Of a DNA stretch of 64,000 bases, positions 1 through 64,000 are shown piece after piece (position 1 is the first letter of the stretch; every line of letters starts with the position of its first letter). The DNA comes from Actinotalea subterranea (lineage in GTDB: Bacteria > Actinomycetota > Actinomycetes > Actinomycetales > Cellulomonadaceae), in contig NZ_VTTP01000012.1 in NCBI RefSeq assembly GCF_008364845.1, forward strand, positions 62,001 through 126,000, read 5' to 3'. The position numbers were made by a program, and so were the translations under genes. The notes beneath the pieces were generated by a model. It did not search any database. It had not been told where the DNA came from and saw nothing but the letters and a program-made list of their open reading frames with translations.

Positions 1-9
1 ACTGCCCGG

Positions 10-35
10 GGGACTGCTGCAGGGTCGGTTGACAC
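10..35 (+). repeat. IS3 left terminal inverted repeat
   Basis: This is the left end of the insertion sequence. Its reverse complement matches 1252-1277 with one mismatch. A TTGACA hexamer at 30-35 lies inside the repeat and could serve as the -35 box of the transposase promoter. Confidence 0.9.
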
Positions 36-74
36 TCCATCTGTGGGACGAAGTCCCGCTGGAAGGATGTCGCT

Positions 75-359
75 GTGCCCAAGAAGTTCCCGCCTGAGTT
101 CAAGCGTGACGTCGTGCGGGTCGCCCGCCGCGGCGACCTGACCCATGCCGAGGTTGCCTCCGACTTCGACATCTCCGTGGAGTCGGTGCGGCGCTGGGTG
201 CGCCAGGCCGACGTCGATGACGGTGTCGTGGACGGCAAGACCACCAGCGAGCAGAACGAGTTGGTGCAGCTGCGCCGTGAGAAGCGTCGGCTGGAGCAGG
301 AGAACGAGATCCTGCGCCGCGCGGCTGCCTACTTCGCCGCTGGATCGCTCCCAAAATGA
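75..359 (+). CDS. IS3-family transposase OrfA
   Basis: 94-residue DNA-binding subunit. An N-terminal helix-turn-helix of the HTH_Tnp_1 type (about residues 5-55, with FKRDVVRVA and SVRRWVRQ) is followed by a leucine-zipper-like helix (about 60-88, LRREKRRLEQENEILRR), as usual for IS3 OrfA. The GTG start at 75 is preceded by GGAAGG. The gene ends in CCA AAA TGA; the last two sense codons form a slippery heptamer, so OrfA is made alone by normal termination and as an OrfAB fusion by -1 frameshifting. Confidence 0.9.
   Translation: MPKKFPPEFKRDVVRVARRGDLTHAEVASDFDISVESVRRWVRQADVDDGVVDGKTTSEQNELVQLRREKRRLEQENEILRRAAAYFAAGSLPK
350..356 (+). other. Programmed -1 frameshift heptamer (C CCA AAA)
   Basis: The sequence C-CCA-AAA directly before the orfA TGA (357-359) fits the X-XXY-YYZ slippery pattern in the orfA frame. 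A -1 slip moves ribosomes into the orfB frame, which opens with ATG at 356. This is the standard route to the active OrfAB transposase in the IS3 family; use of this site here is inferred. Confidence 0.7.
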
Positions 360-1237
360 GCTACCCGCTGGTCCGTGACCTGGCCGCCGAGGGGATCCCG
401 GTGCGGTTGACCTGCGGGGTGCTGGGCCACTCCAGGCAGGCGTACTACGCCTGGCTCGCCGAGCCGGTCAGCCAGCGTGAGCTGGAGGACGCCTACCTGA
501 CCAACGCCCTGATCGACGCCCACAGTGACGACCCGGAGTTCGGCTACCGGTTCCTGGCCGACGAGCTCGAGCGAGCCGGTCACGACGTCGGTGAACGCAG
601 GGTCTGGCGGTTGTGCTCCCAGCAGAGGCTGTGGTCGGCGACGGTCCGCAAGGGCCGGCGCGGCACCGGGAAGTCCCCGGGGCCGGCAGTCCACGACGAC
701 CACGTCCAACGCAACTTCACCGCGCAGGAGCCGGACCAGGTCTGGGTCACCGACATCACCGAGCATCCGACCGCCGAGGGCAAGCTCTACTGCTGCGCGA
801 TCAAGGACCTGTTCAGCAACCGGATCGTGGGCTACTCACTCGACGAGCGGATGACCGCCCAGCTCGCCGTCACCGCACTGCGCACCGCCGTCGCCCGGCG
901 CGCCCCGACCGGTGTGGTGGTGGTGCATTCGGACAGAGGGTCGCAATTTCGAGCGCGGAGCTTCCGGGCGGTCCTGATCGCCGCCGGGCTGCAGGGCTCG
1001 ATGGGTCGTGTCGCGTCGGCCGGTGACAACGCGGCCATGGAGTCCTGGAACGCGCTGCTGCAGAAGAACGTCCTGAACCGTCGCCGCTGGCGCACGCGCG
1101 ACGAACTGCACGATGCGATCGTCTTCTGGATCGAACGGACCTACAACCGTCGTCGACGCCAGCGCGCCCTGGGCAAGCTCACCCCGGTCGAGTTCGAGCT
1201 CGCCTTCACCGCCCAGAACGCCGCTCTTGCGGCATGA
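356..1237 (+). CDS. IS3-family transposase OrfB (integrase core, DDE)
   Basis: 293-residue catalytic part. An HTH_21-like region (about residues 45-100) precedes an rve integrase core. The catalytic triad is visible: D133 in WVTDITEHP, D193 in VVHSDRGSQF, and E229 in GDNAAMESWN; the last two are 35 residues apart, the DD35E spacing of IS3 and retroviral integrases. The C-terminus has the usual YNRRRRQRALGKLTPVEFE. The ATG overlaps the orfA stop (ATGA), so the frame can be reached by reinitiation or by -1 frameshifting. Confidence 0.93.
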   Translation: MSYPLVRDLAAEGIPVRLTCGVLGHSRQAYYAWLAEPVSQRELEDAYLTNALIDAHSDDPEFGYRFLADELERAGHDVGERRVWRLCSQQRLWSATVRKGRRGTGKSPGPAVHDDHVQRNFTAQEPDQVWVTDITEHPTAEGKLYCCAIKDLFSNRIVGYSLDERMTAQLAVTALRTAVARRAPTGVVVVHSDRGSQFRARSFRAVLIAAGLQGSMGRVASAGDNAAMESWNALLQKNVLNRRRWRTRDELHDAIVFWIERTYNRRRRQRALGKLTPVEFELAFTAQNAALAA

Positions 1238-2631
1238 TCACCACTCACCCGGTGTCAACCGAACCTGCAGCAGTCCCGTTTGCCCGTGCCGCGGCGCCGT
1301 TGGCGCCGTTGCCGGCGTTGCTCGCGGCGCTACGTGCCATGGACATCCCCGTGTCGTGGTTGGCACGCTCCCGGTTCATACCGCTCCTGGACGCCACGGG
1401 TGTCCGCGCCGAGGCCGACCGGACTGCCGCGGTGACTCTCCCGGAGGACAGCACTCGAACGCTTCGGCTCCTGCTGCCAAGCGTGCTGGAGGCCACCGTG
1501 AGCCGCGAACCACCCACAGGACCTCCATCGGCGCCTTCGCCGATGCCTGGCAAGCGCATGTCCAACCGGGACGCGTTGAAGTACGCCCAGGAGCAGAAGG
1601 CACTGATGCTCGAGCTCACGCGCACGGATCTGGTCGAGCCACCCGAGCTGGACCCGGTCACTGCCAGGGCGATCGCGGACTACAAGCCCTCGGGCATCCC
1701 GCCATTGACATGGGACGTCATCGCGCCAGCCGTGCGGCTCGCCGCCACGTACTACAAGCCGCCATCGAAGACGTCCGCCCAGAACACGCTCTCGATCGTG
1801 GCGCGGTACGCCGCCTACCTGCAGGAGCACCCGCGCCCCGGCCGGTCCGGCCCGATCCAGGCGGAGGACCTGGTCCTCGAGTCGAACATCCGGTGGTGGA
1901 CTTCGGCGGCGTACCCCAACCCTCACTCGCGAAGCACTGCATCCTGCACCGTGAACCGCGTTGCCCGTAACGCCACCGGGCGCAAGAAGGTCACCCACGT
2001 CGTCCGTGACAGCCAGGAGCCGTACGGCACCTGGGAGGTGATTGAGATCCGTCGGGCTCTTCTGTACCAGAAGTCCGTCGGCTTGAACCGGGCGTCGTGC
2101 TTCCTCGGCGCGTGCTGTCTGGGCGCTGGCCTGAACTCCCGGGACCTGCGCCGGCTGCGCGCCCGCGACATCGAGGAGCGGACGCTGAGCGACGGGACCG
2201 TTGCGTACGTCATCCACGTGACTGCGAAGGGACGCGAACGAGAGGCGGTCGTCATGCGCCAGTACGAAGCGATGACGCGCCGCGCCCTGCAACTGCACGC
2301 CGACACCGGGCGGGGCCTGGACGACCTCATCATCGGCGTGAGCGAGGAGCGCGCCGCGATCGCCTCTCCCATCCTCGCCCGCGTCGCGCTCTACGGAAAG
2401 GCCGCGACGATCCGGCTCGACGTGAACCGGATGCGCGCCACCTGGATGGTCTCCGCGATGAGCGCCCCCGTCCCGTTGGTCGACCTCCTCAGGACCGCAG
2501 GTGTGCAGTCGGCGCGGATGTTTGTCGCTCTCTCGCCGTACTGCCCAGCGCCCGACCCGCACCACGTCGAGCACCTGACCCAGTTGCTGCGCCACGTTCG
2601 ATGCCCCGCTCTGTCCGGAAGGGAAACGTGA
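1234..2631 (+). CDS. Degenerate tyrosine-recombinase-fold protein
   Basis: 465 codons as opened; the first ATG (1234) lies inside the IS3 right end, so the natural start is either the ATG at 1339 (MDIPVSWLAR) or has been lost to the insertion. The layout matches phage integrases: an N-terminal helical domain (about residues 165-250), then GAGLNSRDLRRLRARDI where integrases have the first catalytic Arg region, a beta-hairpin lysine motif VTAKGRERE, NRMRATW in place of HxLRH, GVQSARMF in place of the GH box, and a terminal SPY. The Arg-I position and both His positions appear substituted, so strand exchange is doubtful. The stop TGA overlaps the ATG of the DDE transposase (TGATG), which implies co-translation. 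A role as accessory DNA-binding partner is inference. Confidence 0.6.
   Translation: MITTHPVSTEPAAVPFARAAAPLAPLPALLAALRAMDIPVSWLARSRFIPLLDATGVRAEADRTAAVTLPEDSTRTLRLLLPSVLEATVSREPPTGPPSAPSPMPGKRMSNRDALKYAQEQKALMLELTRTDLVEPPELDPVTARAIADYKPSGIPPLTWDVIAPAVRLAATYYKPPSKTSAQNTLSIVARYAAYLQEHPRPGRSGPIQAEDLVLESNIRWWTSAAYPNPHSRSTASCTVNRVARNATGRKKVTHVVRDSQEPYGTWEVIEIRRALLYQKSVGLNRASCFLGACCLGAGLNSRDLRRLRARDIEERTLSDGTVAYVIHVTAKGREREAVVMRQYEAMTRRALQLHADTGRGLDDLIIGVSEERAAIASPILARVALYGKAATIRLDVNRMRATWMVSAMSAPVPLVDLLRTAGVQSARMFVALSPYCPAPDPHHVEHLTQLLRHVRCPALSGRET
1252..1277 (-). repeat. IS3 right terminal inverted repeat
   Basis: This is the right end of the insertion sequence, the reverse complement of 10-35 with one mismatch. 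The reading frame of the downstream recombinase-like gene runs through it. Confidence 0.9.
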
Positions 2632-4175
2632 TGCCCTCGTCCAACCAACTGCGCAGGATGCGGCGCGCCGACAGGTCCATGTTCAAGGACGTCCTGGCCA
2701 AGCTGGAGCAGTCCGGTCTTCCGGACGAGCTGCAGGCCATGCTTAACCCTCACCAGACCGGCGCGCCTAGACAGGTCTCGGTTGCCGTCTTCTTGACCGC
2801 GCTGATCCTGGTGTTTCGCTTCACAGGCTCTGCCACTCTGGCCGACCTCCACCGCTACTTGACAACCGGACTGGACCGGCACCTGCAGGTCGAACTCGGC
2901 ACTCGCAAGAGCCTCCACGGCCGTGACGATGCCTGCGGCGCCCTCACGTACCGGCAGGTGCAGTACTTGTTCCGCCAGATCGTCCGGCGAATCGACCCCA
3001 AGGAGTCGAACGAGGTCTTCGAGCGCACGCGCCGCCGTCGGTTTCTCATGCGCCTGCAGACGGAGTACGCCCAGGTCCTGATCCCGAAGGATGACCTCGC
3101 GGACGTTCGTGCGCGCGCCGTTGACAGCACGCCTGTACACGCGTGGAACCTCGCCTGGTCCGGGCGAGACTGTGATGCTTCCACCGGACACCGGACGCTG
3201 ACCGACTCAGACGCACGCGAGTTCTTCTTTGGTTTCCGCGCGCTGACGTACTGCATCGCCGGCGAGCGCCCGTACGTGGAGGCGTTCTACTTGCGTCCCG
3301 CCAACGAGGGCGAAATCGAGGCCAACCTTGACCTGACGACCGCGCTGGCCGACCTGCTCAAGAAGGACGGACGGACCCTCGGCTACGTTCTGGCAGACCG
3401 TGGGTTCTCCGAACTCCAGGAGCACAACTGGGTGGAACCGATGCGCGGGCTGGGCGCCGAGCCGGTTTTCGACTACAGGAAGTCGGACCGCGGTGTGGTG
3501 ATGATCCTCGGCGCACTGGTCACCGATGGGCGTCCGCATTGCCCTTGCCTCCCGAAGGAGCTAGAGCTGCCTGCCCGCCCACCTCGCGTTGGGCTGGGTG
3601 CGCCTCCCGGGGACAAGGCGCGCCAGAAGCGGCGGGATCAGTACGAGAGCGACCGCACGGCCCTCGAGGAGGCCAAGAAGCTCATCGAGCAGCGTCAGGA
3701 CTACATGGGTGGACACGTCGCCGGTAACGGATACGGCCACGGCGACGCGTGGCGGTGCCCGGCGCTCGAGGGAAAGGTGCGCTGCACGCGTCGCCCTGAC
3801 TCGATGTTCCTCCCTGACGACGGCCGGCCCACCCTGCGGCCCGGAGACGACATAGAGATGGGCGAGTTCTGCACCGAGGAGTCGATCGTTCTTCGAGCTG
3901 ACGTGCAGCCGAAGCTCCGTCAGAAGTTCACCTGGATGGGCCGGATGTGGCGGTTCTGGTACCGGAAGCGCACCTACGCCGAGGGAGTGTTCGGCAACCT
4001 CAAGAACCGACGCACGGAGTCCATCACCCGGGGCTGGATCCGAGTGGCTGGTCTGACGGCGACGACGCTGATGCTGTGGGCTGCGACCAACCACTACAAC
4101 TTGAGGATCGCTACTCGCGACGCTGACGACGGCGACTACGGCTTCGTCGACCTCCCGCGTCCGGACACACCGTGA
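2631..4175 (+). CDS. DDE transposase (IS4/IS5-like fold)
   Basis: 514-residue transposase. The probable triad is D165 (RAVDSTPVHAW), D256 (YVLADRGF) and E451 (TYAEGVFGNLKNRR), with a large insertion between the second D and E as in IS4-type enzymes. The insertion holds cysteines (CPCLP, WRCPALEGKVRC) that may bind metal. The start at 2631 overlaps the stop of the recombinase-like gene, which decides it over longer in-frame starts. A hairpin lies 48 bp after the stop. The exact IS family was not recognised, and no terminal inverted repeats were found. Confidence 0.8.
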   Translation: MPSSNQLRRMRRADRSMFKDVLAKLEQSGLPDELQAMLNPHQTGAPRQVSVAVFLTALILVFRFTGSATLADLHRYLTTGLDRHLQVELGTRKSLHGRDDACGALTYRQVQYLFRQIVRRIDPKESNEVFERTRRRRFLMRLQTEYAQVLIPKDDLADVRARAVDSTPVHAWNLAWSGRDCDASTGHRTLTDSDAREFFFGFRALTYCIAGERPYVEAFYLRPANEGEIEANLDLTTALADLLKKDGRTLGYVLADRGFSELQEHNWVEPMRGLGAEPVFDYRKSDRGVVMILGALVTDGRPHCPCLPKELELPARPPRVGLGAPPGDKARQKRRDQYESDRTALEEAKKLIEQRQDYMGGHVAGNGYGHGDAWRCPALEGKVRCTRRPDSMFLPDDGRPTLRPGDDIEMGEFCTEESIVLRADVQPKLRQKFTWMGRMWRFWYRKRTYAEGVFGNLKNRRTESITRGWIRVAGLTATTLMLWAATNHYNLRIATRDADDGDYGFVDLPRPDTP

Positions 4176-4222
4176 CCCGCTGAGATCGCGCCGCGCAACA
4201 CAACTGGCTGGACCCGTACCGA

Positions 4223-4244
4223 GCCCGCCTGAGCACAGGCGGGC
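4223..4244 (+). terminator. Hairpin downstream of the DDE transposase
   Basis: A perfect 9-bp stem (GCCCGCCTG / CAGGCGGGC) with an AGCA loop follows the transposase stop by 48 bp. There is no T-run, which is common in high-GC actinobacteria. A terminator role is inferred from position. Confidence 0.5.
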
Positions 4245-4351
4245 CGGGCGGCGCGTCGGCGTCCGCCGCACCTGGGGTGTGAGATCGAGCAGATCGTCGG
4301 CCAGGTCTGGCGCACGGCACCCAAGAGCGCCGTCCAACCCTAGAAGCGACG

Positions 4352-4397
4352 AGAACCCGGCCCTGAGCACCTGTCGGTGCTCCCGAAGCCGGGTTCT
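4352..4397 (-). terminator. Nested hairpin downstream of tRNA-Ser
   Basis: The outer 10-bp stem AGAACCCGGC / GCCGGGTTCT encloses an inner 7-bp stem GAGCACC / GGTGCTC with a TGTC loop. It lies about 37 bp beyond the tRNA-Ser 3' end and just before the mobile region, so it probably ends tRNA transcription and may also stop read-through from the transposase side. No T-tract is seen. Confidence 0.6.
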
Positions 4398-4433
4398 GTC
4401 GTGAGGGGCTGCCGACTTCTGTCGACACCCCGA

Positions 4434-4523
4434 TGGCGGTAGCGGTGGGATTTGAACCCACGGTGGACTTTCACCCACACACGCTTTCGAGGCGTGCTCC
4501 TTAGGCCGCTCGGACACGCTACC
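4434..4523 (-). tRNA. tRNA-Ser(CGA)
   Basis: On the minus strand a 7-bp acceptor stem GGTAGCG / CGCTACC, a discriminator G and an encoded CCA are visible. The anticodon loop is CTCGAAA, giving anticodon CGA (serine). The long variable arm (GTGGGTGAAAGTCCAC) is the class II feature of serine tRNAs, and the T-arm GGTTCAAATCC is standard. Its 3' end faces the mobile elements on the left, a classic integration target. Confidence 0.97.
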
Positions 4524-4643
4524 TCGCCGGTGAGGATACCTGGTCCGGAGGCCCCGCTCCGAATCGGGCCCGTCGGCCGCGCGGGCAGGCAGGCCCGGGC
4601 CGACGACGCGCGCCCGTCACGACACGCCACGTACCGTGACCAG

Positions 4644-5543
4644 GTGAGTCAGCACACCGCCACCGCGCCGCCCGACGGCGCCGCGCTCACCGACCTCCTC
4701 CGCCCCGCCGTCGAACTCCTGGCCGGCCGCCGCCTCGCGGTCCTCACGGGCGCGGGCGTCTCGACGGACTCGGGCATCCCCGACTACCGCGGCCCCGCCT
4801 CGCCGCCGCGCCGGCCCATGACCTACCAGCAGTTCGTGTCCGACGCCGCGTTCCGCCGCACGTACTGGGCGCGGAACCATGTGGGGTGGCGGCACGTGGA
4901 CCGCACCCGGCCCAACCCCGGGCACGTGGCGCTCGCGCGGATGGAGGCGCGCGGCGTCGTCGGCGGCGTGATCACCCAGAACGTCGACCGGCTGCACGAG
5001 CTCGCGGGCAGCCGCACCGTCGTGGACCTGCACGGGACGTACGCGGACGTCGTGTGCCTCACGTGCGGCACCCGGATCAACCGCGACGCCCTGGCCGTAC
5101 GGCTCGAGGCGCTCAACCCGGGCTTCACGGAGGCGGTCGGAGCGGTCGCGGACGTCGAGATCGCACCCGACGCCGACGCCGTCATCGAGTCGACCGAGGG
5201 CTTCCGGGTCGCCGACTGCGAGCGCTGCGGCGGCATCCTCAAGCCGGACATCGTGTACTTCGGTGAGAACGTCCCCAGGGAGCGGGTCGCGCGCGCGTTC
5301 GCCCTGGTCGACGACGCGCAGGCGCTCCTCGTCGCCGGCTCGTCGCTGACCGTGCTCTCGGGCCTGCGCTTCGTCAAGCACGCCGCGAAGACCGGCAAGC
5401 CGGTGGTGATCCTCAACCGCGGCACGACGCGCGGCGACGAGCTGGCCGACCTCCGGCTCGACGTCGGGACCTCCGAGGCGCTCACGGCGCTCGACGACCT
5501 GCTGCCCGCGCCCGACGCCGCCGCGGGCCGGCCGCGCACCTGA
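4644..5543 (+). CDS. NAD-dependent protein deacylase, Sir2 family
   Basis: 299 residues. NAD-binding motifs GAGVSTDSGIPDYRG (about 36-50) and TQNVDRLH, the catalytic-His motif DLHGTYADVVC, two Cys pairs for a structural zinc (CLTC and CERC) and KPDIVYFGE are present in the sirtuin order. The enzyme removes acyl groups from lysines using NAD+, in the cytoplasm. A GTG at 4644 is chosen because TACCGT (4632-4637) lies 6 nt before it, a leaderless-promoter arrangement; the in-frame upstream extension crosses the tRNA-Ser gene and is not plausible. Confidence 0.93.
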   Translation: MSQHTATAPPDGAALTDLLRPAVELLAGRRLAVLTGAGVSTDSGIPDYRGPASPPRRPMTYQQFVSDAAFRRTYWARNHVGWRHVDRTRPNPGHVALARMEARGVVGGVITQNVDRLHELAGSRTVVDLHGTYADVVCLTCGTRINRDALAVRLEALNPGFTEAVGAVADVEIAPDADAVIESTEGFRVADCERCGGILKPDIVYFGENVPRERVARAFALVDDAQALLVAGSSLTVLSGLRFVKHAAKTGKPVVILNRGTTRGDELADLRLDVGTSEALTALDDLLPAPDAAAGRPRT

Positions 5544-5555
5544 CGCCCGGCCGCG

Positions 5556-6017
5556 TCAGTCCCGCTGCTCGGCGAAGAAGTCCCGGAGCAGGTCGCCGCA
5601 CTCCTGCTCGAGCACGCCACCGACCACCTCGACGCGGTGGTTGAGTCGCCGGTCCCGCACCAGGTCGTGCACGGACCCCGTCGCACCGGCCTTCGGGTCC
5701 CACGCACCCACGACGAGGCGCGGGATGCGCGCGAGCACGATCGCCCCCGCGCACATCGCGCACGGCTCGAGCGTGACGACGAGCGTGCAGTCGTCGAGGC
5801 GCCACCGGCCGAGCGTCACGGACGCCTGCCGCAGCGCGAGGAGCTCCGCGTGGGCCGTGGGGTCGCCGGTCGCCTCGCGCGCATTGTGCCCACGCCCGGT
5901 GACCACGCCGTCCGGCCCGACGACGACGGCGCCCACCGGCACGTCACCGGTCGCCAGCGCGAGCCGCGCCTCCGCGATGGCGACCGTCATCCGCCGCTCG
6001 TCGTCCGCACGCACCAC
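5556..6017 (-). CDS. tadA: tRNA-specific adenosine-34 deaminase TadA
   Basis: 153 residues. The zinc-dependent deaminase signature is complete: HAELLAL carries the zinc His and the catalytic Glu, and PCAMCAGAI supplies the two Cys ligands. The enzyme converts A34 to inosine in tRNA-Arg(ACG). The GTG start has GGAGG 6-7 nt upstream. It converges on the Sir2 gene with 12 bp between stops. Guanine or cytosine deaminases share the motif, but the length and the HAELLAL context favour TadA. Confidence 0.88.
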   Translation of the reverse strand: MVRADDERRMTVAIAEARLALATGDVPVGAVVVGPDGVVTGRGHNAREATGDPTAHAELLALRQASVTLGRWRLDDCTLVVTLEPCAMCAGAIVLARIPRLVVGAWDPKAGATGSVHDLVRDRRLNHRVEVVGGVLEQECGDLLRDFFAEQRD

Positions 6018-6126
6018 GACCGTCCTCCGCCCTCACGCGCCCTCGGCGCCTCGCGGTCACCGCTCGGCACGCTAGCCCACCGCACCGGCCCACTGGGCAG
6101 GCCCGTCCAGCCGGTACGGTTCACCC

Positions 6127-6762
6127 ATGCGCCTGCACGTCGCCGACCACCCCCTCGTCGCCCACAAGCTCACCGTCCTGCGCGACGAGAAGACGGCGTC
6201 ACCGACGTTCCGCCTCCTCGTCGACGAGCTCGTGACGCTGCTCGCCTACGAGGCGACGCGCGACGTCCGCACCGAGCCGGTCGAGGTCACCACGCCCGTC
6301 GCCACGACCATGGGCACCCACCTCGCCGAGCCGCGCCCGCTCGTCGTCCCGATCCTGCGTGCGGGGCTCGGGATGCTCGAGGGCATGACGCGCCTGCTCC
6401 CCACCGCGGAGGTCGGCTTCCTCGGCCTGCAGCGCGACGAGGAGACGCTCCAGGCCATCACGTACGCGAACCGGCTGCCCGACGACCTGTCCGGTCGCCA
6501 GTGCTTCGTGCTCGACCCCATGCTCGCCACGGGCGGCACGCTCGTCGCGAGCATCGACTACCTCTTCGAGCGCGGGGCACGCGACGTCACGTGCATCTGC
6601 CTGCTCGCGGCCCCCGAGGGTCTCGCGGTCGTCGAGAAGCACGTGGGCGACCGCGCCGACGTGACGATCGTGGTGGCCGCCGTCGACGAGCGCCTCAACG
6701 AGAAGGCGTACATCGTTCCCGGGCTCGGCGACGCCGGCGACCGGCTGTACGGGCTCGTCTGA
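6127..6762 (+). CDS. upp: Uracil phosphoribosyltransferase
   Basis: 211 residues, the normal family length. It converts uracil and PRPP to UMP in pyrimidine salvage. The PRPP loop is [17 protein letters not shown], and the uracil-binding C-terminus is [17 protein letters not shown]; the N-terminal [16 protein letters not shown] is family-typical. TACGGT at 6115-6120 lies 6 nt before the ATG with no Shine-Dalgarno, suggesting a leaderless mRNA. Confidence 0.97.
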
Positions 6763-6962
6763 CACCCGCCCGTCGGCGCCCAGTCACACCCCCCTTCACT
6801 CCCGCGGCCCCTCCCGGACAGGGTCGCGGTCGCACGCCTCGCGCCCGCTACGCCCCGGTTTGCGCACACTCGTCGCCGGTCAGCGGGTGAGGTATGTCCA
6901 CGATGCGAGACGAGGGGTGACGAGGGCTTGGTGGTGAGGGGAGCGCCAGTCACACTCTTCCC

Positions 6963-7634
6963 ATGACTGCTGTTGCGCTCCCTGTGACTGACACCTCGGT
7001 GTCGTCCTCGAGCGCGCAGTCGCACCCCGAGCACGAGGCCGGCTTCGCCCTGTACGTGGGCGTGCCGCAGGACGGCGCCGCCGGTCGAGCGCTCCTCGCA
7101 GACATCGCGGAGGCCGTCGTCGCGCTCGTCGAGCAGATGGCACCCGGGGCGACCACACGCTCCACGCTCGCCCTCGGCGCCCGGAGCTCGCGCCTCGACC
7201 TCGTCACCCAGGTGCGTGACGCGATCGACGACACGGACGAGCCCGCCTCGCCCGCCGAACCTGCGGCGACGACCCCGGCCGCCCAGCGTGCCCGCGCGGT
7301 CTGGAGCGGCCAGCACGGCGGCTCCGTCGTGCTGGACCGGGCCGCGCACCAGCTGACGGTCGACGGCCGAGCCGTCGCCCTCACGTTCAAGGAGTACGCA
7401 CTCCTCGAGTACCTGCTCCGCCCGCCACACAGGGTCGTCGGCCGCGACGAGCTGCTGGCCCAGGTGTGGCGCACCGGTGTGTCGGAGATCGGCGCCCGGA
7501 CCATCGACGTCCATGTGCGACGGCTGCGGGAAAAGCTGGGGGGCTGCCTGCAGATCGTCACCGTCCGGGGCGTGGGATATCGCTGTGATCCCACGCCCGA
7601 GTTCGTCCTCGTCGGCTCGGGGGATGCTGGCTGA
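6963..7634 (+). CDS. Winged-helix transcriptional regulator (OmpR/PhoB-type DNA-binding domain, no receiver)
   Basis: 223 residues. The C-terminal half (about 115-215) is a Trans_reg_C domain: LTFKEYALLEYLL, then the recognition-helix region ARTIDVHVRRLREKL and the wing TVRGVGYR. The N-terminal half is not a response-regulator receiver (no phospho-acceptor Asp context) and is of unknown function. Standalone proteins of this kind are common in Micrococcales; the target is unknown. Two long hairpins lie directly after the stop, and nrdA is the next gene, but nothing ties the regulator to it. Confidence 0.8.
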   Translation: MTAVALPVTDTSVSSSSAQSHPEHEAGFALYVGVPQDGAAGRALLADIAEAVVALVEQMAPGATTRSTLALGARSSRLDLVTQVRDAIDDTDEPASPAEPAATTPAAQRARAVWSGQHGGSVVLDRAAHQLTVDGRAVALTFKEYALLEYLLRPPHRVVGRDELLAQVWRTGVSEIGARTIDVHVRRLREKLGGCLQIVTVRGVGYRCDPTPEFVLVGSGDAG

Positions 7635-7640
7635 GGGCCC

Positions 7641-7690
7641 GCACTGCCGGGTCGCGTGAACCAGGGGGCTCGTCCGCGACCCGGCAGTGC
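7641..7690 (+). terminator. 16-bp perfect inverted repeat
   Basis: GCACTGCCGGGTCGCG (7641-7656) and its exact reverse complement (7675-7690) flank an 18-nt loop, 6 bp after the winged-helix gene. Position suggests a terminator, but it is immediately followed by a second, longer hairpin. Confidence 0.6.
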
Positions 7691-7697
7691 ACTCTCT

Positions 7698-7751
7698 CCA
7701 CCGAGGTGGGGTCGACCGGTCGTCCAGGACCGGTCGGCCCCACCTCGGTGG
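7698..7751 (+). terminator. 24-bp inverted repeat with one wobble pair
   Basis: The arm CCACCGAGGTGGGG-T-CGACCGGTC pairs with its complement (one G-T wobble) around the 6-nt loop GTCCAG. Followed by GTTTC. It could be a strong bidirectional terminator, or the core of a small palindromic element together with the preceding hairpin. Confidence 0.6.
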
Positions 7752-7794
7752 TTTCAGGACCCGTCGGCCATCCCCGCCGCCAGCACACCGACGC

Positions 7795-7840
7795 GCGGCC
7801 GTGAGCGCCGCCCCCGTGCGGCCGTGAGCGCCGCCCCCGC
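7795..7840 (+). repeat. Two-copy 23-bp tandem repeat
   Basis: The unit GCGGCCGTGAGCGCCGCCCC(CGT/CGC) occurs twice head to tail (7795-7817 and 7818-7840). It lies in the gene-free stretch between the winged-helix gene and nrdA, which otherwise holds the two hairpins and the NrdR boxes. Confidence 0.7.
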
Positions 7841-7941
7841 ACGGCCGAGCACGCGCCGGCGCACGGCAGAGCGCGCGCCGACGCGCTGCCGAACGCACGC
7901 CCGAGCGCGCCGACACGCCCGGCCGACAACGACACGCCGAC

Positions 7942-7987
7942 CCTACATCTAGTGGCGTGTCGCGCACTTGACCCCCACATCTAGGGG
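7942..7987 (+). promoter_or_regulatory. Tandem NrdR-type boxes upstream of nrdA
   Basis: Two related elements, CCTACATCTAGTGG (7942-7955) and CCCACATCTAGGGG (7974-7987), start exactly 32 bp apart, about three helical turns. Paired boxes with this spacing before ribonucleotide reductase genes are the hallmark of NrdR, the ATP/dATP-sensing zinc-ribbon repressor. The nrdA start is 87 bp further on. nrdR itself is not in the window. Confidence 0.75.
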
Positions 7988-8074
7988 ACTAACGTGGCGC
8001 TCCTTGGTCTCACGCTGACCGAGGCCCGCCGCCGGCGCGACCCTGCGGCGAGCTCCCACGCTGGAAGGAACGCC

Positions 8075-10999
8075 GTGACCACCACCACGGACCATGTGAC
8101 CCCGCCCCCGTCAGCCGCGCCCGCGTCCGCCCCCGCGGCGGCACCCGCGCCGGACACGCGCATCCACGTGACCAAGCGCGACGGGACGCGCGAGCCGTAC
8201 GACGCGGACCGCATCAACCGCGCGATCGAGCGGGCCGCCGTCGGCCTCAAGGACCAGATCTCGAAGGTCACGCAGGTGGCCTCGGAGCTCGCGATCACCC
8301 TGTTCGACGGCATCACCACCGAGCAGCTCGACGAGGCCGCCATCGGTGTCGCCGTGCAGAACGTGAAGGACGACCCGGACTTCGACGTCATCGCCGCACG
8401 CCTGCTGCGCAAGGTCCTCTACAAGCGCGTCCTCGGCGACTACGAGTCCGACCTCGAGCTCGCGCTCCTGCACCAGGCCCGCTTCCCCGGCTACGTGCGC
8501 GACGCCGTCGAGACCGGCCTGCTCGACACGCGGCTCGCGAGCAACTTCGACCTCGACGTGCTCGCCGCCGCGCTCGACCACCGCCACGACGAGCTGCTCC
8601 GCTACACGGGCACCGTCACCATGCGGAACCGCTACATGATCAACGACCGGACCGGGAAGCCGCTCGAGGTCCCCCAGTACTTCTGGATGCGCGTCGCCAT
8701 GGGGCTCTCGCTCAACGAGGCGAACCCGACGGCCGCCGCGGTCGGGTTCTACTCCGCGATCGCGCGCCTCGAGTACCTGCCCGCCGGCTCGACGCTCGTC
8801 AACGCCGGGACGTCCTACCCGCAGCTCTCCAACTGCTTCGTCATGCAGATGGACGACGACATCGAGCACATCGCGACGTCCGTCCGCAACGTCATGTGGC
8901 TGACCAAGGGCACGGGCGGCATCGGCCTGTCGGTCACCAAGCTGCGGGCCGAGGGCTCGCCGATCCGGTCCAACAACACGACGTCGACCGGCCCCATCCC
9001 CTTCATGCACACCATCGACTCGACGCTGCGCGCCGTGTCCCGCGGTGGCAAGAAGTTCGGCGCCCTGTGCTTCTACATGGAGAACTGGCACCTCGACTTC
9101 GCCCAGTTCCTCGACCTGCGGCAGAACTCCGGCGACCCGTACCGGCGCACCCGCACCGCGAACACCGCCGTCTGGATCTCCGACGAGTTCATGAAGCGCG
9201 TCGCGGCCGACGACGACTGGTACCTCTTCGACCCCGCCGAGACGCCCGACCTCGTCGAGCTCGTGGGCCGCGAGTTCTCCGAGCGCTACGCGCGGTACGT
9301 CGCCGACGCCGAGACGGGCCGCATCCGCCGCTTCCGCAAGATGAAGGCCCGCGAGCAGTGGACCGCGATGCTCATCTCGCTGCAGACCACGTCGCACCCG
9401 TGGCTCACGTGGAAGGACACCATCAACGCGCGTGCCCTCAACGACAACACCGGCACCATCCACCTGTCGAACCTGTGCACGGAGATCACGCTGCCGCAGG
9501 ACCGCGACTCGATCGCGGTCTGCAACCTCGCGTCGGTGAACCTGTCGACGCACCTCGTCGACGGCGAGATCGACTGGGACCTGCTCGCGGCCTCGACGCG
9601 GCTCGCGGTGCGCCAGCTCGACAACCTCGTCGACATCACGCTGTCCTCCGTGGGCGAGTCCGAGAAGGCGAACCGCGAGAACCGCGCGGTGGGCCTCGGC
9701 GTCATGGGCTTCACGGACCTCACCGAGCGCCTCGGCTACGCCTACGAGTCCCAGGAGGCGTACGACCTCATCGACCAGCTCGTCGAGTTCATCAGCTGGC
9801 ACGCGATCGACGCGAGCGCGGACCTGGCCCGCGAGCGCGGCTCCTACCCGAACTTCGAGGGGTCGGGCTGGTCCAAGGGCATGGTCCCGATCGACACCCT
9901 CGACCGGCTCGAGGCGGACCGCGGCGTCCCCGTCCAGGTCGACCGCACCACGCGCCTCGACTGGGACGCGCTGCGCACCAAGGTCGCGGGCGGCATCCGC
10001 AACGCGACGCTCATGGCGATCGCCCCGACGGCGTCGATCGGCCTCGTCGCGGGCACGACGCCGGGCCTCGACCCGCAGTTCTCGCAGATCTTCTCCCGTG
10101 CCACGAGCTCGGGGAAGTTCCTCGAGGTCAACCGCAACCTGGTCCGCGACCTCCAGCAGCTGGGCCTGTGGGAGCAGGTGCGCGACGACCTCCTCGCCGC
10201 GCAGGGCGACCTCTCCGCCGTCGCGGGCGTGCCCGAGCACCTCAAGGCGGTGTACCGGACGTCGTTCCAGCTCTCGCCGTACGCGTTCATCGAGGTCGCC
10301 TCGCGCGCCCAGAAGTGGATCGACCAGGCCATCAGCCGCAACATCTACCTCGCGTCACGCGACGTCGGTGAGATGGCGGCGCTCTACCAGGCGGCGTGGG
10401 AGCGCGGCGTCAAGACGACGTACTACCTGCACGTGAAGCCGCGTCACACGGCCGAGCAGTCCACGGTCCGCGTCAACAAGGCCGAGACGCGCCCGACGAC
10501 GATCGACGCCGCGCCCTCCTCCGGCACGACGAGCGCACCCTCCGCCGCACCCCGCCGCGGGTTCGGCTTCGGCCGCGCGGGCGGCGCGGGCACGGCGGCG
10601 ACGCCCGAGGTCCGCACAACGCCGGCGGCCCCGGCCCCGGCCCCGGCGCCCGCACCGGACGCGACGGCGACGGCGACACCGGCGCAGCAAGCCGCCGTCT
10701 CCCTGGTCACGGCTGCGCCGGCGACCCTCGACCTGGTCACCGCGGCTGTCCGCGCCCGGCCGGTCACGGCCACGCCCGCCCCGATCGCAGCACCTGCACC
10801 GATCGCTGCTCCCGCCCCGGCTGTGGCACCCGTCCCGACGGCCTCGGAGGCGGTCGCGGCGCCCGCGAGCACCACGACGAGCGCCGCACCCATCGCCCTG
10901 CTCGACGTCACCGACGTGAGCGAGACGGACGACATGGTCGGCGGCGTCGCGTGCCCCGTCGACCCGATGGAGCGGCTCCAGTGCGAGTCGTGCCAGTGA
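8075..10999 (+). CDS. nrdA: Ribonucleoside-diphosphate reductase, alpha subunit
   Basis: 974 residues; reduces ribonucleotides to deoxyribonucleotides with NrdB. An N-terminal ATP-cone (about 28-115, VTKRDGTREPYDADRI) gives allosteric control by dATP. Active-site residues are visible: C254 (SNCF) and C483 (VCNLAS) as the disulfide pair, C468 and E470 in NLCTEI as thiyl-radical Cys and general base, and the radical-relay pair Y783-Y784 (TTYYLHVK). The C-terminal shuttle cysteines are CESC at the end. A roughly 150-residue Ala/Pro-rich linker separates core and shuttle tail. GTG at 8075 has GGAAGGAA upstream, which decides it over a GTG at 7994 that touches the NrdR box. nrdB follows after 56 bp. 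Confidence 0.95.
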   Translation: MTTTTDHVTPPPSAAPASAPAAAPAPDTRIHVTKRDGTREPYDADRINRAIERAAVGLKDQISKVTQVASELAITLFDGITTEQLDEAAIGVAVQNVKDDPDFDVIAARLLRKVLYKRVLGDYESDLELALLHQARFPGYVRDAVETGLLDTRLASNFDLDVLAAALDHRHDELLRYTGTVTMRNRYMINDRTGKPLEVPQYFWMRVAMGLSLNEANPTAAAVGFYSAIARLEYLPAGSTLVNAGTSYPQLSNCFVMQMDDDIEHIATSVRNVMWLTKGTGGIGLSVTKLRAEGSPIRSNNTTSTGPIPFMHTIDSTLRAVSRGGKKFGALCFYMENWHLDFAQFLDLRQNSGDPYRRTRTANTAVWISDEFMKRVAADDDWYLFDPAETPDLVELVGREFSERYARYVADAETGRIRRFRKMKAREQWTAMLISLQTTSHPWLTWKDTINARALNDNTGTIHLSNLCTEITLPQDRDSIAVCNLASVNLSTHLVDGEIDWDLLAASTRLAVRQLDNLVDITLSSVGESEKANRENRAVGLGVMGFTDLTERLGYAYESQEAYDLIDQLVEFISWHAIDASADLARERGSYPNFEGSGWSKGMVPIDTLDRLEADRGVPVQVDRTTRLDWDALRTKVAGGIRNATLMAIAPTASIGLVAGTTPGLDPQFSQIFSRATSSGKFLEVNRNLVRDLQQLGLWEQVRDDLLAAQGDLSAVAGVPEHLKAVYRTSFQLSPYAFIEVASRAQKWIDQAISRNIYLASRDVGEMAALYQAAWERGVKTTYYLHVKPRHTAEQSTVRVNKAETRPTTIDAAPSSGTTSAPSAAPRRGFGFGRAGGAGTAATPEVRTTPAAPAPAPAPAPDATATATPAQQAAVSLVTAAPATLDLVTAAVRARPVTATPAPIAAPAPIAAPAPAVAPVPTASEAVAAPASTTTSAAPIALLDVTDVSETDDMVGGVACPVDPMERLQCESCQ

Positions 11000-11055
11000 C
11001 CCGGCCGACCACGCCGGACGACCACGCCCCCGCTTCTGACGCACCGAGGAGAACC

Positions 11056-12123
11056 ATGACCACCGACGCGACCGACCCCACGCCCGCCGCCCAGCCGACT
11101 GGGACCGCCGAGCCCACCCAGCCCGCCCACCGCGGCATCCTCGGCACGGGCATCGCCGAGGGACTGCTGCTCAAGCCCGTCCGCTACCAGTGGGCCATGG
11201 ACCTGTACGACCAGGCCGTGGCGAACACGTGGTTCCCCAACGAGATCCAGCTCGGTGAGGACCTCGCGGACTTCGGCCGCATGACGGACGAGGAGAAGCA
11301 CGCCGTCACGTTCCTCATGTCCTACTTCAACCCGAACGAGCTGCTGGTCAACAAGGCGCTCGCCTTCGGCGTCTACCCCTACATCAACGCCCCCGAGGCC
11401 CACCTGTACCTCGCGAAGCAGATGTGGGAGGAGGCCAACCACTGCATGAGCTTCGAGTACGTGCTCGAGACCTTCCCGATCGACCGGGCCGAGGCGTACG
11501 AGTCGCACGTGACGGTGCCGTCGATGGCCGCCAAGGAGGAGTTCGAGGTCCACTACATCCGCCGGATGACCGAGCAGACGCTCGACATCACGACGACCGA
11601 GGGCAAGCGCGACTTCGTGCGGAACCTCGTGGCCTACAACATCATCCTCGAGGGCATCTGGTTCTACAGCGGCTTCATGGTGGCCCTGAGCTTCCGTCAG
11701 CGGAACCTGCTGCGGAACTTCGGGTCGCTCATCGACTGGATCGTGCGCGACGAGTCCCTGCACCTGAAGTTCGGGATCAACCTGATCCTCACGGTCCTCG
11801 AGGAGAACGAGGACCTGCAGACGCCCGAGTTCGCCGACGAGATCCGCCAGATGGTGCTCGACGCCGTCGCGATGGAGGAGCAGTACAACCGGGACCTGCT
11901 GCCGGGCGGCATCCTCGGGCTCAACGCGGACTACGTGAACCAGTACGTGCGCTACCTGGCCGACCGCCGGCTCGAGGAGCTCGGGTTCGAGCCCCACTAC
12001 AACGCGTCGAACCCGGCGAAGTGGATGGCGACGGCCAACGACACCCTTCAGCTCGTCAACTTCTTCGAGGCGACCAACACGTCCTACGAGGTCAACGCGA
12101 GCGCGTCGAGCGCGCGCAGCTGA
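11056..12123 (+). CDS. nrdB: Ribonucleoside-diphosphate reductase beta subunit, class Ic-like
   Basis: 355 residues. Metal ligands are E95, E126, H129, E199, E233 and H236. The radical tyrosine of class Ia (H+4) is F133, and the first ligand is Glu rather than Asp. Both are the marks of Chlamydia-type class Ic R2, which uses a Mn(IV)/Fe(III) cofactor in place of a tyrosyl radical; the 31-residue E95-E126 and 34-residue E199-E233 spacings also fit. The C-terminal tail FFEATNTSYEVNAS keeps the tyrosine needed for radical transfer to NrdA, which argues against an R2lox oxidase. AGGAGA lies before the ATG, and the gene sits 56 bp behind nrdA. Metal content cannot be known from sequence. Confidence 0.92.
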   Translation: MTTDATDPTPAAQPTGTAEPTQPAHRGILGTGIAEGLLLKPVRYQWAMDLYDQAVANTWFPNEIQLGEDLADFGRMTDEEKHAVTFLMSYFNPNELLVNKALAFGVYPYINAPEAHLYLAKQMWEEANHCMSFEYVLETFPIDRAEAYESHVTVPSMAAKEEFEVHYIRRMTEQTLDITTTEGKRDFVRNLVAYNIILEGIWFYSGFMVALSFRQRNLLRNFGSLIDWIVRDESLHLKFGINLILTVLEENEDLQTPEFADEIRQMVLDAVAMEEQYNRDLLPGGILGLNADYVNQYVRYLADRRLEELGFEPHYNASNPAKWMATANDTLQLVNFFEATNTSYEVNASASSARS

Positions 12124-12174
12124 GCAACGGTCCGCGGCGTCGGGAGGGCACAGCGCCCGACGCCGCGGACCCGC

Positions 12175-13134
12175 TCAGGCGAGCGCCGACCAGATCAGCA
12201 GCTGCGTGACGAGGAACCCGACGACGTAGTTGACGCCCAGGAACCTGCGCCACCCACGGTTGGCGAGCGCGGCGTCGGCGTCGGGCACCGAGCGGTACGG
12301 CCACGCGAGGGCCGCGTACGGGAGCACCAGCACGGAGGCCAGAGGCCCGGGCCACGGCACGGCGAGCAGCAGCAGGCCCGCCGCCAGGTAGCTCGCGATC
12401 GCGAGCCGCACCGTGGTCCGTGCGCCGAGCACCGTGGCGACGGACGCGATGCCGCCCGCACGGTCCGGGACCACGTCCTGGACGGCGCCGAAGGCCTGGC
12501 TCGCGCCGCCCCACACAAAGAAGGCGGCGAGGATGATCCAGGCGCCGCGGCCGATCGGCTCCCCGGCCAGCACCAGCCCGTACAGGGCGGGTGAGACGAA
12601 GTGGGTGCTCGACGTCAGGGAGTCCAGCACCGGCCGCTCCTTGAACCGGAGCCGGGGCGCCGAGTACGCGACGACGGCGAACAGCGAGAACGCGAGCACC
12701 GCCCAGGAGACGGGCGACCCCACGGCCACGAGGTACGCCACGAACGGCACGGGCAGGAGCACGGCCGCGAGGAGCGTCGTGCGGTGCAGCCGGCGGTCGA
12801 GCAGCGCACCCTCGACCCCGCCCTTGCGGGGGTTCGCGAGGTCCGACTCGTAGTCGAACACGTCGTTGATCCCGTACATCAGCAGGTTGTACGGGATCAG
12901 GAAGAACAGCGTGCCGACGACGAGCCGCGCGTCGACCTCCCGCGTCGCCATCACGTAGGCGGCGGCGAACGGGTAGGCGGTGTTGACCCAGCTCACGGGC
13001 CGCGACGCGACCAGGAGCTGCCGCAGCGTCGCCCCCGCACCGCCCGTCGCCCCCGCACCGCCCGTCGCCCGGGCCCCGCCCGCCGTCCCGGGCCCGTCGG
13101 GCGCACCGGCCCCGCCACTGCCCACGCGGCTCAC
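12175..13134 (-). CDS. crtEb: UbiA-family prenyltransferase, probable lycopene elongase
   Basis: 319 residues, multi-pass membrane protein. The UbiA diphosphate/Mg motif is GINDVFDYESDLANPRKGG (about 100), followed by several hydrophobic helices. As the last gene of a carotenoid operon carrying paired small cyclases, it most likely adds C5 units to lycopene to build C50 carotenoids (flavuxanthin type). Its GTG start overlaps the crtYf stop (GTGA). The first 35 residues are a Gly/Ala low-complexity stretch encoded by 18-bp tandem repeats. The gene name rests on context. Confidence 0.85.
   Translation of the reverse strand: MSRVGSGGAGAPDGPGTAGGARATGGAGATGGAGATLRQLLVASRPVSWVNTAYPFAAAYVMATREVDARLVVGTLFFLIPYNLLMYGINDVFDYESDLANPRKGGVEGALLDRRLHRTTLLAAVLLPVPFVAYLVAVGSPVSWAVLAFSLFAVVAYSAPRLRFKERPVLDSLTSSTHFVSPALYGLVLAGEPIGRGAWIILAAFFVWGGASQAFGAVQDVVPDRAGGIASVATVLGARTTVRLAIASYLAAGLLLLAVPWPGPLASVLVLPYAALAWPYRSVPDADAALANRGWRRFLGVNYVVGFLVTQLLIWSALA
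13030..13083 (-). repeat. 18-bp tandem repeat in the crtEb N-terminus
   Basis: The unit CGCCCCCGCACCGCCCGT is present twice exactly (13030-13047, 13048-13065) with a third diverged copy (13066-13083). It encodes a TGGAGA-like repeat in the unstructured N-terminus before the first membrane helix. Confidence 0.75.
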
Positions 13135-13445
13135 CTCTCACCCTCCGCCCGACGACGCCGGCCCAGCAGGTGCCACAGCGCCGGCAGCAGCAGCACGCCC
13201 GCGAGGGGGTAGCTGAGGTCCTCGACCGGCGCGACGCCGAGGTCGATGCCGACGAGGTGGGCCTGGCCGTAGGTGAACAGGCCCGCCCGGATCATGAGGT
13301 TGTCGAAGACGACGGTCATGACCGCGAGCGCGACGAACGCGAGGGCCACCGGGCGCGCCCGGGGCAGCCCGGTCCGGCGTCGGACGACGACCGCCACCAC
13401 GGCGGCGACGGCCACGAACGCGAGGGCGAGCCACAGGTACGTCAC
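13131..13445 (-). CDS. crtYf: Lycopene cyclase subunit (CrtYf/CrtYd type)
   Basis: 104 residues with three predicted membrane helices. It shows the small-cyclase motif FDNLMIRAGLFTYG and the PVEDLSYPL region. In C50 producers two such small proteins form a heterodimeric cyclase. The GTG start at 13445 overlaps the crtYe stop by 4 bp, and its own stop overlaps the crtEb start, so translation is coupled. Which of the two subunits is e or f is assigned by operon order. Confidence 0.85.
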   Translation of the reverse strand: MTYLWLALAFVAVAAVVAVVVRRRTGLPRARPVALAFVALAVMTVVFDNLMIRAGLFTYGQAHLVGIDLGVAPVEDLSYPLAGVLLLPALWHLLGRRRRAEGER

Positions 13446-13819
13446 CGCGCACCTCCCGGGCGGCCCTCGCCGGAGACCGCCGCCGGTGCCCCGGTCGTCG
13501 ACCGCCGACCGCGCGGGGACCAGCGCGCGAACGCCGCGTACAGGTTCATCGTGAGGTAGCTCAGCAGCACCAGGAACCCGATCTCTTCGATCGGGAGGTG
13601 CGGCGCGAGCAGGATGCCCGTCATGTACGGCGTCTGCCCGCGCGCGAAGATGCCGAGGCCGACGCCCGCGAGGTCCCACGCCACGAAGAACGCGACGCCC
13701 GCGAGCAGGACGACCGCCGCGCGTCGGGCATCGGCGAAGAAGAACAGCCGGTGGCGGTGGTCGAGGATCACCATGCCGAGGATCGAGAGGGCGAGCGCAC
13801 CGGCGTACGCCAGGCTCAT
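13442..13819 (-). CDS. crtYe: Lycopene cyclase subunit (CrtYe/CrtYc type)
   Basis: 125 residues, three membrane helices. The motifs DHRHRLFFF, FVAWDLAGVGLGIFARGQ and LPIEEIGFLVLLSYLTMN are typical of the heterodimeric lycopene cyclases; PxEE is the conserved acidic pair. The ATG at 13819 overlaps the crtI stop by 4 bp. It works with the downstream subunit to form epsilon, beta or gamma end groups; which one cannot be told from the sequence. Confidence 0.88.
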   Translation of the reverse strand: MSLAYAGALALSILGMVILDHRHRLFFFADARRAAVVLLAGVAFFVAWDLAGVGLGIFARGQTPYMTGILLAPHLPIEEIGFLVLLSYLTMNLYAAFARWSPRGRRSTTGAPAAVSGEGRPGGAR

Positions 13820-15576
13820 GCGCGCGCCTCGCCGCCGGCGTGCGTCCGCAGGTCCGCGACCGCCGGGAGGTCGGGCATGCGCGACCCGAGCGGCTCGGCC
13901 AGCGGCCCGGAGGACACGTCGCCCCGCAGGCGCTTGACCACGAGCTCCGCGGAGATCAGGCACATCGGCAGCCCGATGCCGGGGATCACCGACCCGCCCG
14001 CGTACAGCAGGCCCGCGACGCGGCGCGAGACGTTGCCCGCACGGAACATCGCGCTCTGGCCGAGCGTGTGCGCGGGGCCGAGCGCGGTCCCGCGCCAGGC
14101 GCGCAGGTCCTCCGCCCAGTCCGCGGGCCCCACGGTGCGCCGCAGCACGACGCGCTCGGCGAGGTCGTCGACACCGGTCCACGAGGCGATCTGACCGATG
14201 ACCGCGTCGGCGAGCTCCTCGACCCACGGGTCACCCGTGCCGTCGAGGCCACCGCGGCCGAGGCGCACGTCGGGCGGCACCGGCACCAGGACGACGATGT
14301 TCTCCATGCCCTCGGGCGCGGCCGTCGGGTCGGTCGCGGTCACGCGGCTCACGTACACGGACGTCGGGTCCGGCATACGGGCGGGCGGCGCGTCGGTCAG
14401 CGGCGCGAAGATCCGGTCGAACGTCCGGTCCCAGCTGTCCGCGAAGAAGAGGCTGTGGTGCTCGATCTGCGGCAGGGGCCCGCGCACGCCGAGGTAGAGC
14501 ATCACGGCGCTCGGTCCCGGCACCTGCTTGCGCCACCAGCCCGGCGAGTAGGAGCGCAGCTCGGCGGGCAGCAGCTGCTGCTCGGTGTGGTGCAGGTCCG
14601 CGGTCGAGACGACGACGTCGGCCGCAAGCTCGTGCGTGCGGCCGTCGGCGTCGCGGTACCGGACGCCTGTCGCGCGGGCACGGTGCCCGGAGCCGTCGAA
14701 CCCGCCGAGCCACGCCGGTGCCTTCGCGAGGGCCGCGCGAACGCCCGCGGCGGGGCCGCTCAGCGGCGCGACGGGCAGGGGCGTCGTCGTCAGGGCCGTG
14801 ACGTCGGCGCCCGTGCGGATCCGCACGCCCTCCTTCTCGGCGACGCGACGCATCGCGTCGACCAGCTCGCCGAAGCCGCCGCGGGGGTAGAGCACGCCGT
14901 CGGTCAGGTCGAGGTAGCTCATGAGGTGGTACATGCTCGGCGTGAGGCGCGGCGCGGAGCCGAGGAACACGGCGGGGTACCCGAGGACCTGCTGGAGCCG
15001 GGTGTCGTCGACGGTGCCCCGGATGCGCGACTCGAGGGACTGGGTGAGCAGGCGCACGAGCTCGGGCAGGTGACGGAGCACGTCCGGGTGCGCGCTGCGG
15101 ACCAGGGACGCGAACGTCGTGTACAGGAAGTGGCGGGTCGCGATCGTGTACGCCTGCGACGCCGACGCGAGGTAGGCGCGCAGGCGCTCGCCGGCGCCGG
15201 GCTCGATCTCCTCGAACAGCCGGACGCTGTCCTCGAGGTCCGAGCGGATGTCGAGGGGCTCGTGCTCCTCGTAGTACACGCGGTAGGCCGGGTCGAGGCG
15301 CACGAGGTCGAGCTGCTCGTCCGCGGACGTCCCCAGGAGCCGGAACCAGTGGTCGAAGACCTCGGGCATGAGGTACCACGACGGGCCGATGTCGAAGCGG
15401 AAGCCGTCGCTGCGCCACGGTGCGGCGCGCCCGCCGACGTCGTCGCGCGCCTCGAGCACGGTGACGTCCCAGCCGTCGCGCGCGAGCAGCGCGGACGTGG
15501 CGAGGCCCGCGACACCGCCCCCGATGACGACGGCCGGACGCCGACGGATGCCCGCCGCGGTCCCGTCGGCGGTCAT
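13816..15576 (-). CDS. crtI: Phytoene desaturase
   Basis: 586 residues. The N-terminal FAD dinucleotide-binding motif is VVIGGGVAGLATSALLARDG, followed by VLEARDDVGGRA, and the C-terminal carotenoid-oxidase signature is LYAGGSVIPGIGLPMCLISA. It converts phytoene to lycopene at the membrane. It is somewhat longer than the usual 500-550 residues owing to an Ala/Pro/Gly insertion near residue 280 and a C-terminal tail. It overlaps crtB upstream and crtYe downstream by 4 bp each. Confidence 0.95.
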   Translation of the reverse strand: MTADGTAAGIRRRPAVVIGGGVAGLATSALLARDGWDVTVLEARDDVGGRAAPWRSDGFRFDIGPSWYLMPEVFDHWFRLLGTSADEQLDLVRLDPAYRVYYEEHEPLDIRSDLEDSVRLFEEIEPGAGERLRAYLASASQAYTIATRHFLYTTFASLVRSAHPDVLRHLPELVRLLTQSLESRIRGTVDDTRLQQVLGYPAVFLGSAPRLTPSMYHLMSYLDLTDGVLYPRGGFGELVDAMRRVAEKEGVRIRTGADVTALTTTPLPVAPLSGPAAGVRAALAKAPAWLGGFDGSGHRARATGVRYRDADGRTHELAADVVVSTADLHHTEQQLLPAELRSYSPGWWRKQVPGPSAVMLYLGVRGPLPQIEHHSLFFADSWDRTFDRIFAPLTDAPPARMPDPTSVYVSRVTATDPTAAPEGMENIVVLVPVPPDVRLGRGGLDGTGDPWVEELADAVIGQIASWTGVDDLAERVVLRRTVGPADWAEDLRAWRGTALGPAHTLGQSAMFRAGNVSRRVAGLLYAGGSVIPGIGLPMCLISAELVVKRLRGDVSSGPLAEPLGSRMPDLPAVADLRTHAGGEARA

Positions 15577-16481
15577 CGGGCACCCGCCGGTGCGAGCCGG
15601 CCGGGCGTGGGCCGGGACCCGCCGCCGCGCAGGGCGCGCGCGGCGACACGGACCTTGACGGGCCCAGGGACGCGGACGCGGGTTCGCGCGATCTCCGCCG
15701 CCGGGGTCACCGACAGCCGGCGCGTGAGCTCCGCGAAGAGCCCGTACGCGACGGCCACCGCACGGCGGGCCGCACCGGGCAGCCCGGCCATGGCGGTCGC
15801 CGCGAGCCGCAGGTCGTTCTCGATGTCGGCCAGGATCACGCGCTTCTGCTCCTCGGTGAGGTTCTGCGGGTCCACGTCCACGAAGTAGCTGCGGCCGAGC
15901 CGGTCGCTGTCGTCGGCGAGGTCCCGCAAGAAGTTGATCTTCTGGAAGGCGGCGCCGAGAGCCCGTGCCCCGGGGGTCAGGCGCTCGTACCGGGCCTCGC
16001 GCTCCGCGGGCGGCACGTCGAGGAGGAAGACCCGCAGGCACATGAGCCCGACGACCTCGGCCGAGCCGTACACGTAGGTCGCGAGGCTCTCGGCGTCGTG
16101 CACCGTCCGCTCGAGGTCCATGCGCATCGACGCGAAGAAGGGGCGCGTGAGGTCCTCGCGGATCCCCGCGCGGCGGGCCGTGCGCGCGAAGGCGTGGACG
16201 AGGAGGTTCGTCGAGTAGCCGCGCTCCAGGGCGCGCTCCGTCTCGGCCTCGAGCGCGTCGAGGAGCCGCCCCGCCTCCACCGCGTCGCCGCCCGCCTCGG
16301 CTGCGGCACCGTCGACGACCTCGTCCGCGAGCCTGACCAGGGCGTACACGTTGCGGATGTCCGTGCGGCAGTGCGCCGCGAGGATCCTGGTGGCGAGCCC
16401 GAAGCTCGTCGAGTACTCCCGGACCACGAGGTCCGCGGCGCGCTGAGCGACCGTGTCGTAGAGCGTCAGGCGGGCGGGCAC
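15573..16481 (-). CDS. crtB: Phytoene synthase
   Basis: 302 residues. It condenses two geranylgeranyl diphosphates to phytoene. The first Asp-rich motif is seen in VRLADEVVDG, and the second is KINFLRDLADDSDRLGRSYF (FLRDxxDD type). The N-terminal YSTSFGLATRIL is family-typical. The start lies within the end of crtE (16-bp overlap), and the stop overlaps crtI by 4 bp. Confidence 0.95.
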   Translation of the reverse strand: MPARLTLYDTVAQRAADLVVREYSTSFGLATRILAAHCRTDIRNVYALVRLADEVVDGAAAEAGGDAVEAGRLLDALEAETERALERGYSTNLLVHAFARTARRAGIREDLTRPFFASMRMDLERTVHDAESLATYVYGSAEVVGLMCLRVFLLDVPPAEREARYERLTPGARALGAAFQKINFLRDLADDSDRLGRSYFVDVDPQNLTEEQKRVILADIENDLRLAATAMAGLPGAARRAVAVAYGLFAELTRRLSVTPAAEIARTRVRVPGPVKVRVAARALRGGGSRPTPGRLAPAGAR

Positions 16482-17572
16482 CGGGCCTCCTCGATGTGTC
16501 GCGCGACGTCGTCGAGGGCCGCACCGATCTGGGCGGCGACCGACGAGACCACCGCTGCCGCGCCGGGCGGGAGCGCGCCGTCGGCCAGCCGTGCGGAGAT
16601 CTGGCCGAGGTCGGCCCCCACGGCATCCTGCACCATCGCGGGGGCGACCGACCGGGCCAGGGCCCTGCGCAGGTGCGCGGCCGTCGCCTGGTCGAGGTCG
16701 GGCCGGCCCAGGTGGTCGGCGAGCTCCGCCCAGACGGGCATGGTGCGCGCGTGCAGGATGAGCGGGGTGCGCTTGCCCTCGCGCAGGTCGGACAGGTTGC
16801 TCTTGCCGGTCTCCGCCTCGGGTGCGAACACCCCGAGCAGGTCGTCGACGAGCTGGAACGCGCGGCCGAGGAGGCGGCCGAGGCCGTCGAGCTCCTCGAG
16901 CACGGCACGGGGTGCGCGCGCGAGCACGGCGCCCGCGCGCAGCGGCGCCCGGAACGAGTACATCGCGGTCTTGGACTCCGCGACGAGCAGCGACTCCTCG
17001 AGCGTCGGCGCCTCGAGGCCGAGGCCGAAGGCCGTGTCCGCGAGCTCGCCACCGGCGGACACGAGCAGGGTCTCGTCGAGCAGGTCACGTAGGGCGTCCC
17101 GCAGCTCCGCGGGCACGGGCGCCCCGCCGATGAGCCGGTGGGCCTGGCTCAGCGCGAGGTCGCCGGCGAGGACGGCCGCGGCCTCGGACCAGCGCAGGGC
17201 CTGCTCGGAGCCGTGCCCGGCGCCCAGCACCTCGGCCCGCATCGTGGCCGCGAGGTTCGGCTGACCGCGGCGTACCGTGTCGTGGTCGATGAGGTCGTCG
17301 TGCACGAGGAAGGACGTGTGCAGCATCTCGAACCCGCACGCCACGGCCACGGCCGCCTCGCGGAGGTCGCCGCCGAGGCCGGCGTGGGTGCGCAGCACCA
17401 TCGCCGACCGGAACCGCTTGCCGCCGCGCACGCTCCGCTCGATCTCGCGCCACAGGAGCACGTACCGGGGCCCGAACTGCCTGGCCCGCTGCGACGCGTC
17501 GTCGAGCACGTGCGTGAGCAGGCGCTCGACCTGCTCGTCGAGGTCGGTCTCGGTGAGCGTCGTCGTGCTCAC
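16466..17572 (-). CDS. crtE: Geranylgeranyl diphosphate synthase (polyprenyl synthetase)
   Basis: 368 residues. First Asp-rich motif: HDDLIDHD; second: LVDDLLGVF; the GGKRFRSAMV region binds IPP. It builds the C20 precursor from IPP and allylic diphosphates. The GTG at 17572 is preferred because it overlaps the idi stop by 4 bp; an upstream in-frame extension would overlap idi much more. Context makes the carotenoid role likely over a menaquinone or general GGPP role. Confidence 0.92.
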   Translation of the reverse strand: MSTTTLTETDLDEQVERLLTHVLDDASQRARQFGPRYVLLWREIERSVRGGKRFRSAMVLRTHAGLGGDLREAAVAVACGFEMLHTSFLVHDDLIDHDTVRRGQPNLAATMRAEVLGAGHGSEQALRWSEAAAVLAGDLALSQAHRLIGGAPVPAELRDALRDLLDETLLVSAGGELADTAFGLGLEAPTLEESLLVAESKTAMYSFRAPLRAGAVLARAPRAVLEELDGLGRLLGRAFQLVDDLLGVFAPEAETGKSNLSDLREGKRTPLILHARTMPVWAELADHLGRPDLDQATAAHLRRALARSVAPAMVQDAVGADLGQISARLADGALPPGAAAVVSSVAAQIGAALDDVARHIEEARCPPA

Positions 17573-18105
17573 GGAACGCCGCCCTGGAGGTGCGGGAGGT
17601 CCACCGCGGAGCTGACGAGCCAGGGGCTGAACGCCCAGGGGGCCGCGTCGATCGCCCGGCGCAGGGCGTCGGGCTCGACCCACGCGTGGTCCATGACCTC
17701 GTCGGGGTTCGGCCGGGGCAGGCCCACGGCCCGCGCCGTGTGGACGGGGCAGATCTCGTTCTCGACGATGCCCGACGCGTCGGTCGCGCGGTACCGGAAG
17801 TCGGGGGCGACGAGGCGCACGTCGGCGAGCTCGAGGCCGAGCTCGTCACGCGCGCGCCGCCGCACGGCGTCCTCCATGGACTCGCCGGGGCCGGGGTGGC
17901 CGCACACGCTGTTGGTCCACACGCCGGGCCACGTCTTCTTGGCGAGGGCACGCCGCGTCACGAGGACCATGCCGTCGGCGTCGAGCACGTGGCAGGAGAA
18001 CGCGAGGTGCAGCGGGGTGTCGTGGGTGTGCACGGTGGCCTTGTCGGCGGTGCCCACGGGCTCGCCGTCCTCGGTGAGGAGGACGACCGTCTCGGCTGTC
18101 GTCAT
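17569..18105 (-). CDS. idi: Isopentenyl-diphosphate delta-isomerase, type 1
   Basis: 178 residues, Nudix-fold. Catalytic Cys lies in NSVCGHP and catalytic Glu in VENEICPV; the Nudix-like helix GESMEDAVRRRARDELG follows. It interconverts IPP and DMAPP and supplies the allylic starter for CrtE. First gene of the carotenoid operon; ATG is preceded by GGGGAAGGGG. A palindromic operator lies 39 bp upstream. Confidence 0.95.
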   Translation of the reverse strand: MTTAETVVLLTEDGEPVGTADKATVHTHDTPLHLAFSCHVLDADGMVLVTRRALAKKTWPGVWTNSVCGHPGPGESMEDAVRRRARDELGLELADVRLVAPDFRYRATDASGIVENEICPVHTARAVGLPRPNPDEVMDHAWVEPDALRRAIDAAPWAFSPWLVSSAVDLPHLQGGVP

Positions 18106-18141
18106 GGTGGGCCCCTTCCCCGCGCCGGGTCCGCCGCGGAA

Positions 18142-18161
18142 ATACTCAGTATGCTGAGCAT
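18142..18161 (-). promoter_or_regulatory. Palindromic operator of the carotenoid operon
   Basis: On the plus strand ATACTCAGTAT (18142-18152) and ATGCTGAGCAT (18151-18161) are overlapping palindromes; the core is CTCAG-TATG-CTGAG (18145-18158). Read toward idi, the site is ATG-CTCAG-N4-CTGAG-TATT, nearly the same as the site before the TspO-like gene at 32758-32771. It lies between the divergent idi and glycosyltransferase genes and could control both. The binding protein is unknown. Confidence 0.65.
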
Positions 18162-18280
18162 ACCTGGCGGCTGGCGTGCGACGCTCCCCGTCGAGCGTCG
18201 GCCACGTCCCCCTGCGACCCTGGACCCCCATCGTCCGCCCTGAGGGCCCGCGCTGCGACAGGAACGGGAGAGGAGGTGCC

Positions 18281-19027
18281 ATGGCACCCACGCTGTCCGT
18301 CGTCATCCCCGTCAAGGACGACGCCCTCGCGCTGCGCCGGTGCCTGGCCGCCCTGGCCGACCAGACGCTCGCACCCCTCGAGGTCGTCGTCGTGGACAAC
18401 GGCTCGCGGGACGACAGCGCAGCCGTCGCCACCGACCACGGCGCACGCGTGGTCACCGAGCCCGCCCGCGGCATCCCCGCCGCCGCGAGCACCGGCTACG
18501 ACGCCGCGCTCGGCGACGTCGTCGTGCGCTGCGACGCCGACACCGTGGCCCCGCCCGACTGGCTCGAACGCATCGAGGCCCAGTTCGCCGCCGACCCTGC
18601 GCTCGACGCCCTCACGGGCGCCGGACGGTTCTACGACGTCGGGCCGCTGCAGGCCGCCGTCGTCGGCCGGCTGTACCTCGGGGCGTACTACGCGTCCATG
18701 CACGCCGCGCTCGGCCACCCGCCGCTCTGGGGCTCCAACATGGCGATGCGCCGCTCGTCCTGGCTCCGCGTCACCGGCACCGTCCACCGCACCGACCCGG
18801 AGGTGCACGACGACGCCGACCTCGCCTTCGCGCTCGGTCCCCGCACCCGCATCGTCCACGACCGGACCCTCGTCGTCGCGGTCTCCGGCCGTTCCCTGCA
18901 CGGGCGCGCCCAGCTGCGCCGACGCTTCGCCCGCGCCTTCCACACCCTCGCGGTCAACTGGCGCCGCATGCCCCCATGGCGGCGGTGGGCCGAGCGCTCA
19001 CGTGCGCACCGGGGCTCCGCCACCTAG
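18281..19027 (+). CDS. Family 2 glycosyltransferase
   Basis: 248 residues. GT-A fold: LSVVIPVKDDALALRRCL at the N-terminus, VVVDNGSRDDSA, and the metal/nucleotide site RCDADTVAPPDWLE (DxD type), with a later WGSNMAMRRSSW acceptor region. The substrate is unknown. The ATG has an AGGAGG box 5 nt upstream. It is divergent from the carotenoid operon across the shared operator, so a role in glycosylating the C50 carotenoid is possible but unproven; cell-wall or polysaccharide synthesis is equally open. Confidence 0.85.
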   Translation: MAPTLSVVIPVKDDALALRRCLAALADQTLAPLEVVVVDNGSRDDSAAVATDHGARVVTEPARGIPAAASTGYDAALGDVVVRCDADTVAPPDWLERIEAQFAADPALDALTGAGRFYDVGPLQAAVVGRLYLGAYYASMHAALGHPPLWGSNMAMRRSSWLRVTGTVHRTDPEVHDDADLAFALGPRTRIVHDRTLVVAVSGRSLHGRAQLRRRFARAFHTLAVNWRRMPPWRRWAERSRAHRGSAT

Positions 19028-19037
19028 CGTGGCGCCC

Positions 19038-19826
19038 ATGCGCATCGTCATCGCCGGAGGTCACGGCCAGATCAGCCTGCGTCTGACGCGCCTGCTCGCG
19101 CAGCGCGGAGACACCGTCGTCGGCCTCGTCCGGAACCCCGACCACGCGCCCGACGTCGTCGCCGCCGGTGGCCAGGCAGGCCTGGTCGACCTCGAGCGGG
19201 CCACCGTCGAGGAGCTCGCCCCGATGCTCGCGGAGGCCGACGCCGTCGTGTTCGCCGCCGGTGCCGGGCCGGGCTCGGGCGCCGCCCGCAAGGACAGCGT
19301 CGACCGGGGCGCCGCGGTGCTCCTCGCGGACGCCGCTGAGCGCTCGGGCGTCCGCCGCTACCTCCTCGTGTCCTCCATGGGCGTCGACTCCGTCGAGCAG
19401 GTGGCCGACGACGTGTTCCGGGCCTACCTGCACGCCAAGGCGGCCGCGGAGGGCGAGGTCCGTGGCCGCGACCTCGACTGGACGGTGCTGCGGCCCGGCG
19501 GCCTGACCGACGAGCCGGGCACCGGCCGTGTGCGCCTCGAGTCCCGCACGGAGCAGGGCCAGGTCAGCCGGGACGACGTCGCCGCCGTGCTCGTCGCGCT
19601 CCTCGACGAGCCCGCGACGGCCGGCCTCACGCTCGAGCTCGTCGCCGGCAACGACCTCGTGGATGCCGCCGTCCAGGGTGCCGCGCGCGGCGAGCCCGGA
19701 GACGCGTCCGCGAGCGCCATCCGCGAGGAGGCCACCGAGCTCGAGGACGACGGTCACGCGGCCGGCCTGCCCCGCGGGCCAGAGGACATCCCGCCGGGGC
19801 GGGGGCGGCACCGCGCGGACGACTGA
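19038..19826 (+). CDS. NAD(P)-binding SDR-like oxidoreductase
   Basis: 262 residues. Rossmann motif MRIVIAGGHGQISLRLTRLL with an atypical GGxGxI, then VVFAAGAGPGSG and YLLVSSMGVDS; the Tyr-Lys dyad is replaced by YLHAKAAAE as in the NAD(P)H-binding/NmrA-like atypical SDRs (YwnB/HSCARG group). The last 55 residues form an acidic, Gly-rich tail outside the fold. TAGCGT at 19025-19030 lies 7 nt before the ATG, suggesting a leaderless transcript. Substrate unknown. Confidence 0.85.
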   Translation: MRIVIAGGHGQISLRLTRLLAQRGDTVVGLVRNPDHAPDVVAAGGQAGLVDLERATVEELAPMLAEADAVVFAAGAGPGSGAARKDSVDRGAAVLLADAAERSGVRRYLLVSSMGVDSVEQVADDVFRAYLHAKAAAEGEVRGRDLDWTVLRPGGLTDEPGTGRVRLESRTEQGQVSRDDVAAVLVALLDEPATAGLTLELVAGNDLVDAAVQGAARGEPGDASASAIREEATELEDDGHAAGLPRGPEDIPPGRGRHRADD

Positions 19827-19978
19827 GCTCTCGCGGCCGCCTGGCCGCGGGGTGGGAGCGTGGCCGGGCCAGCGGGTGGGGTACGACCGGGCCGCGGCTC
19901 GGATCGTGGCAGCAGCGGACCGGCCTGCGCCGAGAAGCGCGCACGGCGAGCCGTCCGGCTACCGGCGGACAGGCAGCC

Positions 19979-22900
19979 TCAGGCCGCGCACGCTCCGAGC
20001 GGCTTCCACAGGTCGGGGATCTGCGGCGGGATGTAGTACGCGGTCTCGCTCCGGAGGCGCTCGTAGTTGATGAAGTCGTACGAGACGACGGCGCCCTTGG
20101 CGTAGAAGGCCCCCTGGACCCACACGGGCTCGCACTCAGGCAGCAGGCGCGTGGTCTCGGAGATGGCGTCCACGCCCTCGGCGCTCGCCGTAACCGTCAC
20201 CGCGCGGTCGGGCGCCTGCCCACGGACCAGGAACGACATCGAGAGCGTCGCATCGGCGCCGACCTCGAGCGGGGCGGTCCGCGTGCACGTCGCGGGGGCG
20301 TTGCTGCCGTGCACGGCGAGACACTCCCAACCCGTTCCTGACGGTACGGACTCCCACAGCACCGCCGGAGGCAGGGTCACCGTGACGGCAACCCCCGTGA
20401 GCGGCGCCTCGCCGTCGTTCCCGACGGACGCGCTGAACTCCTCGACGCGGCCGCTGATGTAGCCGTGGTCGGCCGGGACGGTCAGTGCGAGACGACCGGG
20501 CTCGAGGACGGTCACGGACAGCTCGTCGCGGAGCACGGCAGCGCCGGGCGCCGTCGCGTCCAGGGTCACGCGGTGGGCTCCGTTGCTCGCGGACCCGGGC
20601 ACCACGACGTCCAGGGGGACAGTGGTCGCGCGTGCGCCGACGCCAGGTGCGACGGGGACGTCGGTGCACACCTGGGAGGGCGCGCCGCACGAGCGCCAGG
20701 CACCGCCCGCCGCGTTCCACCCGTTCGGGAACGTGACGGTCGCGCTCGCGTTCGCCGTCGTCCCGCCGTGGTTCTCGAGCACCACGCTCGTCGTGTGGAC
20801 CGCGCCGCGGCCGACGCGGGCGTCGCCGCCGATCGAGGCCACGAGCTGCGCAGGAGCAGAGGTGATCGTCACCGGGGCGACGGCCACGGCCGGGCCCGCC
20901 GCCGGGACGTGCACCTGGACCTCGGCCGCACGGGCGACGTCCAGCAGGCCCGTGCCCGCGGTCAGGTCGGGGACTGCGGCACGCAGGGTCAGCGACAGCG
21001 GCTGGGCGCTCTTGGGCGCGAGCGCCGGGAGCGTGCAGGCCAGGGCACCCGAGCTGGGGGCGCCGCAGGACCACGGCGCCACGCCTTCGATCGTCACGCC
21101 GGCCGGGAGGCCACCGGGCACGGCGACGGTCGCCGCGACATCGCGCGCCGTCGTCCGGCCCTCGTTGCTCACGGGGACGGTGACGGTCGCCGCCTGGACC
21201 GCGCTCGTGCTTCCGGTCAGGGTCGTGGCACCCGAGGCTGCGCCGATCACGACGTCCGCCGGGGCGGAGGCGACGCGCGCGGGCTTGAACGTCGGCGTGG
21301 GGCGCTGCGAGGCGCCGGGGGCCCAGGTGGCCATGCCGATGGAGAGGTCGCGGCTCGCGTCGAGGGTGCCGTCGTCCGCGATCAGCACGGCTGCGCGCAG
21401 CGTCGCCGAGTCGCCAGGTGCGAGGTCACGCGTCGTGCACGTCGCGGTCGTCGCGGTCGACCGGACGCACGCCCAGCCGCCCGTCGACACGGCCGCGCGG
21501 GACGCCCCTGCGCCGCCCGTGACCGGGGCCAGGGCCCGCACGTCCCACCCGACGCCGTCGGCGAAGACGAACTCGGTGCGCACCTCGTCCGCGCTGCCCG
21601 TGCCCCTGTTCTCGACGGTCACGCTGACGACCTCGGCGACCCCCGCCGTCAGGGCCAGCTCACCCGGCTCCTGCACGACGAGGTCGGGCGTCGGCGTCGG
21701 GTCGTCGGCCGGGTCGTCGGCTGCCGGGCCCGGCACGACGGCGGGCGGCCTCGTCGAGCCGCTCGTCTGCACGGCGGAGTCGTCGTCGGGGATGTTCGTG
21801 GGGTCGGTCAGGTCCGCCGGGGGCTCGACCACGGGCTGCGTCGGCTGCGTCGACGGCTCCGCGGTGGGCTGCGTGCGAAGGTCGGCGTCGTCGTCGGCCG
21901 TGCCCGTCGTGTCATCGGCGTCAGGGCTCGGGGTCGCGTCGGCGACGGCCGGCGGGTCCTGCGAGAACGCGCCGAGGCTGCCCGCGACGCCCACGGCCCC
22001 GCCGACGACGACGACGCCCGCCACCGCCAGGCCCAGCGCCCCGGCGGGCACGGCCGCGAGGAGACCCGCGAGGCCGCTCGCGGCACCCACGGCAGTGGCA
22101 GTGGTGGCCGCTGCTCCCGCGCCCACACCCGCGCTGACCGCTGTCGCTCCCGCTCCTACGCCGGCACCCGCAGTCCCGGCACCCGCACCGACGCCCGCAG
22201 TCCCGGCGCCCGCACCGGCACCGGCACCTGCCGAGCCGGCACCCGCACCCGCACCGCCCGCGCCTCCGGCACCACCCGCACCACCGGAGCCAGCACCCAC
22301 GCCCGCACCCGAGCCGGCCGTCGACGAACCCGCCGTCGCGCCCGTGCCGCCACCCATCGCCGCACCGACACCGCTGCTCGCGGCGATGCCGCCCGTCGCA
22401 GCGGCCGCACCGGCAGCGCCACCGAACCCGAGTCCCTGCAGGACCGCGACCGCCACGGCGCCGAGCACCAGCGGACCGATCACGGCGCGCATGCCGTGGT
22501 TGACGTCACCGAGCTCCAGGACGAGCGCACGGCACGCGCCGCACTCCTCGAGGTGGCTCTCGACGAGCGCCGTCTCGCGCTTCGCGAGGCCACCACGCAC
22601 GTAGGCGCCGAGCTTCGCGTTGACGATCGTGCACGCCTCGCCCGCGGGGGCCGCGAGGTGCTGCTGGAGGTACGCCTGGCGCAGGCCCTCGCGGGCGCGG
22701 TACGCCAGGGCGGCGACGCCGTTGGCCGTGAGGCCGAGGACGGGCGCGATCTCGGCAGGGCTGAGCTCCTCGACCTCCGTGTACCAGAGGACCGCCTGCC
22801 ACCGCTCCGGCAGCGACTTGTAGGCCTGCGAGACGATGCCCCGCTCGAACCCCGCGAGCGCCGGCTCCTCGGTCGACGCGGCCGCGGGCACGGCAGCCTC

Positions 22901-23224
22901 GAACAGCTCGAGGTCGTCGCTGGGCCGCGCACGTCGGACGGCCTCGACCCGGTCGAGCGCGACACGGCGCAGGACCGTGAAGAGGTAGGCACGGAAGGCG
23001 ACATCGGGACCGCCGCCGCCCTGGATCGCGGAGAACACACGCGAGAAGGCGTCCGAGACGGCGTCCTCGGCGTCGGCGGAGGAGTTCGAGTACTGGCGGG
23101 CGACCGCGCGCGCGGCACCGGCGTGACGCTCGTAGAGCGTGCCGAACGCAGCCGACTCGCCGCTGCGGACAGCGGTGATCAGCTCGGCGTCGCTCGAGAG
23201 GTCCCACGCGCTGCCGACACTCAC
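19979..23224 (-). CDS. Membrane-anchored ECF sigma factor fused to anti-sigma zinc finger, repeat ectodomain and CBM-like module
   Basis: 1081 residues. Domains in order: sigma region 2 (about 14-95, AELITAVRSGESAAFGTLYE), region 4 (about 135-190, LSPAEIAPVLGLTANGVAAL), a zinc-finger anti-sigma-like motif H224-x3-C228-x2-C231, a hydrophobic helix (about 247-265), a Gly/Ala-rich spacer (about 266-385), a second hydrophobic segment (about 385-415), a Pro/Thr/Asp-rich linker, several CARDB/DUF11-like beta repeats (about 515-1020), and a 50-residue C-terminal module with the WVQGAFYAKGAVVSY ... LWKPLGAC pattern of CBM5/12 chitin- or cellulose-binding domains. GTG at 23224 is chosen because AAAGGGG lies 6 nt upstream. 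The likely job is to sense an external polymer and release or activate the sigma domain. Two hydrophobic segments leave the topology open. Confidence 0.88.
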   Translation of the reverse strand: MSVGSAWDLSSDAELITAVRSGESAAFGTLYERHAGAARAVARQYSNSSADAEDAVSDAFSRVFSAIQGGGGPDVAFRAYLFTVLRRVALDRVEAVRRARPSDDLELFEAAVPAAASTEEPALAGFERGIVSQAYKSLPERWQAVLWYTEVEELSPAEIAPVLGLTANGVAALAYRAREGLRQAYLQQHLAAPAGEACTIVNAKLGAYVRGGLAKRETALVESHLEECGACRALVLELGDVNHGMRAVIGPLVLGAVAVAVLQGLGFGGAAGAAAATGGIAASSGVGAAMGGGTGATAGSSTAGSGAGVGAGSGGAGGAGGAGGAGAGAGSAGAGAGAGAGTAGVGAGAGTAGAGVGAGATAVSAGVGAGAAATTATAVGAASGLAGLLAAVPAGALGLAVAGVVVVGGAVGVAGSLGAFSQDPPAVADATPSPDADDTTGTADDDADLRTQPTAEPSTQPTQPVVEPPADLTDPTNIPDDDSAVQTSGSTRPPAVVPGPAADDPADDPTPTPDLVVQEPGELALTAGVAEVVSVTVENRGTGSADEVRTEFVFADGVGWDVRALAPVTGGAGASRAAVSTGGWACVRSTATTATCTTRDLAPGDSATLRAAVLIADDGTLDASRDLSIGMATWAPGASQRPTPTFKPARVASAPADVVIGAASGATTLTGSTSAVQAATVTVPVSNEGRTTARDVAATVAVPGGLPAGVTIEGVAPWSCGAPSSGALACTLPALAPKSAQPLSLTLRAAVPDLTAGTGLLDVARAAEVQVHVPAAGPAVAVAPVTITSAPAQLVASIGGDARVGRGAVHTTSVVLENHGGTTANASATVTFPNGWNAAGGAWRSCGAPSQVCTDVPVAPGVGARATTVPLDVVVPGSASNGAHRVTLDATAPGAAVLRDELSVTVLEPGRLALTVPADHGYISGRVEEFSASVGNDGEAPLTGVAVTVTLPPAVLWESVPSGTGWECLAVHGSNAPATCTRTAPLEVGADATLSMSFLVRGQAPDRAVTVTASAEGVDAISETTRLLPECEPVWVQGAFYAKGAVVSYDFINYERLRSETAYYIPPQIPDLWKPLGACAA

Positions 23225-23488
23225 GCGGACCCCTTTCTGCTCGGTCCGGGTCAGATGCGTCCTGCTCTGCACGGCGCCGTCGCTGCACCACTGGTGACCG
23301 TCGACGACGCCGACCTGCTTGTCACGGTCTGCCGCCCGCCACCCAGGGTCTCATGACACGCGCGCGCAGGCGCTAGTGCCCAAGGGTGACATCGGCAGCA
23401 GCCGTCTGGCACTCATCGGCAGCCCGCCCGAGGAAATGAGGTGTCCGAACCGGCGTCATAGGCACGGACCTGACCGCTCTCATCCCCC

Positions 23489-24256
23489 GTGACGGAGACC
23501 GAGCAGCTCCACGACGCGGGCGCAGTGGCCTTGCGTGAGCAGTGGCGTGCCGTGACGGTCGACGCCGTCTGGCTGCGGCCCGGCGACTGGTACCACCCGG
23601 CCGTCGACGCGCTCGTCGAGGCCATCGTGAGCGGCGGGTCACCCCTTGCCGCAGCCGCGCGGCTCGGCGAGTCCCGAGGGGCCGCGGGCGTCGGCATCGC
23701 GGAGACCCTGGACGACGTCGCTGCGCTCTACGGGCTCATCGGCCTCGAGCCGGGCCTCGACGTCGTGCGCGCGCTGTGCGAGGGCTGGGCCGTGGCGGTC
23801 GAGGGGATCCCCGTCCAGGCCGCGTGCATCGAGCCCGAGTCCGGCCTGCCGACCCTCGAGTACCTCGCGGTGCGGCTCGGCGAGACCTACGGGGCCGCCC
23901 GCAAGCACGCGCACCACGCCTTCCTCACGCACTGCCTCGTGCTCGTCGACGTGGCCACCGAGGAGCTGCCCGCCTGGCGTCGCATGGCACGGTCCGCCGC
24001 GATGGGTCGGGCCCTGAGCAGCGCACTGGTCCCGGGCCACCCCATGGCGGCCCTCGGCGGCGGCGCCTTCGCCGTCCTCGTCGCCCGCGACTTCGACCTC
24101 GGCGAGACCGTGCGCCTCATGCGCGACCAGGTGAACGAGCAGGCCGCGCAGCTGCAGATCAGCGACCTGCTGCGCCAGCCGCCGCGCATCTGGATCGAGC
24201 CGCTCCCCGAGACCCACGAGCGTGCCGTCGACCTCCTCAACCACCTGCGTCGGTGA
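23489..24256 (+). CDS. Degenerate GGDEF-domain protein
   Basis: 255 residues, GTG start, no clear ribosome site. The C-terminal half resembles a GGDEF domain: EPESGLPTLEYLAVRLGE matches the DxLTGLxNRRYL entry motif, and LGGGAFAVLVAR sits where GGDEF should be. With GGGAF the diguanylate-cyclase active site is lost, so a nucleotide-sensing or purely structural role is more likely. The N-terminal 100 residues are unrecognised. It is divergent from the giant sigma factor across 264 bp with no other gene, so the two may be co-regulated or act together. Confidence 0.6.
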   Translation: MTETEQLHDAGAVALREQWRAVTVDAVWLRPGDWYHPAVDALVEAIVSGGSPLAAAARLGESRGAAGVGIAETLDDVAALYGLIGLEPGLDVVRALCEGWAVAVEGIPVQAACIEPESGLPTLEYLAVRLGETYGAARKHAHHAFLTHCLVLVDVATEELPAWRRMARSAAMGRALSSALVPGHPMAALGGGAFAVLVARDFDLGETVRLMRDQVNEQAAQLQISDLLRQPPRIWIEPLPETHERAVDLLNHLRR

Positions 24257-24342
24257 CCCGCCGCACCCCCTGAACGTCCCCCGGTCGCGAGCGGGGCCGC
24301 ACCGGCACCACGCCGATGCGGCCCCGCTCACGGCGTTCCGGG

Positions 24343-24759
24343 TCAGTCGCGGTGCGCGGGGCGCCACACGACGAGCGCACCGGTCGACGTGACGCGCGCG
24401 GGCCGGTGGCCACGGGGCACGGCGACGACCTCGCCCTGGGGCCCCGCGGTGAAGACCCGACGGCCGGGGTCTGCGAGGGTTCGCAGGAGCTCGACCTGCT
24501 GCTCGAGGCGCTCGACCTCGCTCTCGAGCGCGAGGATGCGCTTGATGCCGGCGAGGTTGATGCCCTCGTCCTGGGAGAGGCGTTGCACCTCGCGCAGCGT
24601 CGCGATGTCCCGCAGCGAGTAGCGGCGGCCCCGGCCGCGCGTCCGACCGGGCGAGACGAGCCCGAGCCGGTCGTACTGGCGGAGCGTCTGCGGGTGCATG
24701 CCTGCGAGCTCCGCGGCGACGGAGATCACGAAGGCCGGGGCGTCGTACGCCATCGACAT
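24343..24759 (-). CDS. hspR: Heat-shock repressor HspR (MerR family)
   Basis: 138 residues. N-terminal MerR winged helix (FVISVAAELAGMHPQTLRQYDRLG, here split by residues 8-31; wing GRGRRYSLRDI), then EINLAGIKRI-like DEGINLAGIKRILALE and a coiled coil (about 80-105). HspR represses the dnaK operon by binding HAIR elements, two of which lie upstream of dnaK here. ATG at 24759 is preceded by GAGGAGG. Last gene of dnaK-grpE-dnaJ-hspR, which gives autoregulation. Confidence 0.95.
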   Translation of the reverse strand: MSMAYDAPAFVISVAAELAGMHPQTLRQYDRLGLVSPGRTRGRGRRYSLRDIATLREVQRLSQDEGINLAGIKRILALESEVERLEQQVELLRTLADPGRRVFTAGPQGEVVAVPRGHRPARVTSTGALVVWRPAHRD

Positions 24760-24822
24760 CGCGTCCTCCTCACTCCTCGTCGGGTGCCGCCGCACGCCTC
24801 ACGCGCACGGCGGCACGTCCAC

Positions 24823-25854
24823 CTACTGCGTCGCGCGGGCGCGGAGCTCGGCGCGCACGTCGGCGTCCGCGGTCGCCTTCGCGAAGGTCTCGACGGCCTC
24901 CCGCGCCTCGGCGGACAGCCGTTGCGGGACGGCGACCTGCACGCTGACGAGCAGGTCGCCCGACGTCGTGCCCTGCTTCACGCCCCGGCCCCGCACGCGC
25001 AGGGTCCGGCCCGACGGCGTCCCCTCGGGGATCTTGACGCGCACCGTCCCGCCGTCGAGGGTCGGGACCTCGACCTGCGCACCGAGCGCCGCCTCCGCGA
25101 ACGTCACGGGCACGGTCACACGCAGGTCGCGCCCGTCGAGGGAGAACACCGGGTGCGGCTCGACCTTCACGGCGATGACCAGGTCACCGGCCGCCGCGCC
25201 ACCCTCGCCCGGCCGACCCTTGCCACGCAGCCGGATCTTCTGACCGTCGCGCACACCCGCGGGGATGCGCGCGGTCACGCGTCGGCCCTCGACGCCGATC
25301 GTCACGGTCGAGCCCTCGACGGCCTGCCGGAAGGGCAGTGTCGTGCTCGCCTCGATGTCGACGCCGCGCTGGGCGCCCCGGTTGGGCCGGAAGCCGGCGG
25401 GCGCTCCCCCGCCGCCACCACCCCCGAAAAGGCCACCGAGGATGTCCTCGAAGCCGGGCGGGACCTGGCCGCCCTGCCCGCCCGTCGAGTACCTGACGCG
25501 CGAGCCGGCGCCACCGGCACCACCGCCGCCACCGAACAGCCCGCCGAAGAGGTCCTCGAACCCGGCCGCACCCGAGCCGCCGCCGGGGCCACCCGGTGCG
25601 GAGAAGCGTGCGCCGCCGCCGGCCATCGCGCGGATCGCGTCGTACTGCTGCCGCTGCTCGGGGTCGGAGAGCACGGCGTAGGCCTCGCCGACCTCCTTGA
25701 AGCGCGACTCCGCGGCGGCGTCGTCGGGGTTGTGGTCGGGGTGCAGCGTGCGGGCGAGCTTGCGGTAGGCCTTCTTGATCGCCGCGGCGTCCGCGTTCTT
25801 GGGCACGCCGAGGGTCGCGTAGAAGTCCTTCTCGAACCAGTCCTGCCCGGCCAT
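24823..25854 (-). CDS. dnaJ: DnaJ-family co-chaperone lacking the zinc finger
   Basis: 343 residues. J domain at 1-75 with the HPD tripeptide ([10 protein letters not shown]), a Gly/Phe-rich region (about 85-150, [13 protein letters not shown]), then two beta-rich substrate-binding domains. The CxxCxGxG zinc repeats of type I DnaJ are absent, so this is a type II (CbpA-like) protein in the position where actinobacteria often carry DnaJ1. AGGAGG lies 6 nt before the ATG. It stimulates DnaK ATPase and delivers unfolded clients. Confidence 0.93.
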
Positions 25855-25936
25855 CACCTACCTCCTTCCGCTGCTCGTGCGGTCCGGGCCCGCGCATCGG
25901 CTGCGCGGGCCCGTCCCGGACCTGACCCCATGGCGC

Positions 25937-26542
25937 TCAGGCGCCCGGCTCCGCGACCGCCACGCGCGCGGCGCGCACGATGCGCTCGCCCACGCGGTGA
26001 CCCGGCTGGAGCACACGCACCACCGTCGCCTCGGTCACGTCGTCGGAGTGCTCGTGCATGAGCGCCTCGTGCACGTTCGGGTCGAAGGCCTCGCCCTCGA
26101 CGCCGTACCGCTCCCAGCCGAAGCGTCCCAGGCTCGTCTCGAGCTTCTCCGCGATCGACGCGAACGGACCCTCACCGAGCTCGCCGTGCTGGCGTGCGAG
26201 CTCGACCTCGTCGAGCACGCCGATGAGCGCCTCGACCATGGCGACGACCGTCTGGTCGCGTGCGACGAGCCGGTCACGGTCCACGCGCTTGCGGTAGTTG
26301 ACGTACTCGGCCTGGAGCCGCTGCAGGTCGTCGAGCCGCTCCGCCGCGAGGGCCTGCGCGGTCTCGAGGTCCCCGCCCGGTGCGGCCGCCGCGTCGTCGG
26401 GCCGGGAGCCCGGCGTCGTGCCCGCGTCGGTGTGCGCCGGCTCGCGCACGGCGCCCGTCTCCGGGTCGATGCGTCGCTTGTCGGTGAACCGCGGGCGGGT
26501 CGGGTCCTCCGACCCGCCCGCGGTGGTGGTCTCGTCCGTCAC
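25937..26542 (-). CDS. grpE: Nucleotide exchange factor GrpE
   Basis: 201 residues. A disordered acidic N-terminus (about 1-60) precedes the long coiled coil ([22 protein letters not shown] is its core, at about 70-90) and the beta domain with the motif [13 protein letters not shown] and the terminal [21 protein letters not shown]. GrpE releases ADP from DnaK. The start overlaps the dnaK stop by 4 bp. Confidence 0.97.
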
Positions 26543-28395
26543 TTCTTCTCGTCCTCGTCCACGATCTCGGCGTCGACGACGTCCTCGTCCGAGGCGGACG
26601 ACGACGGCTGCTCGGTCTCGGGCGCGGCCTCGGGGGTCTCGCTCTCGGCCTTGTAGATGGCCTCGCCGATCTTCTGGCTCACCGCGGCGAGCGCGGCGTG
26701 CTTGGACTTCACGGCCTCGACGTCCGTGCCCTCGAGCGCGGTGCGGACCTCGGCGATCGCGGCGGTGACCTCGGTCTTGACGTCCTCGGGCACCTTGTCG
26801 CCGTTGTCCGCGAGCACCTTCTCCGTGGAGTAGGCGAGCGACTCGGCCTGGTTGCGGACCTCGGCCTCCTCGCGACGCTGCTTGTCCTCGGCGGCGTGCG
26901 CCTCGGCCTCCTTGATCATCCGGTCGATCTCGTCCTTCGCGAGGGCCGAGCCGCCGGTGATCGTCATCGACTGCTCCTTGTTGGTGCCGCGGTCCTTGGC
27001 GGACACGTGCACGATGCCGTTCGCGTCGATGTCGAACGTGACCTCGATCTGCGGGACGCCGCGGGGCGCGGGCGCGATGCCCGTGAGCTCGAACGTGCCG
27101 AGCGGCTTGTTGTCCCGCGCGAACTCGCGCTCGCCCTGGAAGACCTGGATCAGCACCGACGGCTGGTTGTCGTCCGCCGTGGAGAAGATCTCGCTGCGCT
27201 TGGTCGGGATGGCCGTGTTGCGCTCGATGAGCTTGGTCATCACGCCGCCCTTGGTCTCGATGCCGAGGCTCAGGGGGGTCACGTCGATGAGCAGCACGTC
27301 CTTGCGCTCACCCTTGATGACACCGGCCTGGAGCGCGGCGCCGACGGCGACGACCTCGTCCGGGTTGACGCCCTTGTTGGGCTCCTTGCCGCCCGTGAGC
27401 TCCCGCACGACGTCGGCCACGGCCGGCATGCGCGTCGAGCCACCGACGAGGACCACGTGGTCGATGTCGGCCAGCGAGATGCCCGCGTCGCGGATGACCG
27501 CGTTGAAGGGCGCCTTGGTGCGCTCGATCAGGTCGGCCGTCATCTGCTGGAACTGCGCCCGCGTGAGCTTGGAGTCCAGGTGGATGGGGCCGTTCTCGCT
27601 CATCGAGAGGTACTGCATCGAGATGTTGGTGCTCGTCGCGGACGAGAGCTCCTTCTTGGCCTGCTCGGCCGCCTCGCGCAGACGCTGGAGCGCGATCTTG
27701 TCCTTGGACAGGTCGACACCCGCGGTGTTCTTGACCTCCTTGATGAGGTGCTCGACGATCCGGTTGTCCCAGTCGTCGCCGCCGAGCCGGTTGTCGCCCG
27801 ACGTCGCACGGACCTGGATGGTCGAGAACTGGTCCTCGTCCTTGCCCACCTCGAGCAGGGACACGTCGAACGTGCCGCCGCCGAGGTCGAAGACGAGGAT
27901 GAGCTCGTCCTCCTTGCCCTTCTCGAGGCCGTAGGCGAGCGCGGCCGCGGTCGGCTCGTTGACGATCCGCAGGACGTTCAGGCCGGCGATCTGGCCGGCG
28001 TCCTTCGTGGCCTGACGCTCGGCGTCGTTGAAGTACGCGGGGACCGTGATGACCGCGTCGGTGACGGGCTCGCCCAGGTACTCCTCGGCGTCGCGCTTGA
28101 GCTTGCCGAGCACGCGCGCCGAGATCTCCTGCGCGTTGTACTTCTTGTCGTCGACCGCGACGCTCCAGTCCGTGCCCATGTGGCGCTTGACCGAGCTGAT
28201 GGTGCGGTCGACGTTGGTGACGGCCTGTCGCTTGGCGACCTCGCCGACCAGCACCTCGCCGGTCTTGGAGAACGCGACGACGGACGGCGTCGTGCGCGCA
28301 CCCTCGGCGTTCGCGATGACGGTGGGCTCGCCGCCCTCCAGGACGGCGACCACGGAGTTGGTGGTGCCGAGGTCGATTCCGACCGCTCGTGCCAT
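26539..28395 (-). CDS. dnaK: Hsp70 chaperone DnaK
   Basis: 618 residues, full length. The ATPase domain opens with [18 protein letters not shown] and contains [17 protein letters not shown] and [12 protein letters not shown]; the substrate domain and a helical lid follow, ending in the acidic [11 protein letters not shown] tail typical of DnaK. It heads the heat-shock operon dnaK-grpE-dnaJ-hspR. Two HAIR operators lie 74-157 bp upstream. The ATG has GGAGG nearby. Confidence 0.99.
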
Positions 28396-28468
28396 GGGAG
28401 GTGCTCCTTCGTCGATTCCGTGTGCCTGCGCCCTGGTCCCTCGATGTCAGGACCGGGCGGCGGCTGTC

Positions 28469-28489
28469 TTTGAGCCTGCTGGGCTCAAG
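28469..28489 (-). promoter_or_regulatory. HAIR element 1 (HspR operator)
   Basis: TTTGAGC-N7-GCTCAAG matches the HspR-associated inverted repeat CTTGAGT-N7-ACTCAAG with conserved 7-nt spacing. It lies 74 bp upstream of the dnaK start. Confidence 0.88.
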
Positions 28490-28531
28490 TCTGCGCCGCG
28501 CGGCCCGCGGGTGCAAGTCCGCGGCGCCAAA

Positions 28532-28552
28532 CTTGAGCCTGTCTGACTCACC
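28532..28552 (-). promoter_or_regulatory. HAIR element 2 (HspR operator)
   Basis: CTTGAGC-N7-ACTCACC is a second, slightly weaker HAIR match, 42 bp farther from dnaK. Two sites suggest cooperative HspR repression across the dnaK promoter. The gene-free stretch 28396-28778 holds these operators and, beyond them, candidate hipBA control sites. Confidence 0.8.
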
Positions 28553-28628
28553 TCTCCGTTGGGCGGGGTTGTTCCCGCGCGCGCGGAGGCTGCGGGGCGG
28601 GGGGCTACGGCCTGCCCGACGCTCCCAT

Positions 28629-28720
28629 GCGGATATCCTTGTGTCTGACACCCGGACATGGTGGTGTGCGTTTATTCGCATGAGAGCCCCAGCGTCGGAG
28701 TTGCTCATGCTGATATCCGC
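28629..28720 (+). promoter_or_regulatory. Candidate HipB operators upstream of hipBA
   Basis: GCGGATATC (28629-28637) and its exact complement GATATCCGC (28712-28720) are separated by 74 bp. Each carries a GATATCC core related to the TATCC/GGATA half-sites that HipB recognises in Escherichia coli, although the E. coli N8 spacing is not reproduced. The position, 59-150 bp before hipB, fits an autoregulatory toxin-antitoxin promoter. Assignment is tentative. Confidence 0.4.
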
Positions 28721-28778
28721 TTCACTCGGGTCTACCCTGGCTTCGACACCGATAACCGCAACCCGAACCGGAGTGGTG

Positions 28779-29399
28779 ATGCAGCAGGACGTTCGCGCTG
28801 CCGAAGGGCGGGGGCAGCGGCAGGAGGACCAGGCCATCGCACGCCTGGCGCAGCGGCTGCGCGAGCGACGCGTGGACCTGGGCATCACCCAGGCCGAGCT
28901 CGCTGACCAGCTCGGTGTCACCCAGGCGTACCTGTCGCGTCTCGAGACCGGGGAGGCGACCACCCAGCTGCGCCGCCTCGTCCGCGCCTTGTCGTCCGTC
29001 GGACTGGACCTGCTGGCCCTGCCGCGCAACCACCCGGCCGCGCGCGAGGAGCGTCTACGCCCCGTCACCCCACCCAGGCGCGCCCACAGGACGGACGTCG
29101 AGCAGCTCCTCGACGCGTTGGACAGGCTGGACCCGTCCCACGTCGGGTCTCCCGAGCTCGCCGAACGGTTGCGGACGCTGCGCGCGGTGCTCGCGCGCGA
29201 GGGCACGACCGGTCCCGAGCTGAGACGGATGAACTCGCTCGTCGGCCCGGTGGCCAGGTTGGCGTACAGCAAGGAAGCCCTGTCGATCGCGCACCCGTCG
29301 TTGCGTCGCGTGCTGCTGCAGGTGCGCGAGACGTTCCCTGACGCCGTCCAGACCGAGCGATCTGCGTCGACGCTCCCGCCGCAGGGAGGTCCGCAGTGA
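28779..29399 (+). CDS. hipB: HipB-like antitoxin, XRE-family regulator
   Basis: 206 residues. An XRE/Cro helix-turn-helix lies at about 25-80 (LGITQAELADQLGVTQAYLSRLETG). The C-terminal 120 residues are longer than in classical HipB (about 88 aa) and are unrecognised; they may carry a second function. The ATG at 28779 is preceded by GGAGTG. The stop overlaps the hipA GTG (GTGA). By family it neutralises HipA and represses the operon. Confidence 0.85.
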   Translation: MQQDVRAAEGRGQRQEDQAIARLAQRLRERRVDLGITQAELADQLGVTQAYLSRLETGEATTQLRRLVRALSSVGLDLLALPRNHPAAREERLRPVTPPRRAHRTDVEQLLDALDRLDPSHVGSPELAERLRTLRAVLAREGTTGPELRRMNSLVGPVARLAYSKEALSIAHPSLRRVLLQVRETFPDAVQTERSASTLPPQGGPQ

Positions 29400-30673
29400 A
29401 CGAGACCCTGCGGATCTGGTTGAACGATGTCCACGTGGCCGACCTGCTGGACGCCGGCATCGGGACGGTCTCCTTGCAGTACACCGACGAAGCGGTCGAG
29501 CGATACGGACCCGGGGCGATCGCGCTGTCCGTCCGACTGCCGGTGCGCCGGGAACCGTACCCATCGGTCGTCGCGCAGTACTGGCTCGACGGTCTGCTTC
29601 CGGAGGACAGCCTGCGCAAGGTCCTGGCCGACCGGTACCGCGTCGCGGAGAGCGACACGATGGGCCTGCTCAGCCGGATCGGCCGCGAGTGCGCCGGCGC
29701 GGTCGTGATCACCCCGCCGGACACGGATCTACCGGTCAGCGCCGGGGTGCACTGGTTGGACGAGTCGCTGCTGGAGCAGACCGTGGACGACCTGGCGGTC
29801 GCGCCGTTCGGGGTAGGCACCGACGAGCACGTGCGGGTGTCCCTCGGCGGCGTGCAGGAGAAGCTCGTGCTCGTGCGCGACCAGGCCGGCCGACTGGGCC
29901 TCCCGTTGGAAGCCACCCCGTCCACGCACATCCTCAAGCCCGCACCGTTGAAGCCCAACGGTGATGAGCGCTGGCCCGGGATCGTCCACGGGGAGCTGTT
30001 CGCGATGCGCGCGATGCTGCTCGCCGGTGTGCCGACCGCGGAGGTGCAGTTCAGACAGGTGGGAGCGCGCCCGGGCATCCTGGTGGAGAGGTTCGACCGT
30101 GAACGCCTCGACGACCGGCTCGTGCGGATCCACCAGGAAGACATGTGCCAGGCGTTGGGCATCTCCCCGACGAGCAAGTACCAGGAGGCCCAGAAGCCGC
30201 TGTCCCCGTCCCTGGCCAAGATCGCCAGGGTGCTGTCGTCGCACGCGGACGCTCCGATCGACCAGCTGCGCGCGCTCGCCAAGCTGGTCACCAGCTCCCT
30301 GGTGCTGGGCAACTGCGACCAGCACGCAAAGAACATCTCGCTGCTGCTGGACCCGGAGCAGGGGGTGCGGCTAGCACCGGCGTACGACGTGGTGCCGACC
30401 ACCGCGTTGCCGGGAGCGAGCCCGGAGCTGTCGATGCGGATCGGGGAGGAGGCGTTCATCGAGGATCTCTCGAACGAGGCACTGCTCGCCGAGCTGGGCG
30501 CCTGGGACATCGGGGAACGAGCGGCGCGCCGGATGATCGACGGCGCCCTCGACCGGCTGGAACCGGCGATCGAGGACGCCCGGGAGCAGGTCGCGGACGA
30601 AGCAGGGGACCACGAGGTGCTCGACAGGGCCGTGGAGCAGGCGCGCGAGCGAATCTCGAAGCTGCGCCGGTAG
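29396..30673 (+). CDS. hipA: HipA-like serine/threonine kinase toxin
   Basis: 425 residues, close to E. coli HipA. Visible landmarks: the Gly-rich loop SLGGVQEKLVLV, the ATP-contact THILKPAP, the catalytic loop GNCDQHAKNISLL with D308, and the metal motif LAPAYDVV. The N-terminal couple-HipA domain (about 1-110, RIWLNDVHVADL ... YWLDGLLPED) is present. HipA phosphorylates glutamyl-tRNA synthetase in E. coli and causes persistence; the target here is unknown. All key residues are intact. Confidence 0.92.
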   Translation: MNETLRIWLNDVHVADLLDAGIGTVSLQYTDEAVERYGPGAIALSVRLPVRREPYPSVVAQYWLDGLLPEDSLRKVLADRYRVAESDTMGLLSRIGRECAGAVVITPPDTDLPVSAGVHWLDESLLEQTVDDLAVAPFGVGTDEHVRVSLGGVQEKLVLVRDQAGRLGLPLEATPSTHILKPAPLKPNGDERWPGIVHGELFAMRAMLLAGVPTAEVQFRQVGARPGILVERFDRERLDDRLVRIHQEDMCQALGISPTSKYQEAQKPLSPSLAKIARVLSSHADAPIDQLRALAKLVTSSLVLGNCDQHAKNISLLLDPEQGVRLAPAYDVVPTTALPGASPELSMRIGEEAFIEDLSNEALLAELGAWDIGERAARRMIDGALDRLEPAIEDAREQVADEAGDHEVLDRAVEQARERISKLRR

Positions 30674-30747
30674 GGGAGGGATCCGCACCGCGAGCGGCCT
30701 GCCTGACGCCGCCGGGACTCGCGCGAGGGCGCGGTCGTTCGACCCGC

Positions 30748-31326
30748 TCAGGTCGACGGGTCGAGAAGCCCCGCGAGCGTCGCCGCGGAGTCCAGCCGGG
30801 CGACCCTCGGGAAGATCACGTCGATGCTGTTCGCGTGGGCCGAGGCGACGAGGTCCGTGACGGCGTCATGGGCGACCACCACCTCGTAGCCGAGCTCGCG
30901 CGCCGTCCTGGCGGTGGACTCCACGCCGACACTCGTCGCGATCCCAGCGAGGACGACCGAGCGCACGCCGCGGCGGCGCAGTCGCGAGTCGAGCTCGGTG
31001 CCGGCGAACGCGTCCCACCCACGCTTGGTCACGTGCAGGTCGGTCGCCGTTGGCGGGACGCGCGGGTCGAGCTCGGCGAAGTCGGCATCCTGCACGACGG
31101 AGGGCCCGGGCGAGTCGGTGCGCCCACGGAGCAGGTCACCCCCGTCGGCCGAGAACTGGGTTCGGATACGAACGACCGGGCGCCCGCCCCGGTGGGCGGC
31201 GTCCGCGAGCAGGGCGGCGCGCGCGACGACGGTCGCCGGGTCATGGACCGTGCGGAGAGCGGTGATGCCCTTCTGGAGATCCACCAGGACGAGAGCGGTG
31301 GCGGGATCGAGAACGTCGACGGGCAT
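30748..31326 (-). CDS. Isochorismatase-family protein with Cys-to-Gly change
   Basis: 192 residues. Family motifs: ALVLVDLQKGI with the acidic residue and HVTKRGWDAF with the Lys. The nucleophile motif reads AGIATSVGVESTARTA, with Gly where hydrolases have Cys, as in isochorismatases of the PhzD/EntB kind that need no Cys. So nicotinamidase or N-carbamoyl hydrolase activity is unlikely. ATG at 31326 has AGGAG upstream. It is divergent from a MarR gene, whose operator lies between them; MarR probably controls it in response to a small molecule. Confidence 0.82.
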   Translation of the reverse strand: MPVDVLDPATALVLVDLQKGITALRTVHDPATVVARAALLADAAHRGGRPVVRIRTQFSADGGDLLRGRTDSPGPSVVQDADFAELDPRVPPTATDLHVTKRGWDAFAGTELDSRLRRRGVRSVVLAGIATSVGVESTARTARELGYEVVVAHDAVTDLVASAHANSIDVIFPRVARLDSAATLAGLLDPST

Positions 31327-31390
31327 GTGGACTCCTGATACGTGGCACAAAGGACAGCAAGACTGTCTATCGACGGTTACCAGGATGTCA

Positions 31391-31412
31391 AGCAAGACTG
31401 TGCAGTCTCGCT
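31391..31412 (+). promoter_or_regulatory. MarR-type operator between isochorismatase and marR genes
   Basis: AGCAAGACTG-TG-CAGTCTCGCT is an inverted repeat with one mismatch in 10-bp arms. A half site with the same AGCAAGACTG sequence recurs at 31356-31365. The operator covers the region expected for the -35 box of the MarR promoter (its -10, TAAGGT, is at 31425-31430), consistent with autorepression. Confidence 0.75.
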
Positions 31413-31436
31413 GCTTGCTTGCCGTAAGGTGCAGAT

Positions 31437-31877
31437 ATGGAGAACGCACTGCTCGCGGCCGAGCTCCGCCTCCAGCTCGGCCGGCTCGTCAGGCGCGGGC
31501 GAGCCGAGGACCCGCGACCCCAAGCCGTCACCGCCGCCCTCGGGCTCCTCGGACGGGAGGGGGCCCTGACCACCAGCCAGCTCGCCAGCGCCCAACGGGT
31601 CCGGCCCCAGTCGATGGCCCGCACGGTCCGTGCGCTCGAGACCGAGGGGCTCGTCGAGCGCTCGACGGACCCGGAGGACGCCCGCAAGTCGCCCCTGGTG
31701 CTGACCGCGCAGGGCCGAGCCGCCCTGGAGCTGGAACGCCGACGCCGGACGGACTGGCTCACCGTGGCGTTGGCCGAGGCTCTCGACCCACAGGAGAGGG
31801 AGACGGTCGCGGCCGCGGTCCCGCTGCTCGCGCGCATCGTCGCCTGGGACGAGCGCCGCTCGGAGAGGCACGACTGA
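31437..31877 (+). CDS. MarR-family transcriptional regulator
   Basis: 146 residues. Winged helix with ALTTSQLASAQRVRPQSMARTVRALETEGLV as helix-turn-helix (given in parts: LTTSQLASAQ, SMARTVRALE) and the wing STDPEDARKSPLVLT (DxRxxxxxLT signature). TAAGGT lies 6 nt before the ATG, so the mRNA is probably leaderless. It likely represses itself and the divergent isochorismatase gene through the palindrome at 31391-31412. Confidence 0.92.
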   Translation: MENALLAAELRLQLGRLVRRGRAEDPRPQAVTAALGLLGREGALTTSQLASAQRVRPQSMARTVRALETEGLVERSTDPEDARKSPLVLTAQGRAALELERRRRTDWLTVALAEALDPQERETVAAAVPLLARIVAWDERRSERHD

Positions 31878-31980
31878 GCACCTGCCTGCGAGCTGCGCAG
31901 GCGCCGGTGCCGACGACCGCGTCGGCCGCCGGACCTCCTCGCGAAGCAACGGGACCCGCGCGTCTCTCTATCCTGTGCCG

Positions 31981-32625
31981 GTGCCCCGCCGCCTTGCCGC
32001 GCTGTCGCTCGCGCCCGTCGTCCTGCTGACCGCCTGCTCGGCCGCCTCGGGCGAGCCGTCCACGGACCCGACGCCGGTCGCGTCCGTCCCCGCGTCGTGG
32101 CTGACCTCGACGGCCGAGGGTTGGCCGGACTCTGACGGGTACGGCAGCTCCGCACCCGTGCTGAGCAACGCCGACTGCGTCCTGACCGACGAGGTCACGG
32201 TCCACGGCGCGACGGGTCGCACAGACATGAGCGGCTGGGGCCCCTACGGCGACGACACGTCGGCCACCGACGCCTACCGGTACGTGTGCGAGTTCCGGGG
32301 CGACGAGCTCAGTGCGCAGCTCCAGGTCATCCAGGCGGGCTCCGCGAGCGACGCCGCGCAGACCGTCGACCTCTTCCTCGACCAGCCGACCAACGGCGAC
32401 CAGGAGAACGAGACGACGACGGTGCAGCTCGGCGACGTCGACGTGCACGTCAACCAGCGGTGGTACCCGAAGCCGGAGTACGGCGCCGCCACGGCGATGC
32501 TGCTCGACGCGGCCGCGAACGCCGTCGTCGTGCTCGAGGTCACCTCGCTCGAGGCCGACGCGTTCGAGGAGTACACGCCCGAGGCGGTCGCCGCGGACCT
32601 GATGCGCGCCCTGAACCAGGGCTGA
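31981..32625 (+). CDS. Putative secreted lipoprotein
   Basis: 214 residues. The signal peptide ends in a lipobox (VVLLTAC, Cys at about 19), followed by a Ser/Pro/Thr linker and a compact domain with two further cysteines (DCVLTDE, YVCEFRG). It resembles the DUF3558-like lipoproteins of actinobacteria in layout, but the family is not certain. The GTG at 31981 is chosen over 31975 because TATCCT (31969-31974) then sits 6 nt upstream, the leaderless pattern seen throughout the window. Confidence 0.75.
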   Translation: MPRRLAALSLAPVVLLTACSAASGEPSTDPTPVASVPASWLTSTAEGWPDSDGYGSSAPVLSNADCVLTDEVTVHGATGRTDMSGWGPYGDDTSATDAYRYVCEFRGDELSAQLQVIQAGSASDAAQTVDLFLDQPTNGDQENETTTVQLGDVDVHVNQRWYPKPEYGAATAMLLDAAANAVVVLEVTSLEADAFEEYTPEAVAADLMRALNQG

Positions 32626-32757
32626 CCCCCGCACCGACCCCACCCCGCCACCGGCCCCACCCCCGCTCCCATCACCGGCCAGGTCGTCGAGAATGGGGGG
32701 CGGCTGCGAGCGCGGGAGCGGGTAGCGGGCGGACCCCCCGGCGGGGCGTTCAGGATG

Positions 32758-32771
32758 CTCAGCCGGCTGAG
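32758..32771 (+). promoter_or_regulatory. Palindromic operator upstream of the TspO-like gene
   Basis: CTCAGCCGGCTGAG is a perfect 14-bp palindrome ending 18 bp before the ATG. The surrounding ATG-CTCAG-N4-CTGAG-TGTT matches the carotenoid-operon operator (ATG-CTCAG-N4-CTGAG-TATT on the idi strand), in the same orientation toward its gene. Confidence 0.65.
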
Positions 32772-32789
32772 TGTTGCGACGCTCTTCCC

Positions 32790-33620
32790 ATGAGCACATC
32801 ACGCGCCGCGTCCGACACCGCCACGGGCACCACGTCCCAGGACCGGGTACGCCAGGTCACCGTCCTCGTCGGCGCGGTGGTGGCCATCGCCGGCGCGGCC
32901 GTCGGCTCGGGCGCGTTCGGCGGACAGCCCATCGCCGAGGCCGCCGGCGGAGCGCTGTCGGCCACCGCCACGCCGCTCGCCCCGGACACCCCGGCGTTCT
33001 CGATCTGGTCCGTGATCTACACCGGCCTAGCCGTCTTCGCCGTCGTGCAGGCACTGCCCCGGCACGGCGCCGACACGCGCCTACGCGCCGTGTCCTGGTG
33101 GGTGCTCGCGTCGATGCTGCTCAACGCGGTGTGGATCGGGGTCGTGCAGGCAGGCACCGTCGCAGGCAGCGTCGCGGTCATCGCCGGGCTCCTCGCCGTG
33201 CTCTGCGTGATCTACGTCCGGCTCGTACGCCTCGCGCACACGCGCGCCGCGGCGTCGACCGTCACGGACGTGACCGTCGGCCTGTACCTGGGCTGGGTGA
33301 GCGTCGCGACCCTCGCGAACGTCGCGGCGTTCCTCGCGGTCGCCGACGTCGGCGACCTGGCGCTCGGCGCGACCGCGTGGTCGGTCGTCGTCCTGACTGC
33401 TGCCGCCACGCTGTCCGTCGCCTACGCGGTCTTCGGCCGCCGTCGACCGACCGTCGTCCTGGCCATCGGCCTCGCGATGGCGTGGGGCCTCGCATGGATC
33501 GGCCTCGGCCGGACCAACGGCCCGCTCGTGGACGAGACGGTCGGGACGGTGGCGTTCGTGGCAGCCGCCGTCGCCCTGCTCGCACCGGTCGCCACGACCC
33601 TCACGGCACGCCGCCGCTGA
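32790..33620 (+). CDS. TspO/MBR-like (tryptophan-rich sensory) membrane protein
   Basis: 276 residues with about seven hydrophobic segments. The region TPAFSIWSVIYTGLAVFAVV, then WWVLASMLLNAVWIGVVQAG, resembles the extended TspO-like proteins of Actinobacteria, which are longer than classical TspO (about 160 aa). TspO binds porphyrins and modulates pigment and stress responses in Rhodobacter, where it was first called CrtK. The operator shared with the crt operon supports a link to carotenoids. No ribosome-binding site is seen before the ATG. Family assignment is moderate. Confidence 0.6.
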   Translation: MSTSRAASDTATGTTSQDRVRQVTVLVGAVVAIAGAAVGSGAFGGQPIAEAAGGALSATATPLAPDTPAFSIWSVIYTGLAVFAVVQALPRHGADTRLRAVSWWVLASMLLNAVWIGVVQAGTVAGSVAVIAGLLAVLCVIYVRLVRLAHTRAAASTVTDVTVGLYLGWVSVATLANVAAFLAVADVGDLALGATAWSVVVLTAAATLSVAYAVFGRRRPTVVLAIGLAMAWGLAWIGLGRTNGPLVDETVGTVAFVAAAVALLAPVATTLTARRR

Positions 33621-33747
33621 GGTCAGGGCGCCGCCGACACGACTGGCACGAGCCGTCCGCGTTCACGCCCGAGCAGCGCGATCCACGAGATCATCGGAAC
33701 GCACGGCGCCGCCGCACGGCGACCGCCCCGACGAGGAGGACGCCCAG

Positions 33748-34767
33748 ATGACCACCACCGGACCGGGTACGCAGCGCGGTGCCGAGCTGGACGCCAGGCG
33801 CGTCGGGGTGATGCTGCCGCGTGACCTCCCCGTGGACCTGGTGCTCCCCTACGCGCGCCGCGTCGAGGAGCTCGGGTTCGACGAGCTGTGGGTCGTGGAG
33901 GACCTCGGGTTCCGTGGCGGCATCGCGCAGGCGGGCGTCGTCCTCGCGAGCACGTCCCACCTGGTCGTCGGCATCGGCATCCTCCCGGCGGGTGCGCGGA
34001 ACGCGGCGTTCGCCGCGATGGAGGTCGCGACGCTCGCACAGCTGTTCCCGGGACGGGTCATCGCGGGCATCGGGCACGGCATGGACGGGTGGATGCGCTC
34101 GGTCGGCGCGTGGCCGGCCAGCCCACTGACCCTGCTGGACGAGCACACGACTGCGGTGCGCGAGCTGCTCCGCGGTCGGCCCGGCCCGGCGTCGGGACGG
34201 TACGTCGACGTCGAGGGCGTCGTGCTCGAGGAGGTGCCCTCGGTGGTGCCGCCCGTCGTGCTCGGCGTGCGCGGGCCCAAGTCGTTGGCGCTCGCCGGAC
34301 GGGTCGCCGAGGGCATCCTGCTCGCCGAGCCGTCCCCACCGGAGTACATCCGCGCCGCCCGCTCCGCCGCGGGGTTCACGGGGGCAGCGCCGGCGGACGA
34401 GGGGCCGCGCGAGGTCATCGTCTACGACGTCGCAGCCGTGGCCGCGGACTCAGCGGCCGCACTGGCGGCGGTGCGACCAGGGCTCGTGTGGGTCGGCGAC
34501 CGCACCTCCGCCCCGCACGTGGCGGCGCTTCCGTTCGCCGACGACCTCGCCGCCCTCCGCGCCCGGTGCTCCACACGTCAGGAGTTCGTCGCGGCGATGC
34601 CCGACGAGTGGGTCGCCCGCCTCTCGCTCGCGGGCACGCCCGACGAGGTCGCCGCCGCGATCACGGCGCGCCACGACGCCGGCGCCACGTGCGTCGTCAT
34701 GAGCCCGGCCGGCGGGGATCCGCTGGCAGCCCTCGACGCACTCGCGAGCGCACGACCTCAGGCGTGA
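33748..34767 (+). CDS. LLM-class (luciferase-like) flavin/F420 oxidoreductase
   Basis: 339 residues, TIM-barrel. Typical motifs are VGVMLPRDLPVDLVLPYARR, EELGFDELWVVED, the cis-peptide region GIGILPAGARN, and PGRVIAGIGHGMDGWMRSVG. These enzymes use reduced FMN or F420 to oxidise or reduce small molecules; the MER-like features favour F420, but the substrate is unknown. A GAGGAGGA box lies 8 nt before the ATG. Confidence 0.88.
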   Translation: MTTTGPGTQRGAELDARRVGVMLPRDLPVDLVLPYARRVEELGFDELWVVEDLGFRGGIAQAGVVLASTSHLVVGIGILPAGARNAAFAAMEVATLAQLFPGRVIAGIGHGMDGWMRSVGAWPASPLTLLDEHTTAVRELLRGRPGPASGRYVDVEGVVLEEVPSVVPPVVLGVRGPKSLALAGRVAEGILLAEPSPPEYIRAARSAAGFTGAAPADEGPREVIVYDVAAVAADSAAALAAVRPGLVWVGDRTSAPHVAALPFADDLAALRARCSTRQEFVAAMPDEWVARLSLAGTPDEVAAAITARHDAGATCVVMSPAGGDPLAALDALASARPQA

Positions 34768-34915
34768 TGCGGCCCGGCACGCTTCCCTGGCGAGACCTGA
34801 GGCTCGCGTGCGCAGGACTCGGGACCCTCGTGGGGCCCGAGCACGACGACCATCGCGCCGGGGTGCTGCCGATGACCACGACGCCCCGCCGGGCCGTCGG
34901 ACCTAGACTCCGGCC

Positions 34916-35566
34916 ATGGCGGCCACCGAGACCCGGCTCCTCGTCCTGGGTGCCGTGCGCCTGTTCGAGCCGGTCAACGGCTACCAGATCCGGCGCGAGC
35001 TGCTCTCCTGGGGTGTCGAGGACTGGGCGCACATCCACCCGGGGTCCATCTACTCGAGCCTCTCGACGCTGACCAAGCAGGGCCACGTCACGCGGCGCGA
35101 CCTCGAGGACGGCGGGCGCACGGTCGCCGTGTACTCGACGACGGCGTCGGGCCAGGACGAGCTCGAGCGCCTGTTCGCGAGGGCGATGACCGAGGTCGAG
35201 CCGCTCAACCCGCTGCCCGTGCACACCGCGATGAGCATGTGCTCGCTGTTCGAGCGCGACGTCGTCGCGGCGCACCTCGAGACGCGTGCGGCCTGGCTGG
35301 GCGAGCGCATCGCGCACCTGCGTGAGCAGCACGAGGCGACGTCGGCCGGGACGTCCCCGCCGCACGTCGTGCACATCCTCGAGCTCCAGCTCGGGATCGC
35401 CGAGCTCGAGCGCACCTGGGTGCAGGACATGGCCGGGCTGGTGCGCCGGGGCGGCCTGTCGTTCCGGGGCGAGCCGATGGCCTGGCAGCCGTCGACGGAC
35501 GACCCGGGCTGGCAGATGGCCGCCGACCGCGACCGCTACCTGGCGATCCTGCGCGCCCAGGGCTGA
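34916..35566 (+). CDS. PadR-family transcriptional regulator
   Basis: 216 residues. The winged helix (about 5-80) has ETRLLVLGAVRLFEPVNGYQ, IHPGSIYSSLSTLTKQGHV and VYSTTASGQDEL; the C-terminal 120 residues form the Vir_act_alpha-like helical dimerisation part. TAGACT at 34904-34909 lies 6 nt before the ATG (leaderless). It stands 135 bp upstream of a DrrAB-type exporter, the usual arrangement for PadR repressors of drug pumps such as LmrR or PadR-DrrAB pairs. Confidence 0.92.
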   Translation: MAATETRLLVLGAVRLFEPVNGYQIRRELLSWGVEDWAHIHPGSIYSSLSTLTKQGHVTRRDLEDGGRTVAVYSTTASGQDELERLFARAMTEVEPLNPLPVHTAMSMCSLFERDVVAAHLETRAAWLGERIAHLREQHEATSAGTSPPHVVHILELQLGIAELERTWVQDMAGLVRRGGLSFRGEPMAWQPSTDDPGWQMAADRDRYLAILRAQG

Positions 35567-35631
35567 CCCGCACCCGGGCCGACCCCGATGAGAACGGGCG
35601 CCGAGCCCGGTCTCACCTCTGCGGAATGCCG

Positions 35632-35682
35632 TTGACACACCTCCGGCGGGTCCCCAGGATGGCCCGTGTTCAAGTTTGAATA
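35632..35682 (+). promoter_or_regulatory. Promoter and operator of the DrrAB-type exporter
   Basis: TTGACA (35632-35637) and CAGGAT (35655-35660) are separated by 17 bp. Six bp later lies the inverted repeat TGTTCAA-GT-TTGAATA (35667-35682; one mismatch), which would cover the transcription start. This AT-rich island in very GC-rich DNA is a good candidate for the PadR operator. An AGGGAGA ribosome site precedes the ATG at 35701. Confidence 0.7.
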
Positions 35683-35700
35683 TCGCAGGGAGATGAACAC

Positions 35701-36789
35701 ATGATCGAAGCGCGAGGTCTGGTCCAGACCTTCCATACGAGACAGGGCAGGCAGAAGGCCGAGGTCCGCGCGGTCGACGGCGTGGACCTCGACGTCGCCG
35801 AGGGCGAGGTCGTCGGCTTCCTCGGACCCAACGGCGCGGGCAAGACGACGACCCTGCGCATCCTCACGACGCTGCTCAAGCCCACCGCGGGCACGGCACG
35901 CGTCGCGGGCTACGACGTCGCGACGCAGTCCGAGGACGTGCGGCGCAGCATCGGCTACGTCTCGCAGGCCGGCGGCGCCTTCAGCGGGGCCCGCGCCGGG
36001 GACGAGGTCGTCGACCACGGCATGCTCTACGGCCTCCCCCGCCGGGTCGTCGAGGAGCGGGGCAAGCGGCTGTTCGAGCAGATGGACCTGCCGGGCCTGT
36101 GGACGCGCATGCCCAAGAACATGTCCGGCGGCCAGAAGCGCCGGCTCGACATCGTCATGGGCCTCATCCACGAGCCCAACCTCGTGTTCCTCGACGAGCC
36201 CACCACCGGCCTCGACCCGCAGGCGCGCGCCAACCTCTGGCAGCACATCCGCGACCTGCGCGACAGGCTCGGCGTCACGGTGCTGCTCACCACGCACTAC
36301 CTCGACGAGGCCGACGCGCTGTCCGACCGCATCGTCATCATCGACCAGGGCCGCGTCGTCGCGTCCGACACCGCGGCGAACCTCAAGGCCCAGGTCGCGG
36401 GCGACCTCGTCGACCTCGAGCTCGTCGACCCCGCACTGATCCCGCGTGCCGCGGAGAAGCTCGCGGTGCTCGCACCCGGGCCCGGCGGCGTCGAGGTCGT
36501 CGACGGCCACGTGCGTGCCCGCGTGCCGCGCGCCGGCCGGGCGATCCAGGGCCTGCTGCGCGACCTCGACGGCGCAGGCATCGACCTCGAGTCCGTCGAG
36601 GTCCACCGCCCGACGCTCGACGACGTGTTCCTGGCCCTCACGGGACGTTCGCTCCGGGAGGCGGAGTCCGCGCCGTCGGGCACCGACGGGCAGCCCCGCG
36701 CCGGCGAGCACGAGGTCCAGCCGCCGACGCCACCCGGCACCCCCACCGCGACACCCGCCGCCCCGACCACCGAGGGAGCCGTCCGATGA
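35701..36789 (+). CDS. ABC exporter ATPase, DrrA family
   Basis: 362 residues. Walker A GPNGAGKTTT, signature MSGGQKRRLD, Walker B LVFLDEPTTGLDP and switch His in LLTTHYLDEAD are intact. The C-terminal 110 residues include the DUF4162-like domain of DrrA proteins and end in a Pro/Thr-rich tail. It powers export with the membrane partner encoded next (4-bp overlap). Expected cargo: a hydrophobic drug or lipid. Confidence 0.94.
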   Translation: MIEARGLVQTFHTRQGRQKAEVRAVDGVDLDVAEGEVVGFLGPNGAGKTTTLRILTTLLKPTAGTARVAGYDVATQSEDVRRSIGYVSQAGGAFSGARAGDEVVDHGMLYGLPRRVVEERGKRLFEQMDLPGLWTRMPKNMSGGQKRRLDIVMGLIHEPNLVFLDEPTTGLDPQARANLWQHIRDLRDRLGVTVLLTTHYLDEADALSDRIVIIDQGRVVASDTAANLKAQVAGDLVDLELVDPALIPRAAEKLAVLAPGPGGVEVVDGHVRARVPRAGRAIQGLLRDLDGAGIDLESVEVHRPTLDDVFLALTGRSLREAESAPSGTDGQPRAGEHEVQPPTPPGTPTATPAAPTTEGAVR

Positions 36790-37544
36790 GCACCTTCTTC
36801 CGCGAGAGCTTCATCGTCTTCCGCCGCCAGCTCCGGATGAACCTGCGCAACCCCGCCTGGGTGATCATCGGGATGCTCCAGCCCGTGCTGTACCTCCTGC
36901 TCTTCGGGCCGCTGCTCGAGCCGCTCATCGGGCAGTTCGGCGCCCAGAACGCCTACACGTTCTTCGTGCCCGGCATGCTCGTCCAGCTCGGCATCTTCGG
37001 GGCGTTCTTCGCGGGGTTCAGCCTCATCGGCGAGTGGCGCGAGGGCGTCATCGAGGCCGAGCGCGTCACGCCCGCGAGCCGCACCGCGCTGCTCGTCGGG
37101 CGCCTCTACCGGGACCTGCTCCAGCTCCTCGTCCAGGCCCTCATCCTCATCGCCCTGGGCTGGGCGATGGGCATGGTGGCGTCCGGCACCGGCATGGTGC
37201 TGGGTGTCGCTCTCACGCTGCTGCTCGGCGGCGCGTGCGCGGCGGCGTCGAACGCCCTCGCGCTCACGACCAAGTCCGAGGACGTCATGGCACCCGTCAT
37301 CAACATGGTGATGATGCCCGTGCTGCTGCTCTCCGGGATCCTGCTGCCCATGACGATCGGGCCCGCGTGGCTCGAGCGCGCGAGCGACTTCATGCCGATC
37401 CGGCACGTGGTCGACGCCGTGCGGTCCTCCTTCGCCGGGGACTTCGCGACGAACGCGCTCGGCTGGGGCATCGGCTGGTCGGTCGCCATGTTCGTGCTCG
37501 CCCTCTGGTGGGGCACCGCCACGTTCCGCCGCGAGAACGCCTGA
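36786..37544 (+). CDS. ABC exporter permease, DrrB family
   Basis: 252 residues, six membrane helices of the ABC-2 type. Family landmarks: RNPAWVIIGMLQPVLYLLLF near the N-terminus, EWREGVIEAERVTPASR (the conserved E-R-x-x-P loop) and LSGILLPM near the fifth helix. The ATG overlaps the ATPase stop (ATGA), so the two are made together. Confidence 0.93.
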   Translation: MSTFFRESFIVFRRQLRMNLRNPAWVIIGMLQPVLYLLLFGPLLEPLIGQFGAQNAYTFFVPGMLVQLGIFGAFFAGFSLIGEWREGVIEAERVTPASRTALLVGRLYRDLLQLLVQALILIALGWAMGMVASGTGMVLGVALTLLLGGACAAASNALALTTKSEDVMAPVINMVMMPVLLLSGILLPMTIGPAWLERASDFMPIRHVVDAVRSSFAGDFATNALGWGIGWSVAMFVLALWWGTATFRRENA

Positions 37545-37628
37545 CGCAGCACGGGCCTGGAGCCCGAGGCACCTGAGCCATCGGGGTGAACCTGTACCAG
37601 GGCCGACGACGACGCCGCCTCTCGATGG

Positions 37629-37659
37629 CAGGCTCGTGCGCGTGAAGCGCACGAGCCTG
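37629..37659 (+). promoter_or_regulatory. Perfect 13-bp hairpin over a translation start
   Basis: CAGGCTCGTGCGC (37629-37641) and its exact complement (37647-37659) enclose the loop GTGAA (37642-37646), whose GTG is the probable lipoprotein start. A six-codon frame, ATG at 37625 to TGA at 37643-37645, overlaps that GTG. The structure would hide the start region unless translation of the short frame opens it. Confidence 0.6.
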
Positions 37660-38493
37660 CGGGGGGCGGCCTCGGTCCTGGCGCTCGGGGTCGTCGCCGG
37701 CTGCGCGACCCTGCCGGCCGGGCCGACGACGGAGCCGTCGTTCGCACCCCTGACCGACACGTCCCCGACGGGAACGGGGACGCCCCTGGAGTTCGTCGCG
37801 TGCGACCGGGAGCCCGCCGACCCGGCGTCGACGAACCTCCGCCCGAACGCGCTGACGGCCACCGACCGTGCGCTCGCCGGCGACCTCGCGGAGCAGATCC
37901 CGGACGGCACGCTCGTCGTCGAGCACGCCGTCGACCTCACGATCCCCGACGGCGAGATCGGCTTCGGCAACGGGTACGAGGCGGCGACGGCGACCGTGCC
38001 CGCCACCCGCACGGTCTCCGACGCTACGGTGACGGCGCCCGTCACGCTCCAGGTGCTCGACAGCCCGTCGTCGGGCCGTCGCGTGGCCTTCGTGGAGGTC
38101 CGCGTCTCGCCCGAGCCGCCCGTGCGGTGGGCGGAGGAGCCGGCGCTCGGCTTCGGCACCGACGGTGGGGACGGCGGCGTGGTCGCGACGGCCGACGCGC
38201 CGGCGACGGGGACGGACGCGGACTTCGCTCAGATCGACGCGTACATCGACGCGTTCTACCCCGACGGCGACTCGGCGTCAGGCACCGTGTGCGTGCTGCG
38301 CGAGGCGGCGGGCACGGTGGATGCCGTGCTGTTCAGCGCGGGGTGGGGTGACGGCGGCTACCCGACGTACCTCGGCTACGGCGCGGACGGCGACGTGGTG
38401 AGCGTCGTCTCGCACGGGTTCGTGGTGCCGTGGGTCCTCAGCGGTCTGCCGGGCGAGCCGCCCGCGATCGAGGGCGAGGAGAGCACGGGCTGA
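37642..38493 (+). CDS. Putative secreted lipoprotein
   Basis: 283 residues from GTG 37642 (a GTG at 37636 adds two residues). Signal peptide with basic start (VKRTSLRG), hydrophobic core and lipobox VVAGC (Cys about 21), followed by a Thr/Pro linker. The mature domain is Ala/Asp/Val-rich with two cysteines (FVACDRE, TVCVLRE) and is not recognised. No Shine-Dalgarno is evident; a perfect hairpin spans the start. Confidence 0.7.
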   Translation: MKRTSLRGAASVLALGVVAGCATLPAGPTTEPSFAPLTDTSPTGTGTPLEFVACDREPADPASTNLRPNALTATDRALAGDLAEQIPDGTLVVEHAVDLTIPDGEIGFGNGYEAATATVPATRTVSDATVTAPVTLQVLDSPSSGRRVAFVEVRVSPEPPVRWAEEPALGFGTDGGDGGVVATADAPATGTDADFAQIDAYIDAFYPDGDSASGTVCVLREAAGTVDAVLFSAGWGDGGYPTYLGYGADGDVVSVVSHGFVVPWVLSGLPGEPPAIEGEESTG

Positions 38494-38569
38494 CGGCGCC
38501 TTCGCGGGCAGCGAGGCGGTGTAGGGAGCGAGGGCGGTGCGTGTCGGTGGCGACCGGCACGATGGGCGC

Positions 38570-39169
38570 ATGCCACCCGAGCTGCCCGAGCTGGTCGTCC
38601 CCGACTCCGCCGCGTGGCGCGCCTGGCTCGAGGCCAACCACGCGACGGCAGACGGCGTGTGGCTGGCCCTGGCGAAGAAGGGCGGCACCGTCACCTCCCT
38701 CACCTACGAGGAGGCGGTGCTCGAGGCCCTGTGCTTCGGGTGGATCGACGGCCAGGCGCGGTCGAGGGACGCCGAGACGTCGGCCCAGCGGATGACGCCA
38801 CGGCGCGCACGCTCGCGGTGGTCGGCGCTCAACGTGCAGCGCGTCGGGCGGCTCGAGGCCGAGGGCCGCATGACGGGGGCCGGCCGTGCGCAGGTCCTGG
38901 CCGCCCAGGCCGACGGCCGGTGGGAGGCCGCGTACGCGGGGCCGGCGACGATCGAGACGCCACCTGATCTCCTTGCCGCGCTCGCCGCCGAGCCGCGGGC
39001 ACAGGCGTGGTGGGACGCCCTCACGTCGGGCAACCGCTTCGCGATCCTCTACCGGATCCACTCCGTCAAGCGCACCGAGACGCGGGAACGCAAGATCCGC
39101 GAGTTCGTCGCCGACCTCGCCGAGGGGCGCACCCCGCACCCGCAGAAGAAGCGGCCCGAGGGGCTCTGA
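38570..39169 (+). CDS. YdeI/OmpD-associated family protein (DUF1801/OmdA-like)
   Basis: 199 residues. The N-terminal motif WRAWLEANHATADGVWLALA and YEEAVLEALCFGWIDGQARS are characteristic of the YdeI (OmpD-associated) family, as is RMTPRRARSRWSALN. The C-terminus is basic (RKIREFVADLAEG ... KKRPEGL). The biochemical role is unknown; homologues are soluble and linked to antimicrobial-peptide resistance in Salmonella. Confidence 0.82.
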   Translation: MPPELPELVVPDSAAWRAWLEANHATADGVWLALAKKGGTVTSLTYEEAVLEALCFGWIDGQARSRDAETSAQRMTPRRARSRWSALNVQRVGRLEAEGRMTGAGRAQVLAAQADGRWEAAYAGPATIETPPDLLAALAAEPRAQAWWDALTSGNRFAILYRIHSVKRTETRERKIREFVADLAEGRTPHPQKKRPEGL

Positions 39170-39284
39170 CGCCGCCGCCGCGATCGCCGCGGAACTCGTC
39201 CGCCCTGGCTGTCGATTCGCGGGCACCTCGCACGTCATGATGCCGACGGGGCCACCGGGGCGCCGTCGGGACCGAGGAGGACAC

Positions 39285-39686
39285 ATGAGCGCACAGGAGT
39301 ACGTCGTGCTGCTGCACGGGGACGAGGCACCGTGGCGCGAGGCCGACGACGCCGCCCGCACGCAGGCCTACCGCGAGCACGGTGAGTTCAGCCGGCTCTG
39401 CGCCGAGCACGGCCACGAGATCGTCGGCGGCGCCGAGCTCCGGCTCAGCGAGACGTCGCTCGTCGTCCGGCGCCGTGACGCCGACGTGCTCGTCACCGAG
39501 GGGCCGTTTACCGAGACCGTCGAGCAGCTCGGGGGCTTCTACCAGGTCCGTACCGCGGACGTCGCCGACCTCGCGCGCCTGTGCGCCCTGATCATCGGCG
39601 ACGGCGCGGCGGAGATCCGCCCGATCGTGACGGACGAGGACCGCGAGTCCGAGACCCCGACCGCGGCAGGCACGGCGACCCCGTGA
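39285..39686 (+). CDS. YCII-related (DGPF-domain) protein 1
   Basis: 133 residues, YCII fold: YVVLLHGDEAPW at the N-terminus and VTEGPFTETVEQLGGFYQV as the DGPF-type signature (EGPF here). AGGAGG precedes the ATG. It is translationally coupled to a second YCII protein and followed by an ECF42-type sigma factor. DGPF proteins are the conserved genomic partners of ECF42 sigma factors; their biochemical role is unknown. Confidence 0.88.
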   Translation: MSAQEYVVLLHGDEAPWREADDAARTQAYREHGEFSRLCAEHGHEIVGGAELRLSETSLVVRRRDADVLVTEGPFTETVEQLGGFYQVRTADVADLARLCALIIGDGAAEIRPIVTDEDRESETPTAAGTATP

Positions 39687-40030
39687 GGTTCGTCGTCCTC
39701 ATGCACGGGGATGAGGCGGTCTGGCGTGACGCGTCCACGCAGGAGCGCGCGGCGATCATCGACCAGCACACCGCCTTCGCGGCGCAGGCCCCGCAGCGGG
39801 GCTGCACCCTCGTCGGCGGGGAGGCGCTGACCGACGTCGCGGTCGCCACGATGGTGCGACGCCACGGCGACCACCTGGAGGTCACCGAGGGGCCGCTCGC
39901 CGAGTCGGTCGAGCAGCTCGGGGGCTTCTACGTGCTCGAGGCGCCCGACGTCGACGCCGTCACCGAGGCCCTGCGCGAGTTGCCCGAGCACTACGCCTTC
40001 GAGATCCGCCCGGTCCTGGACCTGGACTGA
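39683..40030 (+). CDS. YCII-related (DGPF-domain) protein 2
   Basis: 115 residues, clearly a paralogue of the preceding gene: VRFVVLMHGDEAVWRD and VTEGPLAESVEQLGGFYVLE. The signature's Phe is Leu here (EGPL). The GTG start overlaps the previous stop (GTGA), and the ECF sigma GTG follows 1 bp after its stop, so the three genes form one translation-coupled unit. Confidence 0.88.
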   Translation: MRFVVLMHGDEAVWRDASTQERAAIIDQHTAFAAQAPQRGCTLVGGEALTDVAVATMVRRHGDHLEVTEGPLAESVEQLGGFYVLEAPDVDAVTEALRELPEHYAFEIRPVLDLD

Positions 40031-40031
40031 C

Positions 40032-41315
40032 GTGGCACGCACGTCCGACGGGTCCGGCGGGGCGCACCCGGCCGAGGCGGGGCCGGCCCTGGAGCTCGCT
40101 TGGCGCGAGCACTGGGGCCGGCTCGTCGGCCTGCTCATCGGCCAGACCGCCCGGCCCGACGTCGCCGAGGACGCCGTCGCGGACGCGTTCGCCGCCGCGG
40201 CCCGCACCTGGCCGACGTCGGGCGTGCCGGCGTCACCGGGCGCGTGGCTCCTCACCGCTGCCCGACGGCGCGCGCTCGACGTGCTCCGGTCGGAGGCCGT
40301 CCGGCGGCGCAAGCAGCCCCTCATGGTCGTCGACACGGAGCTGCGCGAGCGGGCCGCCGCCACCACCGACCCCGGTTCCCACCTCGCCGACGAGCGGCTC
40401 CGGCTCGTGTTCACCTGCTGCCACCCGGCTCTCGCACCCGAGGCGCGCGTGGCGCTCACGCTGCGGTTCGTCGTCGGCCTGGACGTGGCCGACATCACCG
40501 CGCTCCTGCTGCTCCAGGAGCCGACGGCGGCCGCACGCCTGACCCGCGCGAAGAAGCGCCTCGCCGCCGCGGGCATCCCGTTCGTCACGCCGGCACCCGA
40601 CCGGCTCGACGAGCGGCTCGACGTCGTCGCCGCCGTCCTCTACCTCGTCTTCACCGCCGGCTACCAGCCGGGGCCGCGCGACCGTGGGCTCCGCGTGGAC
40701 CTGGGCGACGAGGCCATCCGACTCGCGCGCCTGCTCGACGAGCAGCTGCCCGGGCGCCCCGTGGTGCGCTCCCTGCTCGCGCTCATGCTGCTCCAGCACT
40801 CACGCCGGGACGCACGGCTCGACTCCGACGGCGCCCTCGTCCTCCTGCCGGAGCAGGACCGTGGGCGGTGGCACGGCGCGGAGATCGAGGCCGGCCTCGC
40901 CGTGCTGCGCGACCTCGGCCCCGCGTCGGGCCTCGCCGAGGAGTACCGCCTGCAGGCCCTGATCGCCGCCGAGCACGCGACCGCACCGACTGCCGCCGAC
41001 ACGCGCTGGTCGGTCGTCGCGGAGCACTACGCGGCGCTCGAGGCGCACACCGGTTCCCCCGTCGTCCGGCTCGCGCGCGCCGTCGCGGTCGCCGAGGCGT
41101 GGGGCCCGGCCGCGGGGCTCGTGCTCCTCGACGGGCTCGACGACGCGCTCCCGCACCACCACCGCCCGCCCGCTGTCCGCGGCGAGCTCCTGCTGCGGCT
41201 CGGCCGGGCCGAGGAGGCCGCGCACGAGTTCGAGCGCGCGCTCATGCTCGTGCGCAGCGACACCGAGCGCCGTCACCTCGAGGACCGCGCGGCCGCAGCA
41301 GCCCGTGCCGTCTGA
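40032..41315 (+). CDS. ECF42-type RNA polymerase sigma factor with C-terminal helical-repeat domain
   Basis: 427 residues. Sigma region 2 (about 15-85, WREHWGRLVGLLIGQTARPD) and region 4 (about 115-175, DVADITALLLLQEPTAAARL) are followed by a 240-residue DUF6596/TPR-like extension (YLVFTAGYQPGPRDR onward), the feature of ECF42 factors. In this group the extension, not an anti-sigma factor, is thought to control activity. The GTG lies 1 bp after the second YCII gene, which with its neighbour is the likely target and partner. Confidence 0.9.
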   Translation: MARTSDGSGGAHPAEAGPALELAWREHWGRLVGLLIGQTARPDVAEDAVADAFAAAARTWPTSGVPASPGAWLLTAARRRALDVLRSEAVRRRKQPLMVVDTELRERAAATTDPGSHLADERLRLVFTCCHPALAPEARVALTLRFVVGLDVADITALLLLQEPTAAARLTRAKKRLAAAGIPFVTPAPDRLDERLDVVAAVLYLVFTAGYQPGPRDRGLRVDLGDEAIRLARLLDEQLPGRPVVRSLLALMLLQHSRRDARLDSDGALVLLPEQDRGRWHGAEIEAGLAVLRDLGPASGLAEEYRLQALIAAEHATAPTAADTRWSVVAEHYAALEAHTGSPVVRLARAVAVAEAWGPAAGLVLLDGLDDALPHHHRPPAVRGELLLRLGRAEEAAHEFERALMLVRSDTERRHLEDRAAAAARAV

Positions 41316-41353
41316 GCGCCGCACGGCCCGTGGTGCCGCCAGGTCCCGCGCCG

Positions 41354-42106
41354 CTACTCCGCGCCGTGCTGGTCCGCGGTGCCCTCCCCCCACCACCCCG
41401 ACCAGCGACGCTCGGCCTCGGCGAACCGCGCGTCGTCGAAGCCGTACGTGCTGAGCACGAACATCACCTGGCCGTTCGGCGGGGCGCTCGCGGGTGGTGT
41501 GCGCGCGACCACCAGCAGCGCGTCGTCCTCCTCGGCAACGGTGAGGCCGATCTGGAGGTCGGTCTGGAAGTACACCTCGCCGGAGAACGTCGTGCCGTCG
41601 GCCCGGCGCACCTCGTAGCCGCCGCCCACGGACTCGCCGCCGAGCTCGCGCAGCCCCAGGCGCGACAGCAGCGGGCTGTCCTCGGGGCCGAGGTCGAGCC
41701 CGTGCGCGGAGATCGTGCGGCGCGGCTGGTCCCGGTGCCGCTCGACGAGGAACCGGAGCTGCTGCGAGAACGTGATCCAGCCCTCGTCGACGGCGTCGTA
41801 CACGCCGTCGAACGGGACCTCGTCGGACGCCCCGGGGATCCCGTGACCCGCGCGCAGCACCTGGAGGCTCGTGCCCTCGCCGGCGGGCGTCACCACGATG
41901 CGGTCGCCGTCGGGCCAGGAGAGCGTCCGGACGTCGTCGTCCGCGTCGGCCTGCTCGGCGAAGATCTCGCGGATCTCCGCGGCGAGCCCGTCGTAGTCCC
42001 ACCCGAACCACCGGCCCACGAGTGCCGGGTCCCGCAGGGCGGACCACACCACGTCGGGCGGGGCACCCACTGGCACGTCGACCAGGACGCGTTGCTGCTC
42101 GGCCAT
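41354..42106 (-). CDS. SRPBCC (AHSA1-like) domain protein
   Basis: 250 residues. The N-terminus VLVDVPVGAPPDVVWSALRD and ALVGRWFGWDYDG open a START-like hydrophobic-pocket fold; EGWITFSQQLRFLVERHR is the closing helix typical of the family. A second half of about 100 residues repeats a similar beta pattern and is less clear. The ATG has GGAGG 4-5 nt upstream. Ligand unknown. Confidence 0.8.
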   Translation of the reverse strand: MAEQQRVLVDVPVGAPPDVVWSALRDPALVGRWFGWDYDGLAAEIREIFAEQADADDDVRTLSWPDGDRIVVTPAGEGTSLQVLRAGHGIPGASDEVPFDGVYDAVDEGWITFSQQLRFLVERHRDQPRRTISAHGLDLGPEDSPLLSRLGLRELGGESVGGGYEVRRADGTTFSGEVYFQTDLQIGLTVAEEDDALLVVARTPPASAPPNGQVMFVLSTYGFDDARFAEAERRWSGWWGEGTADQHGAE

Positions 42107-42275
42107 GGATCCTCCCGTCACCTGCGTGCGCGACCCAGAGCCCCCCTCCGCCGCGATCCGAGCATGGCACCGCGTGCCCCGCCGCGCGACCAGGATCATC
42201 GGGCGCGAGACAGGGCCCCGGCCTGCGCCGGAGCAGCTCCAGCGGCGGCCGCACCACGCCCGAGCCGGCCCCGGC

Positions 42276-43364
42276 CTACCCCGCGACGCGCGCCACGGCG
42301 TCGTCGTCCACACCGAGGCGGACCGCCTCGCCCGCACCCGGCACGCCCGCGGGGTCCGCGCGGCTCGGTTCGACGACGGTGACCTCACCGAGTCCCTCGA
42401 CGTCCACGACGAGCTCCGTCACGCCGCGACGGAACCCGGTCGAGCGCACGGTGCCGACGAGGGGACCGTCGGCCTCCCGCCGCAACGAGCCCGGGCCGAG
42501 GGCGAGCAGCGCCTCCGACGATGCGCCCACGAGCCCGCCCACGCGCGACGAGCCGCCGACGAACGCCTCGTACCCGAGGAACTCGGCCACCCGGCGCGAC
42601 GCGGGCCGGTGCCAGAGCTCGGCCGGGGCGGCGACCTGCAGCAGCCGGCCCAGGTCCATCACGGCGATGCGGTCCGCGACGGCGAACGCCTCGTCGTGGT
42701 CGTGCGTGACGAACACAGCAGTCGTGCCCGTCGCGGTGAGCGCCGCACGAACGTCGCCGGCGAGCCGCTCGCGCAGCGCCCGGTCGAGCGCCGACAGCGG
42801 CTCGTCGAGCAGCAGCAGCCGGGGCCGGGGCGCGAGCGAGCGCGCGAGGGCGACACGCTGCCGCTCGCCGCCCGACAGGCTCGCGACGTCGCGCCGCTCG
42901 AACCCGTCGAGTCCCACCAGGGTGAGCAGCTCACCGACGCGCGCGCGACGCTCGGCCACCGGGACGCGCGCCATCTCGAGCCCGTACGCGACGTTGCCCG
43001 CGACGTCCCGGTGAGCGAAGAGCTGGCCGTCCTGGAACATCAGGCCGAACCCGCGCCGGTGCACGGGCGTGCCGGCCACGTCGGCGCCGTCCCAGGCGAT
43101 GGTCCCGGCAGACACGGGCTCGAGGCCCGCGATCGCGCGCAGGAGGCTCGACTTGCCGCTGCCGGACGGGCCGAGGAGCGCGACGACCTCGCCCGGCGCG
43201 ACGTCGAGGCTCAGCCCGTCGACGGCCGTCGCGACCGTCCCGTCGTCGTCCCGGTAGTGCACGACGACGTCACGCACCGCGAGCCCCCGACCGGTCGCTG
43301 ACGTGGGGTGCGCCGACGCGCCCGGAGCAGCACCCGGTGCGACAGGTGAACCGTCGTGCGCCAT
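42276..43364 (-). CDS. thiQ: Thiamine ABC transporter ATPase
   Basis: 362 residues. Walker A GPSGSGKSSL, signature LSGGERQRVALARS, Walker B LLLLDEPLSALD and switch His VTHDHDEAFAV are intact; the C-terminal 110 residues look like a TOBE-like regulatory domain. Its ATG overlaps the permease stop (TGATG). Alone it could be an iron or spermidine ATPase, but the TPP riboswitch upstream of the operon fixes the substrate as thiamine or a phosphate ester. Confidence 0.92.
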   Translation of the reverse strand: MAHDGSPVAPGAAPGASAHPTSATGRGLAVRDVVVHYRDDDGTVATAVDGLSLDVAPGEVVALLGPSGSGKSSLLRAIAGLEPVSAGTIAWDGADVAGTPVHRRGFGLMFQDGQLFAHRDVAGNVAYGLEMARVPVAERRARVGELLTLVGLDGFERRDVASLSGGERQRVALARSLAPRPRLLLLDEPLSALDRALRERLAGDVRAALTATGTTAVFVTHDHDEAFAVADRIAVMDLGRLLQVAAPAELWHRPASRRVAEFLGYEAFVGGSSRVGGLVGASSEALLALGPGSLRREADGPLVGTVRSTGFRRGVTELVVDVEGLGEVTVVEPSRADPAGVPGAGEAVRLGVDDDAVARVAG

Positions 43365-45097
43365 CAGATCTCCACGCTCGAGCCGTGCCGCAACCGTTCG
43401 GCGAGGCTCATCACGGTCGCGGTGAGCAGCCCCAGGACGACGGACGCGGCGAGTGCCATGCCCAGATTCTCCGCGCCCGGCCGCCCGATGAGCCGGAAGA
43501 TGACCACCGGCAGGGTGGGCCGCTCGGGGCGGGCGAGGAACGACGTCGCGCCGAACTCGCCGAGGCTCACCGCGAACGCGAGCCCCAGCGCCAGGCCGAG
43601 CGAGCGCGCGGCGACGGGCCAGTCGACCGTCGCGAGCACGCGCGCCGGCGAGGCTCCGAGGACGGCCGCCGCCTCGTGCAGCCGGCTGTCGACCGCGCGG
43701 AGCACGGGCAGCACGGTGCGGACCACGAGGGGCGTCGCGACCACGGCCTGGGCGATCGGGATGAGCAGCGGCGAGGAACGCAGGTCCAGGTCGAGTCCGA
43801 GCGGCCGGTGCAGCGCCACGAGGAACCCGAAGCCGACGGTGACGGCGGAGACGCCGAGCGGGAGCATGAACACCGCGTCGAGGAGGCGCACGGCCCGCCG
43901 ACGCGCCCGCGCGCGGGGTCGCCGCGACACGACGAGCGCGACGAGCCCGCCGACGACGACCGCGATGACCGTCGCGTCGAGCGCGACGCGCAGGGACGTG
44001 AGGGTCGCCTCCCACACGGTGACGCTCAGGGCGTTGCGGCCCCCGGTGGTCGCGAGGTTCGCGTAGTTGTCCAGGCCCCACCCCGTCGGCGTCCGCAGCG
44101 AGCGCACGGCGACGGTCGCGAGCGGGAGCGCGAGCAGCAGCACGCCGACGGCGCCCGTCACGGCGACCGCCGCGATGTCACCGGCCCGACGGCCCGGCCC
44201 GCGCAGGGCCAGTCGCGGCGGACGGCTCGCGCGCTCGGGGGCGGTCATCTGCAGGGCCCGCTCGCGCCGGTCCCGTGCACGGCCGGCGGCGAGGAGGGCA
44301 CCCGCGACCACGACGAGCTGCACCACGGACAGCACGGCGGCGGCGCGCAGGTCGAGGAACTGGGCGGTCTGCACCCAGATCTCCGTCTCGACGGTCCCGT
44401 AGCGCGTGCCGCCGAGCACGAGGACCACGCCGAACGCCGTCGCGCAGAACAGGAAGACGATGGACGCGGCGGACGCGATCGCGGGCGTCAGCGCGGGCAG
44501 CGTCACGGACGTGAACACCCGCCACGGGGGCGCGCCGAGCGCAGCGGCAGCGTCCTCGGCACGACGGTCGAGCTGCACCCAGAACGCACCCACGGTCCGG
44601 ACGACCACGGAGTAGTTGAAGAACACGAGCGCGGCGACGACGCCCGCGAACGTCCCGTCCCAGCCGAGCGCGCCCAGCGGCCCCGAGTCGCTGAGCACGG
44701 ACCGGAAGGCGACGCCGACGACGACGGTGGGCAGCACGAACGGCACCACGACGAGCGCCCGCACCACCCCGCGACCGCGGAACTCCCGCCGGTAGAGCAG
44801 GTGCGCACCCGGCAGGCCGAGCAGGACCGAGATCGCGGTGCCCACCGTCGCCTGGGCGAGCGTGAGGCCGATGATCCGCCACGTGCGCGGGCGGCTGAAC
44901 ACCTCGGTGAAGCCGGTGAGGTCGAGCGCGCCGTCGGCCACGAACCCGCGCAGCACGAGGGTGCCGACGGGCAGCGCGAAGAACACGCCCAGGAACGCGA
45001 GCGGCGCAGCGACGGCGAGCGCCCACCCGGCATGGCCGAGCAGGCGCCCGCCGCGCCCGGCGACGACGCCCGACCGCGCGGCCGCGACCGCCGTCAT
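43364..45097 (-). CDS. thiP: Thiamine ABC transporter permease
   Basis: 577 residues with two fused BPD_transp_1 domains (about 30-260 and 320-560). Each holds an EAA-type loop: RRAEDAAAALGAPPWRVFTS in the first and LHEAAAVLGASPARVLATV in the second. About 12 membrane helices are apparent. It lies between the binding protein and the ATPase in a TPP-controlled operon. Confidence 0.93.
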   Translation of the reverse strand: MTAVAAARSGVVAGRGGRLLGHAGWALAVAAPLAFLGVFFALPVGTLVLRGFVADGALDLTGFTEVFSRPRTWRIIGLTLAQATVGTAISVLLGLPGAHLLYRREFRGRGVVRALVVVPFVLPTVVVGVAFRSVLSDSGPLGALGWDGTFAGVVAALVFFNYSVVVRTVGAFWVQLDRRAEDAAAALGAPPWRVFTSVTLPALTPAIASAASIVFLFCATAFGVVLVLGGTRYGTVETEIWVQTAQFLDLRAAAVLSVVQLVVVAGALLAAGRARDRRERALQMTAPERASRPPRLALRGPGRRAGDIAAVAVTGAVGVLLLALPLATVAVRSLRTPTGWGLDNYANLATTGGRNALSVTVWEATLTSLRVALDATVIAVVVGGLVALVVSRRPRARARRRAVRLLDAVFMLPLGVSAVTVGFGFLVALHRPLGLDLDLRSSPLLIPIAQAVVATPLVVRTVLPVLRAVDSRLHEAAAVLGASPARVLATVDWPVAARSLGLALGLAFAVSLGEFGATSFLARPERPTLPVVIFRLIGRPGAENLGMALAASVVLGLLTATVMSLAERLRHGSSVEI

Positions 45098-45173
45098 CCC
45101 GTCACCCCGTCACCCCGGCATCCCGTCACCTGGCCGTCCCCGTCACCCGGTCATCCCCGTCACGCGGTCACCC
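45092..45173 (-). repeat. Degenerate GTGACGGG repeat between thiB and thiP
   Basis: On the coding strand the 70-bp gap consists of about nine variants of (G/A)TGAC(G/C)GG, such as GGGTGACGG and GGATGACCG. Each unit contains GTGA or ATGA, a start-stop overlap. The thiB stop and the thiP start are themselves units of the series. Confidence 0.6.
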
Positions 45174-46328
45174 GACGACGGTGTCCGTCCACGCCTGGAT
45201 CCAGTCGTCCCGGTTCTCGCTGATCGTCTCCGGGTCGAGCGTGTACGGCTCCTCGGGCTGCGGCGCGTACGTGGTCCACGACTCCGGCAGCGTCACACCC
45301 GAGTCGACGGGGTACACGTACATGCTCTCGGGGATGTCCGCCTGGACCTCGGGGCTGAGCAGCCAGTCGACCACCTGACGCGCACCCTCGGGGTTCGCGG
45401 CGCCCGCGAGGACGCCCGCGTACTCGACCTGACGGAAGCACGTGTCGAGCAGCGCGCCCGTCGGAGCCTCGGTGGCGCCCTCGGCGACCTCGTACGGCGG
45501 GGACGACGCGTAGCTCAGGACGAGCGGCCGGTCGCCCTCGCTCGTCGGGCCCGAGAAGTCGACGTAGTACGCGTCCGACCAGCCCGAGACGACCTTGAGC
45601 CCGTTGTCCCGGAGCGCAGCCCAGTAGTCGAGCCAGCCGTCCTCGCCGAACGCGGCGACCGTGGCGAGCGCGAACGCGAGGCCCGGCGACGACGTCGCGG
45701 GGTTCGTCACGACGAGCAGGTCCCGGTACTCGGGTGCCGTGAGGTCCTCGAGGGTCACGGGCTCGGGGATGCCGGCCTGCGCGAACCACTCGTGGTCGAC
45801 GTTGATGCACACGTCGCCGACGTCGACCGCCGACAGGTGGCCCTCGTCGTCGACCGCGTACTGCTCGACGTCGTCGCTCGCGGCCGGCGACGTGTACGGC
45901 TCGAGCACGCCCTCGGCGATGGCGCGCGACGCGAACGTGTTGTCGATGCCGTAGACGACGTCGCCCAGCGGCGCGTCCTTGGTGAGGATGAGCTGGTTGA
46001 CGAGGGCGCCGCCGTCGCCGGGCGCGACCGTCTCGAGGGTGAGGCCCGTGTCGGCCTCGAACTGGGCGACGAGGTCGTCGCTGAGCAGGAACGAGTCGTG
46101 CGTCACGAGGACGACGGTGCCGCCCTCCTCGCCGGGGCTCGCGGTCGCGTCCTGCCCGCCGTCGTCGGCCCCGATCGCCGAGCAGCCCGCGAGCGCGAGG
46201 CCCACCGCGACCACCGTGGCCGGTGCGGCCAGTCGCCGCCCGTGTGCCGTGCGGGCCCCGGGCGCCGCGTCCGTCGTGCTGCCGGCCCGCGGGGTCGCGG
46301 TCGTGCCGGCTGCGAGATCTCTCGCCAT
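45168..46328 (-). CDS. thiB: Thiamine ABC transporter substrate-binding lipoprotein
   Basis: 386 residues. Unusually long N-terminus before a hydrophobic stretch and lipobox (VGLALAGC, Cys about 49), so the protein is anchored outside the membrane. The mature part is a type 2 periplasmic-binding fold with family motifs VVLVTHDSFLLSDDLVAQFE, DVVYGIDNTFASRA and VVDWLLSPEVQADIPESMYV. AGGAGG precedes the ATG. A TPP riboswitch 110 bp upstream controls it. Confidence 0.95.
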   Translation of the reverse strand: MARDLAAGTTATPRAGSTTDAAPGARTAHGRRLAAPATVVAVGLALAGCSAIGADDGGQDATASPGEEGGTVVLVTHDSFLLSDDLVAQFEADTGLTLETVAPGDGGALVNQLILTKDAPLGDVVYGIDNTFASRAIAEGVLEPYTSPAASDDVEQYAVDDEGHLSAVDVGDVCINVDHEWFAQAGIPEPVTLEDLTAPEYRDLLVVTNPATSSPGLAFALATVAAFGEDGWLDYWAALRDNGLKVVSGWSDAYYVDFSGPTSEGDRPLVLSYASSPPYEVAEGATEAPTGALLDTCFRQVEYAGVLAGAANPEGARQVVDWLLSPEVQADIPESMYVYPVDSGVTLPESWTTYAPQPEEPYTLDPETISENRDDWIQAWTDTVVG

Positions 46329-46437
46329 GTCGTCCTCCTCGTCGGTTGCAGGAGGGGGGACTCCACCCGCGCACCCACGGCGGCCCGACGAGCGGACGCG
46401 ACCGTGAGCTGCACGGATGGGGTCCTGAGACGTTCCC

Positions 46438-46534
46438 GACTCCCTACGCCGGTACCAACCGGATCAGGTTCGAGGGTCTGCGGTCGCCCGCACTCTCAGC
46501 GCCCTGTGCCCGGCATGCCGGGCGACGCTCCCCT
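46438..46534 (-). ncRNA. TPP riboswitch (THI element)
   Basis: On the minus strand the aptamer runs from GGGGAGC (46527-46533) through the conserved GCTGAGAGTG, ACCCTCGAACCTGATCCGG and TTGGTACCGGCGTAGGGA, all hallmark THI-box sequences; flanking CGAC/GTCG extend P1. Thiamine pyrophosphate binding should lower thiBPQ expression. A CTCCT stretch between aptamer and the thiB AGGAGG could act as anti-Shine-Dalgarno, so control may be at translation. Confidence 0.97.
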
Positions 46535-46607
46535 GTCGTTCGGACCGACCCTACCGCGATCGCCGCCAGGGTCCGGATACGCTCCGAGCATCGACCCGGG
46601 AGGGACC

Positions 46608-47048
46608 ATGGCCGTGCTCGCACAGCTCTTCGCTGCAACCCACACCCAGGCGCTGGCCAGGGCGGACGCCCTCGACGCGGGCCGCGACCCGGGCGCCGCC
46701 GAGCCGCACGTCGGGCTCCCCGGGCTCACCGCCCTCGAGCTCGAGGTGCTCGGCGAGATCGCCGCCCGCGCGGTCCGGTTCGGCACCGGCGACCTGGAGG
46801 CCGCGGACGTCGACCTCGATCACGACCAGCTCCAGCGCATGCCCGCGTTCTGGACGGAGGTCATGGCCGAGCTCGCCGCACCCGAGGACCCGGAGGCGCC
46901 CGACGACGTCGCCCGCGCCTGGGCCGCGTCGGAGGAGATGGGCGAGCCGGACACCGACCTCCTGCCGCGGGTGCGTGCCGTCGCGGCCCTCGCCGCGCAG
47001 GCCCGGGAGGCGGGCCTCGACCTGTACGTCTGGTCCCCGGCCGACTGA
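46608..47048 (+). CDS. Hypothetical protein
   Basis: 146 residues, acidic, soluble, mostly helical. The ATG has GGGAGGG 4 nt upstream. Visible pattern: an Ala-rich N-terminal helix (LAQLFAATHTQALARADALD), a LTALELEVLGEIAARAV helix, then TGDLEAADVDLDHDQLQRMP. The layout resembles small actinobacterial proteins of the CFI-box-like or DUF1877-like kind, but no family was recognised with confidence. It is divergent from the thiamine operon. Confidence 0.75.
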   Translation: MAVLAQLFAATHTQALARADALDAGRDPGAAEPHVGLPGLTALELEVLGEIAARAVRFGTGDLEAADVDLDHDQLQRMPAFWTEVMAELAAPEDPEAPDDVARAWAASEEMGEPDTDLLPRVRAVAALAAQAREAGLDLYVWSPAD

Positions 47049-47219
47049 GCGGCGGGCCGGCCGCGGCCGAACGCCCGCCCTGCGCACGCGTCGGCACGGC
47101 ACTAGCGTGAGGGCCAGGGCGTCGACCGGCACCGCCGGGGGAACCCCCGCGGGCCGTCGCGGCCGTGGGGCGGCCCACGCAGGCGCCGCACGACGACACG
47201 ACCGGAGAGGGAGGCACTC

Positions 47220-47468
47220 GTGGCCGACAAGAAGGAAGGCATGATCGCCAAGCTCGTCGGGCTGGGCGTGGCGCTCGCCGCCGCCTGGGCCGCGCAGCAG
47301 ATCGTGACGGGGGCCTGGAAGGCCACCGTCGGCCACAAGCCCCCGAAGCCCGAGGACGAGGGTGACGCACGCTTCGGCGAGGTCGCGCTCGCCGCGGCGA
47401 TCACGGGGGCCGTCGTCGCGCTCACGCGCGTGCTCGCGACCCGCGGCACCGCCAAGCTCCTCAGCTGA
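47220..47468 (+). CDS. DUF4235 small membrane protein
   Basis: 82 residues, two predicted membrane helices (about 9-30 and 54-72) separated by KPPKPEDEG. The sequence KLVGLGVALAAAWAAQQIV, then WKATVGHKPPKPEDE, fits the DUF4235 family of actinobacteria. GTG start with GGGAGG upstream. Function unknown. The last codons and stop lie in a 17-bp tandem repeat. Confidence 0.8.
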   Translation: MADKKEGMIAKLVGLGVALAAAWAAQQIVTGAWKATVGHKPPKPEDEGDARFGEVALAAAITGAVVALTRVLATRGTAKLLS

Positions 47469-47520
47469 GCCAGTTCCTCACTGAGCCGAGTCCCTCAACT
47501 GAGCCAAGCGCTCAGCTGAC
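47460..47520 (+). repeat. 17-bp tandem repeat spanning two converging stop codons
   Basis: Three units of 17 bp (CTCAGCTGAGCCAGTTC and two variants) plus a partial fourth fill 47460-47520. The stop codon of the DUF4235 gene lies in unit 1 and that of mnhG in unit 4. The CTCAGCTGAG core is palindromic, so the array could also form hairpins that end both transcripts. Confidence 0.75.
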
Positions 47521-47964
47521 CGGCCGGCCCTCCCGGCCGTCGCGGTCACCATCGGCGTCGCGGTCCCCACCGGCGTCCTGCGCCTGGCGCCCGGCGCGGT
47601 CCTCGCCGTCCTGCGCGGCAGCGAGGTCGCGTGTGAGCTCGTCCACGACGAGCATCTCCGGGCGGATCTTGCCCGTGCGGTAGCCGGCACGGGAGACCAT
47701 GTGCGCCGCGACGGGCGACGTGAGCATCTGGAACAGCGCGACGAGCACGAGCATCCACACGATCGGCCCGCTCCGCAGCCGCAGCGCGAGCCCCAGGAGC
47801 ATGAGGAGCAGGCCCAGGACCTGCGGCTTGGTCGCCGTGTGCATGCGTGCGAGCAGGTCGGGGAAGCGCAACAGGCCCAGTCCCGCGGTGAAGGCGAGGA
47901 ACGCCCCGCCGAGGAGGCAGACGGCCGCCACGACGTCGGCGACGGTGGTCCACACGTCGCTCAT
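47512..47964 (-). CDS. mnhG: Mrp Na+/H+ antiporter subunit G
   Basis: 150 residues with three membrane helices in the first 95 residues (GGAFLAFTAGLGLLRFPDLL, MHTATKPQVLGLLLMLLG, PVAAHMVSRAGYR), the standard MnhG pattern. The last 40 residues are a charged Asp/Arg/Gly tail. Start overlaps the mnhF stop by 4 bp. Last gene of mnhACDEFG. Confidence 0.92.
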   Translation of the reverse strand: MSDVWTTVADVVAAVCLLGGAFLAFTAGLGLLRFPDLLARMHTATKPQVLGLLLMLLGLALRLRSGPIVWMLVLVALFQMLTSPVAAHMVSRAGYRTGKIRPEMLVVDELTRDLAAAQDGEDRAGRQAQDAGGDRDADGDRDGREGRPVS

Positions 47965-48353
47965 CCGGCCACCTCCCCGCTCGCGGGCCCGCCGTGGTGC
48001 TCGTCGTCCGTCGCCCGCCGGTCGGCGTCGTCGGCCGCGAGACGCTCGGCCTCGAGGGCCGCGACCTCCTCGCGCGTGAGGATCCGGCCCTCGCCCTCGG
48101 GCTCCACGGCGGCGAACCGGGCGATCGTGACGGAGCCGATGAAGCCGACGAGTGCGAGCGCGACGAGGATCGGCACCGTGTCGATGCGGCGCGACCAGGC
48201 GGCCTCGAGTGCGATCGCGCCGACGATGACGCTCGTGACCACGTCGAGCGCGATGGTCCGGTCGAGCATCGTCGGGCCCTTCTCCGCCCGGATCAGCGCG
48301 AGCACGGCCGCGGCCGCGAGGAGCACGGCGCACACGAGGACGACGACGGTCAT
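47961..48353 (-). CDS. mnhF: Mrp Na+/H+ antiporter subunit F
   Basis: 130 residues, three helices; GPTMLDRTIALDVVTSVIVG is the MnhF signature. The C-terminal 45 residues form a charged cytoplasmic tail that is longer than usual (family about 90 aa). Overlaps both neighbours by 4 bp. Confidence 0.92.
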   Translation of the reverse strand: MTVVVLVCAVLLAAAAVLALIRAEKGPTMLDRTIALDVVTSVIVGAIALEAAWSRRIDTVPILVALALVGFIGSVTIARFAAVEPEGEGRILTREEVAALEAERLAADDADRRATDDEHHGGPASGEVAG

Positions 48354-48952
48354 GCGCCCACCTCCGCGTCGGGGCGCGCCTGCGGTGCGCTGCGCTGATC
48401 GGTGCGCGGGGTGCGCGTGAGACCCGCGGCGGCGAGCTCGGTGTCGGACGCGAGCGCACGGAGCACCCGGGCCTCGGTGTCGAGCACGTGGCGCCGCGCG
48501 GCGTCGATGCCGTGCGCCGTGTCCACGTCGAGGACGTGCACGTAGAGCATGCCCGTGATGCGGTGCGCCTCGACGACGAGCGAGCCGGGGACCAGCGAGC
48601 AGAGCTGGGCGGTCAGCGTGAGGTAGAGGTCCGAGTGGCTCCTGAGCTGCACGGCGATGACGGCGCTGCGTGGGGGACGGCGGCGCAGGGCCAGGCCGGC
48701 GACCTGGGCGCTCGCGACCACGAGGTCCACGGCGAACCGGTAGACGAGGTACAGGAGCGCGACGGGGTGGACCCGGCCGTGGAACTCGACGCCCGGCATG
48801 CGCAGGAACCGGCCCGCGACGAGTGCGATGAGCAGGCCCGCGAGCACGTTCGCGATGCTCAGCTCGCCCCACAGGAGGACCCAGACGAGCGTGAGCCACA
48901 GCGTCGCGACGACGTGGAAGCCGAGCGTGCGGCGTCGGGGGTGCAGGGTCAT
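48350..48952 (-). CDS. mnhE: Mrp Na+/H+ antiporter subunit E
   Basis: 200 residues. N-terminal helices (TLWLTLVWVLLWGELSIANV, LAGLLIALVAG) then the soluble MnhE domain with LTLTAQLCSLVPGSLVVEAH and YVHVLDVD. 4-bp overlaps with mnhD and mnhF. Confidence 0.94.
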   Translation of the reverse strand: MTLHPRRRTLGFHVVATLWLTLVWVLLWGELSIANVLAGLLIALVAGRFLRMPGVEFHGRVHPVALLYLVYRFAVDLVVASAQVAGLALRRRPPRSAVIAVQLRSHSDLYLTLTAQLCSLVPGSLVVEAHRITGMLYVHVLDVDTAHGIDAARRHVLDTEARVLRALASDTELAAAGLTRTPRTDQRSAPQARPDAEVGA

Positions 48953-50604
48953 CCGCCGTCACCGCCCTCGGGTGCGTCGCGCACGTCCTCGCGCGCGTCG
49001 TCGTCGCGCACGTCGCCCGAGACGTCCTCGGGCGGGTCGGTGCCCGCGCCCGCGTCCTGCGCGACGTCGGCGGACTTGCCCTGGCCGCGGGTGCCATCGG
49101 GCAGCACGGCGTTCACGTACTGGGCGGGGTCGCGGAGCGTCGCGGCGGCCCGCTCGGTGTAGCTGAACAGCGGTCCCGCGAGCACCGTGAGGCTCAGGCC
49201 CACGCCGACGAGCGCGGCGGTCGGGGCGATCATGCCGCGCGGCAGGCGAGCCTCGACCGGCACCGCCGGCCCGGCCTGCCAGAAGGCCTTGTTCCAGGCC
49301 TTGACGATCGCGTACAGCGTCAGCAGCGAGGTCAGCACGGCGCCGACGACCAACGCGTAGGCCAGCGGTGTGCCCTGCGCGACGCCCGCCTGGAGGAGTC
49401 CGGCCTTGCCGAGGAACCCGGACAGCGGCGGGATGCCCGCGAGGTTCATGGCGGGCACGAAGAAGAGGACGGCCAGGACGGGCGCGATCTTCGCGAGCCC
49501 CCCGAGGTCGTCGAGCGACGTGGAGCCGCCGCGACGCTCGATGAGCCCGACGACGAGGAACAGCGCCGTCTGCACGGTGATGTGGTGCGCGACGTAGAAC
49601 ACGGCGGCCGCGAGCCCGGCCTCGCTCGACATCGCGATGCCGAAGATCATGTAGCCGATGTGGCTCACGAGCGTGAACGAGACGAGCCGCTTGATGTCGT
49701 TCTGCGCGACGGCGCCCAGGATGCCCACGACCATTGTTGCCAGTGCCGCCCACATGAGCAGGTCATCCACCCGGCCGTCCGGGAACAGGAGCGTCTGGGT
49801 CCGGATGATCGCGTAGACGCCGACCTTGGTCAGCAGGCCCGCGAACACCGCGGTGACGGGTGCGGGCGCGGTCGGGTAGGAGTCGGGCAGCCACGCGGAC
49901 AGCGGGAAGATCGCGGCCTTGATGCCGAACGCGAGCAGCAGCAGCACCTGGAGCACGAGCTGGACGGTCGGGTCCACCTCGGGGAGGCGCTCGGCGAGCT
50001 GCGCCAGGTTGACCGTGCCCGTCGCGGCGTACGTCAGCGCGATCGCGAGCAGGAACACGACCGAGGACACGAGCGAGACGACGACGTAGATGGTGCCGGC
50101 CCGGATGCGCTCGCCCGTGCCCCCGAGGGTGATGAGCACGTAGGACGCGGCGAGCAGGATCTCGAAGCCCACGTACAGGTTGAAGAGGTCCCCGGAGAGG
50201 AACGCGTTCGCGACGCCCGCCGTGAGCACGAGGTAGGTCGGGTGGAAGATCGCGACGGGCGTCTCGGCGTCCCCGTCCTCGACACCCTGGGCGAGCGAGT
50301 ACAGCAGCACGCACAGCGTCACGGCGGCGGAGACCGTGAGCATGAGCGTCGAGAGCCGGTCCGCCACGAGGTCGATGCCGACGGGTGCGGCCCAGCCGCC
50401 CACGTCGAGGACCAGGGGGCCGTCGTCGACCGCGACCAGCAGCGCCACCGAGGACAGCAGGACCAGGGACAGCGCGACGACGCTGATCACGCCCTGCGCC
50501 TTGCCGTTGCGCCACAGCGCGAGCGCGAGGCCCGCGGCGAACAGCGGCAGCACCACGGGCAGGGGGACCAGCCAGGTGAGGTCGCTCAGGTCGAGGCCGT
50601 TCAT
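48949..50604 (-). CDS. mnhD: Mrp Na+/H+ antiporter subunit D
   Basis: 551 residues, about 14 membrane helices. Proton_antipo_M domain: NLYVGFEILLAASYVLITLG with the key Glu, GIKAAIFPLSAWLPDSYPTA with the conserved Lys and the helix break, and SHIGYMIFGIAM. Homologous to complex I NuoN/M. The C-terminus adds a 60-residue acidic tail. Overlaps mnhC and mnhE by 4 bp. Confidence 0.95.
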   Translation of the reverse strand: MNGLDLSDLTWLVPLPVVLPLFAAGLALALWRNGKAQGVISVVALSLVLLSSVALLVAVDDGPLVLDVGGWAAPVGIDLVADRLSTLMLTVSAAVTLCVLLYSLAQGVEDGDAETPVAIFHPTYLVLTAGVANAFLSGDLFNLYVGFEILLAASYVLITLGGTGERIRAGTIYVVVSLVSSVVFLLAIALTYAATGTVNLAQLAERLPEVDPTVQLVLQVLLLLAFGIKAAIFPLSAWLPDSYPTAPAPVTAVFAGLLTKVGVYAIIRTQTLLFPDGRVDDLLMWAALATMVVGILGAVAQNDIKRLVSFTLVSHIGYMIFGIAMSSEAGLAAAVFYVAHHITVQTALFLVVGLIERRGGSTSLDDLGGLAKIAPVLAVLFFVPAMNLAGIPPLSGFLGKAGLLQAGVAQGTPLAYALVVGAVLTSLLTLYAIVKAWNKAFWQAGPAVPVEARLPRGMIAPTAALVGVGLSLTVLAGPLFSYTERAAATLRDPAQYVNAVLPDGTRGQGKSADVAQDAGAGTDPPEDVSGDVRDDDAREDVRDAPEGGDGG

Positions 50605-51134
50605 CGTCGACCTCCCTGGTCGGCGGGACTGGCAGGCGCGGCGGGCGCGGCGGGGGCGGCAGGTTCCGCGGGCTCGGCGTCCCCGGTCTCGTCGCGCACC
50701 TCGGCGGCGTCCTCCGCGAGGGTCGACAGGACGTCGGCGTCGGCGTCCTCGAACGCGGCCTGGTCGGCGGCCGCGCGGCGTGCGGTGCGGCGGTCCTCGA
50801 GGTCGTCCTGGACCTCGTCGTGCTGGTTGAGCTGCCAGGACCGGTACGCCATGGCGAGCAGGAACGCCGTCATGCCAAGCGTGATGACGATCGCGGTGAG
50901 CACCATCGCCTGGGGCAGCGGGTCGCTCATCTCGCTCTCCTCGGTCTGCCCGATGATCGGGGCCCCGCCCGCGGCGCCGCCCGCGACGAGGAAGAGGAGG
51001 TTGATGCCGTTCCCGAGGAAGATCACGCCGAGGAGCACGCGGGACAGCGAGCGCTCGAGCAGCAGGTAGACGCCCACGGCGACGAGCGCGACGACCACGA
51101 GGACGAGCGTGACGCTCGGCGACATGTCGATCAT
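50601..51134 (-). CDS. mnhC: Mrp Na+/H+ antiporter subunit C
   Basis: 177 residues. Three helices as in NuoK: VTLVLVVVALVAVGVYLLLE, RVLLGVIFLGNGINLLFLVA and DPLPQAMVLTAIVITLGMTA; the last is the most conserved MnhC motif. A charged tail of about 70 residues ending in Ala/Pro repeats is extra. Overlaps mnhA and mnhD by 4 bp. Confidence 0.94.
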   Translation of the reverse strand: MIDMSPSVTLVLVVVALVAVGVYLLLERSLSRVLLGVIFLGNGINLLFLVAGGAAGGAPIIGQTEESEMSDPLPQAMVLTAIVITLGMTAFLLAMAYRSWQLNQHDEVQDDLEDRRTARRAAADQAAFEDADADVLSTLAEDAAEVRDETGDAEPAEPAAPAAPAAPASPADQGGRR

Positions 51135-54100
51135 CGGGCCACCGTCCCCTCGATCTCGGTGGGGATCTCGCCGGCCGCGATGCGCGCCTCGCGGCTGCCA
51201 GGTGCGGGCGGCTCGACGATCAGCTCGCCCTCGGGGTCGTCGAGGGCCCCCTCTTCTCCGTGCCGGTCGATCTCCGCGCCGAGGCTGCGCAGGATGTCCA
51301 GCACCAGGCCGATGACCACGAGGAACACGCCGACGTCGAAGAAGAGGGACGTCACAAGCTTGATGTCGCCGAGCACGGGCAGGGCGAACTCGATGATCAC
51401 GCTCTGCAGCACGGACCCGCCCGCGAGGATCGCGACGAGGCCCACGCCGGCCGAGAGGAACAGGCCCGAGCCGAGCAGGATGCCGGGGTGCACGGGCGCC
51501 GCCTCGCCGAGCTCGTAGCGGCCGCCCGCGAGGTAGCGGACGATGAGCGCGATGCCGACGACGAGGCCCGCCGCGAACCCGCCGCCGGGTGCGTTGTGGC
51601 CCGAGAAGAGCAGGAACACGGCGAAGACGATCACGGAGTGGAACAGGAGCCGCGTCGCGATCTCGAAGATGACCGAGCGTCGTTGGGGGGCGAGCGTGTG
51701 GCCGCCCCGGAGCCACTCGCGCTGGCGGCCGGCGCCCCCGGGTGCCGCACCGTCCGCGTGCCCGGCGGCGGCTACCGCACGGCGACGCAGCACGGCCATG
51801 GGGTCGGCGGCCTGCCCCCAGACGACGCCGCGGCGGTCCGCGTCGCTCGCGCGGAGCGGGTCGCCGCTGCGCCGCACGAGGAAGATGAGCGACGCGACGC
51901 CCGTGGCCGCGACGAGCAGCACCGAGATCTCGCCCATCGTGTCCCAGGCGCGGATGTCGACGAGCGTGACGTTGACGATGTTCTTGCCGCCGCCGAAGAC
52001 GTACGCCTCCTCGGGGAAGTCGACCGAGACGGGCACGTGCACGCGCGCGCCGGGGACGATCAGTGCGAGGGCGCCGACGGTCAGGCCCACGGCGAGCGCC
52101 ACGGCGAGGCGGACCCAGCGGCTCGCGGCGAGGGGCCGCACCGAGAAGTACGCGGGTAGGCGCCGCAGCACTAGCACGAAGACGACGAGCGTGATGGTCT
52201 CGACGAGCACCTGCGTGAGCGCGAGGTCGGGCGCCCCGTGGAGCAGGAAGAGCGCGGAGACGGCGTAACCGCTGATGCCGGCCAGGATCACGGCCTTGAG
52301 CCGGCGGCGCGCGCGGGCCGCGAGGACGGCCGAGGCGACGCACAGCACCCCGGCCACGGCCTGGACGGGCGTGTCCCAGGCGCGCACCTCGCCCACACCC
52401 AGGCCGGGCCCGCTCAGCAGGGCGCCTCCCACCAGGGCGACGAGCACCATGAGGATCGTGCCCAGGTAGAGGGGCAGGGAGCCACGCTGCGTGATCGCGG
52501 TGACGTCCGCCGCGACGTCGTCGAGGCGGCGCATGGTGCGCCGGTAGAGGGTGTCGGCGTCGAGCGGGAACGAGGCCCGGGCCTGCGTGCGCTCGACCCA
52601 CCCGCGCGCCGCGAACAGCAGCGCACCCGTGGCCAGGACCAGGAGCGTCAGGCCCAGAGCGGGCGTCAGGCCGGCCCACAGCACGAGGTGCCCGGGGTCT
52701 CCCGGGTACGTGGACGCGTGCGGGCTGAGCAGGTCCTCCCCGAGGTGCGGCAGGAGCGCGGCGGCCAGGCCGAGGACCGCGAGGACCGCCGCGGGCCCGA
52801 CGAGCACGAGCGACGGGCGCGTGATGGTCACCGGGGCGTCGGCCGGCTCGGCCGTCACGGTCTTGTCGGCGAAGGCGCCCCACCAGAAGCGCAGCCCGTA
52901 GGCGACGGTGAGCGCGGAGCCGAGGACCATCGCGACGAGGACGGCGAGGCCGACGGGCGTCCCGGCGTCGTGCAGCAGCGCCTCGAGCGCCGCCTCCTTC
53001 GCGACGTACCCCGCGAACGGCGGCAGGCCGATCATCGACGCGGTCGCGAGGCCGCCGACGACGGCGGTCACCGGGAGCGCACGCCCCACCCCCGTGAGGC
53101 GTCGCAGGTCACGCGTGCCGGTCGCGGCGTCGACCACACCGACCGTGAGGAACAGCGCGGCCTTGAACATCGCGTGCGCACCGAGCATCGCGAGGCCCGC
53201 GAGCGCCGCCGCCTGCGACGAGAGCCCGACGAGCAGCACGAGCAGGCCCAGCTGGCTCACGGTGCCGAACGCGAGCACCAGCTTGAGGTCGTGCTGCCGC
53301 AGCGCCCGGTACCCGCCGTGCACGAGGGTCCAGCAGCCCAGCGGGAGCAGCACCGCACGCCACACGCCCATCTCCGCGTACCCGGGCGCGAAGCGCGCCA
53401 CGAGGTAGACGCCCGCCTTGACCATCGCCGCGGCGTGCAGGTACGCCGAGACCGGGGTGGGCGCCGCCATCGCGGACGGGAGCCAGTAGTGCAGCGGCAC
53501 GAGCGCCGACTTGCTGACCGCACCGACCAGGAGCAGCACGACGGCGACGGGCACCGTCGACCCGGCGGGTGGTGCGGCCACGACCGCCGAGATCCGGTAG
53601 GTGCCGGCGGCGGTTCCGAGCAGCACGATGCCGACGAGCATCGCGAGGCCGCCCGCGGTCGTCACGATGATCGCCTGCATCGCGGCCCGCCGGGACGCCT
53701 TGCGGTCCGCGTAGTGGCCGATCAGCAGGTAGGAGAAGACGGTCGTGAGCTCCCAGAACACGTACAGGAGCAGCATGTCGTCCGTCGTGACGAGGCCGAG
53801 CATCGCGCCCGCGAACGCCACGAGCACGCCACCGAACCGGCCGAGCCCGCCCGCGCGCGTCGAGAAGTACGCGGAGGAGTACACGAGGACCAGCGCGCCG
53901 ACGCCGCCGACGAGCAGCACCATCAGCCAGGACAGGGTGTCGAGCCGGAACGCGAGCGCCATGCCCAGGTGCGGCACCCACTCCACGACCTGGACGGGTC
54001 CGTCGCCCGCCATGACCTCGCCGGTCTTGGTCAACGCCCAGACCGCCGCCGACGCGGGGGCCAGCGCGAGCACGAGGAACGCGCGACGACCGAGCCAGGA

Positions 54101-54160
54101 CACCAGGACGGGCGCGCCGAGGGCCACCAGGAGGTGAACGACGAGCAGCAGCAGCAGCAC
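51131..54160 (-). CDS. mnhA: Mrp Na+/H+ antiporter subunit A (fused A and B)
   Basis: 1009 residues. N-terminal NuoL-like antiporter part (HYADRKASRRAAMQA, SALVPLHYWLPSAMAAPTPV) and a C-terminal MnhB-type domain (VNVTLVDIRAWDTMGEISVL, then SGHNAPGGGFAAGLVVG), so A and B are fused and no separate mnhB is present. About 21 helices. GTG at 54160 is chosen because the hydrophobic segment begins right after it, whereas the longer frame adds 60 Pro/Arg-rich residues. Heads mnhACDEFG, which exports Na+ using the proton gradient and supports alkali/salt tolerance. Confidence 0.95.
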   Translation of the reverse strand: MLLLLLVVHLLVALGAPVLVSWLGRRAFLVLALAPASAAVWALTKTGEVMAGDGPVQVVEWVPHLGMALAFRLDTLSWLMVLLVGGVGALVLVYSSAYFSTRAGGLGRFGGVLVAFAGAMLGLVTTDDMLLLYVFWELTTVFSYLLIGHYADRKASRRAAMQAIIVTTAGGLAMLVGIVLLGTAAGTYRISAVVAAPPAGSTVPVAVVLLLVGAVSKSALVPLHYWLPSAMAAPTPVSAYLHAAAMVKAGVYLVARFAPGYAEMGVWRAVLLPLGCWTLVHGGYRALRQHDLKLVLAFGTVSQLGLLVLLVGLSSQAAALAGLAMLGAHAMFKAALFLTVGVVDAATGTRDLRRLTGVGRALPVTAVVGGLATASMIGLPPFAGYVAKEAALEALLHDAGTPVGLAVLVAMVLGSALTVAYGLRFWWGAFADKTVTAEPADAPVTITRPSLVLVGPAAVLAVLGLAAALLPHLGEDLLSPHASTYPGDPGHLVLWAGLTPALGLTLLVLATGALLFAARGWVERTQARASFPLDADTLYRRTMRRLDDVAADVTAITQRGSLPLYLGTILMVLVALVGGALLSGPGLGVGEVRAWDTPVQAVAGVLCVASAVLAARARRRLKAVILAGISGYAVSALFLLHGAPDLALTQVLVETITLVVFVLVLRRLPAYFSVRPLAASRWVRLAVALAVGLTVGALALIVPGARVHVPVSVDFPEEAYVFGGGKNIVNVTLVDIRAWDTMGEISVLLVAATGVASLIFLVRRSGDPLRASDADRRGVVWGQAADPMAVLRRRAVAAAGHADGAAPGGAGRQREWLRGGHTLAPQRRSVIFEIATRLLFHSVIVFAVFLLFSGHNAPGGGFAAGLVVGIALIVRYLAGGRYELGEAAPVHPGILLGSGLFLSAGVGLVAILAGGSVLQSVIIEFALPVLGDIKLVTSLFFDVGVFLVVIGLVLDILRSLGAEIDRHGEEGALDDPEGELIVEPPAPGSREARIAAGEIPTEIEGTVAR

Positions 54161-54225
54161 GTCCGGCTCCGTCCGGTCGAGGGCGGGTGGTCGGTCGGTC
54201 GTCCCGGGTGCGAGCCCGCACGGAT

Positions 54226-54249
54226 GCGCACGGGTCCGTACCCGTGCGC
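54226..54249 (-). promoter_or_regulatory. 10-bp hairpin in the mnhA upstream region
   Basis: GCGCACGGGT and its complement ACCCGTGCGC surround a CCGT tetraloop, 66 bp upstream of the mnhA start. The 271-bp gap to the divergent iron-sulfur gene must carry the mnh promoter; this hairpin could be a leader structure or an operator. Confidence 0.4.
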
Positions 54250-54431
54250 ACGTACGGACGAGCCCCGAGGAGGGGCCGTCACGGCCGGGCATGTTGTCAA
54301 CGGCGGGCGGCGGAGCGGAGGCCCCACCTGCCCTGCGCACCGCGAGGGGCGCGTTGAGCGTTCGTCACAGTCTACCGGGCGCTCCCCGCAGGTCCGGTGG
54401 TCGCGTCGGCGCGACCGGCTAGCGTGACGGC

Positions 54432-56897
54432 GTGCAGCCCCTGCAGATCGTCGCCGTCGTGCTCGCCGTCCTCGCCACCGTGGTCGGCGTCTGGGCCTTC
54501 ACGCAGGGCATCCGGGCGATCGTCCGGACCGTGGCTGTGGGTGGACCGGCGCCGGACCGCGTGCGCCAGGTCGGCCGGCGCACGTGGCTCGCGCTGGGCC
54601 TGCTCGTGGGGCACGGACGCTTCCAGCACCGGCCCTTCGTCAAGGTCGCGCACTGGGTCGTGATGGTCAGCTTCCCGGTCCTCATCCTCACGCTCGTCTC
54701 CGCGTACGCCCAGCTCCTCGACCCGCACTTCGTGCTGCCCCTCGTGGGCCGCTGGGCGCCGCTCGAGTGGCTGACCGAGGGCTTCGCGTGGCTCTCGTTC
54801 GCGGGGATCGTCCTGCTCATCGGCGTCCGGCAGCGCGCCCACCCGCGCCGGGGGTCCGCGGCCCGGGGGCGCCCGTCCGCCGCGCGGCCCACGCCGGAGG
54901 GGCCGGTGGGCGCCGAGGGTGAGCGCGCGTCGCGGTTCTACGGCTCGAACTTCGCGCAGGCGTACTTCGTCGAGGCGATCGTCGCGGGCGTCGTCGTCGC
55001 GGTCCTGCTCCTGCGCGGGCTCGAGTACGCGCTGGCCCGCAACGCGACCTGGTTCGCGTTCGCGCCGCTCAACGGCGAGTCGTACGACGCCGGGGTCGCG
55101 ACCCTGTGGCACTTCCCGCTGACCGCGTGGTTCGGCCAGTGGTTCGCCGCGTGGCCGGTCGAGCGCATCGAGACCGCGATCGTGGTCGTCGCGCTCGTGA
55201 AGATCCTCACGTCGATGCTGTGGATGTACGTCGTCGGGCAGCGCCCTGCCATGGGCGTGTCCTGGCACCGGTTCCTCGCGATCGTCAACGTGTGGGCCAG
55301 GCGCGAGGTCGACGGGCGCCCCGCGCTCGGCCCGGTGCCACCCGTGCGGGCCGGCGGCGCACCCGTGGACTTCGAGCGCATCGACGAGCTGCCCGACGAC
55401 GCGCGGCTCGGCGTCGGGCGCATCGAGGACTTCACGTGGAAGGGGCTGCTCGACTTCTCCACGTGCACCGAGTGCGGACGCTGCCAGGAGCAGTGCCCCG
55501 CCTGGAACACCGGCAAGCCCCTGTCCCCCAAGCTCATGGTCCTCGCGCTGCGCGACCACGCCTACGCGAGCGCGCCCTACCTGCAGGCCGCACCCAACGC
55601 GTCGACCGAGCCCGCCGGGCACACCTCGACGACGGGCCACGCGCCCCTGCTCGGCGGTCCCGGGGCCCCCTCCGCGCACGCCGACCTCGACGTGCTCTCG
55701 CTCGTGGGCGACGTCGTCGACCCGCAGGCGCTCTGGGACTGCACCATGTGCGGAGCGTGCGTCCAGCAGTGCCCCGTGGACATCGAGCACGTCGACCACA
55801 TCATCGACATGCGCCGCAACCAGGTGCTCATGGAGTCGGCGTTCCCCCACGAGCTCGGCCCCATGTTCACCAAGCTCGAAAAGCAGGCGAACCCGTGGGG
55901 CCTGCCCGCCCGCGCGCGGCTCGACTGGGCGAAGGGCCTGCCGTTCGAGATCCCCGTGGTCGGGGGCGACCTCGAGGACGCGTCGGGCGTCGACTACCTG
56001 TTCTGGGTCGGCTGCGCGGGCGCCTACGAGGATCGGGCCAAGCGCACGACGCGCGCCGTCGCAGAGCTGCTGCACATCGCGGGCGTCTCCTTCGCGGTGC
56101 TCGGCAACGGCGAGTCCTGCACCGGCGACCCCGCACGGCGTGCCGGCAACGAGTTCCTCTTCCAGACCCTCGCCCAGGGCAACGTCGAGACGCTCGACGC
56201 CGCGGCCGCCAAGCGGATCGTTGTCACGTGCGCGCACTGCTTCAACACGATCAGCCGCGAGTACCCGCAGCTCGGTGGCCGGTACGACGTGGTCCACCAC
56301 ACCGAGCTGCTCGACGCCCTCGTGCGCGACGGCCGGCTCGTCCCGACCGAGCGGCCCGCCGGGGCGGCCGGGAGCGGCGACGGGGCGGTTGGTGGGGCCG
56401 GCGACGGGACCGGTGGCGCCGGAGCGGCGGGTGCTGCGGGCGACGGCTCAGGGGTCGGCGACGCCGCGACGATCACGTACCACGACCCGTGCTACCTCGG
56501 CCGGCACAACGAGATCTACACGCCCCCGCGCGAGCTCATCGGCGCGCTGCCCGGCGTCACCCTCGCTGAGATGCCGCGCACCAAGGAGCGGTCCTTCTGC
56601 TGCGGCGGCGGGGGCGCCCGCGTGTGGATGGAGGAGACGACGGGGACGCGCATCTCGACCGACCGTGCGGCGGAGGCCATCGCGACCGGCGCCGGGACCA
56701 TCGCGACGGCGTGCCCGTTCTGCACGGTGATGCTCACCGACGGCGTCGCGGCGGTGGCCTCGGCGGAGGCGGACGCCGACGGCGTCACTGGCGCTGGTGG
56801 CGGTGGTGGTGGCGGCTCGCACCCGACGCCGGTGCCCGCGGCGCAGGTCGTCGACGTCGCACAGCTGCTCCTCGACGCGGTTCGCCCGCGCCCCTGA
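54432..56897 (+). CDS. Membrane (Fe-S)-binding heterodisulfide-reductase-like oxidoreductase
   Basis: 821 residues. Five or six membrane helices (about 1-280) resemble a nitrate-reductase-gamma/HdrE cytochrome b part; two 4Fe-4S ferredoxin motifs follow (CTECGRCQEQCPAWN at about 342 and CTMCGACVQQCPVDIE at about 438), then two CCG domains (GCAGAYEDRAK, CAHCFNTISREYPQ, YHDPCYLGRHN, SFCCGGGGARVW). Such proteins pass electrons from the quinone pool or an acyl-CoA/glycolate donor; the partner is unknown. A Gly/Ala spacer (about 635-675) is inserted in the second CCG domain. TAGCGT (54420-54425) is 6 nt before the GTG: leaderless. Confidence 0.88.
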   Translation: MQPLQIVAVVLAVLATVVGVWAFTQGIRAIVRTVAVGGPAPDRVRQVGRRTWLALGLLVGHGRFQHRPFVKVAHWVVMVSFPVLILTLVSAYAQLLDPHFVLPLVGRWAPLEWLTEGFAWLSFAGIVLLIGVRQRAHPRRGSAARGRPSAARPTPEGPVGAEGERASRFYGSNFAQAYFVEAIVAGVVVAVLLLRGLEYALARNATWFAFAPLNGESYDAGVATLWHFPLTAWFGQWFAAWPVERIETAIVVVALVKILTSMLWMYVVGQRPAMGVSWHRFLAIVNVWARREVDGRPALGPVPPVRAGGAPVDFERIDELPDDARLGVGRIEDFTWKGLLDFSTCTECGRCQEQCPAWNTGKPLSPKLMVLALRDHAYASAPYLQAAPNASTEPAGHTSTTGHAPLLGGPGAPSAHADLDVLSLVGDVVDPQALWDCTMCGACVQQCPVDIEHVDHIIDMRRNQVLMESAFPHELGPMFTKLEKQANPWGLPARARLDWAKGLPFEIPVVGGDLEDASGVDYLFWVGCAGAYEDRAKRTTRAVAELLHIAGVSFAVLGNGESCTGDPARRAGNEFLFQTLAQGNVETLDAAAAKRIVVTCAHCFNTISREYPQLGGRYDVVHHTELLDALVRDGRLVPTERPAGAAGSGDGAVGGAGDGTGGAGAAGAAGDGSGVGDAATITYHDPCYLGRHNEIYTPPRELIGALPGVTLAEMPRTKERSFCCGGGGARVWMEETTGTRISTDRAAEAIATGAGTIATACPFCTVMLTDGVAAVASAEADADGVTGAGGGGGGGSHPTPVPAAQVVDVAQLLLDAVRPRP

Positions 56898-56988
56898 GCG
56901 GGTGGCGCGCCTGCGCCCCTGAGCGGGCGGTGCGCCCGCGCCCCTGACCGGGCGATGCGCCTGCGCCCCTGACCGGGCGATGCGGCGC
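56889..56988 (+). repeat. Four-copy 25-bp tandem repeat
   Basis: The unit CGCCCCTGA(G/C)CGGGYGRYGCG plus four bases is repeated four times from 56889. The stop TGA of the iron-sulfur gene is within unit 1, so every unit carries an in-register TGA. The array fills most of the gap to the converging hypothetical gene and may help end transcription. Confidence 0.75.
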
Positions 56989-57042
56989 CTGGTCCCGTGG
57001 GGCGGGGCAGTGCTGTCCGCCTGATCCAGGTGCGACGGGTGG

Positions 57043-58119
57043 TTACAGGTCCGCGGGGTCGACCACGAAGTCCATGAGGTCGGTGATCTCGCCGCCGACA
57101 GCCTTGTGCACGGCCCGCGTCAGGGCGATGACCAGGGGCGTCGCGCGCCCGCGGGCCACCCGGTGCTCGAGGGACGGTCGCTCCGCCTCGCGGTCGGCGA
57201 GGTCCGGCGGCTCCCACCGGACCCGGTAGGCGACCGCGCCGCGCGCGGCCCAGGGCACGCTCTCGATCACGGGCGGCGGTCGCGTCTCGCCGGACACCTC
57301 GAGTGCGACCATCCCGTCGAGCTCGAGGTCGGCGAGCGCCCCGTACCCGCGCATCGGCTCAGGGTTCGTCAGGGCGGCGACGTCGTACTCCTCCGCGGCC
57401 GCGTGCAGGCTGCGGCGCTGCTCGGGCGTGAGCACCTCCGCGCCGCGTACCGGGCGCTCGCCAACGCCTCGGGGTGGCCCGTTCCACAGCGGCTTGGGCA
57501 GGTTGAGGTAGGCGCGCGGCAGCGCCTGGCGCATGACGGTGAGCGTCGCCTCGGGCTCGAGCCAGATGTCCGTCCACACGGTCAGGTCGACGGCGGCCGC
57601 CGGGTCGGGCACCAGGAGCGTGGCCGGCGACCCACCGGCGGCGGTGGTCCGGACGGCGCCGCCGAGCCGACGTGCGGCGGCGATCAGCCACGCGACGGTG
57701 CGTTCCTCGTCGCGCACGGGCAGGCCTGCGGGGAAGGCGCGGCGCAGCCCGTCGCGGTCGCCGCCGCCCGGCCACGGCTTGTCGCCGCGCTCGACGGGGG
57801 CGTGCACCACGTACGCGATACCGGCCGACGGCGGGACACCGAGCATCCCGGTGGCGACACGGTCGAGCGTGAACGGGCCGACGAGCGTGCTGTGGCGAGA
57901 CAGGCGCAGCACGCCAGGCGCGGCCGTCAGGGCACGCAGCGCACGCGCACCTCCGGAGGGACGGGGGGCCGCGGAGCTGGGCTGCACCTCCCACGCCGCG
58001 CGGGCGAAGCGGCTGAGCGCGAGGGTCTCGACCTCCTCGTGGCCCACGTCGGCGGGAAGCACGAGGAGGTGGTGCCCGGTCGCGTCGCTGGAGGCCGGGT
58101 CGAGGGCGGGAAGAGCCAT
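57043..58119 (-). CDS. Hypothetical protein
   Basis: 358 residues, no membrane segment or signal peptide. Motifs seen: HHLLVLPADVGHEEVETLAL near the N-terminus, PFTLDRVATGMLGVPPSAGI, and TVWTDIWLEPEATLTVMRQA in the middle. No family recognised. TAGGCT (58127-58132 on the minus strand) is 7 nt before the ATG, consistent with a leaderless transcript. It lies downstream of dcd on the same strand with its own promoter. Confidence 0.7.
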   Translation of the reverse strand: MALPALDPASSDATGHHLLVLPADVGHEEVETLALSRFARAAWEVQPSSAAPRPSGGARALRALTAAPGVLRLSRHSTLVGPFTLDRVATGMLGVPPSAGIAYVVHAPVERGDKPWPGGGDRDGLRRAFPAGLPVRDEERTVAWLIAAARRLGGAVRTTAAGGSPATLLVPDPAAAVDLTVWTDIWLEPEATLTVMRQALPRAYLNLPKPLWNGPPRGVGERPVRGAEVLTPEQRRSLHAAAEEYDVAALTNPEPMRGYGALADLELDGMVALEVSGETRPPPVIESVPWAARGAVAYRVRWEPPDLADREAERPSLEHRVARGRATPLVIALTRAVHKAVGGEITDLMDFVVDPADL

Positions 58120-58199
58120 GGGGGCGAGCCTAGGTCGGTCGTGTTGCGCGGATGCTTCGCAGGCGTTGCCCGACGCCGGGTGCGGCCGGGCAGGTGGGG

Positions 58200-58775
58200 T
58201 CAGACCTGCGTGCGGTGGAAGTTCTGGAACGAGCGGGACGCCGTCGGGCCGCGCTGCCCCTGGTAGCGGGAGCCCTGCGCGCCGGAGCCGTACGGGTTCT
58301 CCGAGGGCGACGAGAGCCGGAAGAAGCACATCTGGCCGATCTTCATGCCGGGCCAGAGCTTGATCGGCAGCGTCGCCACGTTGGAGAGCTCGAGCGTCAC
58401 GTGACCCGTGAATCCGGGGTCGATGAAGCCCGCCGTCGAGTGCGTGAGCAGGCCGAGCCGGCCCAGCGACGACTTCCCCTCGAGACGTGCCGCGACGTCG
58501 TCGGGCAGGCTGACCGACTCGTAGGTGGAGCCGAGCACGAACTCGCCGGGGTGGAGCACGAACGCCTCGTCGGGCTCGACCTCCACGAGGCGGGTCAGCT
58601 CCGGCTGGTCCTCCGCGGGGTCGATCACCGCGTACTTGTGGTTGTCGAACAGGCGGAACAGGCGGTCGAGCCGCACGTCGATGCTCGACGGCTGGATCAT
58701 CGCCGGGTCGTAGGGCTCCAGGGTGATCCGCTGGGAGTCGAGCTCGGCCCGGATGTCACGGTCGGAGAGCAGCAC
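58200..58775 (-). CDS. dcd: dCTP deaminase (dUMP-forming type)
   Basis: 191 residues. Motifs: [12 protein letters not shown] at the start, [20 protein letters not shown] with the catalytic Ser-Arg, and a [12 protein letters not shown] strand; the tail [19 protein letters not shown] closes the active site. Actinobacterial members (Mycobacterium Dcd) do both deamination and pyrophosphate release. The GTG at 58775 is preferred over 58781 because TAGCGT (58782-58787) is then 6 nt upstream, as in other leaderless genes here. Confidence 0.95.
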
Positions 58776-58844
58776 GGCCACACGCTAGCGGTTGTTCCCG
58801 TGAGGCGTGCCGGGTCGGGCGGTCGGGCGGTGCTGGGGCGGGGG

Positions 58845-59726
58845 TCAGCAGGTGTGGGTGGTGCAGGTGTCTTGGACGAGGTGGGTGGGGGCTTCGACGG
58901 TGGTGATCGGAGCCGAGGTCGTGGTGGTGGTGGCGGTGCCGTTGATGGTGTGCCAGGTGGGGTCGTCGGCCAGGGTGTAGCGGCCGGTGTAGGTGGTGGT
59001 CAGGGTGATGGTCCAGGTCCCGACCCGGGTGTAGGGGTGGGTGACGTCGTGGTCGGGGTAGGGGTGACCGGGGCTGGTGGTGGTGATGGTGGTGCCGTCG
59101 CCGAAGTCCCACGTGTAGGAGGTAGGTGTGGCTTCGACCTGGACCGGTGTGCCGAGGAGGTCGGTGGTCAGGGTCTGGGCGGGGGCCTGGGTGTAGGCGA
59201 TCGCGGGCATCGTGACCAGGTGCTCACCCGTGGCGGGCTGCACCGCGAGGGCTGGTGGGGCCAGGGGTAGGCGGCGGAAGTCCTCCGCGGTGAAGACCGG
59301 GGTGTAGTCGGCGGGGCAGGTCCAGCCCATCACGTTGCGCCACGGCCCCCACGCCGTCGTCGCGGTGGTGCGTTCGCGCATCCACAACGGTTGGACGGGT
59401 TCCTCACCCTCACAGCCGGGCAGGGCACTGAACTCCGCCGGCGAAGACACCGGCAAGCACACACCGGTGCCCGCCTCCGTTCCGACCGCTGACGGATCAC
59501 AGTCCGCCATCCGTTTGAACTCCGTCAGCCGTGCCTCGGGAGCGCTCGCCGTTGACGCCGCTTCCTCGTGTGCCCACTGGCGACCGTTCAGGTAGTACGC
59601 GTTGGCGTTCGCCTCGGCCTCGAACTCGTCGATCGCACCGCTGCCGGCGAGCGTGGCCGTCGCCGTGCACATCACCAAGGCTGCCGCGAGAGCAGCGACG
59701 ACGGGAGCAGTCCTGACCGCACTCAC
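58845..59726 (-). CDS. Secreted PKD-domain protein
   Basis: 293 residues. GTG start overlaps the stop of the upstream DUF6318 lipoprotein gene (GTGA). Signal peptide about 1-28 (VVAALAAALVMCTATATLAG). Middle region with four cysteines, then a PKD beta-sandwich at about 195-260 with the signature SYTWDFGDGTTITTTSPG and WTITLTTTYTG. The C-terminus is very Thr-rich and ends in TCTTHTC, a possible disulfide loop. PKD domains usually mediate extracellular binding. Partner and substrate unknown. Confidence 0.85.
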   Translation of the reverse strand: MSAVRTAPVVAALAAALVMCTATATLAGSGAIDEFEAEANANAYYLNGRQWAHEEAASTASAPEARLTEFKRMADCDPSAVGTEAGTGVCLPVSSPAEFSALPGCEGEEPVQPLWMRERTTATTAWGPWRNVMGWTCPADYTPVFTAEDFRRLPLAPPALAVQPATGEHLVTMPAIAYTQAPAQTLTTDLLGTPVQVEATPTSYTWDFGDGTTITTTSPGHPYPDHDVTHPYTRVGTWTITLTTTYTGRYTLADDPTWHTINGTATTTTTSAPITTVEAPTHLVQDTCTTHTC

Positions 59727-60316
59727 GGGGCCGCATCCGCTGCGGCGACATCGACCTCCCGGACAGACCATGCCCCGTCGTGGGTCACGGCGGCGAAGAA
59801 GTGCAGGTCGTCGGGTGTCGGTCTCTCGTCCACGACCGTGCCGCCCGGGTCACGCTCGACGGAAGGGCCCTCCTGGAACTCGCCCTCGACGGAGAACCAC
59901 TCACCGTCCGTCACTTCCAGCGTCTCTACCTCCCCGAGGGTTATCAGGGAGCCATCGTTCGCGTTCCCCTTGGCGACCATCTCCTCGACATGAGTGATGA
60001 CGCTGGCGCAGAAGACGCACTCGGGGTGGCTCAGCGAGCGCCACTCGGTCAGGTCCCCGGTGGCGTACACGTACGGGTAGAGCTTGAGGAAGTACGTGAA
60101 CACGGCCTCTGCCGTTGCTTCGTCAACCTGGCTCATGTCGGGCCGCTCGGGCGGGATCGCGGCCTCGGGCGTCGGCGTCGGAGTGGGGGTCGGGCTCGGC
60201 GTCACCGACGGGGACGGCGGCTCCGTCGTCGGCGGATCACCGGCCTGACCGGTGCAACCCGACGCCAGCATGACGGCGAGCACCGCGAACGTGAGTCCCA
60301 GCTTCCCCCTGCGCAC
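59723..60316 (-). CDS. DUF6318 lipoprotein
   Basis: 197 residues. Lipobox VMLASGC (Cys about 21), a Pro/Ser/Thr linker (about 25-55), then the family domain with YFLKLYPYVYATGDLTEWRS and SHPECVFCASVITHVEEM. DUF6318 proteins are actinobacterial and often precede PKD-type secreted proteins; function unknown. TAGGTT (60324-60329) lies 7 nt before the GTG: leaderless. Confidence 0.85.
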   Translation of the reverse strand: MRRGKLGLTFAVLAVMLASGCTGQAGDPPTTEPPSPSVTPSPTPTPTPTPEAAIPPERPDMSQVDEATAEAVFTYFLKLYPYVYATGDLTEWRSLSHPECVFCASVITHVEEMVAKGNANDGSLITLGEVETLEVTDGEWFSVEGEFQEGPSVERDPGGTVVDERPTPDDLHFFAAVTHDGAWSVREVDVAAADAAP

Positions 60317-60485
60317 GCGCCAGAACCTAGCGCGAACCGGGCATACCGGTCAGCCGATCCAGCCACCTGTGGACGACTGCCGACGTCCGAGCGCGTGCAG
60401 CGGGCGCAAAGCCGGTCGCCCGTCGCGTGCTGCGCGAACCGAGGACGACCGTCCGCCCCCGCAAATCGTGGCCGCTTCGGAGTGC

Positions 60486-61223
60486 TCAGGGCAGGTCGTG
60501 GGCCATGCTCCAGATGCTCCACAGGGTGCTGCGCATGCGTCGCGGCTGCTGCAGGCACGTGAGGACCTGGAAGGCGATGTCCTCGGGCTGCAGGAACTCC
60601 TCGAGCGCGGGGTCGCCTTCCGTCCGGCCCGCGCCGAGGGCGAACTCGGTGGTGACGCCGGCGGGGCACAGGGCCGTCACGCGGATCCCGTCGCGGCGGA
60701 GCTCGCGGTCGAGTGCACCGGCGAGGCCCACCTGACCGAACTTGGTCGACGCGTAGACCGCCTCGTTGCCGTCGCCTCGCAGGCCGGCGACGCTCGCGAC
60801 GATGAGGATGTCGCCGCCGCCGGCGCGCCGGAGCTCGGGCACCGCGGCACGGACCGACCAGACGGTGCCGCTGAGGTTGACGTCGAGCATGCGCGCGATG
60901 TCGTCGTCGCTGCCGTCCTCGATGCCGCCGTACATGCCGATGCCGGCGTTCGCGACGAGGGTGTCGAGCCGCCCGAACCGGTCGACCGCAGCGCGGACGA
61001 GCGCCCGGTTCTGCTCCGGCTCACGCACGTCCATGGGGACGGCGACTGCGCGGTCGGGTCCGATCTCCTCGACGAGCGCCTCGAGCCGCTCCGCCCGACG
61101 GGCACCGAGGACCACGTTCGCACCGGCCTCGGCGAGCATGAGGGCGGTCGACCGGCCGATGCCTGCGCTGGCCCCCGTGATCGCCACAACGGTCCCGGTC
61201 AGGTCTCGAGTCTCGTACGGCAC
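60486..61223 (-). CDS. Short-chain dehydrogenase/reductase
   Basis: 245 residues. Cofactor motif TGASAGIGRSTALML, NAG in VANAGIGMYGG, and catalytic Ser...Tyr-x-x-x-Lys in VASVAGLRGDGNEAVYASTK. Classical SDR of the YdfG/serine-dehydrogenase-like group; RRAER after the second strand suggests NADPH preference. Substrate unknown. Stands alone, 137 bp from pirin on the same strand. Confidence 0.92.
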   Translation of the reverse strand: MPYETRDLTGTVVAITGASAGIGRSTALMLAEAGANVVLGARRAERLEALVEEIGPDRAVAVPMDVREPEQNRALVRAAVDRFGRLDTLVANAGIGMYGGIEDGSDDDIARMLDVNLSGTVWSVRAAVPELRRAGGGDILIVASVAGLRGDGNEAVYASTKFGQVGLAGALDRELRRDGIRVTALCPAGVTTEFALGAGRTEGDPALEEFLQPEDIAFQVLTCLQQPRRMRSTLWSIWSMAHDLP

Positions 61224-61359
61224 AGCACGCCTCCGTCAGTAGGTCCCCCACGTCGCGAGCATAGGTCCGAGTCCTAACGCGCGGCGGCGACATCGACGAG
61301 CTCCGGTCCGACCTGCACGTCACCCCGCGGGACGGGTGGCGCGGTCGCCGACGCGCGAC

Positions 61360-62427
61360 TCAGGCACGGGGTATGAGTCGCGTCCCCGGCAGGGTCGGTG
61401 CGGGCAGCGGGGGACCGTCGTACCCGGGCACGACGCCGAACGTGGGCACGGCTCTTGCAGCGACGTCGGCGTCGGCGTCGGCCGCCCCGATCTCCGACTG
61501 CCACCTGGCGCGAGCCGCGGCGACCTCGTCGTGCGACGAGCCGATGAAGTTCCACCACATGACGATCTGCTCGCCCAGCGGCAGGCCGCCGAGGACCACG
61601 GCCCGCAGGGGCGCGTCCGGGCCCGCGCGCAGGACGAGCCGGCTCCGCCCGGGGCTGAGGTAGACGAGCGAGCCAGGCTCGATGCTCGCGCCCTCGACGT
61701 CGAGCGCCCCGGCGTCCACCAGGAGCCCGTGCTCGAACCCGGCATCGACGTCGAGCTCGACGACGGCACCCGCAGCGAGGGTCAGCTCGGCGCCGAGCAG
61801 CGGGGAGAAGGTCGGGACCGGGGACGTCGACCCGGCGAGGGAGCCGAGGAACACGCGGAGCTCGCCGTCGGGCAGCGGGGTCACGGGTGGCGCGTAGTGG
61901 TCGAACGCGGGGTCCGCCGCGCGGTCGCGCTCCGGCAGGACCGTCCACAGCTGGACGCCGTGCAGGACGCGCACGGCGTCGGTCGAGACCTCGGAGTGCG
62001 CGATGCCGCGCCCCGCGGTCATGAGGTTCAGCTCGCCCGGCCGCACCAGGGCATGGGTCCCGAGGCTGTCGCGGTGCTCGATCTCGCCGCTGAACAGCCA
62101 GCTCACGGTCTGCAGGCCCGTGTGCGGATGCGGGGCGACATGCATGCCGCCGGTCGCGGCGACGTCGTCGGGCCCGTAGTGGTCGAGGAAGCACCACGCG
62201 CCGATGAAGGACCGCTTGCGCTGCGGGAGCGTGCGTCGCACCGTCATCGCCCGCAGGCCACCGAGCGGCACGTCGCGCGGGGTGAGGATCTCGGGGGCGG
62301 CCGGGGCTGGGCTGCCCGCCGCCATGCCGGGGCGGTCTGCGGCCGACGTGTCCGCCGAAGTCTGAGGGCGCGCCTCGGCGCGTCCGTCGCACACGAGCTC
62401 CGCCGGCGCCGTCTCGAGGTTGGTCAT
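61360..62427 (-). CDS. Pirin-family protein
   Basis: 355 residues. Bicupin with the pirin metal site in HVAPHPHTGLQTVSWLFSGE (two His) and further ligands in IEHRDSLGTHAL and GRGIAHSE. The N-terminal 50 residues are an Ala/Pro-rich extension. Bacterial pirins are quercetinases or redox regulators, and in Serratia/Streptomyces bind pyruvate dehydrogenase or acyl-CoA dehydrogenase; the role here is unknown. AGGAGG precedes the ATG. Confidence 0.92.
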   Translation of the reverse strand: MTNLETAPAELVCDGRAEARPQTSADTSAADRPGMAAGSPAPAAPEILTPRDVPLGGLRAMTVRRTLPQRKRSFIGAWCFLDHYGPDDVAATGGMHVAPHPHTGLQTVSWLFSGEIEHRDSLGTHALVRPGELNLMTAGRGIAHSEVSTDAVRVLHGVQLWTVLPERDRAADPAFDHYAPPVTPLPDGELRVFLGSLAGSTSPVPTFSPLLGAELTLAAGAVVELDVDAGFEHGLLVDAGALDVEGASIEPGSLVYLSPGRSRLVLRAGPDAPLRAVVLGGLPLGEQIVMWWNFIGSSHDEVAAARARWQSEIGAADADADVAARAVPTFGVVPGYDGPPLPAPTLPGTRLIPRA

Positions 62428-62538
62428 GTCGCCTCCTTGCTGGACGGTAGCGCGAGGTCCCGACGTCGCCCAGGGGTTCGCGCACTGCGAGGGCGGACGT
62501 CGGAGGTGGGCCGTAGCGTGGTCGTCACGGAGGTGTTC

Positions 62539-62880
62539 ATGGACCAGGATCAGCGGGGCGCGGCCCAGCCAGGCGATCAGCCAGGCACGGATGACGTGAC
62601 GGTGCGGTACGACGCCGGGCGTGAACGGTACGAGGTCGTGACGGGTGGGGAGACGGCCGGGTTCGCGCAGGTGCGCGAGGCCGACGGCCGCATGACGTTC
62701 TTCCACACCGAGGTCGACGGGGCGTACGAGGGCCAAGGCCTCGGGACGACCCTGGTGCGCGGCGCACTCAAGGACGCCACCGGGCGCGGGCTGCGCGTGG
62801 TGCCGCTGTGCCCGTTCGTGGCCGCCTACCTGCGCCGGCACCACGAGTTCGACGCTCACGTGGACTGGCCCGAGGCCTGA
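62539..62880 (+). CDS. GNAT-like N-acetyltransferase (YjdJ/COG2388 type)
   Basis: 113 residues, the minimal GNAT of this family. Acetyl-CoA loop DGAYEGQGLGTTLVRGALKD, then VPLCPFVAAYLRRHHEFDAHV with the conserved Cys-Pro-Phe. ATG at 62539 has GGAGG 5 nt upstream. Divergent from pirin by 111 bp. Substrate unknown. Confidence 0.9.
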   Translation: MDQDQRGAAQPGDQPGTDDVTVRYDAGRERYEVVTGGETAGFAQVREADGRMTFFHTEVDGAYEGQGLGTTLVRGALKDATGRGLRVVPLCPFVAAYLRRHHEFDAHVDWPEA

Positions 62881-62939
62881 CCGGTCGGCCCGCGCGACAG
62901 AGGCTGGCCCGGCAGCATGGGTCGGCCCGGGCAACGCAA

Positions 62940-62970
62940 AGGCCCCTCGAAGTAAGCGTTCGAGGGGCCT
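62940..62970 (+). terminator. Strong hairpin terminator after the GNAT gene
   Basis: Perfect 12-bp stem AGGCCCCTCGAA / TTCGAGGGGCCT with the 7-nt loop GTAAGCG, 59 bp after the stop. No T-run on the plus strand; the minus strand has a short TTT. Confidence 0.75.
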
Positions 62971-63478
62971 CGCGTGATCGTCGGGCGTCCGGTCCGGGTC
63001 TCCCCCGACCAGCCGTCCCCGCGTCGGCGATGCGGCCGTCCGACCCACAGCGGCCTCCCGCTGCGGACATCCGGTGACGATCTGCCTTCCGGTCCGTTGG
63101 GACACCTGCGGCGCCATCCGCAGCTCTCGGGGTCGCCCCCTCGAGGTGGTCCACCGTTCTCCGGTCGGCCGGCGCATCGGCCCGTGGCACCGACCGGGTT
63201 GCCCCGTTCTGACCACGTCCGGCGTCGCCGTTGGAGAAGTTGTAGTCCCGCCCGACGGCGCCCCGCAAGCACTTCGCATGACCAGTTCTCAGCACCCCGT
63301 CATGCACAGTTCTGTCCACAGGCACGGGTGCTCACACGGGGATTCGTACCCAGGCCTGTGGATAGAAGTTGTTCACGAGCCGTCCCGGCCGGACCGTCCA
63401 CACCGGCACGCCGCCACCTGCCGACCCACCGGGCCCGTCCGGGTATGATCGACGCGCACGCCTGCCCTGCAGGTGTTC
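62971..63478. other. Gene-free stretch with DnaA-box-like inverted pair
   Basis: No convincing coding sequence is seen in about 508 bp before tRNA-Gly. At 63312-63323 CTGTCCACAGGC and at 63354-63365 GCCTGTGGATAG form an inverted repeat with one mismatch and 30 bp between; each holds a 9-mer one base from the DnaA box (TTGTCCACA or TTATCCACA). TATGAT at 63433-63438 is a plausible -10 for the tRNA. Nothing else was recognised. Confidence 0.55.
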
Positions 63479-63549
63479 GCGGGTGTAGTTCAGTGGCAGA
63501 ACTTCAGCTTCCCAAGCTGATAGCGCGGGTTCGATTCCCGTCACCCGCT
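63479..63549 (+). tRNA. tRNA-Gly(CCC)
   Basis: Acceptor stem GCGGGTG / CACCCGC with discriminator T; anticodon stem TCAGC / GCTGA closes the loop TTCCCAA, giving anticodon CCC (glycine). T-arm GCGGGTTCGATTCCCG is standard. 71 nt; CCA is not encoded. It is followed by an integrase remnant, the usual neighbour of an integrated element. Confidence 0.97.
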
Positions 63550-63656
63550 CCGTCGTTCACACAGGCCAGAGCGTTGCGGCGGCTCTGTCGGACCTCCCCG
63601 GGACCCTTCTGCTGGTCGGCTCGTGCCATAACGTGCCATAGCGAAGAGGTCCCACC

Positions 63657-63968
63657 ATGACCACTGCGACCGCATCCCGACGCCACCGCCGCGCCTCCGG
63701 CGCCGTCCGCTGACTCCCGTCCGGGAGGTGGCAAGCCCGCTACACCGGGCTCGACGGCGCCCTGCGGACCATGGGGACGTTCCAAACCAAGGCCGAGGCC
63801 GACCCATCAGCGCACTACGCCAGGGGCGCGCCAGCGGCCGACGAGTTCTGTACTGGGGTGGCCCCAGTCGCCGTCTACCCAGAGACTTCCGAGGAACCGG
63901 TCGGGTGGCGCGAGCCCGACGCCACGCGCCCCCGTGACCGCTGCGAGGTCCTGGAGTCCCGTAAGTGA
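63657..63968 (+). pseudogene. Phage-type integrase remnant, N-terminal part with in-frame stop
   Basis: ATG at 63657 opens a frame reading MTTATASRRHRRASGAVR, then TGA (63711-63713), then LPSGRWQARYTGLDGALR and MGTFQTKAEAD. The join GAVR-x-LPSGRWQARYTG is the N-terminal arm-binding (AP2-like) domain of tyrosine integrases, with the stop where Arg or Lys is usual (one base change from CGA or AGA). After about residue 46 the sequence no longer looks like integrase, so a deletion or frame change is likely. Located 108 bp after tRNA-Gly, as expected for an element once integrated there. Confidence 0.65.
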
Positions 63969-64000
63969 CCACTCGCTCTCTACTCGACCGAATAGGCCTC

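What the first reader, a model, noticed from the sequence alone, without database searches (positions are those of the whole stretch)
19979..23224. Single-polypeptide transmembrane sigma factor with polysaccharide-binding-like ectodomain
Sigma regions 2 and 4, a ZAS-type HxxxCxxC motif, hydrophobic segments, Ig-like repeats and a C-terminal CBM5/12-like module are in one 1081-residue frame. In Clostridium thermocellum the anti-sigma RsgI carries the CBM and SigI is separate; here sensor, inhibitor and sigma factor are fused. Release would need proteolysis or a membrane-tethered active sigma. In a presumed cellulolytic actinobacterium this could be a one-component sensor of cellulose or chitin. 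The Gly/Ala spacer between two hydrophobic segments leaves topology unresolved.
Basis: partly seen in the sequence, partly recalled or inferred. Interest (0 to 1): 0.88.

Follow-up and report, generated by a model that had tools for sequence, protein, structure and literature searches.

The report
Membrane-anchored sigma factor with swappable sensor
One bacterial gene joins a transcription switch, its own inhibitor, a membrane anchor and a sugar-binding-like outer tip; this kind of fusion is already known, but a conserved partner gene and a shared promoter-like signal beside it suggest what it may control.

Summary
In detail: window 23224..19979 (minus strand) is one intact 1081-residue frame with sigma regions 2 and 4, a zinc anti-sigma domain, hydrophobic segments, Cys-paired Ig-like repeats and a CBM5/12-like tip. 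It is not a joining error: 61 of 64 relatives not cut by a contig end have a frame of 500 or more residues. The fusion is not new: it matches ECF52, exemplified by Streptomyces SCO4117, for which proteolytic release was already proposed. Found here: (1) the cytoplasmic half is conserved while the tip is exchanged (CBM5/12-, DUF3344-, NPCBM- or ricin-like); (2) topology is best read as one crossing at the second hydrophobic segment; (3) a degenerate GGDEF-fold protein is encoded next door in 70 of 78 loci, and 34 of 34 copies in 296 genomes adjoin a gene of this sigma family; (4) its promoter-like box GCGTCAT-N17-STCTCA recurs in the genus upstream of LuxR-type, RsbW-like ATPase and EAL genes (15 of 17 other sites); no cellulase or chitinase was recognised among them. 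That this sigma factor reads the box is plausible but unproven. The chitin-binding aromatic pair is not conserved, so 'cellulose or chitin sensor' stays open.

The parts
19979..23224 (-). ECF52-like sigma factor fused to anti-sigma domain, membrane segment and ectodomain (P0001, 1081 aa, GTG start, stop included)
22934..23137 (-). sigma-70 region 2 (residues 30-97)
   Evidence: Pfam E 4.9e-13
22688..22828 (-). sigma-70 region 4 (residues 133-179); LPERWQAVLWYTE (138-150) invariant in 35 of 35 aligned sequences
22529..22633 (-). zf-HC2 anti-sigma (ZAS) domain, residues 198-232; C198, H224, C228, C231
22430..22486 (-). hydrophobic segment 1 (residues 247-265), directly after the ZAS helix; proposed not to cross the membrane
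   Evidence: model confidence below 50 there
22061..22429 (-). Gly/Ala spacer (residues 266-388), no K, R, D or E
21971..22060 (-). hydrophobic segment 2 (about residues 389-418), proposed single membrane crossing
21692..21970 (-). acidic Pro/Thr-rich linker (about residues 419-511)
20165..21691 (-). Ig-like CARDB/DUF11-type repeats (about residues 512-1020) with Cys pairs 586/596, 720/730, 846/853, 968/980
19982..20149 (-). CBM5/12-like tip (residues 1026-1081), Cys1031 and Cys1079 near its ends
23453..23482 (+). promoter-like box GCGTCAT-N17-CTCTCA read toward the partner gene, six bases before its GTG
23489..24256 (+). divergent partner gene, degenerate GGDEF-fold protein (255 aa, GGDEF replaced by GGGAF), no Pfam match at E<=0.01 on its own

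Best explanation
An ECF52-type membrane-anchored sigma factor. Shown by sequence: sigma regions 2 and 4, a zinc anti-sigma domain in the same chain, strongly hydrophobic segments and a Cys-paired ectodomain ending in a CBM5/12-like module. Inferred: the chain crosses the membrane once, at about residues 389-418; the zinc domain holds the sigma part inactive in the cytoplasm; an outer event at the exchangeable tip (binding of a wall, matrix or substrate glycan) triggers cleavage in or near the membrane; the freed sigma part then transcribes from promoters with GCGTCAT near -35 and STCTCA near -10. Its first target would be the divergent degenerate-GGDEF partner, and in this genus probably also EAL, LuxR-type and RsbW-like genes, so it would switch a set of signalling proteins rather than hydrolases directly.
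For: Domains; invariant zinc ligands and region-4 stretch in 35 of 35; frame of 500 or more residues in 61 of 64 loci not cut by a contig end; family match at E<=1e-20 in 104 of 296 class genomes; seven fetched homologues from g31 (taken to be Streptomyces) are 41-44% identical over about 250 residues, and the one scanned has NPCBM like SCO4117. Topology: 81 of 89 relatives are net acidic in the 60 residues after segment 2; in the 25 before it 23 are net basic, 1 acidic, 65 neutral; Cys counts beyond residue 300 are even in 55 of 59 relatives that have any. Partner: divergent neighbour in 70 of 78 loci; 34 of 34 partner hits in 296 genomes adjoin the sigma gene. Box: 33 exact sites in 19 genus genomes, none for the reversed pattern; 16 at the partner, 15 of the other 17 before LuxR, ATPase or EAL genes; a genus matrix scores at 68 of 84 partner loci outside the training loci, at least two of which repeat others. 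In the class sample the refined box is in 11 of 34 partner genomes and 15 of 262 others (Fisher p 2e-5; the refined form was defined after the sites were seen).
Against: No direct evidence that this sigma reads the box. The plain exact pattern is only weakly tied to the partner in the class sample (14 of 34 against 69 of 262, p 0.10) and occurs in 83 of 296 genomes, 43 of them without a sigma-family match; many of those sites look like chance or conserved coding sequence. G013 (550 contigs, 95% complete) has a box but no detected sigma gene; in G003 only the ectodomain half was found and no box at a partner; G017 has the sigma gene but no exact box. The box in sense toward the sigma gene is rare (2 of 80 regions), so no autoregulation is seen. 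GCGTCAT was not seen in 391-450 bases before the match start of ten g31 and f26 homologues, though in the seven g31 loci that stretch is at least partly coding, so their promoters were not examined. The motif reported for SCO4117 (CSGY-N17-SRHA) differs. The window's spacer has no charges, so topology rests on relatives and Cys pairs. AlphaFold gives no reliable placement of residues 243-273. S2P proteases are in the genome but also in 14 of 14 control genomes, so this is no specific support. The SCO4117 passages seen propose cleavage but do not show it.
Confidence: 0.6

Rival explanations
1. The architecture and membrane release are as above, but the GCGTCAT box belongs to another sigma factor or a regulator, and the neighbouring gene is only a syntenic passenger.
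For: G013 has a box without a detected sigma gene; no box drives the sigma gene itself; hspR-, dnaJ- and dnaK-like genes are also found in 52, 51 and 49 of 79 loci, so the whole region is syntenic; boxes occur in genomes without the sigma family.
Against: 34 of 34 partner hits in 296 genomes adjoin the sigma gene, 7 of them (weak hits, E 1e-12 to 1e-17, all in family f26) in a same-strand arrangement; no partner hit occurs in a genome without the sigma family in that sample.
Confidence: 0.3
2. One reading: a one-component sensor of cellulose or chitin that switches on polysaccharide degradation.
For: CBM5/12-like tip with chitinase-type relatives; Cellulomonas-type neighbours in the family of relatives.
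Against: The consecutive Y-W or W-W pair reported as important in CBM5 (PMC8449059, passages) is not conserved; at the position aligned with ChiA1 Trp687 4 of 8 tips are aromatic (Tyr in the window). Among the genes found after the 17 non-partner sites none was recognised as a cellulase or chitinase; one is a GH77 4-alpha-glucanotransferase and one (L234) has no Pfam match; only the downstream gene was examined. Cellulase content of the genome was not tested.
Confidence: 0.15
3. A permanently membrane-tethered sigma factor or adhesin in which the sigma part is regulated without cleavage, for example by rearrangement of the zinc domain.
For: No cleavage site was identified or sought here; SCO4117 is phosphorylated (PMC5826349, passage).
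Against: A tethered sigma would have to act at the membrane; IutY, a fused sigma/anti-sigma, is released by proteolysis (PMC8999054, passage).
Confidence: 0.15

Closest known systems
ECF52 sigma factors, SCO4117 of Streptomyces coelicolor
   Same: ECF sigma part, zf-HC2-type domain, membrane segment, Pro-rich stretch and C-terminal carbohydrate-binding module in one chain; seven g31 homologues 41-44% identical over about 250 residues, the one scanned with NPCBM. SCO4117 itself was not compared
   Different: CBM5/12-like instead of NPCBM tip, Ig-like stalk, longer Gly/Ala spacer, adjacent degenerate-GGDEF gene, different promoter-like motif
ECF48 and ECF53 sigma factors
   Same: Sigma fused to zinc finger and one or two membrane helices (PMC8999054, passage)
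   Different: Group models were not available, so these groups are not excluded; the tip-bearing plan is closest to ECF52
IutY of Pseudomonas putida (ECF243)
   Same: Sigma and anti-sigma fused and released by regulated proteolysis (passage)
   Different: Iron-siderophore system in a Gram-negative; no glycan-binding tip (recalled)
SigI/RsgI of Clostridium thermocellum
   Different: Two proteins there; no RsgI-type domain among the Pfam matches of this protein at E<=10

Membership tests
ECF52 sigma factors | ECF sigma regions 2 and 4 only | tested here: met
ECF52 sigma factors | fused zinc-finger anti-sigma domain | tested here: met
   zf-HC2 E 4.9e-9; ligands invariant in 35 of 35
ECF52 sigma factors | transmembrane helices, then Pro-rich extension | tested here: met
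   by hydropathy only, no dedicated topology predictor
ECF52 sigma factors | carbohydrate-binding domain in the C-terminal extension | tested here: met
   CBM5/12-like by family profile; single-sequence Pfam score under cut-off
ECF52 sigma factors | membership by the published ECF group model | not testable with these tools
   one classification paper looked up and not held; no group models on hand
CBM5/12 | Pfam gathering score | tested here: not met
   15.1 bits in the protein, 21.0 for the tip alone, cut-off 26.2
CBM5/12 | core aromatics and a disulfide joining the domain ends | tested here: met
   W1035, Y1041, W1073 invariant in 8 of 8; both Cys in 7 of 8; end-to-end disulfide in CBM5 per PMC8449059
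CBM5/12 | exposed aromatic binding face | tested here: inconclusive
   Tyr1063-Tyr1064 in the window, not conserved among 8 tips
GGDEF domain (partner gene) | GGDEF fold | tested here: met
   profile to 7e6g 1.4e-6; model pLDDT 88.4; Foldseek 3ezu 7e-6; Pfam GGDEF or GGDEF_2 matched only 4 of 29 members, best 6e-4
Diguanylate cyclase (partner gene) | acidic residues of the GGDEF motif | tested here: not met
   GGGAF in the window; positions 3 and 4 are never D or E in 29 of 29 rows
RsgI anti-sigma | RsgI N-terminal domain | tested here: not met
   not among Pfam matches at E<=10

The most novel reading that the evidence does not exclude
ECF52 sigma factors and a catalytically dead GGDEF-fold protein form a two-gene surface-sensing switch of Actinobacteria: an exchangeable glycan-binding tip outside, released sigma inside, and a nucleotide-sensor-like partner, together driving a leaderless regulon of c-di-GMP-type, LuxR-type and partner-switching regulators.
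Probability: 0.35. Interest if true: 0.75.

Novelty: new variant of a known kind. Interest (0 to 1): 0.55.

Why it matters
The sigma family is widespread (104 of 296 sampled class genomes); the passages seen call SCO4117 the first ECF52 member characterised, with its promoter motif and release unsettled. A near-constant neighbour and a conserved promoter-like box in small genomes give direct, cheap tests of what such membrane-anchored sigma factors switch and whether they couple to c-di-GMP-type signalling. The tip exchange shows a modular sensor head on a fixed transcription unit.

Tried and rejected
Sequencing error or gene joining: rejected. Tip unique to the window: rejected; by the 8-tip profile 18 of 95 complete or ectodomain-bearing sequences have a CBM5/12-like end, 8 of the 18 being the profile's own rows; a 13-tip profile gives 17; 29 have a DUF3344-like end (L112 repeats L078; the DUF3344 name rests on one match under cut-off). 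Finding the window's tip in relatives by single-sequence phmmer found only itself; genus genomes solved this. The first upstream alignment left the window out through a file-reading slip; redone. The GTACCAGTC block near the box reads as coding sequence of the partner. The class-wide exact box search is mostly noise (association tests). AlphaFold of the cytoplasmic half did not settle segment 1. Not tested: cellulase or chitinase content of the genome, ECF-group models, dedicated topology prediction. The Trp687 paper search listed no paper with that residue (listing only); its role in ChiA1 is recalled.

In the 89 sequences some are not meaningful for segment 2: L011 is cut by a contig end; L028, L053 and L079 look frame-shifted at their ends. 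They were left in the counts. L058 was not in the 89.
Full report
OBSERVATION. The frame at 19979-23224 is on the minus strand: GTG at 23224, 1081 residues, stop at 19979. Pfam finds sigma region 2, sigma region 4, zf-HC2, CARDB and DUF11 above cut-off and CBM_5_12 below it. AAAGGGG precedes the GTG, and 12 relatives of the genus start at the same place or two codons earlier, so the 1097-aa upstream start is less likely. The genome holds no second copy.

NOT A JOINING ERROR. The search for related loci kept 79 loci (119 stretches encoded a relative; the best 80 were kept). Fifteen are cut by the contig end; of the other 64, 61 have a frame of at least 500 residues from the match start (L028, L058 and L076 are shorter). 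Eleven of the 15 end at residues 274-341, in or near the Gly/Ala spacer. The first 273 residues of 35 chosen sequences align at 47-88% identity to the window, with C198, H224, C228, C231 and LPERWQAVLWYTE invariant.

KNOWN CLASS. ECF52 sigma factors are described as sigma domain, zinc finger, transmembrane region, Pro-rich C-terminal extension and carbohydrate-binding domain, only in Actinobacteria; SCO4117 is called the first member characterised, and proteolytic release has been proposed (PMC5826349, abstract and passages; PMC8999054, passages; PMC10766802, passages). Huang 2015 is not held; Pinto and Mascher 2016 was not looked up; both are known here through those passages. In a sample of 296 class genomes 104 have a match at E<=1e-20. 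Hence the fusion itself is a member of a known kind; SCO4117 was not compared directly.

TIP. Eight chosen tips of the window's genus align with Trp1035, Tyr1041, Val1047, Arg1056 and Trp1073 invariant. Their profile finds CBM5/12 modules in the PDB, and 8 of 8 match PF02839 at E<=0.1. The Cys pair near the ends (7 of 8) fits the end-to-end disulfide described for CBM5 (PMC8449059, passages). But the consecutive Y-W or W-W pair described there as important is not conserved: the window has Tyr1063-Tyr1064, the second opposite ChiA1 Trp687 in the phmmer alignment (residue number recalled); the other seven tips have F, Y, T, L, L, F, T there. So the fold is supported and the ligand is not. Elsewhere the end differs: of 95 sequences 18 have a CBM5/12-like end, 29 a DUF3344-like end, none both. 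Within the genus itself some members have the CBM5/12-like end and others the DUF3344-like end or neither.

TOPOLOGY. The sigma part must be cytoplasmic. After the zinc domain the ten cysteines of the window fall in five pairs. Of 64 complete relatives, 55 have an even, non-zero number beyond residue 300, four an odd number (L017, L022, L053, L078) and five none. This points to an outside location, hence an odd number of crossings. Segment 2 is the more hydrophobic in 73 of 89. The 60 residues after it are net acidic in 81 of 89; the 25 before it are net basic in 23, acidic in 1 and neutral in 65, the window included. One crossing at segment 2, with segment 1 as a membrane-lying or sigma-packing helix next to the zinc domain, fits best. 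The AlphaFold model is uncertain there; Foldseek matches the sigma part with SigE-RseA, AlgU-MucA and SigW-RsiW entries.

PARTNER GENE. A 255-aa gene starts 264 bases away on the other strand (23489). It has no Pfam match at E<=0.01. Its homologue is divergent beside the sigma gene in 70 of 78 loci with enough upstream DNA (in L010 only residues 93-255 match). A profile of 29 homologues finds GGDEF structures (7e6g, 1.4e-6), while single members match Pfam GGDEF models weakly (GGDEF_2 in 3, GGDEF in 1 of 29). The model (pLDDT 88.4) matches GGDEF proteins (3ezu, 7e-6). The acidic residues of the motif are missing in 29 of 29 rows, so it is unlikely to be a cyclase. In the same 296 genomes 34 have the partner at E<=1e-10, all 34 among the 104 with the sigma family, and all 34 copies lie within 460 bases of the sigma match: 27 divergent, 7 on the same strand, the latter weak hits (E 1e-12 to 1e-17) in f26. 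No f25/g31 genome has it.

PROMOTER-LIKE BOX. In 80 upstream regions the most frequent spaced pair is TGAGA-N19-TGACG, in 49. Read toward the partner it is GCGTCAT-N17-STCTCA; in the window it ends six bases before the partner's GTG, and in most Micrococcales loci five or six bases before an in-frame start, as in leaderless transcripts. GCGTCAT in that orientation is in 67 of 80 regions, in the other in 10. In the own genome the looser form has 3 matches. In 19 genus genomes the exact form has 33 sites and the reversed control none: 16 at the partner gene and 17 elsewhere. Of the 17, five precede a small LuxR-type gene, five a short and two a long HATPase_c_2 (RsbW-like) gene, three an EAL gene, and two other genes (one GH77, one unknown); first start codons there lie 1-46 bases after the box or were not found, so leaderless spacing is clear for the partner and less so for the rest. 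The own genome has the box at the partner and an EAL gene, and with one mismatch at a LuxR gene; five other one-mismatch sites have no clear gene start in place. A matrix from 30 genus sites beats 20 shuffles by 3 bits at 79 of 96 partner loci, 68 of 84 outside the training loci (at least two repeat others); 67 of the 79 have an in-frame start 2-11 bases on; in many of L118-L146 only the first half is kept.

INTERPRETATION. Who reads the box is inferred. For: it stands beside the sigma gene, the partner was not found without the sigma family, region 4 hardly changes, and the refined box is in 11 of 34 partner genomes against 15 of 262 others (p 2e-5; refined after seeing the sites). Against: the plain pattern shows no clear association with the partner (14 of 34 against 69 of 262, p 0.10); G013 has a box but no detected sigma gene, G017 the reverse, G003 lacks both at this locus as assembled; ten g31 and f26 loci show no GCGTCAT in the stretch searched, though it is partly coding in g31; the SCO4117 motif differs. 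If right, the sigma factor controls signalling proteins, and hydrolases at most indirectly.

NOVELTY. No held paper contains both ECF52 and GGDEF, nor ECF sigma factor, leaderless and GGDEF together; a broader search listed five papers (listing only). Most subscription papers, including the classification papers, are outside the library, so prior notice of the neighbour cannot be excluded.

Noticed in passing
window 24343-28395: Genes that read as hspR, dnaJ, grpE and dnaK (named by eye) lie directly beyond the partner gene; hspR-, dnaJ- and dnaK-like stretches are also in 52, 51 and 49 of 79 fetched loci.
   Followed up: partly
L200, L201, L202 (genus g39): Two box-like sites about 3.4 kb apart lie on either side of a symporter-like gene and next to two other gene starts in three genomes, a possible different target set; the one gene scanned has no Pfam match.
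   Followed up: partly
L237 (G000:C21:314577-314606): An EAL-domain gene in the same genome with an exact copy of the box six bases before a GTG.
   Followed up: partly
L241 (G000:C22:243548-243577): A small LuxR-type gene in the same genome preceded by the box with one mismatch.
   Followed up: partly
L005, L011, L012, L014, L015 and others: Fifteen of 79 loci end inside the gene, 11 of them at residues 274-341; in several fragmented genus genomes ectodomain and sigma parts sit on different contigs, which would hide the fusion from annotation.
   Followed up: yes
L010 upstream of 8001: The partner homologue matches only from residue 93 and the box is missing; possibly a damaged or rearranged partner gene.
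   Followed up: no
window 13442-18157: Frames that read like phytoene desaturase, phytoene synthase, polyprenyl synthase and isopentenyl diphosphate isomerase (by eye); a likely carotenoid cluster, not searched.
   Followed up: no
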